The translations under genes and the position numbers were made by a program. The notes beneath the pieces are model-generated. The model ran no database searches. It was not told the origin of the DNA and saw only the letters and a list, made by a program, of their open reading frames with translations. Below, piece after piece: positions 1-64,000 of a stretch of 64,000 bases of DNA. The DNA comes from Favolaschia claudopus. Lineage: Eukaryota > Basidiomycota > Agaricomycetes > Agaricales > Mycenaceae. The stretch lies in assembly GCA_037176885.1 (NCBI GenBank), contig JAWWNJ010000052.1:744001-808000 (forward strand). Reading direction: 5' to 3'. The first letter of the stretch is position 1. Every line of letters begins with the position of its first letter.

Positions 1-800
1 TCTCTGGCATTTTGCGCGCTAGCTGCTGCTAGCTGCCCGTCGCGTTGCCGCTGCTGTCTTTGTCGCAGCCTCTCTCCATCAACCTCAACGAATCTGATCA
101 GCGGTTCTCTTGACGACTTTGAGCTCTTTCTGATAGCCCTGCACTAGCTGAAGACTGCTCTCTGGTGATATTAGGCCCATATATGCGTCACTGGGACGCG
201 GTATGTTTCAATTATCATCCTTTCCCTCTTTTCCTCGTTGCAGCGCTCCGGTTGGGGTGCCCGTCGCCACCTCGCGTTTGCCGGTCGCGCTTCGCTTTGG
301 AGCGCTGCTCCTGTTTGGGGGTCCGGCTGCTCGCTTCTGGCGTCGGTATCCCCCAGTCTCGTGTCGCGCTGGCCGCGGGCTGCACACACGAGTACGTCTC
401 CTGCCCGGTGTCGCCTTTGTTGCGCTCTGGTTGTCGGGAGCGTCTCGTGCGAGCTACGTCTCCCACTCCCCGGAGTTGCTTTTATTGCGCTCTCGGGGTC
501 AGGAGCGTCTCACAGCGGCCTGCGGCCACGCCTGACAAACCCTCTTCACTATGCATGTTCACTTGCCCTTCATCGGCATCCTTGCATGAATTTTTGTCTA
601 CCCCGTCTCTTCGCGAGATATTCGTTTATTGCATTACATATTGTACTATATCTCAGCTCCCAGAGCGCGACGAGCTAGCTTATTAAAGACGCCACCCACT
701 CGACTCGATTGAATATAACACTTTGTTCGACGCCTATTCCTCCGAACCTAGGTCCTATGCTTTAGGCTCTGCGGCAAAGCAAATGTATTCCAAAATTTCG
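1..800. other. No gene recognised; left-edge intergenic or decayed repeat
   Basis: Several overlapping open frames occur between 165 and 690 on both strands, but none carries a motif I recognise. They look like chance frames in a pyrimidine-rich, CpG-rich stretch. The segment lies where the pol region of the minus-strand Copia element should continue, and no protease, integrase or reverse transcriptase can be read here. That element is therefore truncated near position 800. Confidence 0.4.
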
Positions 801-805
801 ATTTC

Positions 806-1754
806 TCACCCAGATTCAATCATTCGTCGACCTCCCCCTTTCGTTTCGTACTCTACGATCCATACCAAATGCTCAAATTTGGCACCTCGCCTGCGCATCA
901 AATCTTGACTGAGCCTCATAATCGGCTCTTCAACGGAATTGTTCGTAAGAGATGTGGCCAGTTGTACCGCAGCGACGGCACTGATCATTGGCAGAAGGGG
1001 AACACCAACGAAGCTTGCTGTTCCTCCCACCCAATCCAGTGGAACGAGATTTGTGAGCAGGACGTGACGCACGACGCTGCTTCTGCTGGGTGCGTGCAGC
1101 CAAGCCAGCGGGGAGTTCATCACCTGCATCCACATCACTCTCAATATCCCCCGATTTACCCTCCTTTGCTTTCTTGGCAGCACCAGCACTACGAAGCTGT
1201 GCCTTGAGTTGTGCAAGTGGCGGCTGAGTGTCAGTCGACATGATAGCGAGTTTGGCGGCTTCGAAAGACGGGTGAAGGTTAATGAGGAGCATATCTGCAA
1301 TTTCGATGTCACTTGGGGTAGCACCCAGGCTAGTGAGACGAGATGCAGCTTTTTCGATGTTGGTGATGTATGTATCCATTGGCTTGTAAGGATCGTGTTT
1401 GGTGGTGTAAAAAACCTCTCGAGCTTCAACTCGAGTGGCCATGTTGGAAACGTTAAATAGGCCAGAGACTTTCCACCAGAGATCGCCAGCAGTGCTACAG
1501 GTGTCGTAGAGGTACTGGTACTCCGGCGCAAGACGCATATAAAGCAGCCAAAGTACCTCGGCGTCGTTATCGGTATTGCCAACAGCAGCCTCAGTGCGAG
1601 CATTGCCAGTAGCATCATGGGTTGGCTCGATGACCCAAGGACAGTGGACGCCCTTGACGAACGCCTTGAATGTGCGCTCAGCACTGATCCAGGTATCAGC
1701 AGTGATCAGCGGCATAGCCTCGACGGTTCGAGTAGCTCCAGCAGGAAGACCCAT
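806..1754 (-). pseudogene. Copia-type Gag, truncated
   Basis: The frame starts at an ATG at 1754 and runs left on the minus strand. It reads like a Ty1/Copia Gag: an N-terminal capsid-like region, a middle segment with the spacing of the UBN2/Retrotran_gag families, and a zinc-knuckle start CRRCGTTGH near 950-980. The last cysteine of the expected CX2CX4HX4C is not in frame, and reading then needs a frame change to continue to about 806. No pol follows. The LTR and primer-binding site lie just upstream at 1901-2115, as expected for gag. In fungal Copia elements Gag forms the cytoplasmic particle that packages the RNA. A non-functional remnant is the best reading. Confidence 0.75.
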
Positions 1755-1900
1755 GGTTGGATATAGTTGAGAGAGGTTGGAAGGATAGGGAAGTGCCGTT
1801 ATGAGTAGAAGAGGTGTTAAAGAGCAAAGCGCTCCAGGAGTGAAGAGGAAGAGGAGATGGCAATCTGATAAGGCAGCGACTCTCGGCGCTAGGGCGCGGG

Positions 1901-1910
1901 GCCCATAACC
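1901..1910 (-). promoter_or_regulatory. Primer-binding site, half-tRNA iMet type
   Basis: Directly inside the LTR the minus strand reads GGTTATGGGC. That is complementary to the anticodon arm of initiator tRNA-Met (GGGCCCATAACC), the internal tRNA fragment known to prime Drosophila copia and yeast Ty5. The same motif follows the other Copia LTR family at 41770. Confidence 0.75.
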
Positions 1911-2115
1911 TATCAGGATATATACCGAGGCGGCTGAAAGCCGGGAGAGCTCACAGAGGACGACGAGCTGGAGGACGGGTGCGGGGACGCAGACGACGAG
2001 GGACGTGGGGGTAAAAGACAAGATAATTCGATATCGATCTACGCGCGACAGGATGTGAGAAGTATCATACTACTACCGGGACTCTCGGACCGACGCGAAT
2101 ATACAGGTTCTGACA
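1911..2115 (-). repeat. Copia LTR, family A (5' LTR of truncated element)
   Basis: On the minus strand the repeat starts TGTCAGAACCTG and ends ...CTGATA, directly before the primer-binding site. It matches the solo LTR at 25003-25210 almost base for base, with small indels near the start. That second copy, flanked by a 5-bp duplication, fixes the boundaries used here. Confidence 0.85.
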
Positions 2116-2316
2116 TATGCTGCTATCGAGCCGTTCTGCTCGTCTGCTAGTCTGGCTGGTCTCTCTCATGCTCAAAGCAACCTCTGTGGTCTTTGCCTTT
2201 TCACCTCCACGATCCCAAGCGGCAGCCTAATGACATCCTTGAGTAATCTCTGTCTCTCCAGCGCAAACCACTGAGGCATGAAGCTTCTTTCCATGACCGA
2301 TCTATGCCGTGGCTCT

Positions 2317-2534
2317 TAGACCGGTGACCGATCTCTCGTGTGAAGACAATCGTTCACAGAGAGACCGGTCGATCTGAGTTTGAATTCCCTTGAGGAGCCA
2401 TCAAAATAAAAATGGCGTCATTTGTCCCGTGCAAGTCACGTTTGATGCCCCATCAGCTGCCAAACAAGACCATCGGACGCGCTCGCGCTCTTCGTCTTCC
2501 TCTTCCTCTCTGTATTCTACGCGTCGTATACCTC
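2317..2534 (+). repeat. Left terminal inverted repeat, 218 bp
   Basis: Identical to the reverse complement of 8406-8623 at every base. It holds an imperfect hairpin: the arm at 2327-2344 pairs with 2353-2369. The second arm and its 3' side (2361-2375, GAGACCGGTCGATCT) repeat the terminal sequence. An ATG-containing segment at 2412 is present in both TIRs. The first codons of the DUF6589-like gene begin 16 bp inside the TIR. Confidence 0.95.
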
Positions 2535-2549
2535 TTCGCTGTCTAGAAC

Positions 2550-5500
2550 ATGTCTCTTAACAAGCAGCTATCATCCACCTCGCAATTCCCTGGTTCCTTC
2601 TCTCAATCTCGCCCACAAATCACTCCAGCTCCGCCGCCGAATGTAACTACTGCTCCTCCACCACCAGCTAAGCCCTGGCATTGACGTAAAGCCCCTCCGC
2701 CCCCGGTACTGGAGTCAACTGCCGCTCCGAATTCTCTTTTTCCGTCTTCATACGACACCTTTTTCACCAATTTCCGAAAGACTGCCTCGCTGCCGCTTTC
2801 ACAAAACTCCAGGCCGTTGCCTTCCTTTCCAGAGCTACTGAGCCAAACGAAAGAGAAATTTCAATCCCCCGAATTTGTTTTCGATCCTAGCGCCAGCATC
2901 ACTCCCCTGCGCAAAACACAATCCCAGTCAGATCTTGCTCGGACTACACTCAGTACACCAAATCTCCTGGTCTCGTCGCCAGATGTTCTTCCCACATCCG
3001 GCAGCTCCATTCCACGCCAAACAGATACTTCTTTCGATTATGATGCTGCACTCAATGTTCTCGACGACATGGAGGCTACAGCGCAGTACAGCCCTACTCC
3101 AAAGCCAGATCCCGAGCGTGCAGAGCTGAAACTTCACGGCTCCCGAGCTGAACGAATTCAAGATGTGTTAAAAATGCTACGCACTGCTCGGCTGTCTCCA
3201 GTCGATCTGTTACTCGAGGTCCTCGAAGGCGACTTACATCCTTATCATGCGACAATGTTTTACGCGAATTCCGGTGCAATTATGACGAAATTGTTAGATA
3301 CTATGGTGTCTGATGAGCGAGGGGGGCGTGTCTTCAGGCAGTGGGTCGAGCGCAGGGCGGTGGAAATAACGTGTGAGGTTGTTGAAGTGCAGATGGATGC
3401 GATGGTAAAGACCTTGACTTCAGCGCCGAGCCTCGCTAAGCTTCCGCCTGACGTGTTTCGTGTCTGGACTCTGGAGAAGACTGTTGAAATTCCTGCGCAT
3501 TCTCTCGCACCCGATGTCGTCCGGATTCTCTCTACCGCGCTGAATACGGAAAAGGCTTTAGCTAAGAATACTAAAAAAGAAAATGATACAGTTCGTCCGC
3601 TATTTTGTTCTTGTTGAGCCACAGATTTCCTAACCATCTGGATAGGCTCTTTTCTCAATCATAGGGCAGCTTGCGTCGAGGCGCTCCCAAAAATGTACAG
3701 ATTTCGCCGGCCCAATGACGCTCTATTGGTGGAAGAGTGGATGTTCGGAAGAAGTTCTTGAGGTCCTCCAGAACGTCGGTTTATCAAAATGTTTCGACTC
3801 ATGCTTGGATATGGTGACGACTGTTGCCGACTACTGCTTAGATGACGCTCGCAACGAGGCGCAAGATTCCGCGGGCTTCATGGGTAATTGGGACAACATC
3901 AACATGCTCAACTCAGAATCCTATGAGCAGCGTAGCGATGGCCCGGCCAAAGTTCGTTCTGGATCCTGTGGCGTTATCTATCGACTCTGTAGTCCTAACC
4001 CCAACGCCATGGCACTCGAACCTTTGCTCAAACGCGCGAAATCCGCTCCTGATCTCGAGTTCCACCGCGATATCTGCCCGACTCTTGACCAAAGCCTCCA
4101 CTGCTATCGAAATTTCCGCTCCTATATCGTTCGCGTTCTACTACGGTATAACAGTTCCGGGAAGGCATTCAAGGGATACGATACCCATCCGGCTTTGCAA
4201 CCGATCTCGCGCCGACCACTTCCCAAAGGACACGTAACCAAACAATTTCCTGTTCGCATCTCCACGATTGAAGAAAATTCGATCGCGGGAAATCTAGCAG
4301 TGCACGAGGACATTTTTGTCACCCAGCTTGGCCTTACACACGCAGAGCTTAGCAAGAAGGCAATCTTGTCTATCAATGACCAGGCTACGCAGTCTTTCAA
4401 CCGTGGCTGCAAAGCGATTCGTGCCCTGGATTTGAGTCCCTTCCTCCGAGCGCAGGTTTTCCAGCTCGGAATTGGACTCTTTCACCTCTGTCTCAACCTT
4501 GTCTGGGCTCTTCTGCATGCTCACCGCGGTCACGAAACAATCGAAGGCAGTCTCAGCTATTTCTTTGTTCTTTTGTTCAATGCTTCGTTCGGTTCGGGAG
4601 CGCCCAGGGCGTGGGGCGATGGGGTGCGCGAGGATGAACCCATTGCCCCACTCTGTGACTGCCTCCAATTGCGCAGAATTCGAAACGGGATTGATTATAA
4701 ACGAGAAAATAAAGGGAGGGTGGGTGGGAGAAGCAGAGCGACGTGAGGTCGGAACATTCGTGAGCGCGGAAAGCTGGCAGGACGAAGGAGATGATGGTGG
4801 TCGAGGAAAGAGAAAGGTCCGGAACTGATCGGCCCCTCTCTGCCGCTGTCACAAAACGGCACACTGTCTTCCCAGGCTCAGACAGTGTTTTCATCTTGGA
4901 AAAGACTCGGCTCGGTGGAAAACACCCCGACTACCATACATTGATGGCCGCTCTCATGCAGATTCTCGATGGTCTGCTCCCGGATGCATGGCGAATTGAA
5001 TGTGGCCGTGCTACGCTATCAGAATTTGCGCAAACAAAACCATCTCCAGAACAACTTCTTGCTATCGCAGATAACATTCTCTGCAACCATGCGACTCCAG
5101 AACGAAATCCATCATCATCTCCAGTAGACAATTTGCGAGAGAACACTCGACGACTCGTGCACGACCTTCTGTATGTTGCAGAGGTAACTCGTGCCATTTC
5201 AGATTGCGACTTTGGCCGTGTCGAGGACCTCCTTGGCAATTTGGCTATGATCTTTCGCGGCGCTGGCTCAAAAAATTATTGCACCGAGATTCTCCACTTC
5301 ATTCACAACTTGAAGTACGTGTGGAAGGGTGATGGGTTCGAGTGAGTTCAGTTTCTCCTATGGTTGAATTGTGGTTCATTTCACGTTTCAGTAACCTTGT
5401 CCGCGACAACATGATTTTCAACATGGGCTCGGGAAAAGGGCAAGGCGTCGATATGAATCTTGAGCATAACATTGGCAAGATCAAGGTATTTACGGGATTT

Positions 5501-5954
5501 CCTTTCTTTCTTTTTGCGAAACATGCTAACTTACCTCGTCATCTGAAAGCAATTATTTGCCGCCAAAGGGAATTATGCGGATTGGAGCCGCCTCGCGAAC
5601 ATTTCTGCGGCTATCGATGTTCTCAGCTCGATGAAGATTAATATTGGACGCTCCCTAGGTGCATGTTACAAGGGAACCAGTCATAAAGATGTCGACACGA
5701 GCTCACTTGTTTGGAGGGTCGCTCGCAAAGCAAAAGATCTCGAACTCAACACCACGCAGCCTAATCGCTCGGTTACTGCCACCCCCGATCTCTTACTCGT
5801 CGGAGAAGCTGCCATTAAGTCTTCAACACTTGCAAAGTTTAACAAGAAACGTCGTGAACTATTGAAGGGAATCGTCGACTCCGAGACAGGCGAAGACGAA
5901 GAAGATAGAGATGAACTTCCGGAGATGGACATCGGAGTTAGTTTAGACGACTAG
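2550..5954 (+). pseudogene. DUF6589-like large protein of the TAG element, broken
   Basis: From the ATG at 2550 a proline-rich N terminus is open except for an in-frame TGA at 2682-2684 (a CGA arginine changed to TGA would explain it). Exons continue across introns at 3591-3645, 5342-5391 and 5486-5549, with branch-like CTAAC motifs. Recognisable blocks are GFMGNWDNIN, AILSINDQATQSFNRG, VFQLGIGLFHLCLNLVW, EKTRLGGKHPDYHTL, GRVEDLLGNLAMIFRGAGSK and NLEHNIGKIKQLFAAKG. I recall these as the style of the greatly expanded Agaricomycete family that Pfam calls DUF6589. About 320 bp at 4574-4886 separates two blocks that are adjacent in that family; it is either a long intron or an insertion. The acidic residues in the NWDN and INDQ blocks could suit an RNase H-fold transposase, but that is inference. 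The stop codon TAG is at 5952-5954, and an acidic tail precedes it. Confidence 0.7.
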
Positions 5955-5987
5955 AATTTACATAGCTAGGTAATTGAACACTGCGTC

Positions 5988-8550
5988 TCAAGCCTTTCTC
6001 CGTTTAGCTCGTGGGCCTTCTTCTTCGTCATCACCGTTGACCGGTGTATATCCCGAAACAAGTTTAAACAATCCATCCGCCCACAATCCCGCCCATTCTT
6101 CGGTTTGTTTCAGGAGTGTTGTGATAGATTCGGCTGAGTTGATCGAGTCCGGGGCCGCCATGGCTAATTTTTTGATATCGGGAGCGTCCAAGATAAATGT
6201 CGGTGGTCGGACTGCACGGAGGTGGAAGTTACGGTGTACATCAAATCTCCATCGACCCAGCAATTCTTCGAGTAGCGGACGGTCCCGAGTCGGGCGGTAT
6301 ACATTGCGGCGACGTTTAGCTGCGGTCGGTACTACTGGTTGCTCTTCATAGATTGAGCCGAGAAATAATTTCTGCAACTCGAAGGTGCTTCCGACGTGAG
6401 CCTTTGAGTCACAGCACCAGCGACCCGTATAATAGAGCGCTACCAATGCGGGTAAGTATTTTCAGATAAGGGACGTTAACTCACCTTCAGCAGAGTCGTC
6501 CCCATAGTAAGCAGCCTTCAGAACTCGTTCGCACTCGTCGGAGACAGCAAAATGAATTGAAGCTCGACCGGTGCGCTCCTGCTTTGTCGGGTTCTTCTTT
6601 GTGAGAGAAATATCTTGAAGCGGGCAATCAGGGTCATTCGAGTCGATGATCAATGTACTGGAGTCGATTTCGGCCACCCAAGGTTCGATCATACTCACGC
6701 AAAATGCCTCATCGTCTGTACTTCGCCCACCGCGTCCCATTGTGTCTTGGTTGTTACTTCCTCCGCGATCCCATAAGTGATTACGCCTTCAATGCGCGGG
6801 ATATCAACGTCCTCGTAAAGAAAACAGTCAATGTTGTATTGAAAGAAGAGGTGAGAAGTGTAAATTACCTCCCCCGCACCTGCAGTTGCACACAAAATTA
6901 ATGTGCGTCCTTCCGGATCCGCGAAATCGGAGTAAACTTGGTCAAGGTATTGTCTTGACATCTCGGCATGGTAGTGACGACAGATTCCAGTGCCTCGAAG
7001 GCCATCAGGCAAGCGCGAATCGATATACTGTGCAGCCGCCGAAGTTTCAATTTTGACGCCGAAAAAGATAAGAAGAGTTGGCAAGCGCATTGGTGGATGA
7101 AAAGCAGCGGGAACAATCATATCGAGATTGCGCAGATCATGTCGTCCGTTGACCAAGATGTGACGAGCGTAGACAAGGTTGGGGCGATTTGTTGAGACTC
7201 GAATAACAGTAGGATTTGGATGAAGAGCCAGAGAGGAGTTTATATGATTGAATAGCCTGTTTGCGATGCAGCCATTGAATGGCTAATGGCTACGCAAGTG
7301 CCCGAATTCCGGCGTATTGACGAAAGCTACCCCCGGTCTGAGCATCCAATTTTCATTCCAAATAGCTCTTCTTGACTTCGACATAAAAGTTTAGCCCATC
7401 AAACTTTCCTAATACGGAAATCGGTAGCCATTCAATGGCTCCAATGGCTCTTCGCAAACCCTCTAATATGTGGGAGGGAACAGTCGCAGAAAGCAGAGTC
7501 AGAGAGGTGTCTTTGTTCAGACGGGTTCGCAGCTGGGAAAGATTGCCGTAGGCAGGCCTGAAAGCTTTTCGGTTATTTCGGCTAGAGCCGGCAGTGAAGA
7601 GATTATGACACTCGTCAACAACGAGTCTTGCGATGCGGGACACAAATTTGGATTTATGCAAGAGACGAGCGAGCTTGGGGAGATGACCGTGCTGCATAGA
7701 GAACTGTTCCGGAGTTGCGATGAGATGCGAGATGTGTCCGTCCGAAATTGCCTGTAGGAAGATCCAAGGGAAGATTTGGGGGCGAAAGAAGCTAAAATAA
7801 ACACGAACCGACCAAAGGTCTTTATCATCCGGCGTATCTTCATTTATTGCGACAGTCCTGATACAGAATTTATTCAGGAAGTCAGAGACCTAGAAATATA
7901 GCTCAGCAAAGACATCTGAATGAATATATTGACCGGAGGCTTCCCACCTGCATTGCTTGAAGGCGCTTCAAGGGTGTAATCGTAACCGTGATTTTGTCCG
8001 GGCATAGCAAGAGTGGAATAGCAATGCACAGGGTCTTGCCCCACCCCGTTCGGGCAATTACAAATGTCTCCTTCCCATTCATTGCTCAGATTCCGGCGTC
8101 CAGTTGTAGCTCTTTTGGAGTGAACCGTCCGCGAGTGACCGTGAAAACAAGAAAGCAAGCACGAAGAGCCATGATGTGATCCGTTGTTGAGAGCTCGGAA
8201 AGATAGTCGTCGCCAGAACGCATTGATATCGGAAGAACTACACGGGAATAATAAATGATTTCTTTCTCGTCCAGCAAGCGGATCATAGCAAGAATTCCCG
8301 GCATAGCACTCCAGGGCACAGTCTCGAGAGCTCGGCGGTAATTTCGGCCTCTGATGAATCCAGGAGTATCAATAGCATAACACTGTGGGCATTCTGAGAG
8401 CTCATGAGGTATACGACGCGTAGAATACAGAGAGGAAGAGGAAGACGAAGAGCGCGAGCGCGTCCGATGGTCTTGTTTGGCAGCTGATGGGGCATCAAAC
8501 GTGACTTGCACGGGACAAATGACGCCATTTTTATTTTGATGGCTCCTCAA
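5988..8550 (-). pseudogene. RecQ-like DEAD/DEAH helicase of the TAG element, broken
   Basis: Reading on the minus strand: a Q-motif-like segment (RGRFTPKELQLDAG), Walker A VIARTGWGKTL near 8050, ATPEQF near 7720, Walker B VVDECHNLF near 7610, motif III LLSATVPSHIL near 7480, then STNRPNLVYARH, IEGVITYGI and GRGGR (motif VI) near 6730. A cysteine-containing C-terminal extension ends at 5988. Introns are visible at the expected gaps, for example before VSDFLNKF and before QAISDGH. Known RecQ proteins unwind DNA 3'-5' with ATP. Lesions seen: an in-frame TGA at 8086-8088 just before Walker A (CGA to TGA would explain it), a MITE at 7259-7459 between the two helicase lobes, and loss of one A near 6745 that shifts frame before motif VI. 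The start is uncertain; the frame is open back into the TIR. Confidence 0.8.
7259..7459 (+). mobile_element. MITE-A copy 1, inside the RecQ-like gene
   Basis: A roughly 200-bp element with TIRs GTTTGCGA...CCATTG and ...CAATGG...TCGCAAAC, rich in the motif CCATTGAATGGCTA. The same sequence recurs at 48611-48812, in split form at 25511-26186 and as an inverted half at 9510-9592. It separates motif III from the second lobe of the helicase. CCT flanks both ends, a possible 3-bp duplication, but flanks of other copies do not settle the TSD. Confidence 0.75.
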
Positions 8551-8623
8551 GGGAATTCAAACTCAGATCGACCGGTCTCTCTGTGAACGATTGTCTTCAC
8601 ACGAGAGATCGGTCACCGGTCTA
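8406..8623 (-). repeat. Right terminal inverted repeat, 218 bp
   Basis: Exact inverted copy of 2317-2534. The upstream part of the RecQ-like reading frame lies within it. Just outside is the second copy of the 9-bp duplication, CGTGGCTCT at 8624-8632. Confidence 0.95.
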
Positions 8624-8866
8624 CGTGGCTCTCGCATCTCGCTAACGAGATTCAGAGCCGGAATTTACCTCCTTTTTCCGACCACCTTGAGCCTTCCGGC
8701 ATCACGACAGATCCTGCCGCATCGTTTCCCTATTTTTCGTTCGCATGTTTCTTGGGAGTACCAAACCTTTACTGGAGCATCTGATTCATGCGGATATTCG
8801 TCTATCATGATCCTCTTCATCTGAGTCTATTCTTTTGGGACGGCGGTCCTTAATCGTATCTCTCCC

Positions 8867-9520
8867 ATGAACCACACCAATTACAATGAACGACTAAGTA
8901 CCGAGGACCCTCCTGGATCACGGGAGGGTTTCGGGGACGTGGTACAGCCCTCTCGTCAGTGCCTGCCGGCTGCGAGTCCAGAGAGCGAAATCAGCAGGAG
9001 TCGAGGCGAATTGGGGCCTAGCCCCTACTATCCTTCACGCGGCCCCCTCTGTAGCAGTTCGTCTGCTCTGGCTGTTACAGCGACGGGCGAAGAGCAGAGC
9101 CCTCGTCCCTCTTCGGTTGCGACCGTGATTTTAGATGATGATTCGCCGTGGTTGCCTCCGGTACCTGCGACGGATCAGAACTTAGGATTTCAGTCCAACA
9201 ACACTTCAGATGTTTCGCGGGTAAATGGAGAGGGACTATCAAGCTCCCGCAATACTGACACCAATCCGACTCGAAGTCTAAATACTGACACGCATTTCGG
9301 TAATATAGACGCGAATGAACTACAACGAGATCAAACTCACGCGCATTTAAATCAACAAATCTTTACAGACAACGATCCAATCATCGAGCCAGATCAAACT
9401 CAAGCGCATTGAAATCGACAAATTTTTACGGACAACGATCCAACTTTCGAGCCAGAAAACTGGGAGGAAATAAACCGAAATATACGAAGAGCAAACAAAC
9501 CCCCAAAGCCGCCTCCATTG
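8867..9520 (+). pseudogene. Unidentified serine/proline-rich frame with in-frame TGA
   Basis: Open from an ATG at 8867 to TGA at 9410-9412. The same frame then resumes (NRQIFTDNDPTFEPENWEE...) until the MITE-A fragment at 9510. The internal phrase IFTDNDP(I/T)xEP occurs twice, before and after the stop, so a short repeat was duplicated. It may be the disordered N terminus of the Helitron-related protein whose Rep part appears near 10750, but no domain links them. No function is assigned. Confidence 0.4.
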
Positions 9521-9592
9521 GAGCCATTGAATGGCTACCGATTTCCGCATTAGGAAAGTTTGATGGGCTACACTTGCATGTCGAAGGAGGAT
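9510..9592 (-). repeat. MITE-A fragment (inverted half copy)
   Basis: The segment matches, in inverted orientation, the right half of MITE-A at 7370-7452, including GCCATTGAATGGCTACCGATTTCC. The other TIR is missing. Confidence 0.7.
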
Positions 9593-9647
9593 ATACAAAG
9601 TACAAAGAGGCGGGCCCAGATGTGGATTGATGTAAGGCAGATGACGC

Positions 9648-9762
9648 GGCACCACGCAGTGGGCCTCCGCGGCGAGCGGTTGCACCACGCAGTGAGCCTT
9701 AGCGGCGAGCGAAGCACCACGCAGTGGGCCCCGCGGCGAGCGGAAGCCCCGCGCAGCGGTCG
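9648..9762 (+). repeat. GC-rich minisatellite, about 33-bp unit
   Basis: About three and a half copies of a unit beginning GCACCACGCAGTGGGCC and ending GCGGCGAGCG. It is followed by a short palindromic CGGGGTCTGGGGTGG...CCCCAG segment. Its composition is much more GC-rich than its neighbours. Confidence 0.75.
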
Positions 9763-10115
9763 GGGTCTGGGGTGGAAAAAAACCCCAGAACCCATCCCTC
9801 TTTCAATTTTCTTGTGTATGTATTCAATTCAAAATTTAATTCTCCGTTAGAAAAATCTAAAATACAGACAAACCAGCACCCGCAAAGCGCGTGGCACCAG
9901 CAAAAGGGAGGGGTGGTCGCCTACAGCGCACGAAAAACGTCACACTTTTCTGGGCGGGTTCGGCCTCCGCCAAAAACGCACCAATCAAGCGGGAAACTGG
10001 TAACCTAAACCAAACGAGCCACCATATGCCGTAATAGCCGCTCCACAGCGCATGCCGTGAGAGCCACTGGGTGGCTACCGGTGGCTCTGCGCAAAGTCTC
10101 TATTGAGAGAATGTC

Positions 10116-11030
10116 ATGGTGGCTACCTTGATCCGTAGGCTCGAAAAACCATTGCACTCGAGGAGCCACCGAAAGCCACCGGTGGCTCCCGCAATATTCA
10201 AAAGGTACATCAGCGACTCGAGGTTTCGGAAATTATCCAACTTCCCTCCACACGAGCATTGGAAAAACATTGACTTCATCCGCTTCGCTCAGTTCTTGAA
10301 TGAACTGGTGCATGGACAGTCGCGCACCCTTACCAACTCCAATAAGCGGCTGTACTGCAAACTTCCCCAGCAATTGGAGGCGCACCACAAGAAGACAATC
10401 TCGTGGAATTCTGAGAGCTCTACCCTCGCCGCCGGTCACAATTTCACCGCCCGCCAACCGTTGCTTGCGATCCTGAACTATGCTGACAATTACGCGGAGG
10501 CTCTTCCCGCAATTCCGCTGCCCGAGGCTGAAGGAGATGGGGAGCTTGACGAGTCCATTGATCGTTTGTTTTTCCTCCTGACTATTCTCGTGAATCTGCA
10601 CGCTTATCTGGTCGTTGGCTCAAAAATTTTCATTCTATTCATATTTCATGTCCTGGATTTTGTTTGAGCCCAGAGACCACGTCAATGACTCGAAACACCT
10701 TGTTGCATTGTTTTCTGCGGCCACTGTATCTTCGGCACAACCAGAAGAAGCTTCGCGCATCTCTGTATAGCGGTCTCGAGGACGCCATCTCCAATCGGGA
10801 TGATGACGTTGACTTGAACGAGCTTGGGACGCGCTTCGTGCTCCCTTCTTCATACATAGGTGGTCCGCGCCTCATGCAACAGCGCTATCAAGATGCTATG
10901 GCTATTGCGCGATATTATCGCAAGGTAGACATGTTCGCAATACTTTACTTTCCATTTCGCTTACCAGATGCTTATAGGTGGATCTTTTCATCACCGTCAC
11001 TGCCAACCCGCAATGGAAACGAGTGACACG
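10116..11030 (+). pseudogene. Helitron Rep N-terminal fragment plus unidentified upstream frame
   Basis: The 3' part (10740-11024) encodes LRASLYSGLEDAISN and PSSYIGGPRLMQQRYQDAMA, then, across an intron ending near 10977, VDLFITVTANPQW. These are hallmark blocks of Helitron_like_N, the region before the HUH nickase motif. The HUH motif itself is absent: similarity stops soon after TANPQW. The 5' part (10116-10667) is open, helical and polar but unrecognised, and the repeat at 10612-10732 lies across its end. A dead fragment is the best call. Confidence 0.7.
10612..10732 (+). repeat. Dispersed repeat R1, copy 1
   Basis: About 120 bp containing GACCACGTCAATGACTCG and TTGTTGCATTGTTTTCTGC. It matches 30266-30386 in the same orientation at roughly 85-90 percent by eye. 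It ends close to where a coding segment begins in both places. Confidence 0.7.
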
Positions 11031-11343
11031 AGTGCCTCACCGAGGGCAAGTCGCCAGTGAACCCTTTCCAACAGAGGAGTCAAATACTCCTTCAAATCCG
11101 CATTTCCGAGCCTGACGCGTACTCTGAACTTCCGCGCCGTTCTCATACTCCGAGCTTCTCTTTTCATTCTACGCCTCTACGACTTACTGGGGACATTTAC
11201 CTTCATTTTCCATACACCTTTGCCCTGTATCCACCGGAATTCCGACCCAAATTTCTGTCTACCACATCTCGGCGACACAGGCTCCGCCCATACCCGAGTC
11301 AGTAGGAGTATTCGACGCATCCGTCGCACGGATTCCCGGTGCA

Positions 11344-12510
11344 CTAGGAAGAAGACTTACAACGGACCGGGGGCATGGAGATGCGGACAAATTCGGAGTA
11401 CACCTCGGGGGTATCTTGCATGTACGGAGCCATGATCTGGGCATGCTTGCGAAGGTAGAGGAGGAAGGCATCACTAGACCATCGGCCAATGGTCCTGACG
11501 ACGTCGAAAGGTGTCCCGCGCAGCAGGTAGAACAGAGTAGCTCCAATTCGAATGCCATGACCTTGGAGAGGCTCCAGCTTTGCAGCCTTGAGAGCCTTGT
11601 GGATGCGTGCGATGAAGGCCGCCTTTGTTAGCGGTCGGCGAGAGTTCTTGTATTTGTAGGAGAACAGGTGTAGCGCGGCGGGAGGGTCGTTGATTAGCAG
11701 ATTATTCCGCAAAGCGGCCGCGGGATCAGTTGGTCCCGAATGGGCAGCGAAGTAAATGTCCTCGCCACTGGCAGATGTCTTGGTCTTGGGAAGTGCGAGA
11801 ACGGTCATCATGAGTCCCTGAGGATTTGCCTCCTCACGAACCCGGTTCCGTGAAATGTGTAACGAGGGCTTGAAGGCATTGAGAGCTTTGACGGTGAGTT
11901 CGCCTACACGAGCGCAGGAATAGAAGGCGACAGTGAGACAGGCGGCGACGGCGGCATCAAGGGGAATGCGCAAGTCGAGCTTTGAAAGAATGGCGGCGAT
12001 GATTTCGACGGTATACGGCTGGCGCTTCTTCTTCGATGCTGAGGGAGGTTGGAGTGCAATAGCGGCACGGATGAGAGTATCGACTTCTGCTTTGTTAAGA
12101 GCCCAGGATACGCCATGCAGAATGTGCCAGGCACGAACTCCGGCAACATAATTTTCGAGGGTCTTGCCAGCGTAGAGACCTGCCATGGAAGCTGCAAACG
12201 CCGCGATGAGCTGCGAGGAGGCGGGAGCACGCTCGGATTCCGGGATATTCCGAGCGTCACAAAAGCAATGGAATACGAGCAGCCCAGAACCATAGGTTTC
12301 GAGCGTGCCCTCCGCCCAGCCGTGGGACAGAATGGTATTGATGTGGAGGAGGTCGGCTGTGGGTATCGACGAGGATTTGTGAAGCTCTGCCCTTGAGCTC
12401 GAAGGTGTCCACTTGTAGAGCCGATCGCCTGCTAGGCATTTCGGTCTCAGCGAAGACGGCTTCAGTGGAATACGGTATGGCTTGGGACGCGCAGTGCTGT
12501 GCTTCAATTT
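11344..12510 (-). CDS. Tyrosine recombinase of the DIRS/Ngaro element
   Basis: The C-terminal part of a very long minus-strand frame is a tyrosine recombinase. A SAM-like N-terminal domain (HINTILSHGWAEGTLETYG...) is followed by the catalytic domain with the first arginine in YSCARVGEL, HGIRIG for the H-x-x-R pair, the tryptophan of GRWSSDAF, and the nucleophile region LLYLRKH. This enzyme inserts the circular cDNA by recombination instead of DDE integrase. The domain is in a different frame from the RNase H that precedes and overlaps it near 12515, so an intron, frameshift or separate translation is needed. The same frame stays open back to 14742 opposite the RT frame, probably from GC bias. 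Confidence 0.85.
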   Translation of the reverse strand, partial: KLKHSTARPKPYRIPLKPSSLRPKCLAGDRLYKWTPSSSRAELHKSSSIPTADLLHINTILSHGWAEGTLETYGSGLLVFHCFCDARNIPESERAPASSQLIAAFAASMAGLYAGKTLENYVAGVRAWHILHGVSWALNKAEVDTLIRAAIALQPPSASKKKRQPYTVEIIAAILSKLDLRIPLDAAVAACLTVAFYSCARVGELTVKALNAFKPSLHISRNRVREEANPQGLMMTVLALPKTKTSASGEDIYFAAHSGPTDPAAALRNNLLINDPPAALHLFSYKYKNSRRPLTKAAFIARIHKALKAAKLEPLQGHGIRIGATLFYLLRGTPFDVVRTIGRWSSDAFLLYLRKHAQIMAPYMQDTPEVYSEFVRISMPPVRCKSSS

Positions 12511-12514
12511 GGGC

Positions 12515-13078
12515 TCAATCGTGCTGGACGAACTGCGCGAGCCACGCGTCATGATCGTTGCGGTGGATGGGGCGCTGTTTTCGGGGACTGCGGGGAAGGG
12601 GAATGGCAGATGGAATGGAAGATGGCGCGTCGAAGTCGATGATGAAGGCGGAAAGCTCGGCAGGGATGGGTATTGGCGGAAGGAGGAGCGAGGCTGGACC
12701 GTATTCTCCCCGGGAGCCCTTGTCGGCTGGATTGGCATCGGTTGGGACGTAGCGACTGTGGAAAGCGACCTGGGCTGCCGCGGAGATGGAGTGCACGCGT
12801 CTGAAAACTGTGTTAACCTCTTCATTCCTGCTCCTACCGTTCCACCAGCCCTCGACGACTCCATCGTTATCTCCGTAGACGAGGACGTGACGCGGCAGGG
12901 GACCCATGGCAATGAGCGTTCGGACGAGGAGCTCGAAACCGACGGCTTCGGCCCAAGCAATGCGTCTTGCCTTTGTTTCCCAACCCGGGATGAGCCGCCA
13001 GGCCCGCCAGCGAGCGCCGATGACAATCGCGATTCCAATACCAGAGCTGGCATCGGAGAAGGCATGGACGTCGACCAC
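12515..13078 (-). CDS. RNase H domain of the DIRS/Ngaro element
   Basis: The segment carries the RNase H acidic set: FSDASSG, the glutamate in AWAEAVGFELL, YGDNDGVVEGWWNG, and DANPADKGSR. It follows the RT directly across a 48-nt intron and would degrade RNA in the hybrid. The frame closes at 12515 just before the recombinase domain. Confidence 0.8.
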   Translation of the reverse strand: MVDVHAFSDASSGIGIAIVIGARWRAWRLIPGWETKARRIAWAEAVGFELLVRTLIAMGPLPRHVLVYGDNDGVVEGWWNGRSRNEEVNTVFRRVHSISAAAQVAFHSRYVPTDANPADKGSRGEYGPASLLLPPIPIPAELSAFIIDFDAPSSIPSAIPLPRSPRKQRPIHRNDHDAWLAQFVQHD

Positions 13079-13126
13079 CTGTAAGCGTTAAGTATCATAG
13101 GACAATCAAGGAAATGGTAGAATGAC
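13079..13126 (-). other. Probable 48-nt spliceosomal intron between RT and RNase H
   Basis: On the minus strand the donor is GAG/GTCATT and the acceptor CTTACAG/GTGG, with a branch-like CTTAAC. Splicing joins ...GPCE to VVDVHAFSDAS in phase 0. The donor is atypical. Confidence 0.6.
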
Positions 13127-14866
13127 CTCGCATGGTCCTGGAATTGCCCTGGAGAGGTTCGGGCTGGATAGAACTTCGAGCCACCATTCGAGGTCATGGG
13201 CAATGGATCGTGGAGCGGAACGCGGCATGAAAGGACTATCATGGAAGTATCCGAGCATAGCTTCCAATCCGGTGATGTATGCGCGTCCGTGAGGAACAAT
13301 GAGGCAAGAGTGGATGAGCTTGCCGTGCAATTTCTCGACGTCCGATTTAATGTGCGTACGCCTCGAGCGCCATGCCAAAATAGATGCCCGGTATTTTTCA
13401 GCCTTCTCCGGAGTGAACGAGATGCGACGGGATTCCAAATCCCACAGGAGGCCAGTGAATGGGGCGCAAGACGAGAACTGGATGTCTTTGGCTCTCTTGC
13501 ACGGCATACCAAGCGGAGCGGATACGCGGTCGATGTCGTCGAAGTTGTAGCAGAAGGTAGCATCTGAGGCGTCGCGCGGGCTGGAGCCGAACAGATCTCG
13601 GATGGGGAAACGGAAGTCTTCGTCGTATTCCTCCTCGCGGCCGTCTGGCAGTTCGGCGCCCCCCCACCAAAGGCGCCCTCCGGTGTGATGGAATCCACCG
13701 TCAGGCAAAGCGGCCAGGCGGCTGGAGAGAAGAGCACGGCGTGCATTATGTTCGGGGAGGTAAATTCGAAGTATGCGGAAGAAGGCAGAATCATCGACCC
13801 ATTTGCTCGCTGGGCCGATGCCGTTTCCTGGAAGAATGTCCATAAAAGCATCTCCCACCAGGCCATATGCTCCAGCACCCGAGGACTCGCCAAAACAGAC
13901 GTTAGAGTCGACCGCGAGAACATCCTCAGCGGGAGAAAGATCGGGGCGGGAAGATAGGTCGAACAAGTCGGGAGGTAGTCGCAGGACAGTTCCGGGCCAC
14001 TGGGAGGGGTGGGTTGGAATGTTTCTGTAGGCTTCTGACACATCTCGTACTCCGATCTGCGAGCCAGGGGGGAGCATGGAAACTTTGAGGCAGGTGGCGT
14101 TGAACGTTCCCCAAGTGCAGGGAAAATCGTCAGAATTGATATGGAAATTGATGGATGTGCAGTCGTTTCGGGGAGTACGAGGGAAAGAATAGTTTTGCAC
14201 CAAACGCATTTTGTCTGAGACGTGGGGCTTTGGAACCATGGAAAGAGGAGATGATTGGAAAGGCCCGATAGCTGCTTCCAGCTGCGGACGTGAGAATGGA
14301 CCAATGTATCGATTCGCAGCGAACTCGGAGTGGATGACGTCGGCAAAGGGTTTAAGGTGGTCGGCGAGGGACTTGCTATTAGGCGGAGTGACAGTGGCTC
14401 GAATGAGAGGAATAGATATATAAAAACCGAAGCGCAGCCCATTGGGAATGGAGGGGTATCGATGCAGAAGATTGAGGTGATTGAGAGCATGCTCCCACTC
14501 GTTAGCGACAAGGGGGGTGAGCGGCTTAAAATTTCGCTCAGTAAGGGCAGCCCGAAGCTCCGTGATCGGGCGCGCCACAACCCGAGCATTCGTGGATGTG
14601 CTTTGGGCCTGTACGTCCCTTGCAGCTGTTGGAGCGCTGAAAGTCGAGGCAGATGTTGACACCATCTCGATTTGTGAGCTTCCCGCGTAGGTCTCTGTGG
14701 CACCTCGCTGCCGAGCCATTCCATAGAACGTTCGACCTGCACCGGGAGACGAACGGATGGGTCCCAAGACAGATGGCGCAGACAGTGGGCCCGCCTGCCG
14801 CGACGCCTTAAAAAACCCGCTGGTCATGGCTGTCCTCGAGCTTGGGCTGAATGTCGTTGCTCCCAT
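13127..14866 (-). CDS. Reverse transcriptase of the DIRS/Ngaro element
   Basis: A 580-residue frame from an ATG at 14866. It has the RT order of DIRS-like elements: SPLSMVPKP...MRLVQNYSFP (fingers), IGVRDVSEAYRNIPTHPSQW (motif A region), and the active-site variant KWVDDSAFF in place of YxDD. The N-terminal 150 residues are serine- and threonine-rich and may belong to a spliced gag-pol junction. The thumb segment ISFTPEKAEKY precedes the 3' intron. Confidence 0.85.
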
Positions 14867-15183
14867 AGGGGTGGAAACGGCCGGAGGTTTCAGTGTGAGT
14901 AGTGTTACGAGCGGCAGACTGGGGAGGACGGCTCTGCTTGAAATCTCGAGTGGCGGACGGAAGTCTATTATTTTCGAGTGACGTGGAAGGGCATGGCAAA
15001 GGCGGATGACGGCATTACGGCGACGCGGAGGCAGCGTGGAAGGAGCGGAGATTGCGGCAATACAGCGGAGCGGAAGAGTGCGGAGGGAGGGAAGAGTAGA
15101 AAAATAGATTAGGAGATTGCGAAGGAATTTGGGAATCAGAGGTAAAGTCAGTTTCCGATAAGATTGCGCTAGGACGATATTGC

Positions 15184-16110
15184 TTACCCGGAGAAACCTT
15201 CTGCAGATTGCTTCGACCTTTTATTTGTGAAATATTCGTCCGAGATCTCTCCTCGATGATGGGCAATGTTGAACGACTGTGACGATCCGAGCGTACGGAA
15301 CCACTCGACGCGGATTCGGTCGGCATAGATCTTGAGGATGTTTTCCCCGTCGCTTTCGATGTTGTGGAGGTCGTGTTGCTCGAGGGAGTAGAAGAACTGG
15401 GTTAGTGCTTCGACATGGATACGCGGCCACCCTGCTCGGACAATTTCCTTGATGTAGCGATTGCTTGCGAGCGAAAACTGGCGCCAGGTGAGATGCTCAT
15501 CTCGAGCCATGTTCTTGTGGGTACTAGAAGCGGGGCCAGATTGGACGGTAAGCTGGTTTCCATCATTGCGTGAGAGCTTGAGCGAGGAGATGTCATCGTT
15601 GGAGGAGAGACGGGCATCTGCTGCCTCTCTCAATCCGCCTGGGGTAAACGGCCACAAAGGGCAGTATTCACGGCGTTCGAGTTTACGCTGCGCGAAGAGG
15701 GAGATGGGAGATTCGATGAAAGCTGGCGGCGCACTGTTAACATCAAAGTCGCCCAATTTGGGTTTCTTCTTTTCCGCTTCGAGCTTTTCTTCCTCTGCAA
15801 CTCGAGCGGCCTCAGCTGCATCTTGGTCTGCTTCAAGCTGACGCTGCGCCTCCTCTGCTGCCTGAATTTGCCGATCTGTTTCCACCTGGGCGGCCCATTG
15901 TTGCTTCAGTTGGTCATTATTGGTGGTCCAAGATTCGGTTAGCTTGGCAATAGCAATGCCGTTGTCGGGGTCGATAAGTCCGCGAACATCTTTGAAGGCG
16001 TCAGACCTTAAGTCAGGGCATATGGCGGCATTGGGGTCGGATAGGAGTCGCGCTGGAGAGCCCCCGTTGGAATTAGACGACGATGGAATGGGTTGGCTGG
16101 ATGTTGACAT
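15184..16110 (-). CDS. Gag-like protein of the DIRS/Ngaro element
   Basis: A 308-residue frame starts at 16110 with a serine-rich head. It holds a coiled-coil segment of E/A/K/Q repeats (about residues 75-115) and a globular C-terminal half (YCPLWPFTP..., MARDEHLTWRQFSLASNRY...). Such proteins precede RT in fungal DIRS/Ngaro elements and are assigned as Gag by position. A GTAAGC donor near 15187 suggests splicing to further exons in 14867-15180. Confidence 0.65.
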   Translation of the reverse strand: MSTSSQPIPSSSNSNGGSPARLLSDPNAAICPDLRSDAFKDVRGLIDPDNGIAIAKLTESWTTNNDQLKQQWAAQVETDRQIQAAEEAQRQLEADQDAAEAARVAEEEKLEAEKKKPKLGDFDVNSAPPAFIESPISLFAQRKLERREYCPLWPFTPGGLREAADARLSSNDDISSLKLSRNDGNQLTVQSGPASSTHKNMARDEHLTWRQFSLASNRYIKEIVRAGWPRIHVEALTQFFYSLEQHDLHNIESDGENILKIYADRIRVEWFRTLGSSQSFNIAHHRGEISDEYFTNKRSKQSAEGFSG

Positions 16111-16517
16111 ATTAACTGATAAGAGAATAAGGAATGAAGCTCAGAGAAGTGGTGAGAGTGTATTTAGTAGCGAGTCGCCGTCGAGGAGAGAGATAGAAAT
16201 ATATTCGATCATGTCGACTACACTCGGCCACAAACCCTGTTCTGCCGATCACTCCTTCCTCGCTCAAGAACGTCAAACTCGGAATCACGCAAGCTGGCAT
16301 CGGCATTACGAAACATACTTGGCACGTGCAAATATTCCCACACGGTTCGTTTTTGTTCTCCAGATCTTCTCCCCGCTCCCTCCACTCCTTGCCATCCAGA
16401 TCGTCTCCTCGATGATTTCCGTACCGCGAACTCCCTCAACTCAGGGTCCCAAGTCCCACGACCCAGGTGCTCTCAAAATTGGTAGACTTGTATATTCTTT
16501 AAACCCCTTTTTTCTCA

Positions 16518-17445
16518 GTGGCGAGGTCCGCAGAAAACGGTTTTCCGGCAGCGATCGCTCATGTTCAAGATTCCGCCGCTTTGAAGGTCCTAGCCCTGTG
16601 TATGTCCCCTGTTAAGGACCCCGATACCACCCGTGTTGCTCAAGTTGGCTCTTGGGGGCATACGACGGAGCTCGAATACGTCAATCCAAGACATCCCTCC
16701 TTCGCCAAGTGGAAGGACGTTTCTGTCATCCGGTACCTTGTAGACACTGCAATCATCATCCCCCTAGGCGACAGCAGGTCTGACTCGTTACTGGTGGTGT
16801 GGAATAATGAAGGGACCACGACCACCGTGCCTGGAGGATACCGCGTTCCTCTTTTATGGCTTTTGCGTGTCCAATGGGAGTCTTTGAGGCTTCTGTTGAC
16901 TACTGCCGGTCCCTTGTTACTGCCGGTCCCTTGTGGCATCTCGTGAAATATGACCTGCTTCATATTGCGCGGTTGGTAACTGAGTTTCTAGAGAATGCAA
17001 GAAGCGAGCCGTGTATGAAGAGGCAATGGCGCGATCCCACGTTCGACCGCACTGTCACTCGTTTCTCCAATGGTTGGATGGGCTGTGCTGACGAGTTTGT
17101 TTGGGATTTCTTCCAAGAGTTTAGAGATGAGGAGTACAAGAATGATGTTTTGACTCGATGTGCGTCGCGTTTTAGTGATCTGACCCTTCAACTGATCAAT
17201 ATCTTAGTATGGGTGAACAAGGTCTTGAAAGGGATCCGAGGCTTCACTTTGACTGAGGTGGAGCTGTTAGAGGGTATTTCCGCCCAGCAGTTTATGGCTG
17301 GCCTGGTGCTTCGTGACACAGACGAAACGTCCGAATGGACAACTCCCAATTCACTTTTACCGGCAGACATGCTACACTTGACGCCAGTGGAGTGTACAGA
17401 TATTGGCATCCTTGACTGCAAGGAGCAGACTTTAGCAGGAGGTGT
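16518..17445 (+). other. Unidentified open segment upstream of the F-box gene
   Basis: Two overlapping frames (16518-16946 and 16856 onward) are open. The second runs without stop into the F-box gene and contains a polar helical stretch (WMGCADEFVWDFFQEFRDEEY). I recognise no domain. It could be an extra N-terminal part of the F-box protein or a separate decayed gene. Confidence 0.35.
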
Positions 17446-18453
17446 AATGCGAAAGCGCCGACAAGACGATGTCCCATCGGACAAATGTCCACTTCTTTCT
17501 CTCCCTAATGAAACGATCTCCGAAATCTTCATCCGTTTTCTGCCATTATATCCGGAACCCCCGCCAGTGGCCGGCCTCTACTCACCAATTGTCCTTACCC
17601 ACGCCTGCCACCTTCTGCGTGAGATTGCGCGCGCGACACCGGAGCTGTGGCGAGCGATTAATTTGGTTTCTTTACTCCAACAACGCGCCGGCAAAGATGC
17701 AGCATTGGCGGGACCGATGTGGCTGCGTTATTCTGGATGCCTGCCCATCTCATTGAAATATGATTGCCACTATGAAGCTATGCAGGACTCGTTAGACGGA
17801 GGCCTCCTCGCCACCCTTGCACAGTATCTCTCTCGCTTGGAGCATCTTGTGCTCTACCAGCGTAATTTACGACAGCTAGATGCAATCAGCGGACCCCTGC
17901 CTCTGCTTCGCACGCTGACCCTGGTATGCGCTCGTCCTGTTCCGGGAAGTATAGTGCCAACGACCACTGTCGCGCTTCACAGTCGCAATCTCCTCAGCTA
18001 CACTCGGTTCGCCTGGTGTTTATCAAACCCATCAATATCACCCTTCCCTGGCACCAATTGACGACTATGGAGCTAGAAGGGATCGGTTTTGATGACGCGC
18101 TAATCGCTCTTAAAGAGGCAAAGAACCTTATAACGCTCAAGCTTGATATATACCACTCTAACTCTCAGTCCGGGGGAGCTACGCTCGTCTTCAGTTTCTT
18201 GAAAACACTGCAAATCGTTCCGTACTGGGCTCAGCTCTTCCACCTCATGACGATCAGAGCTCCGGCTCTCCGCACCTTGCATATTTCAGAACATATTCTG
18301 CTTGGGGACAAATCTCAACGTATCTGCGCACTCCAGGAGTTTATCACAAGATTATGCTGTAGTCTTCACGAGCTGAAGATTAAGGACGCAAACATGTCGG
18401 AAACTACGTACCGCACCGCTTTCCCCGAGATTCAATCCATTGAAGTACTGTAG
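17446..18453 (+). CDS. F-box-like protein with LRR-type C terminus, probably frameshifted
   Basis: From MRKRRQDD at 17446 an F-box-like motif is clear: LLSLPNETISEIFIRFLP followed by LTHACHLLREIARATPELWRAI. This is the form that is massively expanded in Agaricomycetes. F-box proteins recruit substrates to SCF ubiquitin ligases. Leucine-rich repeats follow (LEHLVLYQRNLRQLD, MELEGIGFDDALIALKEAKNLITLKLDI). The frame changes near 17930-18000; a short intron or a one-base indel would both explain it. The stop TAG is at 18451-18453. Whether it is functional is uncertain. Confidence 0.6.
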
Positions 18454-18528
18454 CCTAGGGACGTATGTCTTGCCTCATGTAGTTCATAGAGACCTCTCTC
18501 AGCTTCCAGCTTTTGATACAATACCAAC

Positions 18529-18990
18529 TCAACGCGCATACCTGTCGGTGCGCAAAGGATATCGCGGGATCGCAGTGACGGCCTGGTGCGGAGTCAGTAT
18601 CGGGGATGGAGGGGAAGCAATAAACACACACCATTCAGATGATACCGTCGAAGAGGAGATACTGTTGGGCGACATCAGTGAGAAACTTCGAAGTCGAAAG
18701 TTTTTCAGTTCCTGGGGGTGGACAGCTGCTTTGAGGTCAGCATTGAACTCTTGGCGTATGGCGGATTGTCTCCAAGGGATATCTTCGCGCAGCGAGCTCG
18801 GTAGCTGGTCGAGAGGGGTGATGTCGATACCCCGGGCGGCGCGTTTTGCCTCCACGTCAGCACGCTCGTTTCCGAGGATGTCTAAATGTCCGGGAGCCCA
18901 GCGCACAGTTATTTGGATGTTTGGGTGGACTCGGAGGAGGTGTTTGACAGCACCATGCCATAGGTCCCAGATCCAACCGACTCCGAACAA
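18529..18990 (-). pseudogene. LINE-type RNase H fragment
   Basis: The motif ITVRWAPGHLDILGNERADV with following AKRAARG is the C-terminal end of RNase HI as found downstream of reverse transcriptase in non-LTR retrotransposons. Nothing of the RT is adjacent. After about 60 residues no further domain is recognisable. Confidence 0.75.
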
Positions 18991-19044
18991 ACAAGGTACA
19001 AACAGACATTTGTTTGGTGGGATTTTCCGGTCACCAAATTATCC

Positions 19045-19081
19045 AAACTCAGATCGACCGGTCTCTCTGTGAACGATTACT
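19045..19081 (-). repeat. Fragment of the TAG-element terminus
   Basis: Thirty-four bases (19045-19078) are identical to part of the right TIR of the 6.3-kb element (8560-8593), including the GACCGGTCTCTCTGTGAACG hairpin arm. The next three bases are CTA-like (ACTA at 19078-19081), so it could be the end of a related copy. No partner end or target duplication was found. Confidence 0.6.
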
Positions 19082-19933
19082 AAACGCTATTCTCCCAACA
19101 CTGGAGCGCATGCCGTAACCATCAATCCGTGATCTCCGCTGTCAGGGAACTTCCGTAGACTGCTCGAAACGTCTAAGTCCACCACCTTTCACAATTCAAC
19201 TGCATAGGATAACAAATGAAACTTGAGGAGGGGGCTCGAATCCTCTGAGAACAGTTAAAAACTCCGGCACAATCTCGGTTATGGCTCAGATCGATGAAAA
19301 ACAACAATATTGGAGGGGATGTGTCTCATATGGTCGGTGACTCGGTGATGTTCATCATTTTGCTGGCCCGACAACTGGTACAAGCCGGACAACTTGGAAA
19401 TAAGGGCTCTGCAAGGTATACTAAAAACACTATGGACTACCAGACGTAGATTTGATATATACTTAGCTCTGTTCAATCTTTGACGCCGCTACATTTACTG
19501 TATATTGCATGTCGGACCTTACTACTCGCGTATTTGCAAAAGATGGAAATATTTGTGTCGGCCAACGGGTTGGCCAGCAATAACTGCCCGGAGGAAAGCA
19601 GTCTCTCCCGCGGCCGTCTGAAGGGCACCTGAATCCATAGGCTGATTATTGAGATGATGGCAATAATATAGGGGACATGTAGAGATAACACATGCGATAA
19701 CATAATATAGGCCGCATCCATCTGTTTGTCCAGATTTTCTATCTCTTAGGGCTCGGCACCGTACCAGTATTAGGGCCTGACTTGGATGACCGTGTGGATG
19801 GACGCTGCACTGGATGACAGTTGATGGATGTGGATACAGCTGTTTTCTGGTAATTGTCCGGTCTTTGATGAGGTGGAAACTTTTGAAGTTGTTTACCTAC
19901 GTATACGCCCTCAAGCAATCCACACGAGGAACC

Positions 19934-20254
19934 AGGGCCAATGATAATACGGGTGAAGGTGATGCAAATCCTGACCGAAACCGGAGATTTTTGCGATTTG
20001 GCCTGTTCAAAATCCTGACTTTTTAGGCTTGTTTTTGCGCGTCGGCCTGGTCTGAATCCTGACCGAAACCGCGACAGCGGAGAAATTCTTTCAGAAAATG
20101 CCTCCGAAATGGCCCGATTTGAGCCGAAAATTGGCCTGATGCCATAATCCAGACTTTTTGGACCAAATTATGGGTCTAGACCTGTATGAATCCTGGGATC
20201 TGTCCTGACTTTTTGGCTGCCAGAAAATCTTTTACGGGGATTATCATTGGCCCT
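19934..20254. mobile_element. hAT-like MITE, 321 bp
   Basis: TIRs AGGGCCAATGATAAT and ATTATCATTGGCCCT are perfect inverses. The flanks carry the 8-bp duplication GAGGAACC (19926-19933 and 20255-20262), the TSD length of hAT elements. The interior has repeated short motifs such as AATCCTGACCGAAACC. No coding capacity. Confidence 0.85.
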
Positions 20255-20262
20255 GAGGAACC

Positions 20263-21363
20263 TCTGTCGCCCAGCATGGGAACCAGGTCACAGTTAACGT
20301 CTGGGTTACCGAGACAGCGAAGGCAGAATAAATTTCGTTGAGCTGTGGATTTCAGTGTCTGAGCTGGGCCCGGCTTAAGTTAACAACGACAAGAGATTTT
20401 AGCCTTATGGGTGTTAAATCATTTTGAGCACTGCCATCACAATCGGCCTGAGGGGGATTGAGTCCCGAATTAATACAAATCTTTGCTAATGTGTACCCCA
20501 TTGGTCCCCCGAATTCAAAATGTCGTTTCTATGCTCGCCTTCGTGCACTGCCTGGGCGCAGTGTTTCAAGTGCTGGAGCAATCTCGTAGGAGTTGCCGTT
20601 GATCTGAAAATTTGAAATGGAGCACGCATGAGCCTTAGGCACTTGTTCACGCGCAGGAGAAGTCTCGGAGGTGTTGCCATTGATAATATAGTCCGCCCCG
20701 ATCACACTCGTAGGGTGTTTGTAGAAAAGCTTCGAGTTGAAAATGAGTAATAGAATTCTGAGCATCCCTTTGACTCGGACCAGTATCCTTGCTCAATTCA
20801 GTGAACCTAGCACACGCCAGATTACAGCCGGAAGAATTCAGTGATCATAGGCACTCAGCATGCCCATAGAATTGACTGAACTTGAATGATGTTTTCAAGT
20901 TTCAAGATTCCCAACAACATTGAACAGATCTAGAGACCAAGTTTTGCTGTGCATTCAGCACTCGTAGGCAGTTCATTTTCTCATAGTAGACTAGAGACTA
21001 CTTCTCCGGTCAATAGGATTAATATTTGCTATACCACCTGGCTGATGGACTTATCAAAATTTGGTTGGTTGTTGCATCATGAAATTCATGATGGTTTGTC
21101 GTGAATTCACTATTCACAAAAAATGGGTTTCTGAGCGTGTTGAAACCCACCTTGAATTTCATGATGTGGTTCATGACACACATCATGGAACTGAATTTCA
21201 AAACAAAATACTTTGCACAGTGTAAGTTACGACAGGAATTCAGCATTCCCAGAAAAATCTTTCCTGGGTCAGACTTTGAGCGATCGAGTCGGAGAACAAT
21301 AGGGCTCTCGGCCCCGAGTCAAGCCTTGCTCCAAATAAATCTCGGGGCATATTATCATCCCAT
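20263..21363. other. Intergenic, no gene; small AT-rich inverted repeats
   Basis: No convincing coding segment. Between about 21075 and 21225 the phrase GAATTTCATGATG and its inverse recur several times and would form hairpins. This may be a worn MITE, but clear ends were not found. Confidence 0.4.
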
Positions 21364-22231
21364 ATGTTTCAGCTTACTCCCTTCATTACCTGTGTCGTAT
21401 TTTTGTTGCTGCTGCTGGTCAGCTTATCCACTCCAATAATCAAGGGAATATTCTTTCTCAGACTCTCTGCGCCTCCGCCTCCACCCTGTTAAACAGCTCT
21501 GCCAGGACTTCTGTCACCTTTGGGGTCTGGGGATACTGTGTGTCCGGTGAGGACATTCGGTATGCATAAATTCTATCTGTGTACCTATATTTTATTCGGA
21601 CCTTACTATGCTAGAATTTTTGGCATCAATCATGACGCCACTAAAAAAATGCTCTGGCCGACATCTGGGCTACACGTTTGACGACACGGTACAAACAACC
21701 TCGTAAGTACTTCCCAAAGTCGATACAATTTCATAATGTCCTCATAGCGGGGTGCCGGGCTTCGAGGGGAAGACTCGGAAGAGTGTCTCAAAAGCCCTCA
21801 CAGCTTCCCTCAGTCTGCACCCCATTGGCAAGTTCGCATTGTCGTGCTAATTTATGACTCCTGACATGTATAGTAACAACAGCCGCCGTGCTCGCCTTCA
21901 TTTCATTCCTAATTTCCCTCTTCATCCTCCGCCGCAACGATCACGTTGCCCTTCAGTCTCTCTCTCTCATTCAGATTGGGATCGGAATCCTGGCGGCAAT
22001 TATAACTACCATCGCATTGCTCGTTGATTGTATAGTAGTCGATGCAGCCCAGCGCACAATCTCCGGACATATTGTCACCGTAACGTGGGAAATGCTGTCT
22101 GGATGACGCTCACGGCGGCGATCTTGCTCTGGGTTGTCAATATGGAAGCAATGACCAAAACTTTGACCAGGAGGACAGCGTCACGGCGCTGCTCCACGTT
22201 AGTATTGTACAATTTGTTCTCCGCTCCATAA
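21364..22231 (+). pseudogene. PalI/Rim9/SUR7-like four-span membrane protein, decayed
   Basis: Read in pieces, the segment has the claudin-like fungal layout. First comes a hydrophobic N terminus (FITCVVFLLLLLVSLSTP), then the signature SVTFGVWGYCVSG near 21510 and a CSGRHLGYTFDDTV loop. Then follow KALTASLSLHPI and two strong membrane segments (AFISFLISLFIL; IGIGILAAIITTIALLV), and a last span (MTLTAAILLWVV). Introns are visible at about 21559-21613 and 21703-21746. At least three frame changes are needed: near 21470, in the A-run near 21645, and at TGGGAAATG near 22088 where one G seems lost. In ascomycetes PalI/Rim9 acts in plasma-membrane pH sensing. This copy looks dead. Confidence 0.6.
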
Positions 22232-23312
22232 ATGTTCCGTTTAACGTTTAACGGTTAGAGTACAGCCGTTTTGTATGGCGGTCAATCTGCACTTTTAATA
22301 AAACCGGGGTAAAAGTTGAATTCTCTTACTTTTTAGGAGAAAGTTGAATATAAAGCAGCGGGAGCTCAAAGTAAGAAATCTTTTGAAAAGAGGTATAAAA
22401 AGTTTTTTCACCCCCTGGTATGAAACAGTCGAGGTGGGGGGTAAAAAATATCTGTCGCGTAACTCGTGCAAACAACGGCTCCGTGAGGTAATGATGAGGC
22501 GGTGATCATCATCATGAAGGCCAGACGCCAGACTGTTGTTCAATCTGGGTATGTTATAATTTTATGGGGTATTTTGAGGATTACAGCCAGGCCCTTTTCA
22601 AAGAGCTCAAGCAGATCAATGCTCACAGGATCTGTACCTATCCGTCCCCAAAACAACTGAAGTTGTGCCCTTTCTATGTGATGGCATGTTGAGCTTGAGG
22701 GATTTGTATGGGGAGGAATGGTTCTCCAGCATTGCACTACTATGTTGTGACAGCCACTGTACCCAGCATTCAGATTGGATATCACAGGGATGCCACAGTT
22801 CTCTTTCTTGTAAGAGCTGGGAAGAGGACCGAGGAAAGACTCTGAGTTGGTCCGAAACGGCTGAGAAAAGGTCAGAGCCACATATTAAGCGCTCGTTTAG
22901 CGCCCAAGGCCGAGGCGCCGTATTACGGAAGATTACGAATCTTGAATTCCATTGGCTGTGTCCTATGTCGTTTTGGGACGCAAACCCGAATAGACATAGT
23001 CTTGAATTCCCTGATGTTTACTCGATATGGCAAAAGAATCAAGATGAAATCAAGACACTGAATTGTAGATTGTGCTCGCTGCAGCAAAGTTGAAGCTCTG
23101 AGATTTGAGGACATTCATGCAGAGGTATCTAATAATCTCTCCTCTTTCTCCCTCTTTTTTTCTCTCTTTCTGCAACTTGAAAACTTGATTAATTCTCCGT
23201 AACCACAGACATAGTACATAAGCCAAAAGTTGCCCGAGGAAAGCTCGGTCCGGGTCTGACAGTTGACGTGTGAGTCATTCAGCGCGGCTCGCGCATGTTC
23301 CTGTGTTCGCGT
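22232..23312. other. Intergenic, no gene recognised
   Basis: Short frames only, on both strands, with no motif I can name. Confidence 0.4.
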
Positions 23313-23666
23313 CAGTGACCGGCCGAAGGGCAACCTTAAAAGCTATAGCCCTATAGGTGGGCTATAATGAGGCCTATAGCATTCGTCGGACAAGTCTGAA
23401 GGCCTTAAAGAGGGCTATAAAGTCACATGTCTTTGCTCCAGTCAACAGAGGCAGCGAGCGGAGTGAGTGGCACTAGCTAAGGTGCTGAACAGCGGTTCAT
23501 TTCGTCTGAAGGTTGATCTGCTGTGTTTTCAAAGGTTTTTCTTCCAAAAATAATTGCAGCTTGAGGCATGGTCCAAGCGCTAACACGTGACATTTATAGG
23601 CCTTTGCCCTTTAAAAGGGCTTTAGGGTCCGCCGACCCACTTTTAAGGCCTATAGGACGGTCACTG
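23313..23666. mobile_element. hAT-like MITE, 354 bp
   Basis: Ends CAGTGACCG... and ...CGGTCACTG with flanking 8-bp duplication GTTCGCGT (23305-23312 and 23667-23674). The subterminal parts hold repeated CCTTAAAAG and CTATAGGCC in both orientations. No coding capacity. TIR start and TSD length fit hAT. Confidence 0.85.
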
Positions 23667-24353
23667 GTTCGCGTTTGCCTCGAGTTTGCCTCGCAGTTTG
23701 GTATTGTGCCTTGCACCTTCCCAGCACTGTTTTTCAAGTACTTTCATCCTATTATGACACTTTTTTGCTGAGGATACATTGAACTTTTCCAGATATGGCA
23801 ATAATCAGAAACTGTCCTGTTATTGATGCATGGTCAGCCCAGGTCAGGGCATAATATATACCTGAGTGTTTTAAGCGTACAGACGTATCATACATTTATC
23901 TCTACATCTTATTTCAAATCATTCGGTGAAGTATACAGCAAGATTTTGGCCAAAAAGCCACGGCAATTTCTATTTGCCACCACTGTACATCTAAGAGCCA
24001 GCGAGCAAAATCTTCTTGGCGAGCAACGCCGAGCATGTGGTCCCCCCAATCTCATATTCTGGGTTAGATTAAGCATCTGAATCCGTGGCCACAGATAAGA
24101 ACGCTTGAGGCAAAAGCCAACAATATCCTCTCTCCTGCCTTTGACAACAACTGGTAGAATCTGCTGGAAGTCTCCGCCAAAGACAACAGTGACACCTCCA
24201 AAGGGACGTGGATCACTGCGTATATCCTGCATAGTTTTGTCAACAGCTTCCGGCGCTCGACGATCCTGCATTGGCACTTCATCCCAGATCACCAATTCAG
24301 CAGTTCAGCCAAGTGTGTGCGCTTTTTAATATTACATAGAATGTCTTGATATA

Positions 24354-24724
24354 CAGTTGCGGCAAAATCAATTTACTTACCAAATAAGGAAATTTTCATC
24401 AAATCCGCTCTACCACACAACAAAACCACCACAAGCACGTTGAAATAGCACCAAGCGGGCTGTACTCCCGGATTTGAGCCGGTCTACGCCCAAAAAACAA
24501 CCGGATTCGTTATGTTTCTCACTGTTTTTTGGCTGCACTTTATGAGACAAAGTTGCTGGTTATCCCGGCGAAACCAATACAAAGACGCCAGTTTTTTTAC
24601 ATCAGGAATACAGACTAGCAGTTCTTAGTATTCTTATCAACTTACCGCTCGAAAAAAACGAGCAAAAGGAGCGAATTGACGAGAATTTCCTTATTTAGTA
24701 AGTAAATTGATTTTGCCGCAACTG
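24354..24724. mobile_element. Tc1/mariner-like MITE, 371 bp
   Basis: Ends start CAGTTGCGGCAAAATCAA and extend as inverted repeats of about 46 bp, ending in AAGGAAATT. The flanks are TA (24352-24353 and 24725-24726), the target of Tc1/mariner elements. It lies between the Walker A and Walker B parts of the Helitron helicase. A worn copy of one end is at 34131-34180. Confidence 0.85.
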
Positions 24725-25002
24725 TAGAATTAGGGGAATCTTGAATGTGGAGTGAGAGGTCCGGCCACCGAGCAACAACAATGAAGCTATGCGAGATGAT
24801 GCAACACAGAGTACAATCTTTCCTTCAGCTCGCAAAGCATAGCATAAGGTGTTATAAACATGAGTCTTCCCTGTCCCGCCTGGACCGTTCAGGAATTTGA
24901 CAGGAAATATAATTTGGGTTCACTGTTTTGTATGGAATTGCATCACAGCATTGAATGCAGCGCGCTGTTCAACAATTAAGCCCCTGGATTCGAGGTTCAG
25001 CC

Positions 25003-25210
25003 TGTCAGAACCTGTATATATTCGCGGTCGGTCCGAGAGTCCCGGTAGTAGTATCATACTTCTCACATCCTGTCGCGCGTAGATCGATATCGAATTATCT
25101 TGTCTTTTACCCCCACGTCCCTCGTCGTCTGCGTCCCCGCACCCGTCCTCCAGCTCGTCGTCCTCTGTGAGCTCTCCCGGCTTTCAGCCGCCTCGGTATA
25201 TATTCTGATA
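25003..25210 (+). repeat. Solo Copia LTR, family A
   Basis: Starts TGTCAGAACC and ends ...TTCTGATA, flanked by the 5-bp duplication CAGCC (24998-25002 and 25211-25215). It matches the LTR at 1911-2115. It splits the Helitron helicase between DRDEQ and LNLESRGL, so a full element inserted there and then lost its body by LTR-LTR recombination. Confidence 0.9.
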
Positions 25211-25510
25211 CAGCCAATCTGCGCTGTTCATCCCGATCATATGCTAACTGTTCAGCAATCAGACGATTTGCTTCCAATTGCGCCCAGTTGTCTACAGGTC
25301 GAGGCATAGGAGGAAAATCAGACAAAGGACTTTCCAGAGCCATGTAAAATAGAATCAAGAAGATAGAGGCCATAGTCATATATCTGATGTTCTGTAGGGT
25401 TTTGGAATCCTTTTTGTATAAGTTTGTAACGCAGGTCATCACATATGTTTTGTTTGAATTTGTTCCAAAGCGCCACTGGATCTTGTAAAGGCCAATTCTC
25501 TCGAATGATC

Positions 25511-26186
25511 AGCCTGTTTGCGATGCAGCCATTGAATGGCTAATGCTATCCAAATTCCGGCGTATTGACAAGAGATACCCCGGTCTGAGCATCCGAATTT
25601 CATTCCAAATAGCTCTTCTTGACTTCGACACAAGGGTGCGCCGGTGTTTACACCGGCGACCTAGGGCCGGTTAGTTAGTCCGGCCGCCAGGCGGGGAAAA
25701 AAATCTTTGACCCCCTAGTTTGTGGGTCAGAACGCAATCCCGGAGGTGCTGAGAAGCGCCTAGAGTAGTTATGGTATAAAGTGATGAAATGAGTCCTTGC
25801 TTGAAACATCAGTCCCGGACACAGTTTTGGTAACAATGTGTTCATGTTTGGCTCCGCCTCTGGATTAGAAGTGTTGTCCGGCAGGTTCCTCCCTGAGTAA
25901 AAAGGACTTAATGGATGCTAAAACCATCCCATAGATGATTTGAAGTTGATCTGAACACATTTTGGACGTCCAGTTGGTCCGTTGAAAGTTCAGCAGCGCA
26001 CCGGTAACTAGAGCGTGAGAGGATATCACCGTATATGGTGCGTGGGAGCACTTACGTAGTATGTTAGTCCAGTCGCCGAGCCGGAAAAAAGAAAATCGGC
26101 CCTATATCTTTTTTTAGAATGCCGGTGCACCCTTGCTTCGACATAAAAGTTCAGCCATCAAACTTTCCTAATACGGAAATCCGTAG
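25511..26186 (+). mobile_element. MITE-A copy 2, split by a hAT MITE and 3'-truncated
   Basis: GTTTGCGATGCAGCC at 25511 opens the copy. It continues to 25630 and resumes at 26144 after the inserted element; the right TIR is cut off after about 26186. It interrupts the Helitron helicase gene between the FAGPSAG block and the NICDDLR segment. Confidence 0.75.
25631..26135. mobile_element. hAT-like MITE, 505 bp, nested in MITE-A
   Basis: Ends CAAGGGTGCGCCGG... and ...CCGGTGCACCCTTG, flanked by the 8-bp duplication CTTCGACA (25623-25630 and 26136-26143). CAAGGGTG-type ends and an 8-bp TSD are typical of hAT. No coding capacity. Removing it and one duplication rejoins MITE-A. Confidence 0.92.
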
Positions 26187-26971
26187 CCAATCGAAGATAA
26201 AAGCGCTCCCCAGCAGAAGGTCCAGCAAAGAACATTCTTCCGATGGCAAATTGTTTGCTTCCTTACTGCCCACTTGGTAGTAGGTTTGTTCCATACAAAA
26301 TGCTGTGGAAACTCCTGGTATAGAGAGTCTCTGGCCTTGGGAAGGTCATTTGCACAGGCTTTGAAGAATGCAGTGAGAGTAGTGTCCTTTGTAGCTCCTC
26401 TGTTGAGCACAGTTTCGGCATCATCATTTGGTTGAAGACTACACTCTGTTCATTCGGAAGATGGAGTTGGAGACGAACAACTGTAGCCTGTAGGCTTCTC
26501 CTCATGCAATCTGTACCGAAGAAGTCGCCAAGTGGCCTCAGGAGCTGATATATAACGACTGTCCAGATGTAATTTGATTTCATCATTCTGTTGTTCAACT
26601 GTGAGGGTACTGCGGTCGTGGCCTTTGTAGACATATTTATGGATATACTTGGTTGCTTTGAGAAATAGAGATACAGCATTCAACATTCATATGACAGCCA
26701 TATTCCAGAAGTGCTCTGCAAAGAATTTACACACCATATATCGATTCAAATCTTGAGTGAAAGTATAAGCTTTTTCTTACCTGGGATTATAAGGAACAAT
26801 CCAGCGGTTATCTATAGTCTTGCCCTTGTCAATAAAAGTAACACCATTTTGTGGTCTTGCATAAATTGCATATCCATCCTCAAGCTAGTCGTGTCTCGGC
26901 CTGAAATGGCTTGGATAGCCCTTTGAACATTTTTCCATCTTTCATACAGGGTCATTGCCACAGGGTCGGTG

Positions 26972-27318
26972 TGTTGTAGGATTGATCCGTGAGCTTCCAC
27001 TCCGTTCCGATTTCTTTTCGTCGTTTCATCATCCTTTGCACCCGTACCGTCGCATCGCCAACACCATCCCCTTCACTACCTTATATACTGCTCGTTACCT
27101 TTGCTGCCCGCTAGTCACTTGTTCCCCACGTCGACTAGCGTGCGTATACCTTTACTTTACTTTCTACTTTCTACTCACAGTCCTTGTAGTCTCTAATATA
27201 CTCTAGGTACTAGTCACTTGTTCCCCACGTCGACTAGCTCTCTAATATACTCTAGCTGACTCCGACTCACTTGTTCACGGCCGCTTATCGCGCTCTCATC
27301 ACCTTTTGACCTACTTTA
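26972..27318 (+). repeat. Solo Copia LTR, family B
   Basis: Begins TGTTGTAGGATTGATCC and ends GACCTACTTTA, flanked by the 5-bp duplication CGGTG (26967-26971 and 27319-27323). The same LTR bounds the element at 41416-44685. It splits the Helitron Rep region. Confidence 0.92.
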
Positions 27319-27692
27319 CGGTGAACCATCAGAGTGGTCACCAATTAAAAGCATAAAGTTTGGGATATTTTTCTTTTGTCAGGAATCTGAGCCCAGACTA
27401 CACGGTCAACATCCTCTGGATTTCTGACTCGATGATCTGGCTTATTGAAAATTAAGATGTGAATATGTGGAAGGCCACGCTTTTGAAATTCTATAGTCCA
27501 AACCACTCCAGCATATGCCCCGAATTCACCATTCTTGATAGAGTCCAACAGCATCCGTATCTTTTCCCTGAAGACACGTGCAACCAAATCAGGTCTATCA
27601 GCAGGTGTTTGGCCAGGAAGTAAGCTTGCTTCAACTTCTGTCCAACGTGGATTGGCAGTTACTGTGACAAACCAATCAGAGGCTTTCCACAA

Positions 27693-29463
27693 ACGTATCC
27701 TCGACGCATTAAACCCAACACCTCTGGATCCTCACTTCTCTCCATCAGGAAAAGCCTCCCGCGGCAATTCCCCTCGATTACCCCCAATTCCCTCCTAATT
27801 ACCCCGGATAACCTTTCGTGGGTGGATGTAATGGCTGCCGAGGTGGGCAAAACATAGTACTGATGACGGGCATGCCCCTTGCCGGAAACGGCAGCTTTGT
27901 TCGTGTTTGGTTGGCTGAGCACCTTGGTTCCAACTTCGCAAAGGCTTCAACCTCTTCAAACGACATCCAATCCCTTAGGTCACTCGATAAATATTGTAGG
28001 AAACAAGCATTGAAACAAAAGTACCATGCCGGATTTTTGAATTTTATGTGATTTGGTCTAATAATTGCCTTGTTATTGGAAAACCCGACCATCACACAAT
28101 ATATGAGGGAAAATAAAAAAGATCCGGCATAGCACTTTTGTTTAGTTGGGGGATTTGTCCGTGCTAGTCAAAGGATTCGGAGAGATTTGAAGGAGGAGAT
28201 ACATTTCTATGGTGATCACTCGGAACCGCCCACCGGAGAATTTAGATACAGCTGGTATGCTCTATCACTCTTCAGAAAGCTTCGGAAACTCAGTCGCAAC
28301 ATGTCTTGAGGGTTTGAGCAGGATAAATGGACCAGCAACAATCATAAGGAGGTGATCAATGCAATTATCAAAGTAAAATGCTGATAACCTTTTTCATTTC
28401 ACAAGGGATTCACTAAGACCAAAGTAGGACTATCTATCAATTCATTGCCTTTGTAGAAGTACTGTCCCAAATTTTTTTTATTTTCGAGCTTCAGGGCTCA
28501 CGGGACGTTGATTTTACGGAAAATTCAGCGAAAATTCATGTTTTCTGGCATGAAAACAAAGATTCCTGTGAACATGATGATATATCGACATACGCTGAAC
28601 ACATTTAACACGGAGGTTGAAATATTTTTGGGCCGCCTATGCGCCGTTGTTGACTGTTGTGATGGCTGTGACATGAGTCACAAGCGAGCGAGATCCACGT
28701 ATGTATTTCTGGTTCAATTTCGAGTCTGGAGCAAAGTCAAAGGATGTACTAGCTTAGCCAAGGTACGATTGTACTCTCTGGTGATCGGAGAACCGAGTCC
28801 GAGGACTCCTCCGCCAGCACCAAGGCGGCAATTGCCGACGTGTGGGAAATTCTTGATTTGAGTACATTGTTCTATCTTTGCAGTACAGATTCCCAAAAGA
28901 AGCAGGCGGACCGAACTTCGTGACAAGCCAGATACCTAATTTGGAAATTGTTACTGTGCCCTCAGTTTTTACCCAGTTGCATTGAAACTGTGCAGAAATG
29001 ACCATAAGAAGGAAGACTAGAGATTCCTCGGGCCAAAAGTCTCAAAATCCACAAAATCATTTCTTCTTCCACGGATTTCGCGCTTTCGGTCCGGGCCGAG
29101 ACATAGCCGGTGGCTGTACGATGCCATCAGCGCATCAAATGTCTGCCGCACCACTGAACCTTCACCAAATCTCAACCAAATCCAAGGGACTTCTGCTATG
29201 AATGTTTGCTGGGGTCAGAAATGAGCTACTGGCTAACTTCACGCTATAATTTGCTGTCTTTTCCCCCAAAATCACAAGTTAGGTACACACACTTTTGAAA
29301 TTTAGCGCAAAGATTTCGCGCTTTTCTAACCCTAGACTAGGGTTTCTCCGTTTTCTCTGAAATGCGAATTTTGCCTATAAACCCACCCCAAGTTCCTGCT
29401 AAATCTCAAGTTTCAAAGAATTTTGGCCAAAATTCCGGCTTGATATGAAGTTGTGTCTGCTAT
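27693..29463. other. Intergenic, no gene recognised
   Basis: Short frames without motifs. The expected upstream part of the Helitron Rep (LPSSF...MQQ...QDAMA) is not found beyond 27690, so the Helitron is truncated or displaced here. Confidence 0.4.
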
Positions 29464-29695
29464 CATAACGGAAATATTGATTTGCTTACATTATCCCTTG
29501 CCGTTCCGCTCCGTTCCTTTTTCTATGCCTGTATGCTCCTATGCTTATGTTCTCCATGCCGCGCCCGTACCTTATGATCCATGCACAGCCCTGTATCCGT
29601 AGTATAAAAGCCCTTGATCTGTCGTAGTTAGATTCCCTTAGGTTAATCAGACAACTTACCCCAGTTCTCTCGTTGACCACTCTCGTGTGCCGGAA
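29464..29695 (+). repeat. 5' LTR of the gag-only element
   Basis: Near-identical to 33013-33244. The first two bases are CA here instead of TG. A TATAAAAG-like promoter (AGTATAAAAGCCC) lies near 29600. Confidence 0.8.
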
Positions 29696-29932
29696 CTCGT
29701 TCCCTCGCTTCCGCCACATACAGTGGCCGCCATTAAAACTGCACCAAGCGGTTCTGGGGCATTCAGTGCGTCTTTTGACGCAAACAAAGTTCTGGACATG
29801 GAATACGGGTGAAATGACTTTTTTAGGCAACTTACCCCATGACCATATATAGTAATTCGAGTGTAATGAATTTTTTAAGGGATTTATTAACAGGGCACTT
29901 TCAGTGCTACACCCCACCGAACAACGGTCCTT

Positions 29933-30175
29933 CATAGGTCGAAAGTACTCGCAAATACGACCTCAGTCATATGTTACTTTACCTAGATTCCTACAGTTTT
30001 GGACCCGCAATGGCTGCTTGAAGATGGTCATTTTGGTCATTTTTTGAATAAATCTGGCATTTTTAGGCCAAAATGGCCATCTTACAGCAACTATTACGGG
30101 CTCAAATCGGCAGCAAACTAGGTAAAGTCAGATATGACTGAGATCGTCTTTAGGATTACTTTCATCCTATGATGC
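29933..30175. repeat. Inverted-repeat element, about 240 bp
   Basis: The arms 29933-29989 and 30118-30173 are inverted copies over about 56 bp at roughly 80 percent by eye, best at CTCAGTCATAT...ACTTTACCTAG. It looks like a worn MITE inside the leader of the gag-only element. No target duplication resolved. Confidence 0.5.
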
Positions 30176-30265
30176 TTATTTTCCTGTAGGGTTCACCGCT
30201 GAAAAGTGCAGTGTAAAAAAACACATGAAAAAATTCACTGTGGCTCGATTACTATATATGGTAAT

Positions 30266-30386
30266 TGGGTCGTTCGCTCAAAAATTTTCATTTCACTCAG
30301 ATTTTATGTCCTGCACTTTGAGCCTAGAGACCACGTCAATGACTCGAAACGCCTTGTTGCATTGTTTTCTGCAGCCACTGTATTTT
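30266..30386 (+). repeat. Dispersed repeat R1, copy 2
   Basis: Matches 10612-10732 (GACCACGTCAATGACTCG, TTGTTGCATTGTTTTCTGC). It ends about 95 bp before the gag start. Confidence 0.7.
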
Positions 30387-30479
30387 GAACTCTGTCACTC
30401 CCCTCTGGCTCTCGTTGGTCTTGATATCCCCCAACGCTGCCGTCTTTGACCTCCTTGACCCACCCCGAACCCCGAAACC

Positions 30480-32980
30480 ATGTCCCAGACGCCTCGCCCT
30501 CACCACACGCTTCGCTCGACGGTCCGCGCTGGTCAAGCGCCGCCCCCTCCTGCGTTGTGGTCTCCTCAGGCAGTCTCTGCGACCTCCCCGAGCCCTCTTT
30601 CGACGGCTCCCCGAACGGAACGCGGATCCGTGGCCCCGCCAAAATCCCGCAGCGTTTTGCCCGAGCTGTTATTCAGCGAAGTCGTCTCGCACAGACCCGC
30701 CTCGCGCGGTATATCCCACTCGGCCTCGACCAGTGCGGTTCCCGTCTCTTCAGGCCTTGCGCCCGTCGAGCTTTCCATGGCATCTGTGCCCTCTGGACCT
30801 TCTCCTCCCTTGACTGCGGATGTCGATTGGGGTTTGCTTGCGCCACATGCAAGCCCGCTCCACAATCACGGATCAGTTGATTTCAATCCCGCGACGGGCA
30901 CCACTCACCGTGTCCCTTCGCTTGGTAGTACATTGTTGAATTCAACTCCTTCCACCGTATCCCATGCCCTGCGTGATATGAGTTCCACTGAGCTAATGAA
31001 TGTTGCTCGACGTTACCAGTCCCTTGGGCAAGAGGCATTGGATGTTGCAAGAGAGCGGGGATCTGCTCCGAGTGAGAAATCTTTGATAGATATTGATGAT
31101 GAAGCGCCACCTCTTGATGCCCAGAGTGTGAACACAGCCCAACGGCCCGCTGCAGGCCCTTCCCAAGATAAAGGGAAGGTAATTGTCCCTCGCAATTGGG
31201 GAGCCGTTGATTTTTCGTCTGAGTTCACGGATAGAGACTTTGAGGCCCAGCGAGATGCGCTTCGGGATTTTGCGGAGATTAACCGAGTGAAAAGGGAGCA
31301 AATGGACACTCCTCCCGGTTTCTTCGCTGATCGTGATGAACCTGAAGTTGTGAAGTCGTCGGAGCCACCGCGCCCGATGTCGGAGCAGCCAAAGAAAACC
31401 AAGGTGTCTTCTCACAAGGTGGATAGACCAGTGCCTGCGCAGGCTATGACCGATAAAATTGCCCAGTTGAGAAGGGATTTGAGCATCTTGGAAAATAAAC
31501 AGAAAAGAACTCGAGCCAAAGTTAAGCCTGTCTTGACCAAGGCCGAGAAGACTGTGAGAAGCAGTATTGAGCAGTCGATTCGTCGAAGTGCTGAAGTCCG
31601 CAGCAGCAAGACTCCGGTCCGAGTTGTTGCCGGAAGCTTCATTGATGGCGTGCTCCGTGACGTTAACAGCGTCGATTCCCCGCATCACGGAGATCAAATT
31701 ACCCCGCATCCGTTCGTTCCGTCAAACGGTCCGTCCGACTCGAGTTCGTCCTCGGATTCCAACTCGTCAGACGACGACGGTTCTGAGCCGGCGCGAGCTA
31801 CCTCTCCGCGACGTCGGCACCATCGACCCAGTCAGCCGAAGATGCTTGTTAAGCCAATTCCGCCCACGAAGTACAACGGTGCGCCGAACACGAGCGCATA
31901 CCATCGTTTCGTTCGCGAAGGATCCAACTATGTTAAAGTTGGCCAGATCCCAGCAGACCAGCAAGTATTTTATCTGTCCTATCACTTGACAGGTAAAGCT
32001 CGTGATTATTACGACCGAAAAGTTGTCAAGAATGAACGCAGCTGGACGTTGAAAGACTTCTTTTGGGGTCTTTTCAACTTTTCCAAAGGATTTTCGTGAG
32101 AAGCAGCGCGTTCGATTGAACAACTGCGTTCAGGGTTCCAAATCAGTTACTGATCATGTTTCCGAATGGGAACAAATATTCAACATGATTGGTCTTGGGG
32201 ATAATCAAGAGCCTTCGCGCGGACATTCGTCAAGAAATGTACCGTGATAAACTTGATCCCGAAGTATCTACTTGGGATGAAGTTGTTGATGCGGCTGAAC
32301 ACGCCGAAATTATCTTGAATTTGGATAATTCTGATAATGAGGATGATCGTACTGATTCGAGCGAAAGCTCAACTGATTCTGATGACGATGTGAAGCCAGG
32401 AAAAGGAGGGCGCAAGTCCTCCCCATCGAAGAAAACCTCGACTTCAACTAAGCCGTCGAGTTCTGGAAAGAAAGCAGAGAAATCTGCTGGAACTTCTTCG
32501 AAACCACCTGTTGAAGGGAAGAAGATGTCGGAAAAGAAGAGAGCCGAATACCTCGCAGCTGGACTTTGTTTCAACTGCGGAATTCACGGACATATGGCGC
32601 GTAATTGTCCTGATTTAAATATGGTAAAGTCTAACCAGAAGGGCAAACCTCCTGGGTTTGGCGTGCATACCATGAAGATCGGAGAATTATCTGATGCTGA
32701 GTCCGCACTCTATGAAGCAACTGAAGTCTTGGATACCTTGCCAGTCGGTTCTGCGTTCCTCGGCACCGCAATGAACGTCGAGGAGGGCGAGGGGGTCCAA
32801 AAATCTGATTTCGACTTCATTCCGGTCGAATTCCATCCGATTCCGTCGAGTTTTGCTGATTTTGACGACGTTGAAACAGATTCTGATCTTGTTGCATGCA
32901 AGCAGTCAACTGACGAGTTCACTGTAACCAGCCGCGCAAGTTCAAACGAGGATTTTGATTCCAACGAAGACGATGAATGA
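30480..32980 (+). pseudogene. Gag polyprotein of the gag-only element, two frameshifts
   Basis: From an ATG at 30480: a long disordered serine/proline-rich head, acidic and S/D-rich stretches, then a Retrotrans_gag-like block (YHRFVREGSNYVKVGQ, VFYLSYHLTGKARDYY). The frame breaks near 32085 and again near 32200. A second segment then carries an S/K-rich linker, the zinc knuckle CFNCGIHGHMARNCP (CX2CX4HX4C) near 32570, and an acidic tail to 32980. The knuckle and capsid block are of the Ty3/Gypsy Gag kind. The frameshifts suggest this copy no longer makes full Gag. Confidence 0.8.
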
Positions 32981-33012
32981 GATCGTCGTTACACGTCGAT
33001 CTGGAGGGCGTA

Positions 33013-33244
33013 TGTAACGGAAATATTAATTTGCTTACAGTATCCCTTGCCGTTCCGCTCCGTTCCTTTTTCTATGCCTGTATGTTCCTATGCTTATGTT
33101 CTCCATGCCGCGCCCGTACCTTATGATCCATGCACAGCCCTGTATCCGTAGTATAAAAGCCCTTGATCTGTCGTAGTTAGATTCCCTTAGGTTAATCAGA
33201 CAACTTACCCCAGTTCTCTCGTTGACCACTCTCGTGTGCCGGAA
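33013..33244 (+). repeat. 3' LTR of the gag-only element
   Basis: Direct repeat of 29464-29695, starting TGTAACGGAAATATT and ending GTGTGCCGGAA. Confidence 0.85.
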
Positions 33245-34779
33245 TTGACTTTGGTTTACACTACTGTTATTGAGAAAGGGCTGAAAAGGGGGGACTTGGC
33301 CAAACATACACGTTATTTGTCAAGTTTTGCACTCCACCAAAGCTCAGGGGGCCTGATCCATTTTTACCATCTCTGCCGCCGTGACCGCCTAGTAAAAGTA
33401 AGTCATCGTGCGTCCCTCAGTTCCTGTTCGTCACATACCGGGAACAAGACCCGCACTGTCCTTGCCAGACATTCTCCGGTTTAAGACAGCGAAGATTTCA
33501 CAGCAGAAAGACTTGCAGAGGGGCGGTGGTAATGGGAAGAGGGAAAGCTTTCTTGCTTATTAAGCACCGCCACCCCGGGATCAAAATGACCTTAAGTCAA
33601 AAGTGATTGATTCGCGAAAGCAAATCAGAGGCCCGGGGCGGCCAGATATTTTGCGACGGGCAACCTTCTTCTGGGAGTGTCTTCCAGAGTCTCTAGAACA
33701 TGTGTTTCGGCGCATAAAACATATTTCTCTTCCTCGAATCCTGAGAATACCCACCCTTTCGGAAACAAAAAATGTCGAAGTCTAAGTTCGTCAATACCGG
33801 AACCATCGGGCGGCTTTCGCCGTGTGCGCTCCACCGGCTGTTTTGGCGGGCGAGCCACTGTACGGCTTTTGACGTCATTTTTGATGGCGTGGAGCGCACA
33901 CGGCAAAAGTCGTCCAATAGCTTCGGTGGCTTCTGAAGTATGTTTTGTAATGACGGTGCCCAGCTTACAGTAAAGGGGAGCTTATGTTTTGTTATGAATT
34001 CATGAACCTGGAATAATGGGTGACTTTCCATAAGCATTTTCTTTTCTTTGGATATTACGGGGCAATTTCTGCATTTGGGCCGGGATTCGAACCGACGGCC
34101 TCCGCGTGCCGGCCAAGTATAGCTACAGTTGCGGGGAAATTAAATCCATTACTATATAAGGAAATGTTCATCATGTTAGACTCGACGATCAGTCGACATT
34201 CTCAAGTCAAACAACACTTTCTTGAGGAAAGAAATCAAGGTGGCGGCACCATACAACTTCAACTTTACAAGTCCTTCTGTTGATTACTCAGTAGGTTGAA
34301 ATTCATTCATACGCTAGATTGAGTGCAACACGTAACATTGAGATGAAGTCAGCCGTCCAAGCGCCGCTGCGCCCTACAGTTGTGGACACACAAAGCTGAC
34401 AACTTACGCTGCCGCTGATCCAGAATTATTTGGGCATCAATTTTAATTTTCCTGAGCTCAGAATCACCGAAAGAGCTCAAAAAACATGGTCCGAAGTTTT
34501 TCCTACGACAAAGTGCCGGCGGCCAAATTTTCAGCCAATGACCTTTTCCCAGTTTTGCCATTTTGACTCCTGAGGCGATTTCCGGCAACCCCGGTGATGG
34601 CAAATCGGCCACCAGACCGATTAAAGCCGATGGCCCCGGCCGGTAAAACCCTCGGCAATCTGAGGCTATTTCCGGCGAAATAAAGCCCTCGAAATGACCG
34701 ATTTTTCAATCCCTGGGCGTGAGGCACTCTCCACGTGACTTGCGCCCCTTGTTTGTCACAGTCCTCTCCTTCTGTTTTC
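33245..34779. other. Intergenic, no gene; one strong hairpin
   Basis: A 20-bp inverted repeat (GCCGTGTGCGCTCCAC near 33820 and its inverse near 33890) forms a stem with a loop of about 53 nt. The rest has no recognisable coding sequence. Confidence 0.4.
34131..34180 (+). repeat. Relic of the Tc1/mariner MITE end
   Basis: TACAGTTGCGG followed by ATAAGGAAATGTTCATC matches, with substitutions, the left end of the MITE at 24354. Only one end is visible. Confidence 0.55.
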
Positions 34780-35265
34780 AACAAGCTTTAGTTCCCTGCC
34801 TCCGGCACGGCCGACTCGCCGCGCTCGCCGACCTCCCTCCGTTCGGTCACACAGCTTGTTGGGGCTGGCCGCCCCAAACCCCGCTGCGCTCGCTCCGCTC
34901 GCGACGTCTAGTACGATCTCAACATCTCGACATTGACCCCCGTGATTTTCTGTCAAAGTCACGAGACTGATGGCCTGGCCCTCTTTTCAAGTACAAGCTT
35001 AAGCACCCCGCCTTCGGCAGGGCCGGCTCGCTGCGCTCGCGTCCCTCCCTACGGCTGGTGCACAGCTTGTCGGGGCTCCGCCCCAAACCCCGCGGGTTTT
35101 TTTCTTGCTGGATTGCGTGCCCTCGGCGCCGCACTACCGCTCGCTGCACTCGCGGTGCGCGGCGCCGTCGGGAAGGTTCGTGGGAACCGGGAGCAACATC
35201 TCGACAGCCGGCAGCGACATCTCGACATGGTCCCGTGGTTTCGTGTCAAAGTCACGTTACATTTC
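34780..35265 (+). repeat. GC-rich dispersed repeat R2, two tandem units
   Basis: Two units, about 210 bp apart, contain CGGCTCGCTGCGCTCGCG, ACAGCTTGTCGGGGCT and CCCCAAACCCCGC, with spacers holding TTTCTGTCAAAGTCACG. The same block lies inverted at 62636-63060. It is much richer in GC than its surroundings and has no coding motif. Confidence 0.75.
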
Positions 35266-35638
35266 ACGTGTCCTGATCCTTGTGTTTTCATGTATAGGAT
35301 AGGATGACGAACAGAGTGTGGCCGCCGTGCGGATCCTTTGACGACAGGCCGGTGGAATTGTATCTGCGCAAGTATTTCATGGAATCCACACCTTGCAGCC
35401 GACCACTGACATGTTCTTCTAGCTTCCCAACATCATCGATACGTCGTAAATCCCGGGCCCGTACCTCCCGCATTCAGTTTCCCCCACCACCATTCTGCCT
35501 CCTCCTGCATATCATTTGGTCCCCCCTTTGTCCCGCAGCTCTGCCCAGCCTCGAATCACTCGAATGCTGTGGGCAGCTTGAGCCCCCATTAAATCCTCCA
35601 GTCATTGTGAACAATACTCCCAGTACTCGTGACTGAAG

Positions 35639-35968
35639 GTGACTTCGGGTTCCCGTTTATTTGGCACCATTGAAGATTTTCATCCAAAGGATCTCGCTCC
35701 TAGCCACACTAAATTAAAAGCATCGAACCGAAAACATGTAGAGTGTCGAAAAAGAGCGCGCCAAGCATGTGATACATGCAGAATTCGTAAGGCGCGGTGC
35801 GAAAAGGCAGACGGAGCTCAACAGGAAGGCTGTCGAGGCTGCGAGCAGCGTGGCGTCGCGTGCACCTTCTCCGTAGAGAGGTCACAAAGGAGAAGCCAAA
35901 GAAAAGCGAGCGCACCCAAGCCCATAGCCTACTCACAGCAAACATGTTCCCGAGCTCTGCATACTTAG
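35639..35968 (+). pseudogene. Zn(II)2Cys6 zinc-cluster fragment
   Basis: The segment encodes a fungal binuclear zinc cluster: ACDTCRIRKARC, a nine-residue loop, then GCRGCEQRGVACTF, giving six cysteines in Gal4 spacing, followed by a basic tail. Such domains bind CGG-type DNA sites. There is no in-frame ATG near the apparent start, and no regulatory domain follows: the frame closes at 35968. It may be one exon of a truncated transcription factor. Confidence 0.65.
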
Positions 35969-36499
35969 CCTACATACTTAGGGTGCCATCGACCATTGAC
36001 GCTGGCAGTGGAATGAATAATTGGAGCGGGCACAGTGTGTGAAGGTAATGTCGCAAAAATCGAAAGTCCGATATAACGAACAGATGGGAGGTGTTGGAGG
36101 TTGAAGCGAGTGTTGGGACCCCAGAGACGGTGGTGGCTTTGTTTGTCTTGCCTCACTTGATCTTTTCTACTTTGGCCTTCACAAGTCAATTCGGGAAGGG
36201 GAACGAGAAGTATCGTTTCAATGATCGGGACGCACACGCTGCTCTTACCACCCAGGAATGTCTTGCATTAACACAGTAGGTAATAGGTACAGACTGTTGT
36301 AGAAAGAAAGAACAAAGTACAATCTGTATATGACCGCGTAGACGGAATGAGAAAGTATGCATCTGGTACTTAGGACCAGCACCAGACCAGCGATTAAAGT
36401 AATGAGGCAAGGGGAGCGAGGGGCGAGGAGCACTGTATCAGGATCAGGAATTAGGTAGGAGAGGGAGGTCGAGATATTGAAAACTAATAAACGTAATAA
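35969..36499. other. No gene recognised
   Basis: Short frames only between the zinc-cluster fragment and the H4-like gene. Confidence 0.4.
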
Positions 36500-36910
36500 A
36501 TGAAACACAGAAGGCAGTCAAGATATAACGAAACACAAAAAACAAGGAGGGTTCCTCGTGACACCATCGAGAGTCAGTTTTTGAACCCGTTCGCTTCCGT
36601 CTCGCGGTGAGATGGGTCCACAATAGGTATCACCAAGCCCGATACCCGTCGTCTTGCTCGTCGTGGCGGTGTGAAGCGCATGTCGGGCCTCATTTACGAA
36701 GAAACCCGAAAGGTGCTCAAACTTTTTCTCGAAAACGTCATTCGCGACTCGGTCACGTACACCGAGCACGCTAAGCGGTAAGTCGCCCTCGCTTTTCGTT
36801 TACAACGCAGCTGACTTTATTTCGACGCTGAAAGAAAGACTGTCAACGCTCTCGACGTTGTATACGCCCTTAAGCGCTCTGGGCGAACACTCTATGGTTT
36901 CGGAACATGA
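36500..36910 (+). CDS. Divergent histone H4 variant, spliced and intact
   Basis: Three exons (36500-36572, 36627-36777, 36835-36910) join in frame across introns of 54 and 57 nt to give 99 residues; canonical H4 is 102-103. The histone fold is unmistakable: [39 protein letters not shown] and [19 protein letters not shown]. Changes include [16 protein letters not shown] and a final T. The tail is replaced: [18 protein letters not shown] instead of the glycine/lysine tail, so the usual acetylated lysines 5, 8, 12 and 16 are absent. H4 forms nucleosomes with H3. Exon 1 rests on a GTCAGT donor and is the least certain part. If exon 1 is wrong, this is an N-truncated copy. Confidence 0.8.
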
Positions 36911-36925
36911 GTTTTACCGGCCTAG

Positions 36926-37363
36926 TTGCAGTCACTTCAATTCCCACAGTTACGAAGGCCAACTGTTTACTCCTATCCCGGCCCCAACCTACCTGTCGGG
37001 CCAGCTTCATTACATGGCCACCTTCAGGTGAACGGAGTGCCGTTTGATGAGGTTGCAGACATGGGAGAGTTGAAGCGCGAGTTTGAGATCTGGAATTCAG
37101 ATTTGGGCCCAGTCACCAGTCCCCCAACTTGGGTCAATCGCCCGTCGCAGACAGCCGCCATCGTGGCCAGCGGGCGTAAGCCAAAACGTGCCGGTTTTGT
37201 ATATTTCCTTCTCCAGTCACGCGAAAAGGTCGATCTTGCGCTCTCACGCGGCCGCATCATCCTGTGTTCCACTAGTCCCACCGTCGCTCGTGGCTTCCCG
37301 CATCTTCGCATCTCCCAGTGCTGGGGATGTCACAAATACGGACACACCAAGTGCTTCTGTTAG
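36926..37363 (+). CDS. Zinc-knuckle protein or exon, possibly LINE ORF1-like
   Basis: An open frame ending with the knuckle CWGCHKYGHTKCFC (CX2CX4HX4C) preceded by RAGFVYFLLQSREKVDLALSRG, a layout seen in gag-like ORF1 proteins of fungal LINEs. It begins 15 bp after the H4-like gene. No endonuclease or RT is found after it, so it may be a lone fragment or a domesticated exon. Confidence 0.45.
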   Translation: MQSLQFPQLRRPTVYSYPGPNLPVGPASLHGHLQVNGVPFDEVADMGELKREFEIWNSDLGPVTSPPTWVNRPSQTAAIVASGRKPKRAGFVYFLLQSREKVDLALSRGRIILCSTSPTVARGFPHLRISQCWGCHKYGHTKCFC

Positions 37364-37375
37364 CTCGACACCTCG

Positions 37376-39811
37376 GATTTTAACGACACTCTCGATCTTT
37401 CTCCGCGTTTTTTCTGGAAGAGCGCAGAGGAGAATGAAAACGTTCAAACCACTCTTAAAACTGCGGGCCTAGTTTTCACCGTCGACGTCTCAACAACCGG
37501 ACCAATCTTTGAAGCTATCGAGCTTGCTTTCCGGGATCAATGTGCTGCCAACAACATCGATTATGTCGCCCCAGCTCTTACGGCTACTATCCCTAGTCCC
37601 AACACGATTTCTTACGTCCTCCTTGGTCCGCGCGGACGGTGAGCTTAGTGTTCGTGTCCAATTTATCCTATTTATGACTTAATCTAGCGCTAACGGGCGA
37701 ACCTGGGTCGAGGATCCCAAATCTCTCACACGATTCACGTTTACCTTGCAGGCGCTCCGGAGCGCCCCTTACAGTCAGACTCCCAACAATCTTGGCGATG
37801 GTGTATTTATTTTTCTCGGTGCGTCGTTGAGTGGGATATGACTTATCACGAGAACTTACCAATGCTTCCAAAGCCCCTCGTAACCGGAATCTCTTTGCGC
37901 CGATCGACTGCTTATTTGGCCCGACTAGTCGTCTTCCAGACTATGTTCTTCCCCACCGCTGCTTTGGGCGGCGTGTTCTCCACTCGATCATCGCGTCCCT
38001 CAGTGGAGATCCAAGCCCCGAGTGCGGAAAGGGATGTACAAGGCTCACCACCCCCGAGCCGGAATCTGTTCGCCAAGTCTCGCCCGAGATTCTTGAGGTT
38101 CCCGATAGCGATGACGAGGTATGTACATATACAGTTCGCACTATTGCATGTTATGCTTATTCTATCTTGCTCGTATCATAGTTTCCTACCATGTTGATCG
38201 ATGAGGTGAGTTCAACTTCTTTTCAGTCATACTCCCTACAGCTCTCAAACTATTATCGAAATACAGGATTCTCCTTACCGCAGTGACAGCGGCACCGAGT
38301 CACATTCTGCTCCTGCCGCTCCACGATTGCAAGTATGTATTTCTTTCCTCGCTGTTTACAGTAATTGCTTCTGAGATAAAATAGATGATCACTCGATCTG
38401 CGGCTCGCCAGCAGTGGCAGCAGGTAGGAATCACCACTCTTTTTCGTTGTTCTTGGGTGAAATTTCGGTGCAGCAGGCTGCGGCCGATGCTGTCCCGATT
38501 TCAACCACTGCAGTGTTCGTTCCCGACCCACTTCTCACATCCATAATGAGACAAGCCCCTGTCAGTGTCAAGGCAAGTTTAATTGCAGATGTTTTCTCAA
38601 CAATGTCTGACTTCTCTCTCACAGCATCGTTCATACCTAGGTCCACACGCCGCTGTCGATCTCACTCTTCAACACATGCCCGGGTCTGGCCCTTCCACTC
38701 TAACGGCGTGGCAAAATCATGTCCAGGCACCTCGGGAGATAGATGACCACATTGTCGTCGTTGCAAGCACGGTAGATGAAGGCGCACGAGCCCTCATCAC
38801 ACTGTGTTTTTGGCTCTGCTCTCGCCCCACCACTCTTAAATTGAAAGAAGCGATCAATGAACAGTTTCTTTTGGCCCGGCCGACCATTGAGAACGCACAC
38901 CTTGGGGAGCAGGGTTTGTTTGGACTTCGTGCGAGAATGTGAGCTTTTGATGGCTGTGTTAAATCTTCCCAGAGGGGGAGCATCAGGGGATTTCGGACTC
39001 CATTGTTAGCTATGCGACACTTGGCACTGCCGATATCGAGCACCATCCAGACTATTTTGGAATGGGTGATAATGCTGTTGTGGAGCCTTTCGGAGGACAA
39101 GACCGTCCTCATCATATACTCGAGGTGAGTGTCACATCCATAGGTTTTATATCCTCTCATCTCCGTCGCACGCAGTGGTTTGCGACACCGTGTCTGGAGC
39201 TGATCAAGGCTGCCTTTGACCGGCAGCTCAAATCTCCTGCCGACATTCTACGGTTCATCGACTACAATGAAACCAGTCCGGAAGTCAATCCCTGAGGGGA
39301 TAACATTGAGATGGTGGCGCTCATTGAGCATTTCGTCTCCCACTACTTGTTGGAGCGCGGCCATCCCCGGGACCTGGACGGTGTGATACGCGCACTGATC
39401 GACCCCGAGTTCACGGCTCCCGACTCTGTTTTCCGTGCTCGTCTCTTCCTCTCTGTCACTACTGGATCGATCCTTCTGCCTGTAAGACCTGCGGGTTGGA
39501 GAATCAAGGCGAGCAAATTTTGCCTTTCGCGCAATTACTTTCTGATATTTAGTTTTTTCTTCACAGTGCCTCATCACACATGACTATTCCAAAGCCTACC
39601 CCACCGTTGATGCGGCGGAGAATGACGATTTGGGGCCAGACGTCGTCATCGACTTCCGCTCCTGCTTCAAAGCTTTCTCTATCACCAACAACGCTCGTCT
39701 TCGCCACCTTCTCATCTCAGAAAATGCAGAGGCAGGGAAGGACACTACTTTTGGTCGCCTCTTTCATACTCAACTTCTGGCTTCCCAGAATGCCTACACT
39801 TCGTCGTAGAT
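37376..39811 (+). CDS. Unidentified multi-exon gene
   Basis: A run of open segments separated by short GT...AG gaps reads as exons. They are 37376-37638, a segment from about 37688, 37872-38119, pieces near 38267-38570, 38627-38940, 38980-39124 and 39174-39480, and a last part to 39811 with VVIDFRSCFKAFSITNNAR and TFGRLFHTQLL. The middle (TLKLKEAINEQFLLARPTIENAHLGEQ) and end look like folded domain sequence, not low complexity, but I do not recognise the family. Exon joins were judged by eye and several may be wrong. It shares strand with the zinc-knuckle frame and could be one transcript with it. Confidence 0.4.
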
Positions 39812-39917
39812 TAGTGCTACGATGTTTCGGTACTTTACCCGAGCTCATTTGAAATATATGTGAAAACTTCCAGTACTGCTATATAATCGTCTTTGAGTGT
39901 TCTTCACTGTGCGCAAT

Positions 39918-40923
39918 GAGCCATGCCCCCACCCAACACAGTCGCCGGCTCAATGGAAAGGCTCCATCTCCAGTTTGCCCCCTGCCACAACGATCTCGTA
40001 CCCCTCATTATCGCCTACGCTCAGACGAGCTCAACTCTGTTCCTCAAGTGGAGGGTAAATCATCTTGCGTTAATATTTGTCTCATTTCTGAGTTGGAATA
40101 GATGAGGTCGATGATAACATGAAAGTGGTTGTCGAGCATTCAGAGGCAGGAGATTCTGTACCGTGCGTGCTACATTATTTTTGATCAGCTGTTTTCTAAT
40201 AACTCACAAAGCGAGTTGGACTTCGATAATTGGCCTGAGGAGCCTATGGGCGAAGATCTCACTGTAACTTTGAACCCAGAAGTCGAGGCCAGCATTCATC
40301 ACTTCATGAACGCACCTGGGCTGGACTTTCTCGAGAATGCGCTCACCAGCTCACCGTCTTACCCCTTGGCGCCAATTTCAACCAATCCTTCTCCGGCAGA
40401 AGGCGCTCGAATCCACGACAGGACTTCACATCATTACCCTACTGTTCATTCCCCGCGTGCTCGCTATCCAATTTCTCGTTCAACCTCTTTTGCGAGTAGT
40501 TCGCTCGGATTTCCGCTTACAACGGGCTCTCCGAACGCACTGGATTTCCCATCAACGCACCGCGAATCTGATTCCGATCTGAACCAGCTGTTCCCACCAG
40601 TCAACCCAAATCCAGTTCTCGCAGTCGCACCACCTTCCAGAGCGGGAAACGGGAGTCTCGCTGCTCTGCGGGAGCGTGAACGTTTGCGCCGCACACCTGC
40701 CCCACCTATTCCCCCTGCTGTCAGTCCCTCCCCACCGGCAACTGAAACTCAGGTCGCCGTCTATCTCGGTCTACCATCTGAAAATCGTGCTCAGTGCGGC
40801 TTCCTGGAACTCATCAGCAATCTTCCCTCGGCTCCGTCACTGAGGGATCTCATCCGCGCAATATGTGACGCTAGCGGTGAAACGGTGCGTGTGGGTGTAG
40901 GCGTGAAATATACCGAAATATAA
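39918..40923 (+). CDS. Unidentified serine/proline-rich protein
   Basis: A 264-residue frame (40129-40923), probably with an upstream exon near 39918-40060. It has a short ordered start (QEILYRACYIIFDQLF), a long S/P-rich middle, and an ordered C-terminal block (GFLELISNLPSAPSLRDLIRAICD). No domain recognised. A TG microsatellite follows near 40950. Confidence 0.4.
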
Positions 40924-41415
40924 AATCACAAATCTAATCCAATACGATGTGTGTGTGTGTGTTCGGGGTGGCAGAGCACGTATTGTCCCTCAGAATGCTT
41001 GTGCAAGCTTCAATCAATCAAGGTCGCTACGTTTGAGCGGGACGAACTACTGGATTGTCTAGCGAGAACGTAGCGGGCAAAACGATTCGCAGCGGGAGAA
41101 GCGAAGAGTCACTCTTTCTGAAGACTTCGAAATGAGAAATTCTGAGTCTAGCGGGGAGGGTCTCCGTGCCAATAGAAAAGCGTCGCCCGGTAGTGGATCG
41201 TCAACCGGCGAGAAGCTTTCTGGATGACAACCGGCGGGCAGAAGGGCGGCTCAGCGGGACGGGGTTCTTATACAACCGGCGCGGCTCTGGCGAGAAGCGA
41301 GGCTCTTACGTCGATGGCGCGGACACTAACAGCCTGAGTGACCCGGGCAGTTACACCACTACGCGGCGGCGAGCTCGAACGGGGGTCTTGGTTATACCGC
41401 GGAACGGCTGGCACA
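40924..41415. other. Non-coding; repeat-like segment before the Copia element
   Basis: No gene. A 33-bp stretch (41376-41408, containing GGGGGTCTTGGTTATACCGC) is repeated exactly at 44719-44751 on the far side of the Copia element. The target was therefore already a tandem or dispersed repeat. Confidence 0.5.
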
Positions 41416-41769
41416 TGTTGTAGGATTGATCCGTGAGCTCCCATTCCGTTCCGCTTTCTTTTCGTCGTTTCATCCTCTTTTGCATCCGTACTGTCACATC
41501 ACCATCACCATCATCTTTACTACCTTATATACTGCTCGTTACCCTCGCTGCCCGCTAGTCACTTGTTCCCCACGTCGACTAGCGTGCGTATACCTCTACT
41601 TTACTTTCTGCTTTCCACTCACGGTCCTTGTAGTCTCTAATATACTCTAGGTACTAGTCACGACTCACTTGTTCCCCACGTCGACTAGCTCTCTAATATA
41701 CTCTAGCTGACTCCGACTCACTTGTTCACGGCCGCTCATCGCGCTCTCACCACCTTTTGACCTACTTTA
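41416..41769 (+). repeat. 5' LTR, Copia family B
   Basis: Starts TGTTGTAGG, ends GACCTACTTTA. It contains TATATACTG and repeated CCCCACGTCGACTAG motifs. Same family as the solo LTR at 26972. Confidence 0.92.
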
Positions 41770-41780
41770 GGTTATGGGCC
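41770..41780 (+). promoter_or_regulatory. Primer-binding site, half-tRNA iMet type
   Basis: GGTTATGGGCC directly after the LTR, complementary to the initiator tRNA-Met anticodon arm as in Drosophila copia. Confidence 0.8.
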
Positions 41781-42406
41781 ACCGAGCTTGATCTTCTGCG
41801 CCGACTTCACTTCGACCACCTTCACACACACTACCACTTACCACATCCACATACTTGCTCCGACGACTTTCATTCCGGAGTCACATACACACCCGGGACG
41901 ACTTTAATTCCCCGGCTACATCACATTCACATTCGCACATCGCACATCCCACCACTCATTCACATCCTCCCTCCTACATTAGGATATATCACAGTACAGG
42001 ATTTGGCGGATTTGAGGCTCGATTTCGATTTCGATTTACCGTGGGTCACGGTCGTCACATCTGCTGTCATTCGGCAGGATCGTCTCGGCATCAGACGGCA
42101 GAAATAAATAGTCTCACTTGATTTCATTCCCCTCTCCTACTATCGGCCTGTCGCGGTTTCTGTTTGCTATAACTAGGAAATCTAACTTCTAATACCAGGC
42201 AAAAGCGCCCTGGGATGCGTTCAAAATTTGCCCCCGCTCAAGCGGCAAAAATGTACGTGATGCCTGGGTTGATCCACAGCTGATCCCGCGGACTTTTCCG
42301 AAGTTTTCGGCACTTTGCCGAGTGTCACACTGACTGAAATCCAAATCGAAATCCAGCCCCAAATTCGCCAAATCCGCTAAGTACTGTGATATACCCTATT
42401 CCTACC

Positions 42407-44293
42407 ATGTCTCTATCCAACGCGTCTAATCCTATCATTCATCCGGATGTCCGGAAGCACTTCGACGGCACCAACCTCACTGCCTTCGAGACCACCATCT
42501 ACGGTTGCCCACAAGTCCACGCTTTGTTTTCGGCCGAAGAGTTTTCCACGCGACTTTCTGGCGCACCTTGCCTGACCACTTTTGTGACGCCCAAGACGTT
42601 GAGGACGCCGCGCAAAGCATGCTACGAACCCCAGAATGCCCAGGAAAGGTGTCGGTAAGCCGGGTTTGCCAACAAGTCCACGCTTTGGGCTTCTACAAAT
42701 TGAAACGGCTCTTGAGGGAGTTATTTACATGGGTATATTATATGCTCTGTCCAGGACCGTCCGTGCCATAGCCTAGAAGGTCATATATGTTTTGTATGAC
42801 CAGCAATTTCGGAAACCACAACATAGTGTCATAAAAGAACAATATCAGCGGGGCTACATATCTAGTGTACCTTTGACTCGGTGACTCAGTATAGACAGCA
42901 GAGCGTCGCAATATCAATAGGCCTTGTTGCATGCATTGACCACAAATGAGCTGAAATACTTAGCGGTGGTGGCGGAAAAGTAAGATCACATGCACCAAAC
43001 TGAATGAATTTGGCAACAGCGACGGCGGTGGGTGAAGCCATAGGCGGGAGAGGCACGGTGGGCTCTTCTGTCTTGCTCGAGTGAGGTTGGAGTGAGGTGT
43101 ACATCTATAAGGTATAAGACACTTAGCGCACTGCACGCGCTGGAGGATATCATTTACACGCGCCTTTCATCCGAGTCCCGACTCGCGGTGTACGCTCGCC
43201 CACCACACTTGATCCGTCCCACCATACGCGCCTCCACAAGTTGCCAGCCGCCAGGATGCACAGCATTACAGAAAATTGAAAGAAAAGCTGAGATCGAAAA
43301 TTTCAAGTAGCCCACGCCGCAGTCCGGTCTTGACCTCAGTGTGCTTTGCGCGGCGTCCTCGACGTCTTAGGTGTCACAAAAGTGGTCCCGGAGAAGTCTC
43401 TTGGAGGTAGACAGCATGGCAAGGTGCGCCAGAAAGTCGCGTCGAAAACTCTTCGGCCGAAAACAAAGCGTGGACTTGTTGGCAACCGTAACCATCACCC
43501 ACATTCTGACGGGTCGTCACGTTGACGGCTATCGTACCGGGAAAGTTATCCGACCGGACCCGTCGTCTGGACCTTTATATACGTTTGAACGACTATCTTC
43601 AGAAGAGTATATAAAGTCTTGTTACGAGACTAGTCTGGACCGACCGCTGAGACCGACTGGTCCTCGCTCACACCGAACCTCGCTGATTATACCTCTCGCG
43701 ATGAGTGGGTTCGTTCTACCATGGCGCTGAACATCGTCGGCATTGTTGAGCTTGGACTGAAGGACGACGGATCAGCGAAGGAGCTATGGGACTCGGTCAT
43801 CGCCAAATACCGTCATAAATCCACAATGGCCGTGGCTCACGCGAAGGACAAGATCGCAGCTGAGGTTTACAACCCTGCTTCACCTATGGAAGAACACTTT
43901 AAACGACACAATGTCCTGCGCCGCGGTGTCATCGACGCCGGGGGTACAGTTACGGACGACGAACACATTACCAACCTTATTAAATCCCTTCCCCCATCAC
44001 TCGACTACGTTAAACCTACGCTCTTCACTCTCACGGCAATCGGCGACGTCGAGAATTTGCTCAAACTCTCTGTCAAACCAGCACCGGCCATCGCCGTCAA
44101 CCCCGCTGCCCTTGCTGCCCGTAATGCGGGCCTAATTTGCGTTAATCCCAACTGCAAACGCACCGGCCACCTCATCGAAAATTGCTACTGGCCTGGGAGC
44201 GGTAAGGAGGGCCAATTTCCACCGAACTTTGGCAACCGCCACACACCTTTCACTCATACTGCGACAATGGCGACGATTCACCGCGTTCTTTGA
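42407..44293 (+). pseudogene. Copia Gag of family B, split by a TIR element
   Basis: The N-terminal part from ATG 42407 (HPDVRKHFDGTNLTAF) stops at the inserted element. After 43491 the same protein resumes with THILTGRHVDGY. It goes on to ADYTSRDEWVRSTMALNIVG, VAHAKDKIAAEVYN and the zinc knuckle region CVNPNCKRTGHLIENCYWPG, ending at 44293. Removing the insertion and one copy of its 6-bp duplication rejoins the frame at ETTI/THIL. Small frame changes remain around 43560-43690. The family is the Copia Gag common in basidiomycetes. Confidence 0.8.
42500..43490. mobile_element. 991-bp TIR element nested in Copia gag
   Basis: Ends TACGGTTGCC and GGCAACCGTA with inverted arms of about 120-145 bp (42500-42640 and 43343-43490). 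The right arm holds an extra stretch of about 27 bp. The 6-bp direct repeat ACCATC flanks it (42494-42499 and 43491-43496). The interior (42650-43340) has no coding motif. TIR-rich, non-autonomous; superfamily not assigned. Confidence 0.85.
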
Positions 44294-44332
44294 TTCTCTC
44301 TTTTCCTACTGGGCTGCACGGATCTGGCGGAG

Positions 44333-44685
44333 TGTTGTAGGATTGATCCGTGAGCTCCCATTCCGTTCCGCTTTCTTTTTGTCGTTTCATCCTCTTTTGC
44401 ACCCGTACTGTCACATCACCATCACCATCATCTTTACTACCTTATATACTGCTCGTTACCCTCGCTGCCCGCTAGTCACTTGTTCCCCACGTCGACTAGT
44501 GTGCGTATACCTCTACTTTACTTTCTGCTTTCCACTCACGGTTCTTGTAGTCTCTAATATACTCTAGGTACTGTCACGACTCACTTGTTCCCCACGTCGA
44601 CTGGCTCTCTAATATACTCTAGCTGACTCCGACTCACTTGTTCACGGCCGCTCATCGCGCTCTCACCACCTTTTGACCTACTTTA
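44333..44685 (+). repeat. 3' LTR, Copia family B
   Basis: Direct repeat of 41416-41769 with a few substitutions and a short deletion in GTACT(AG)TCACG. Confidence 0.92.
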
Positions 44686-44690
44686 GCACA

Positions 44691-46536
44691 CGGGGCGTCG
44701 ACGGCGCGGAATCAAGCACGAACGGGGGTCTTGGTTATACCGCGGAACGGCGAGAAACGGGGCTTCGTATTTCAGGAGGGCTCGGGCTCAAAGGCTGGCG
44801 GGGCTCTCAAAGTTCTGGCGGCTCGGGATGCCACAAGTCTTTCCGTATCACTCGTATCTCTCTCAGATATCAAGTCTAGTCTCGTTCAAAGCTTCAATTC
44901 AAATTCTAGAGTCCGCTACAAACTGCCCTTGTCTATGGGTAGGTAATTGACTGAGTAACAAAAAGTACACCGGGAGATTAAATACATGCAGCGGGAGCAG
45001 AAACAACCAAATGAAATCATGATGAGAGAGTGTCCAAGTTTGATGCCGCGCCTGCTGGGAACCAATGGTATATTCAGGATTGCGAGTCGTGAGTGAAAAG
45101 ACTGCCTCCCGGAGAAAGTCCATGCGGGCGGGTGGGTATTGCGCCTCATTGCAGTGCAATGGCGTGCTGGTTGCCATGTCCCCGGGAGGGGACACGAAAT
45201 TCCTCCTTCATAATATGGTCTTGCCGCTGGTCGAGTTGAAGTCGAAAAGGCTTCCCGCTGAGTAGTTAGTCAACGGCTCGACAGCGGTCAAGTTCGTCTC
45301 GTCTTCTATCTTCAGAACAGTCTAAGTCCCAGGGAAAATAGGGAGAGCCGAGCCGCGTTAGCGGCTCGCCACTCGCCGTTCGGGTTGTCCGCGATCAGCG
45401 GGAAATGCCCCCGGCAACTCGCCATGTCCTTCTCATCATTCTGACAGAGCCGCTGGCTAGATAGCCGCTGCCCGCTGGCAGACGGTTAAGTCCCGTCTGT
45501 CCGTAATCGGCCGGCGTGCTCGGCTAGAGCCTGCCGGTGATGATGCTCGTCGGTAGAGTGGCGGCCGTCCTGAGTTCGAAGTCGAACTCAGATGGTCCCC
45601 CGCTAGATCTTCTTCATGTGGGTCAGCGGGTGAGCGCCTAACCTCAGGGAGGTCGGTAGTTCCTCTTGGTCGCCTCCAGCACCTCGAGATAGTAGTTTCC
45701 CACTAAGTCCCTTGGCCCGGCAGTTCAGAAATAGTCAGCGGCAGAGTCTCGCACCCATGTTTAGGGAAACGTCGCTAAGCCGCTGCTACCCGTTAGTGTC
45801 CCGCCAGCTTGTCGGCTATCCACAGCAATAAGATACCGCCTGCGAGGTCGGGCATATCTTCTATTGTCCTAGCCTCACTTCTCCCGCTGATAGGTCTCGA
45901 AAATCGATTCCGGGTGTTTCATGCCTAGCCGCTGAGCGGCCCTATCATCTCCTCCTTTCTAGATTTCAACTCTCCCGAGTTGACGACTTGGGATCGCCCG
46001 CTAGAGATCTTATCCATCTTCCCGGGGAAGGGGACTTCAAGACAAAGTTCTGTCTTGGAATAATTTTAGATAACGAACGGGCCGCCAGTGAGGCCCGGTT
46101 CCCGCTCGTCCCCTATGAGAGAAAACCTTAACGAAAGACTCGTGGCGACCTAATTTTAGATTCACTCTACTTTCGTTGACAGCTTCTCGCCTTAACTTCT
46201 CGTCGCGGCCGGCAATGCCGTCATTTTCATTATGAGGCGTCACCATTGCCTTTTTCGGAAGTACATCAATTTGAGAAGCACTAGGGTCGAACTCTAACCC
46301 TGCGCTCTCTAAGGCCGTTGTATGTGGTCGCAATCTGGAATGTTTTGGATCAAAGAAGCCGCAGCGACCCCTGTCGGAAAAACCCTAGTTTGCTTATACG
46401 GATTTTCCCGGATTTCGACCTCACAAGGTCTTGAAATCGCGCCAGGGGGGATTACAATCCATGTGAAGCCGGGATAATCATATCTATGGCTTCCTGCGGC
46501 TTATCAGGGATGAGGTTGGATTATGTCAAGTACAAA
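44691..46536. other. Long non-coding stretch, no gene recognised
   Basis: About 1.8 kb rich in CCGCT/AGCGG words with small hairpins (for example GAGCCGCGTTAGCGGCTC near 45350). No frame carries a motif. It may be a leader or LTR of an unidentified retroelement. Confidence 0.4.
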
Positions 46537-47250
46537 CTACTCAATGCCATTAATACGAAGAAACATATCACCATCAACGGTATCAATAACATAGAATGCC
46601 TCTCGCGATGCTCCGAAAATGGGACACAATAAAACTCCCCGCACAACGTGCTCCAGAGCAATGAACATCACACCCGACTTCCGTTCGCGTATCGGGCAGT
46701 CGGTGCGGGTCCTCGGATGCCACGAAGAGCGACGGAAAGGCCTTACCATAGCCAAATCCAACTTCACTCCGTTTGGTAGGAAGCAACGGAAAATCAATGC
46801 AAGTTCGCCCATTGCCAGCGGATCGTCTTCGGCATTGAAAATGACAGAATCATACCGTGGCTCGTTGTGGAAGGATGGATTGCAGCGCAATATGTCACGC
46901 TCGCTCTTCCAGTTCACCGAAGACTGGAAATTGACGTAGAGGGCCTTGCATGGCATGATCTGAGGATTTATCTGAGCCACCATTCGAATTCCAGGGCAGT
47001 AAAAACGCACCTCGAGATCTTGTTTCATGCGAAGAGGATGCGCGGGATGATGGTGCGCTAGATATTGCCTCAAATTCATATTGAAATTTCGAAACAGAGG
47101 ATTGTTTCCCTGTTTTGATTCAAGAGACATTGGCGAGATACGCCTTTCCGCGGCACCCAGCGACCAATGAACAAACGATTGGGGCGTAGGAGGTGCAATC
47201 AGGTCGTCTCCGGCATCCTCCTGGCTCTGCTGCCACATTGCAACCTGCAT
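46537..47250 (-). pseudogene. Transposase-associated C-terminal fragment (Tnp2/Plavaka-like, tentative)
   Basis: A 237-residue frame contains ALYVNFQSSVNWKSERDILR, NPSFHNEPRYDSVIF, LALIFRCFLPNGVKLDLAMV and GDMFLRIN. I recall this pattern (RCNPxFHxxPRYD with later hydrophobic strands) from C-terminal parts of CACTA-type Tnp2 proteins in Agaricomycetes, but the recollection is not firm. No transposase core is adjacent. Further frames at 47302-47580 are lysine/arginine-rich and unassigned. Confidence 0.4.
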
Positions 47251-48610
47251 GCATGTCTAGGCGTGCCATTGCCTCCTCATTCTGGTCGATCAATGCTATC
47301 TTTATCCGACGCTCCATGTCAGCATATGCGTTAAAAAGCAGGATTTTGATGCATACCTGATGCTCGGCATTTTTGCCGTTCGTGATTTGGTACATCTCGC
47401 TGACCTCTTGCTGAAAGCCTTCCCCGACGATGTCTCAGACTCAGAACCCGAGAGAGAAGCTAAAAGATTGAAAATCCGAGCGGAACGAAGAGCCAAGCGT
47501 CGCCTGCGTCGGGAAACTGAAAACTTGAATCTTCAGTCCGTTGAGAGTACTAGTCAGCCGGGTGCGTGAATGATTTATATTGAATAGATGCAATCTCTGA
47601 TTACAGCTGTTTGCATAGTTAATGGCACCTCCTGAATTTTTATGAAAAGAAAGCATTTCAAACGTCCTATCTTCCCGCTCTCATATCTCATTCAATTTCC
47701 AACCAATTCACACAGTTCAAGTTTTGTTCTGAAGCACTTTGGCAGGGGCTCCAAACTGCCGGCAAATAGCGGCAAGTGCTTCCGAAATGTGATGGCATCA
47801 TGCCGAGATTATTTGTCCCAACTGGGATGTGATTTGCTTCGTTCTGGCTCAATTCTGGACGGTTTTGTGTGCCATAAAGCAATATTAGCGGAAGAATAAA
47901 GCTAAAATCAGGTCTGCAATCACACCTTTTGAAAATATGCAGATACAATTGCTCAGCGCCGAGAACGATCACTTCCTCAATAATTTCATTCTGCTGTTAG
48001 TGGTTTGCTGTTGTCTTACATTTTGAGCTTGCAGACCTCATTACCTACCTAATGGCTACAAAATCTCAATAATCGAAGTGATTCTGAACAGAAATGAACA
48101 AGTTTTTTCAGGTTCGTTGTTCGTATTATCCCCGATGACCGGCAGTCAAGGGACGCAAAGGGATCGGATTAGGGGACACCCTAGATATAGGATGGAAGCC
48201 CTACAAAATGAGCCTAGAATCATGCTGATTGGTCCATAAATGGCTGTGTAAGGAGCAATACAAGTTCGGACATTTAAATTGCTCTTCATATACAAAATGA
48301 TCGAAAGTGCCATTAGCTTTGCAAACAGCTGTAATAGTTTCTAGAGAATCGAAAGCCGTATTCCCCCAGAGCAGACAGGCTGCGAAAACGCCGGAGATTG
48401 ATGGTGGACAAATGTGTCGGTCCAAATTCACCGTTAGGCAACATCGAGTCAGCCCTGGTTTCAGACAGGGTCTTGGACAACCTAGATAACGGCCTGGATC
48501 TACTGCTGGAGAAACTAGATGGGTTGGAAGCGAGGTTTGGGTTTGCGAGGCGCGAGACTTGAGTCGAGTACTGAGAATGAGCGTTTGATAGCAAATCATC
48601 ACAATACCGA
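47251..48610. other. Intergenic, no gene recognised
   Basis: Scattered short frames on both strands. None carries a motif I can name. Confidence 0.35.
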
Positions 48611-48812
48611 GTTTGCGATGCAGCCATTGGATGGCTAATGGCTACACAAAAGTCAAAATCCAGGCGCATTGACAAAGGCTAAACCCTGGTTTCAGCATCC
48701 AAACTTCATTCCACGCACCTCTTGTATAATTTGACATCAATCTTTGGGCCATCAAAGTTCCCTAATCGGGAAATTGTTAGCCATTCAATGGCTCCAATGG
48801 CTCATCGCAAAC
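48611..48812 (+). mobile_element. MITE-A copy 3
   Basis: Full-length copy from GTTTGCGATGCAGCC to CATCGCAAAC, 202 bp, diverged from 7259-7459 at scattered sites. Confidence 0.8.
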
Positions 48813-50225
48813 CCTCTAATGTCACATCGTCACACCACCTCTTCTCTCTTGACCACGACCACCAGCGACGACACCTGTGTCTCTGTACGACTCAACAACA
48901 ACCTACCCTCTGGCGACGACAACGCTACCCCTTAATCCCGGAGTCTACATGATGACATCATAGCCACAAGCGGTTGCGTGGGGCGAGTGGGGGCGGGTGG
49001 GGCCTTGGGACTCTTCTATCAATCCCCACATTCTATTTCTCATGCCTCCACGTCGGCGCATTGATAGTGAAGAACCCACCACGCCGGAGCGTCCCCGCAC
49101 GCAGGGACCTTTGGCCAATATCCTCAATGTTTTCCAACAAATCACCCCGAGCAAGAGCGATCGGGATATACGCGGGGTGCGCGTTCTGTTTTTTTCTTAA
49201 CGTGCAGCGGTTACTCAACTACTTTCAGCTGCGCGAGGATCTCCAGGTGCTTCTCAATGAGGCCGAAGACGTCTTTTCCGCCAAGGATAGCGAAATCGCC
49301 GACCTTTCCAACCAAGTCGTTCCGACCAAGAATCGCAGGCGTCGTAAGCGCTTTCATCGCGCAGACGACGCCGACGACTCCGTCGACAACCCGTCTTCCC
49401 TTGAGGAACGGGTTCGAAAGGCCGGTCGCCGCTTTGCTGTCAACGAAGCCGCCTTCTTCATCGACGAGGTGGATATCTGGACCAACGAAGCCGAAGACGA
49501 GTTCGACTACGCCACAGAGTTTCAACTCCAAGACCACCCGTGTTCAGGCCCAGATCCAAGACCTTCTCCGCTTGCTCCCCAACGATGCTCCATCTCGGGC
49601 GTACCCAGGAATGGGTCGGCGATGCAGTGCGTGGTGGTTTAATTTTCCTTTCTTTCTAAACCATAATTTATTATAGTTCGTGGATGGCATGGGGCGGCCA
49701 GCGCTCTGCTGCCGTTCACCGCATACGCCATGCCAGCCTGGCTCATCTCAGCGCCGCGGATAAACTCAAACACTTTGCCACTGCCAGCGACCGTTTCGAG
49801 CATTTTAAAGATCGCGTGGGATATGTCGCCGCCACCGAGACCAAAGAAGCCTTCTACTCCGCATTCAAGGCGCCAATCCTCTACGACCAGTTCGACGGGG
49901 AACTTGACGTCGACCATCTCTTCCGAAACCCTTTACTTCTTAAGGTGCGTGTTGATACGTATAATTGTTTTCTTCCGCTTATGACGATTGTTACAGATTT
50001 ATGCCTGCATCTTGCGTGGTCCCGACGGCGCCGATGGCCTGCTCGAAGGTCGTCCTCACCAACCTCAGGCGCAGTGCGTGCAGAGAATCCACCACATCTC
50101 TCGCACCTCTACTGGTGCCATCGCCAACGTCGCTGTCCTCGTATGTTTGTCTCATCGTTCTTCATTCGTTTGCTCATCGGGTTTTCCAGGCCATTTGGCT
50201 CTACTCCTGCGGACACAAAATTCCA

Positions 50226-50796
50226 TAGTCTCACCAAGTCAGACTCTACAAGATTTATGATAGTCGATAAATCTATTATATAGAGTCTGAACTTGATGGC
50301 GCCTGCCATCCAAGACCTCGGATTCTGTGACACACGTGCCAGTTCACACGTCGGATAAGGAAATGACACGTCGTTCGGAAAACTTGGCGGTCCAACTTGA
50401 GCCTAGACTTGAGCCCAATATGGAGCTTGTTGGCTGTATGGAGGGCTTAAAACCCCACATTTACATTTGCCGGGGTTATATTTACCATTGTGAAGCATCT
50501 GGGACTTTTGGACGGGGCCGTAATCCCGAAGATAATATACTCATTCCATGAACATAATATTACTTGATGAATATGGTCCCAAAACGTGAAGTAGCACGGA
50601 GTTATGTGTATTTATGGGCTGGGCAGTCTTCCGATACTTCCCCAGGCTTGCGAAGCCTTCACAGTGGTGGTCGCTGCGTACCACAGCACCGACGCGCATA
50701 CGTGTCATTCCCCATTGGGGCGTGGGGAAATGCACATGATGTTACAACTGTGACAAAACCGAGGTCCGGGTCGACCCCCGCCAACAATTTCAGACT
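50226..50796. mobile_element. TAG element 2, 571 bp, 9-bp TSD
   Basis: Ends TAGTCTCACC... and ...TTTCAGACTA with the 9-bp duplication AAAATTCCA (50217-50225 and 50797-50805). A strong hairpin lies at the left end: CAAGTCAGACTCTA (50235-50248) pairs with TAGAGTCTGAACTTG (50281-50295), with an inner GATTTAT/ATAAATC stem. The sequence after the second arm resembles the inverted right end. No coding capacity. Confidence 0.85.
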
Positions 50797-50871
50797 AAAA
50801 ATTCCAGCGACGCGGCGATCAGACCGACATCAATTATGTCCAGCGCCACATGGAGTACGTCACTGTGGGGA

Positions 50872-51016
50872 GAAAACCTACTTGGGCCGAGTAGGGACCT
50901 ACTCAGACTGAGCATTCCCTACTCCGCATGAGTAGGTTTGGATCTGAGTAGGTTTTGACCTACTCAACCCGAGTGGGCTCGACCCACTTGGCATAAATCT
51001 ACTTGCTGCGAGTCGG
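50872..51016. repeat. Left subterminal repeat cluster
   Basis: At least eight copies of CTACTC/GAGTAGG-like words in both orientations within 145 bp of the left end. Confidence 0.8.
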
Positions 51017-51359
51017 TTCCGGGAAACTCGTCGGCACGACGTTTCACTTGATACCCGCACGGTCGGCACCACTTGTAGTGATCAGATCAGACAAATCAAT
51101 CATTTTTCGGCACTGTTTGCCGTTTCTGGCGCAACTATTGCCGGTTGTTTATGCGAGTTGATGGCTTCTGCCTCTTCTCTTCTTCCGCTCACTCGCCGTT
51201 CTCCGTCTGTCGACCCCTCGCCCCAGCAGCAGCACTCTTGAGACCTCTGGCTACTGCTTCAGTCTTCCACTACTATTCTTCTGCTGATTCGGCGACTCTT
51301 CGGCCAAAAAACCTTTGAGCCTTTGACTCATTCATTCTGCCACCACCTCGCTCGACCTA

Positions 51360-53730
51360 ATGGCGCCCAAGAAAAAGAACAAATCCAAAGGGAAGAAAAG
51401 AAAAGAGAGGAAAAAAAATTGCTTCTGCAAGCCAACTTGTGGCAAGCTTCTCACTGAACGTGGACGGCGCCGACACAAGCGCAAGGTTCCTAAAGCTTCC
51501 ATTCGACCCTCTATTTCTCCTGAGCCCGGGCTCTCGGATTCTGACGATGATTCCGAACTATCGGAAGATGTTGATAGTCATTGTTCACCGTCACCACGCT
51601 CGCCATCGCACTCCCTGCCTCCTGACGTCGACATGGATCAGCACTCGGACTCTGATGCTGCTCGTTTCGCCGGCGATGCAATGGATATTAATTCCGTGGC
51701 TTCGGACGACTCTTCCGTCCCATCTGAACCCAACTCTCCCTCTGCGAGCAGCTCAGATGCTAATCCATGGGCTCAATTCGATGAATTTCAAGACCTCGAT
51801 ATCCCGCTGACTCATGAAGAAATGCTACAACAGCTGGACGAAATGCTCGGAGCTGATGAAGAATTGTCGTCGCTACATGAGTGTATGTTCTTCCCAAGTT
51901 TCACAGAATCAAGTTCTTTACTCTATTCGTAGTTAGAAAGATGGAATATCATCGTGATTCAGAAGTCGAGACTAGACTGTGGGAAGCCCGTTCGTTGTTC
52001 CAAAGATTAGCGTAGTGTGAAGTATTGACGCATGCCAGGCAACGCAACATTGAGCGACCGAGATCGCGATAATATTCGCGCGTTCAAACTCAAATTGATA
52101 TCGAAAATGCCACGCGCCGCATACAACCTCATGGTCTACTCGTTTTCACACAAGATGGAACTGAGCTCCGAGTGGGTAATGTTCCATCGCATGGCCATCC
52201 TCTCGGGCGTCGAGCCCATGTGGTTTGACTGCTGTGTGAACTCGTGCATGGCGTATACCGCTGCGTACGCAGAACTCACGGAATGTAATTATTGTGACAG
52301 CGCCCGGTTCACTGCTTCCGGAAAATCACTAGTCCTGTGGTTACCACGCCCGGTAAGAGGTATCCTGCGTTATTATATAAGCAGCCTATTTGGGAAGTAA
52401 TGGCAACCGCGCCTCGACGCGACTTAAGCGCGTTCCCGGGCGACTTTGAGGTGGAAAATCAAGCTCTCGACCAATACTAACCTCTTTGAATGCTCAAGCA
52501 ACAAATTCCACGGGCCTTCATGATACTCGAGGTAGAAAACGTAGAATTCCCTGATTTGGGCACATTTCCGGTGAGTACAGATTTGAAGACAGAACAAGTG
52601 TGAATTGAGCAAGGACCTATTCTTGACCAAATTATAGGTCTCTTACACTGTTTCTGACGATTTCAGCTCTCCCAGTCGCGTCGGATCGGTGAAGGTGAGC
52701 GCGTTGTTTGGTTGTGCATCACCATCAATCAGTGATAAGGCAAGATACCGGTTATCAGGCGCGGTAACTAACAGACTATAACTAGCGAGGAACGAGCTGC
52801 AAGTTATAGCGTCTGTCTAGAGAGACTAGAAAATCACGTCGAATGTTCTGCTATATCCCCATTATTCCCCGCCTGCAAGGCTTCTTCCAGAACCCAAAAT
52901 CCATCGAACGGTTACTCTATCGCGCCAACTACGTTCATATTCCCGATCAAATATCCGACGTCTTCGATGGCGAACACTACCGAAACCTCTGCGAACGATA
53001 CGTTGTGGTCGACGGCAAAACTCTCCCCCACAAATACTTCTCTAACGAATACGACATCTGCCTCGGAGTCTGCATGGACTCGTACCTTCTCTACAAACGC
53101 CAGCGCGGCGGACCCTCCGCAACTCCGATTCTTGTCAAGAATTACTGTATCAAACCCGAAGTTCGCACCCACTCGAATCCGCTTGACGGTGGGCTCATGT
53201 CGGCTGGTGTCATTCCCGGCCCACATCCTCCTAAAGATGCCTACAGCTTTCTCGTTCCATATGACAACGAGTGCGCCGCGTTAGCGCACGGAGTCCGAAC
53301 CTTCAATGCGAAGACTCGCAGTTTCTTCATGCTGCGCGGATACAACCTCTTTGAAATGGGAGATATCATTGCCATCGAGAAAAGCATGAACATCAAGGGG
53401 CATAACAGCCTTTGTCCGTGCCGTTCGTGCGAGATACGAGGTGTGCGCAATGTCACTGGAGGCGAAAAACTTTACTACGTACCTCTGCGCTGGCCCGACG
53501 GGAATTATTGGGATCCGGAGGACTTGCCGCCGCGGTCACAGGAAAAGTTGGACGCAGAGATGGAACGGTTTGACGAGATTGACACAGACTTGGGCGACAC
53601 CCGCGCTGCTGCAACCTATACCTCTATTTCCGCGCGTTTCAGCTCTAATCAAACCGTTTTTGGCAACCTTCAGACAACACCAACCGGTGGCAACTCTTTT
53701 TGTGCGGATATCACCTCACCTCTCAAATAA
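51360..53730 (+). pseudogene. Tnp2-family transposase, truncated and interrupted
   Basis: The ATG at 51360 opens a lysine-rich head with a C/H cluster (CFCKPTCGK...RRRHKR) and a long acidic S/D-rich linker. After an intron near 51880-51932 come HEKMEYHRDSEVETRLWEAR and a block from 52040 (NIRAFKLKLISKMPRAAYNL, CVNSCMAYTAAYAELTECNY). The core from 52838 has IIPRLQGFFQNPKSIERLL, YDICLGVCMDSYLLYKRQ, GVIPGPHPPKDAYSF, LAHGVRTFNAKT and GDIIAIEKSMNIKGHNSLCPC. These are the conserved blocks of Tnp2 (CACTA) transposases, including the Agaricomycete Plavaka-like branch. A 499-bp element at 52330-52828 splits it, and reading is lost after about 53580. The C-terminal catalytic part is not found, so the element cannot move itself. 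Confidence 0.85.
52330..52828. mobile_element. TAG element 3, 499 bp, 9-bp TSD
   Basis: Ends TAGTCCTGTGG... and ...AGAGAGACTA with the 9-bp duplication GAAAATCAC (52321-52329 and 52829-52837). Taking out the element plus one duplication rejoins the Tnp2 frame as ASGKS/RRMFCY. The right end has a hairpin: ACAGACTATAACT (52771-52783) with AAGTTATAGCGTCTGT (52801-52816). The inner arm plus GTTAGTTACCGCGCC, read inverted, matches the left end. No coding capacity. Confidence 0.9.
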
Positions 53731-56210
53731 AGCCCCTTTCGAGCATCTAGGTCACTACTTTGTTTATTGTGATGGTTGGTGGAGGAGGGCATAGTGTTAG
53801 AAGTCTGCCAGGAAGGCAGGTGAGTCGCAGCTTCACTTTTCGTCGTTTTGATTCATTTTCCCCCTCCTCCCCCATTTATCCCTTCCTTAACCGAACACTT
53901 TCTGTCGAGAGTTGACGGCAGAGCACGCTGGGACTTACCGTAGGCCCTATGTGCTTGTTGTTGTCGCCTCTCGACGAATGTCGGCGTTACGTTCACGCTC
54001 TGTTCAGTTCTTTATCCTCTATTATACCTGTTTATGTATGAACTGAGGTCCATGAGCAGCCCAAGTCCGCGACCTCGTACCCTGACGGCGCCGAGCCCGC
54101 CGAAACACGGACTCGCGTCGACACTGCCGCCGCCAACTCGCTCTCTGCCCATCCCCACGTCGAATTTCCCTCCAATCCCTCGACTCTCACTCCAGTCTCG
54201 TCCACCGCACAACCCGCCCTTCAAATCCACCTCACTCCTCCGCCGCATTCCCCCCGCCCACTCTGACCAAACCCACATATCAAGTACATCCGCTGAAACG
54301 ACAATGAGGGGAAGAGGCAGAGCGTACCTAATAAAATCAAGGTATGCCGCCGTCACCGTATCACTTTTCTTTCTCATTTATGTAGCATACACAGCTGTCT
54401 GCCGCGCCTGCACGTACGCCGCCGACCATACACATTCCCAACCCCCACCTCCCGACTTGTTAGCGCTGCGACGAGTGAGCCGGAACGCGACCCTTGACGA
54501 CCGGTAAGGTACGCCGCCGCGCCTGTTTTTCTTTCTTTTGCTCGCTCACTCACGAGACTCACGAGTCCCTTTGACGCAACCGCCTACCTACCCCACTTCA
54601 CCATCAACATCGCCCTCACGCGCTAGTCGACGCCGCGGCCGTCGCCCTCGTTGATACCAGAACAACGTTGTCTCGACGCTCCGCGCGCCGACTTGCTCGC
54701 TTGGTAAGTTGTTTCGTCTTTGGCGGGAACGCACGAAGAAATCACTCACCGATGTATCCAGATCAACCGCGCATCCGCCACCGCGTCGGCATCATCATCG
54801 CGGCCCCTTACTCCGCCTCCCCGTTGTCCCAACGCCCTCAAGGCGAAACCCTCCCCTCCTCTCAAGCTCTCAACACTGCACCACACCGCCGCTACTGCCG
54901 CCCTCGTTGACACCGTCGACGCCATCAACGTTTGGGCGCGACTCTCTACGCTACAAATCAATTTAAGTGAGTTTCATCGTTTTTGACGAAAAACGACAAG
55001 GAAATAACTCACCTATCTCATCCGATTAACGCGCTGTCGACTCATATCAATTCACACGCGCGGGAATGAGAGAAGTCGATGCGCGCTCGACAAAGTCAAT
55101 AGCGTATCCTGCGCGCAGTAAGTTTTCCGATTCAATGTGGTAAGGTGGAACACTGACCCTGGTTATCAACAGTTGGTGGCTTTCAATCCATCGGTATTGG
55201 CGTACCGGTCAGTAATAATTCGCTTTCAGGTATGTCTTCTATGCTTTTTCTTCCCCATTTGCGGCCTAAAATGTTTACGAAGGTTGAAGGATCAACCCAA
55301 CCCTGGACTGAAGAAGCAGTTGGTATGCACGGCTTCGAACGGTATGCTTTTTCTCCTTTGTCGTGTTTTATTCGTTACTCAATAATGCGACAAGATTTGG
55401 CCTACCGGTAAAATTGACTCTCAACACAAACACGGTGAGAATCTGTTTAACTTGACGGGTATGTGTTGATTGATTTTGTTGTGTACACGCTGGAGGTCGA
55501 TTCCGTCGCAAGAAGATTCGCCTCGCTTGTCTGACGGATTCAGGTGCGGATCCAACGACTTCTTGCATGTTTCTGAAATTGTAACTGACCGGAGTGGAAT
55601 TTTCGTTACAGAGCCAGCGGTCGCGGTGCGAGCCAGATGCAGGTCAGCATTGACTTAGATGTTGATTTACTTGATAGCTGACGAATATAGAATAGACGTT
55701 AGAAGAAACATGTCTAGTAAGTGTTTCCCCAGACCGTCAACCCCATTTGACGATACCGTCAGAGCGTGGTCAATCCACTATAAATTGTGCCGTCCATCTT
55801 GAAAGTCGGCTTCCTCTTTTAACTTAAGAAAATCAATCGCTGACTTGACAAACAGCATCTATCTGATTCAAACACTTTTCGTCACTCGAAACTGCCGGTG
55901 CAGTGAGCGCTTTGTCTTGATTCAAGACGATATTGGAACTCATGGATTTATTTAGCTTCGAATAATCTTGGTGTCGGTAAAAAAGAAGTTGGTCTTGCTT
56001 CTTCTCCTTCGCCTCGCTGACTTGTTTGTTCTTAGGTTCGTGCTATCTGTCACCCAACTGCAGGCTTGGAATTATAGTGCGTACAAGACGCCGCTTACCT
56101 TATATCATTTTCTAACTGCGTTCTGATTTTATCCTACCTCAAGTAGAAGTCAAGAGGGTGCGATGGGTGGATATGCGGAGATGGATACACATGTATATAG
56201 GTAGCCAGAA
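53731..56210. other. Interior of the CACTA element, no gene recognised
   Basis: Frames at 54034-54507 and 54668-54986 are proline/arginine-rich without domains. Several GT...AG pairs suggest a decayed or captured multi-exon gene (for example 55140-55400), but no protein family can be read. Confidence 0.35.
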
Positions 56211-56478
56211 TACAAATATTTAACCCACTTACATCGAGTGAAAACCCCCTCAGATTGAGTAGGTCAGCACGCTCCGGTCGAGTAGGTGAACCTACTCAGC
56301 TCAAGTGGGTGACCTACTCAACCTGAATTGAGAATTGTCCGAAATCTACTCAGGCTGAGTAGGTATCCCTACTTGGCGTGAGTGGGTCACCTACTCCATC
56401 TGAGGCGGTACCCACTCATGCCAAGTATGTTACCCACTCAAGCTGAGCAGGTCTACCTACTTGGCCCGAGTAGAATCC
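56211..56478. repeat. Right subterminal repeat cluster
   Basis: More than ten CTACTC/GAGTAGG/CCCACTC-like words in both orientations, mirroring the left cluster. Confidence 0.8.
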
Positions 56479-57378
56479 CTCCCCACAGTGACGTGGAGCA
56501 ACTGCGCAAAGCTCTCAAAAGCAAGAAGGCCTGGGTCATTGACCTCCTCAAATACTGGGACGACATCCTTTTTCCCGACGCCGACAACGATGACGGGGCC
56601 GCACGAGGTGGTGATGATGACGAGATGGAGTCGGTTTTAGATGCCTTCAACAACGCTCCTTCGCGTGAGAGTCCGCCTGTCGTACGTCCTCCTTTTCATT
56701 GATGTTCACGACTAACTGAGCCGACAGGATCACGCCGGCGAAGATGAAAACAATAACCACGAGGGCGAACAAGACCCGGTAAGCATCATACTTATGGTAT
56801 CATACTTACAACGCTTACACGACGAGTCTGTTAGGGTAAGAGCCCCAGCCCTCGTCGCAGGCGCAGGGATTCGACCGATACCAGTACGCCCACTCCGCAA
56901 CCTCCCCGCGTTCGGCGTCGCACGGAGGGCCCGGACAACGGTACACCGCCTCAAACTCGTCGCAGAAATGCTCGGGATCAGTCTCGTTCAGCCGCCCCTA
57001 GGCGTGCAGCTGTACGCCGCTAGAAAACTCAATCCATGTACATTATATAGCCGAAATGAATTGATATTCTTGGATAATGGCTTGAATTGCGTCGTAATGT
57101 ACAATAATGGCTTATATACATATAATCCCCGGGAGGGATTATCACGGATTGTACGCGCTTGAGTGGTCTACACCTATGCGCTGCAATCCCCCAAATGATT
57201 ATCGGCTTATGGCGGCTTGTGCCGGCTTACAGACCAGTACAAGCGGTCTAGGATTTTTCCGACACCCGCTTCTCCATTCAAATGTTTCTCATGAAAGTTT
57301 TCCAGAGAATCGCATCAAACATTCAAACTCCGACCTCGAGAGGTATAAAGAGTCGAGAGGTTTTTGGTAGGTTCCCCA

Positions 57379-57885
57379 TAGTCTCTTATAAACAGACAAT
57401 ATAAACAAAATGTCCTCGTGCCTGCGGTTGTTATATATTAGTCTATCGCTTCCCACGGTGAATTGACAGGAGGGTCCGCTTATTATGTAATCTCGAATTT
57501 CTCGGATTCACTTACCCAATTTTCGACGTGTTTTTGCGCGTATTTCAGGCGCCATCCTTACAAGACGTCTCAACGGAGCATTTTGACAACTTGACGCAAG
57601 TGGAGAGCTGTCGAAATGGGTGAGTTGCGGTTTGATGCGTTGGCCGGCGGCCAAAGGCGGCCAAGATGTATCGCATTTTGACTACCTACGGGAATTCTGA
57701 GGAGTATGACCTCCGGAGAGTGTAAAAGGATATCTTAAAATACATCTTACCACCAAAACTATGGAAAAATGAGCAACGATGCGGGAAAAAGGGCGAGGAA
57801 GTGTCGTGGGAACAAATTGCCAAACAAGATGATTATATAATAAGGCAACCCTCCTAGGGCCGGTGGCGCGGTAAGTTACAGACTA
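57379..57885. mobile_element. TAG element 4, 507 bp, 9-10-bp TSD
   Basis: Ends TAGTCTCTTATAAACAGAC... and ...GTAAGTTACAGACTA, flanked by AGGTTCCCCA (57369-57378 and 57886-57895). The right end read inverted (TAGTCTGTAACTTACCGCGCC) matches the inner arm of TAG element 3. The left end has an imperfect hairpin at about 57390-57445. It lies about 150 bp upstream of the next gene. Confidence 0.85.
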
Positions 57886-58038
57886 AGGTTCCCCACCGAT
57901 TCCCCTACTTGGGCACCCCCTTGACTCGCTCCCTCTGGCCCTTCTTTTCTATCTTTCTACCCGGCGAAGATCTTGAGCGCATTGCGCTGAGGATCAACTT
58001 CTCTTGCCCGCTAATTTTGCGACGTCTCATCCGCGAGA

Positions 58039-59345
58039 TGGCTTCCGACAAAGACACCCCCCGCCAGCGTCCACCTGCCTCAGCCGCTCGATCTGTTCGC
58101 CGTGCCTCCAGGGCTCCCACCCGGGCAACTTCGATTTCCCCGGTAACGGTCGTAACTCACTCCCGCTAGACCGCTTCGACGTCGGCGAGGCAGTTGTCGT
58201 CGAAGGGCGACGACGACAAGCCCAAGGCCCGCCCCAAGGCCGCTGGCGGTTCCACCAAGTCGAACAAGAGCGGCGGCAAGCCTGCCGCTGACTCTGAGCA
58301 GCCGGGCAAGTCGGCCCCTGCGCCCAAAGTAAGCGATTCCATTCTTTCTTAGTCTCTCTTTCATTTATCTTCTCTTCTCTTTTACAGGACGAAGACACTC
58401 CCCGGAAACAAAAGCCCCTCCCGAAGTTCAAGAAGACTGTGAGCGGTTTTTCCTAATCCAATCCCAGCGGCTAACGCTTCGTTTCAGACAGACACATCCA
58501 CCGCCGAAGACCCCAGCCGGGTCACCGTGAAGAAGCGCAAGATCATGGTGCCCGCTGACTCGCCCCTGGCTGTTGCCAGCGGGTCGAAGCGCAAGGCCTC
58601 CGCCACCGCAAACCTCGCCGGCGAAGAAAGTCAAGGAGGACAAGGGCAAGGGCAAGGCGCCCGCCCGTCAGGAGGTAGTAGTTACTCGTTGTTGTCCCAA
58701 ATGTAAGGCGGACATAGAGTTAACTATAAACTTTTCCTAGACTCCCCCAATCGAATACGTCTCCGAATCCGAGGTCAAGGCTTGCAAGAAGCCTATCGTT
58801 CGTAAGTGAAATCTAATTCTCAAGTACAACCGGCCGCTGAATTCTTCCGTCATAGTTATCACCAAGCCTCCGCCGGCGGGAAAGGCTTCCACTTCAAAGC
58901 CAACCCCCCGCCACCCTCAAGAGGATGTCACAATTGACGAGGTGCCCTCAATGACCAATGTCGTGGCCGACATGGCCTACCGTATGATCATTCGCAACCT
59001 CGGTATCAACCCGGTGAGCCTCGGTTCAATTTCTCTCAATTTTATCTCGCCAACCCGCCGACCACCAAGAAGGCCAAAGGAGAGGGCTTTGTTATTCCCA
59101 ACAAAGAGCTCCTCAAGAAATTCCTTTCTGCCTACCCGAACGCCGCTATGCGCAAGGAGCTCCCGATCGACCCAGAGCGGGGAATGCTCGCCCTCAGCTT
59201 TGAGTTTACGAAGGAGCCGATTAATGGAGAGAAGGAATACGATGACCGAGAGAGCCGAGCCTTGCGGCGCGCTTTCGTCGACGCACATGAATGTCACGGT
59301 GCGAACCCTGTCAATCACCACGGTCACCCGGTGGCGATGTAAGAA
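58039..59345 (+). CDS. Lysine-rich protein of unknown family, 3' end lost to a LINE insertion
   Basis: The ATG at 58039 (MASDKDTPRQRPPAS) opens a disordered, basic N-terminal half: KPKARPKAAGGSTKSNKSGG, then DEDTPRKQKPLPKFKKT, and TVKKRKIMVPAD, with introns near 58329-58388, 58440-58487 and 58675-58740. A more ordered part follows (ITKPPPAGKAS, VADMAYRMIIRNLGINP, GEGFVIPNKELLKKF, MLALSFEFTKEPINGEKEYDDRESRALRRAF). This suggests a nuclear protein, but no family is recognised. Homology to a LINE RT begins on the other strand at 59364, so the 3' end is probably truncated. Confidence 0.55.
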
Positions 59346-59363
59346 GGTTGCCCAACGAATCAG

Positions 59364-59905
59364 TTATCGGGGAAAACCCAGCGCTGCTAATTCTTCGACG
59401 ACTTGATGAGAGATTCGGTTGAAGGCACCTTTCAAGTCGTAGAACAGGGTTGAGACAGTGTTGCCCTCATCCAGCTGGGATCGGACACGGTGAATGTAAC
59501 CGTCGATAGCCTGTTGTGTGCTGTGGGCTGGTCTACCACCGTACTGGGCATCCTCGAGAAAACCTAGAGACTCTGCGTCAAATGAAAGACGGTCGGCAAT
59601 CAAGCGCTCGAGGGGCTTAGCGATGCTTTGGCGGAGGTCTTGTCCTTCTTCCCGGCTTTAGGGACCGGCGTGGCGACGTTGGCTTTGAACGGCGAGGGCT
59701 TGATTCCCAGAGCCACAGATGCTTGGAAGATGAGGCGGATCCACTCCTGAAGGACTGAGTAACCGCGTTGCACGTATCCTATTTGAAGACCATAGCGGTC
59801 AGGCGCTTTCCAGGGCGGTGTCGTGGATATGACCTTATCGACCTAGGAGTCGGAGACAGCGTGAAAGGGACGTTCGTTGGCAATTGGGATTGATTCCGCA
59901 AGTGA
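59364..59905 (-). pseudogene. LINE reverse transcriptase fragment
   Basis: Minus-strand blocks PPWKAPD, FKANVATPVPKAGKKDK, SPLERLIADRLSFDAES-like and DAQYGGRPAHSTQQA, then VSTLFYDLKGAFNRISH, correspond to RT regions 1-3 of non-LTR elements. Frame changes occur near 59620 and 59850. The YxDD motif is not reached. Orientation is opposite to the neighbouring gene. Confidence 0.8.
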
Positions 59906-60169
59906 GACAGGGTTTGTAAACCGGCAGGTTTAGTTCGACGGCTTTGTTACCGAACCAAGAACGAGCAAGGACGCGGCCACGATCGAGATGGGAGAGAGCT
60001 GTTACAGTGACGACTGCCACAATGCACTATTGGACTGAACTAGATAAGTCCAGTACATATACTATACAGGTTTTGACATGCGCTTTCCTCAGAAAGCGCA
60101 CGTGGAATTTTGCTTTATCAGAATCGCAGTCAATTGTGCTGCTGCAATTACTCAGTAGCGAAAGCAGCC

Positions 60170-62554
60170 CTATTGCCGACCCGGGTAAACTCTCAGCCTC
60201 GTTGGTTCGGGGAAAGGCTCGGGCAGCCCTTGTTTGGGCCCATCTGAGTAGAATATCTTGGGCTGCCAGGACAGTTGTTTGTCCATAATGCACCTGTGAC
60301 TCCAATGAAAAAATTAAATGAATGCTGAGTATATCTCCAAAACGTACGAATTTCTGAATTTTCCCACCAACGCCTTCTTTCCCCTGCACCGTACAAATAT
60401 TCATGCAGTTAAACGCTTAGATAGTAGACAACAGACTGGTAATCAGCATAGCTCATTTGTAGGACTTTCTCGCTCAAAACCATATTCCTGAAGCCATTTG
60501 TTGAGAAAGCGTCTGGCATGGACAGAGACAAACCATTTCTCGCCGAGTTTGGCTTTGGCGAAATGCATTAGATCTTGCACGGTGATGAAGTTCACAAAGG
60601 CGTATCCAGCATTGCGGCCTGAAGTGCTTGGTTGGTGGGAGGTGATGTGGTCAAAGAAATACCGACGAACCAGTTCGCAAGTCCATTCTTAGGTACAGGA
60701 AGTCGATCTTGCGAGGGCATACATTGTCTATGTGTGCCATCAGCTCCTTGTCGCTGATCCTGTTGGGTATATTTTTTATCATGACCGTTGTGCGGGTGTC
60801 TTGGCCGTGCTCAATGCGCGCCAGGTTCAACTGATTCCGCTCAGCGGAGTTGTTGTTCTGTTGAGCAGCCCGCAATGGCACAACGTTAACGGTCATGGGG
60901 ATTAGGGGACCAGGAAGGCGAACAGAATGAATCGGCAGAGGATGCTGGAGGGAATTGAACAGCGCATTCCCGGGAAACAAGGGCGGAGGAGGGTAATACA
61001 ATGAAGCTGTGTGTTGGGGTCTCGGCCGTAAACATTGCCAGTACTCGCTTTCAGGAGTGGTGGAAAGGGGATCGGGAAACCCATATATACTAGGGACCAT
61101 CGTTTTCTGATCTGAGGTCCAGGTACCCATGTTTATGTTGGGCGCTGCCGAATATTGCTCTTGCCCTTTGTAGTTGAAGACGTAGGGATATTGCGTTGGG
61201 GGACAGGAGTGACCGTAAGCCGGAATACCAAATGGAGAGAGGTGACCAGGGCCCTCGTGAATTAGCCCAAGGGGTGGATGTGAGACACCATCCACATTGC
61301 GGGCAGGCGACGCGACGTCCAAATCCTGTTGCTCAGGGTTGCCAGTGGAAAGACGCATATTGTACAGCACCTTGCCATCGAGCTCGGTGCGTGCAACGTG
61401 AGCCTCGCGAACATCGTAGTATTCCACGCAAAAGAATTTACGAGACGCGGTCTACAGTCATGTTATCAGATTGGTCGCTAAGAATTGGAAAGCGACTGCA
61501 TACCTGTTCCATTCCTGGGGCAGGACCAAACGATTGGAGTGCACCATACAGTTTCAAGAGACTAGTGACCCTTGTGATACCTATTTCTTTCTCCAAATCC
61601 TAGAGCATAACATGAGAGCCAAAGCAACCTCAAATCATCCCACCTTTACCTCTTTACTGGTGTGGGGCTCAAATACCAGCTCTATGCTCAAGAAGAATGA
61701 CCCTTGAAGTTCTGCCAAGAAAGAGGACGGCCCGACTGTCTATGAGCAAGTCAGCATTGCTCTCAAACCTCGAGGTGGCACATGCCTCTGTAAGGTCTGG
61801 CGAAGTGACAAACGCACAATCAACCCACCCGCTTATCCCACGAGATTTCATATTTTCGCCAATGCAATCGGCAAGAGCGTCGCCGTCCGTAGGCGTAGAG
61901 AGAAGTACTTGCGCTAATCTGGCCTGTCGAACGTCGTAAAAGGCCAAGATCGCAATACCGTGCGACTCTTGGTAGCGAAGAAGCGCTCCTTTGATGCTGG
62001 CCAGCTCATTCGTTGACGTGCTAAGGGATGGCGTATATTGCGTATTCCTGGAATGCAGTAGGGAGTTGCGGACCGCTAAAGTCCGAAGGATCGCGGACTG
62101 AAGGTCTTTAGAGCTGACTGAGCGGGAGATGTTTCGAGCTGTTGTACCAATGTAGAAGGGAGCAGGACGATAGCACAAATGGAATATACCAGTAAAAAGC
62201 GAGTGGAGATCGTGTCCAGATCGTCAAAGAAAACCTCATCTTCACCGTTGTTTGCGGGTGTAAGGTGGCCGCCCGAGGAGTCAAGGCTCGGATTATGGCT
62301 GGGGCTAGAGCTGATACTTCCCTCGATGGAACTCTCGCTGGCCTTCCAAACACCTTTAATGAAAGGTGCACGGTGCTTGAGAAGGCCTCCACCATTTTGC
62401 ACCGATTGGTGCGTAGGAGATGGAAACCTGAAGGGCGTAAAGCAATGACTACACAATACTTAATTGGGTCAAGTTACCTAACGGTGCCAGAGGAATGATG
62501 GTCTCGAGCAAGCCAGGGAGCAACGGGCAGTCTGAGGTTGGAGGAGTTCGACAT
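60170..62554 (-). CDS. Mei2-like RNA-binding protein
   Basis: The ATG at 62554 begins MSNSSNLRLPVAPWLARD. Exons join through introns at 62428-62477, 62098-62189, 61600-61649, 61452-61503, 60619-60670, 60488-60533, 60384-60436 and 60294-60347, ending at TAG 60170-60172. The N-terminal part holds worn RRM-like segments (AILAFYDVRQARLAQ; CVEYYDVREAHVARTEL). The C-terminal Mei2-type RRM is well kept: TTVMIKNIPNRISDKELMAH, CPRKIDFLYLRMD, NAGYAFVNFITVQDL, KVLQMSYADYQGKE and QPKIFYSDGP. In fission yeast Mei2 drives meiosis by binding RNA. One junction near 61760 is not resolved. It looks like a real host gene among transposons. Confidence 0.85.
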
Positions 62555-62635
62555 GATGGCAGACTGAGACAGTGCACCGTGGAGAAACGTGCACCCCAAC
62601 CATCCTATACTTTAAAACACAACGGGCACAGCATC

Positions 62636-63060
62636 CTAGACTTGAAAAGAGGGCCAGGCCATCAGTCGCGTGACTTTTGACAGAAAATCACGGGGTTTTG
62701 TCAACATCCTACAACACAACCGATGTTGAAACTCACACGCGGTCCCCGGCGCCGCGCGCCGGCGAGTGCAGCGAGCAAGGATTCCAGCAAAAAAATCCAG
62801 GCGGGGCCCCGACAAGCTGTGTACTCCCCGTAGGTAGGGACGCGAGCGCAGCGAGCCGGCCCTGCCGAAGGCGGGGTGCTTAAGCTTGTTGCGCCCAGAA
62901 AGGGAGATCACCCCGTGACTTTCTGTCAAAGCCTGAGAATCCCGCGGCGACGCGCGCCGGCGAGTGCACGCGGGCACGGAATCCAGCAAAACAAAACATG
63001 CGGGGTTTGCCCCGACAAGCTGTGCACCAGCCGTAGGGAGGGACGCGAGCGCACTGAGTG
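62636..63060 (-). repeat. GC-rich dispersed repeat R2, inverted, two units
   Basis: Inverse of 34780-35265: contains CGCGAGCGCAGCGAGCCG, AGCCCCGACAAGCTGTG-like words and TGACTTTCTGTCAAAG. Two units lie about 200 bp apart, as in the other locus. Confidence 0.75.
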
Positions 63061-64000
63061 GGAAGGTAGCGGGTGGGTCGCTGGGTGGACCAAGGGGCGC
63101 TTGATCTGGATGGCGTACCCAAACTCTGCACGTGGCTCACAGCTTGGTCGGTTAACCGACCGATCAGCTGGGTCCACTTAGACTCGACACAGCCACTTCG
63201 CCAGGTTGGTTGGTGATCGATCACGAGCACCAACAGGCGAAAGCTTTGATCGACTGTCATCAAAACCCTGCTTGTGGTGGACCTGGGTTCGAGTCTAGGG
63301 TCCACTCAACATGTTGAGTGCACAGCCACGATTCACACACCGCAAGACATCCCGGTACGTACCGAGGCTGAGTGTGACGTTGTCACAACTGTAACACTTA
63401 ACAACCTTCTGTCTTTTGTCCGCAATTTCTCGACCCTGCGGGCTTGCAGACCTCTGACTTTGCTTGGGCTGTACAGATACGATATTCAAGTCATTTAATT
63501 GCGCGCTTTCTCATGCTGGGACGGCCCGAATGTTCGCAATTTGAATAAATTCTGCCTTTTATCATCCCCCTCTGTTGCCGCGAAATGGGCATCTCCCGCT
63601 CCTCCGGACGCTCCAGAAAAATATTGGCGACACTCAATTTGTTTTTAATGCTCTTTGCATGGTCAAACTCACGAGATTCTCTCGCTCTAGTCACGATCAA
63701 ACTATTTTTTCCCTCATTGCTTCGGGGATTTTGATGCAGTCCGAGGTGAGGCAAAAAATGGGTGAGGAGATCTCAATATTGTTTCATTCAGTCTCTGATG
63801 TACTCGGAAATCCCATTCTAGGTCTGTTAACTGGGCAATTTTTGAATTTTCCATCACCTTCTGTGAGCTTAGGATTACAGTTCCTTTGAAGTATCTTGAT
63901 GCTGCAGCTGCATCACTGGCACTGGCCAGTAATTGGGCTTGTACTTACTGTGGTGTGAGTCAAGAATTCACTCAAGTCAGCCATACAAATGTACGCAACT
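63061..64000. other. Intergenic, no gene recognised
   Basis: Holds a perfect 16-bp palindrome GGTCGGTTAACCGACC (63142-63157) and a segment GGTTCGAGTCTAGGG near 63283 that resembles a tRNA B box without the rest of a tRNA. No supported coding region. Confidence 0.4.

Follow-up and report, generated by a model that had tools for sequence, protein, structure and literature searches.

A decayed two-gene DNA transposon of Favolaschia claudopus carrying a putative DUF6589 transposase and a RecQ-type helicase, most likely of the AcademH kind

The stretch of 64,000 nucleotides of Favolaschia claudopus DNA analysed here (the window) harbors an element that is, in all likelihood, a decayed two-gene DNA transposon, in which a DUF6589 protein would be the DDE transposase and a RecQ-type helicase an accessory, and whose closest described counterpart is most likely AcademH. 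The features on which this reading is based are the following, TIR and TSD standing for terminal inverted repeat and target site duplication:

2308..2316: left TSD, CGTGGCTCT, 9 bp
2317..8623: element, 6307 bp (about 6.3 kb), with TIRs of 218 bp and a 9-bp TSD
2317..2534, plus strand: left TIR, 218 bp, starting with TAGACCGGTGACC
2550..5954, plus strand: broken DUF6589 gene, putative DDE transposase, recognized by Pfam and by comparison with homologues
2682-2684, plus strand: stop codon that breaks the DUF6589 frame
3591-3645, 5342-5391 and 5486-5549, plus strand: apparent introns of the DUF6589 gene, placed by eye against homologues
4571..4893: insert, about 320 bp long, within the DUF6589 frame; the C99 copy has it too and the C20 copy lacks it
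5988..8556, minus strand: remnant of the RecQ-type helicase gene, convergent with DUF6589, its family assigned from sister copies
7251..7464: 214-bp MITE-like insertion that interrupts the helicase gene and is found in neither the C99 nor the C20 copy
8406..8623, minus strand: right TIR, 218 bp, fully complementary to the left TIR
8624..8632: right TSD, second copy of CGTGGCTCT, 9 bp

Boundaries and insertion of the element

The initial annotation had described perfect TIRs of 218 bp flanked by a 9-bp direct repeat, and both observations were confirmed, since the TIRs at 2317-2534 and 8406-8623 measure 218 nt each with 100% complementarity, and CGTGGCTCT stands on both sides of the element and is single in unoccupied sites. 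When the window flanks were joined without the element, five unoccupied loci matched them over essentially their full length, with identities of 92-95% at C139, C27 and C14 and of 75% at C102 and C49. In all three of the unoccupied paralogous sites inspected at base level, the 9-mer was present as a single copy, and therefore the window element did insert at this position, the duplication not being a product of chance.

The window TIR has at least 41 match places in the genome, and three full-length TIR pairs were found, namely that of the window and those at C99:341935-348472 and C20:1971227-1977551. The C99 and C20 copies occupy the same insertion site as the window copy, and each has its own inserts and small gaps. 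Because the three share the TSD and have homologous flanks, they are one insertion event, afterwards duplicated or read as several haplotypes. Independent events were observed among the short TIR-bearing copies, eight of which were inspected among 18 other fetched loci: six are flanked by perfect TSDs of 9 or 10 bp, each with a different sequence, and two have none, so that ends of this family have moved to independent sites. Gene-less copies of about 600 bp have the TIR ends of the window element. The mobility of the exact window family is accordingly seen only via short derivatives, the full-length sisters not being independent insertions.

Two side observations concern the surroundings of these ends. 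A copia-type gag ORF (Retrotran_gag_2, 1.4e-17) lies on the minus strand at window positions 930-2069, directly outside the left TSD, and at least part of this gag-bearing flank also accompanies the C99 and C20 copies, so that the window element sits beside duplicated retrotransposon DNA. Additionally, at L018 (C56:238566-241716, positions 501-2651) two outward element ends stand 2.15 kb apart, and the sequences flanking them are mutually reverse-complementary, as would be expected within an inverted duplication of greater extent.

The two genes in the window

The reported arrangement of two convergent genes ending 33 bp apart corresponds to the frame ends at 5954 for DUF6589 and 5988 for the minus-strand helicase. 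A Pfam scan of ten ORF pieces of the window element placed two plus-strand pieces above the DUF6589 cut-off (6e-29 and 1.7e-35) and a third below it, and the protein of a relative (P0157) aligned with parts of four DUF6589 pieces at 91-100% identity. Neither gene is intact in the window copy: the stop codon and the insert break DUF6589, and the MITE-like insert breaks the helicase gene.

Among the minus-strand pieces, the outermost of which extends into the right TIR, only a DEAD match below the Pfam cut-off stands out, and the family of this gene is taken from the sisters. The C20 helicase matches DEAD at 3.5e-8 and, in the PDB, RecQ-family chains (Q1 at 9e-6 and BLM at 2e-5), the best row, at 4e-6, being named merely 'ATP-dependent DNA helicase'. 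The helicase piece of C99 (326 residues) reached DEAD at 3.4e-4, below the cut-off, and its PDB search yielded nothing at E<=1. As a separate observation, the repeat that interrupts the helicase gene at 7251-7464, with GCCATTGAATGGC near its end, recurs whole or in part at window positions 9515-9586, 25511-25633, 26132-26192 and 48603-48820, with 80-94% identity.

Related elements in the genome

DUF6589 gave at least 117 matches in the genome, corresponding to at least 102 loci once merged. Four 8-kb stretches around such matches were read, and in two of them (C285 and C59) TIRs enclose convergent RecQ and DUF6589 genes, while a third is a DUF6589-only element. The C285 copy (L061) has open frames of 753 codons for RecQ and 682 codons for DUF6589; both this copy and that of C59 (L062) have TIRs and no TSD. 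In the fourth, L059 (C190:259128-267127), no TIR pair was found in the 8 kb read, none being more than 1.5 kb apart; the DUF6589 and RecQ genes of this locus are arranged head to head with about 2 kb between them, unlike the convergent pairs elsewhere.

The ends of ten further loci, each with a convergent RecQ gene by coordinates, were examined. TIRs that are 97-100% identical were present at nine of the ten. TSDs of 9 bp were found at seven of these loci, which amount to five independent sites, since C24 and C110 show one site on opposite strands and so do C253 and C139; the TSD was absent at C27 and C20, and at C208 no TIR was found within the stretch fetched. In a divergent family, L085 carries both genes between TIRs of 80% identity, with the duplication GTTAGAAAA of 9 or 10 bp. 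The inverted-repeat scan of L086 gave only a weak 56-bp pair (E 0.057), and a scan of seven loci for TA termini with an exact 9-bp TSD returned none and missed the known ones as well. It was also noted that the right flank of the TSD-less C285 copy matches a flank of L068 (C306), where the TSD is intact, and the C285 copy may be recombinant or the product of a join made in assembly.

Another element was identified in which DUF6589 is found without a detectable helicase. The C72 and C158 loci have 3174 bp (about 3.2 kb) in common, with 99.97% identity, bounded by TAATCTCGGG and CGAGACTA and flanked by different 9-bp TSDs, GGTCTACCG and CGACTTCAA. According to Pfam this element encodes DUF6589, and none of the RecQ queries used found a match in it. 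It is the strongest single argument for DUF6589 as the mobility enzyme, although a helicase from other elements may act on it in trans, and it hints that the transposase, rather than the helicase, sets the TSD length.

Linkage of DUF6589 and RecQ genes

The linkage between the two genes was counted with a single query, the L061-type helicase, whose 75 matches were merged into 41 loci. A DUF6589 locus lies within 4 kb of 19 of these, whereas the fraction of the genome that is so near to one is about 0.35%, and 18 of the 19 pairs are convergent, the remaining one (C190) being head to head; the view of the helicase as a partner is supported by this linkage. Some of these pairs are one insertion seen on two or three contigs, so that independent pairs are fewer than 19. 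No DUF6589 locus lies that close to the other 22 RecQ loci; conversely, 19 of the 102 DUF6589 loci are paired with an L061-type RecQ within that distance and 83 are not. Among the 30 best DUF6589 loci, RecQ was found in the 1.5-kb flanks of four, a count that short flanks and diverged helicases may partly explain. The helicase is a common but by no means universal neighbour of DUF6589, although diverged helicases, and any beyond short flanks, would escape these counts.

Unpaired helicase remnants were observed on contig C84, where, between about 154 and 382 kb, seven RecQ fragments, most of them with several stop codons, have no listed DUF6589 within 4 kb, and some of their scores are identical, as copies would have.

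Fold and catalytic residues of DUF6589

The proposal that the DUF6589 protein may be the transposase, with an RNase H fold and DDE residues expected in an intact homologue, gained support from structure prediction. The AlphaFold model of a homologue, used in place of the broken window protein, has an RNase H-like core and matches the DDE transposases P element, Hermes, Transib and RAG1; other DDE families are omitted from the rows of this comparison, which is no evidence against them. In DUF6589 alignments, a D-D-E triad (D197, D356 and E595) is nearly invariant and at the expected places. Since 16 acidic positions are more than 90% conserved in alignment A2, and since E530 and D591 equal the triad in invariance when the wider alignment is considered, the assignment of the triad rests on position as well. 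Two results count against the transposase reading: Foldseek by itself returned nothing at E<=0.001 from PDB or BFVD, and no PDB sequence reached E<=1 with the DUF6589 profile. The DUF6589 alignment gave 12 pattern matches in viral contigs, none confirmed, and Pfam returned no family except PF20231 for the DUF6589 pieces scanned.

Taken with the TIR elements that have independent 9-bp TSDs and with the helicase-less element, the predicted fold and the triad indicate that DUF6589 is very probably a DDE transposase. According to the mechanism proposed here, this protein, predicted to have an RNase H-like core that contains a helical insertion and to be related in fold to the P element, hAT and Transib/RAG1 transposases, would bind the TIRs, excise the element and reinsert it at a target cut with a 9-bp stagger, the source of the 9-bp TSD, by a cut-and-paste rather than a copy-out route. 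The RecQ-type helicase, carried by some elements and not by every one, would be an accessory that opens DNA at the ends or at repair and gap-filling steps, and the short copies with TIR ends only would have been moved in trans.

Comparison with known transposons

AcademH elements are known from animals as well as fungi. They are described as a helicase-encoding lineage of Academ with TSDs of 9 or 10 bp (PMC10045372), are ascribed by citing papers to Kojima 2020 (Mob DNA 11:15), and are presented as low-copy elements of Basidiomycota, Ascomycota and Mucoromycota (PMC10799480). The earlier statement that no described element with such a gene pair was known does not hold against these descriptions. 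The likeness extends to a helicase beside the transposase, which here is RecQ-type and found in the sister copies and relatives, to the TSD length, which is 9 bp in the window, 9-10 bp in six of eight short copies and 9 bp in seven of ten relatives, and to occurrence in Basidiomycota, the closest proteins, among the matches listed, coming here from Mycena and Favolaschia. On the other hand, AcademH is described as low-copy whereas DUF6589 occupies at least 102 loci, which is one point against it, and the helicase-less C72/C158 relative has 9-bp TSDs as well, whereas according to a paper citing AcademH the TSD length seems related to the helicase or nuclease. On gene content and TSD length the element probably belongs with AcademH, to which it is likened by description. 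Putative non-autonomous MULE and Academ elements are reported to be widespread in Marasmius oreades (PMC8290104).

Other transposons resemble the element in single respects. The DUF6589 homologue model matches the P element and hAT (Hermes) in fold, with no sequence match in the PDB; the TSDs of both groups are 8 bp, and neither is known to carry a helicase. Kolobok elements have a TTAA TSD, and identity with KolobokH was rejected given the 9-bp TSD found here. KolobokH is a fungal transposon that combines a DDD/E transposase with a RecQ helicase, described as lying downstream of the transposase domain (PMC9587614), whereas in the window element the helicase is a separate convergent gene. KDZ and Plavaka, DNA transposons of Agaricomycetes, can likewise carry an accessory enzyme gene, TET/JBP in their case (PMC12730594) versus RecQ here, but the DUF6589 pieces scanned match PF20231 alone in Pfam. 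As regards MULE (MuDR), whose transposase domain is pfam10551 (PMC8290104), none of the 23 ORF pieces scanned contains a MULE transposase domain, and this identity was also discarded.

Alternative interpretations

It is possible, though rather doubtful, that DUF6589 elements form a DDE superfamily of their own apart from Academ, placed in the P/hAT/RAG structural group, with a 9-bp TSD whether or not a helicase is present and with RecQ as a removable accessory, carried repeatedly and gained independently, as in KolobokH. Such a separation would be in line with the restriction of the DUF6589 pieces scanned to PF20231 in Pfam and their lack of sequence matches in the PDB, with the members that have no detectable helicase, with at least 102 loci against the low copy number described for AcademH, and with the silence of relevant open-licence PMC papers on DUF6589 and PF20231. 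However, AcademH as described already fits in helicase, in 9- or 10-bp TSD and in Basidiomycota, and the link to it was judged from descriptions alone, so a missing link shows nothing.

Two further interpretations deny DUF6589 the role of mobility enzyme. The 9-bp TSDs are known from MULEs too, and the TIR ends are common to gene-less copies of about 600 bp, from which both genes might be regarded as ordinary host genes between MITE or MULE ends, with the transposase elsewhere; this is highly improbable, since the same convergent pair recurs inside different TIR sequences, which led to the rejection of host-gene capture, and since the homologue model matches DDE transposases and MULE domains are lacking from the 23 pieces scanned. 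TIRs together with 9-bp TSDs do not accord with rolling-circle insertion, and for this reason a rolling-circle or Helitron-like origin, with the helicase as the essential mobility enzyme and DUF6589 as cargo, was disfavoured and is scarcely credible. The helicase does lie inside the element, and helicases participate in Helitron movement (PMC12730594); nevertheless, this helicase is RecQ-like, the DDE fold match belongs to the DUF6589 homologue, and a DUF6589 element with no detectable helicase has moved, even if a helicase may have acted on it in trans.

Implications

The element kind itself being probably AcademH, the new part lies in reading DUF6589 as a DDE transposase, a link not found in print among open-licence PMC papers, and in the helicase-less relative. 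DUF6589 is unnamed in those papers, the sole match to PF20231/IPR046496 being an unrelated optics paper. The equal TSD length of the RecQ-less C72/C158 element bears on the published suggestion about TSD length, and a separate superfamily, if true, would run counter to the view that this length depends on the helicase and would explain the multiplication of DUF6589 in mushroom genomes. The frequent pairing with RecQ, in turn, offers a system in which the reason for a DNA transposon to carry a helicase can be tested. If DUF6589 is a transposase, genes of unknown function would become transposon genes, with a simple reason for their number; in two protein searches, the species-named matches came from many mushroom species and were labelled as hypothetical or DUF6589 proteins.
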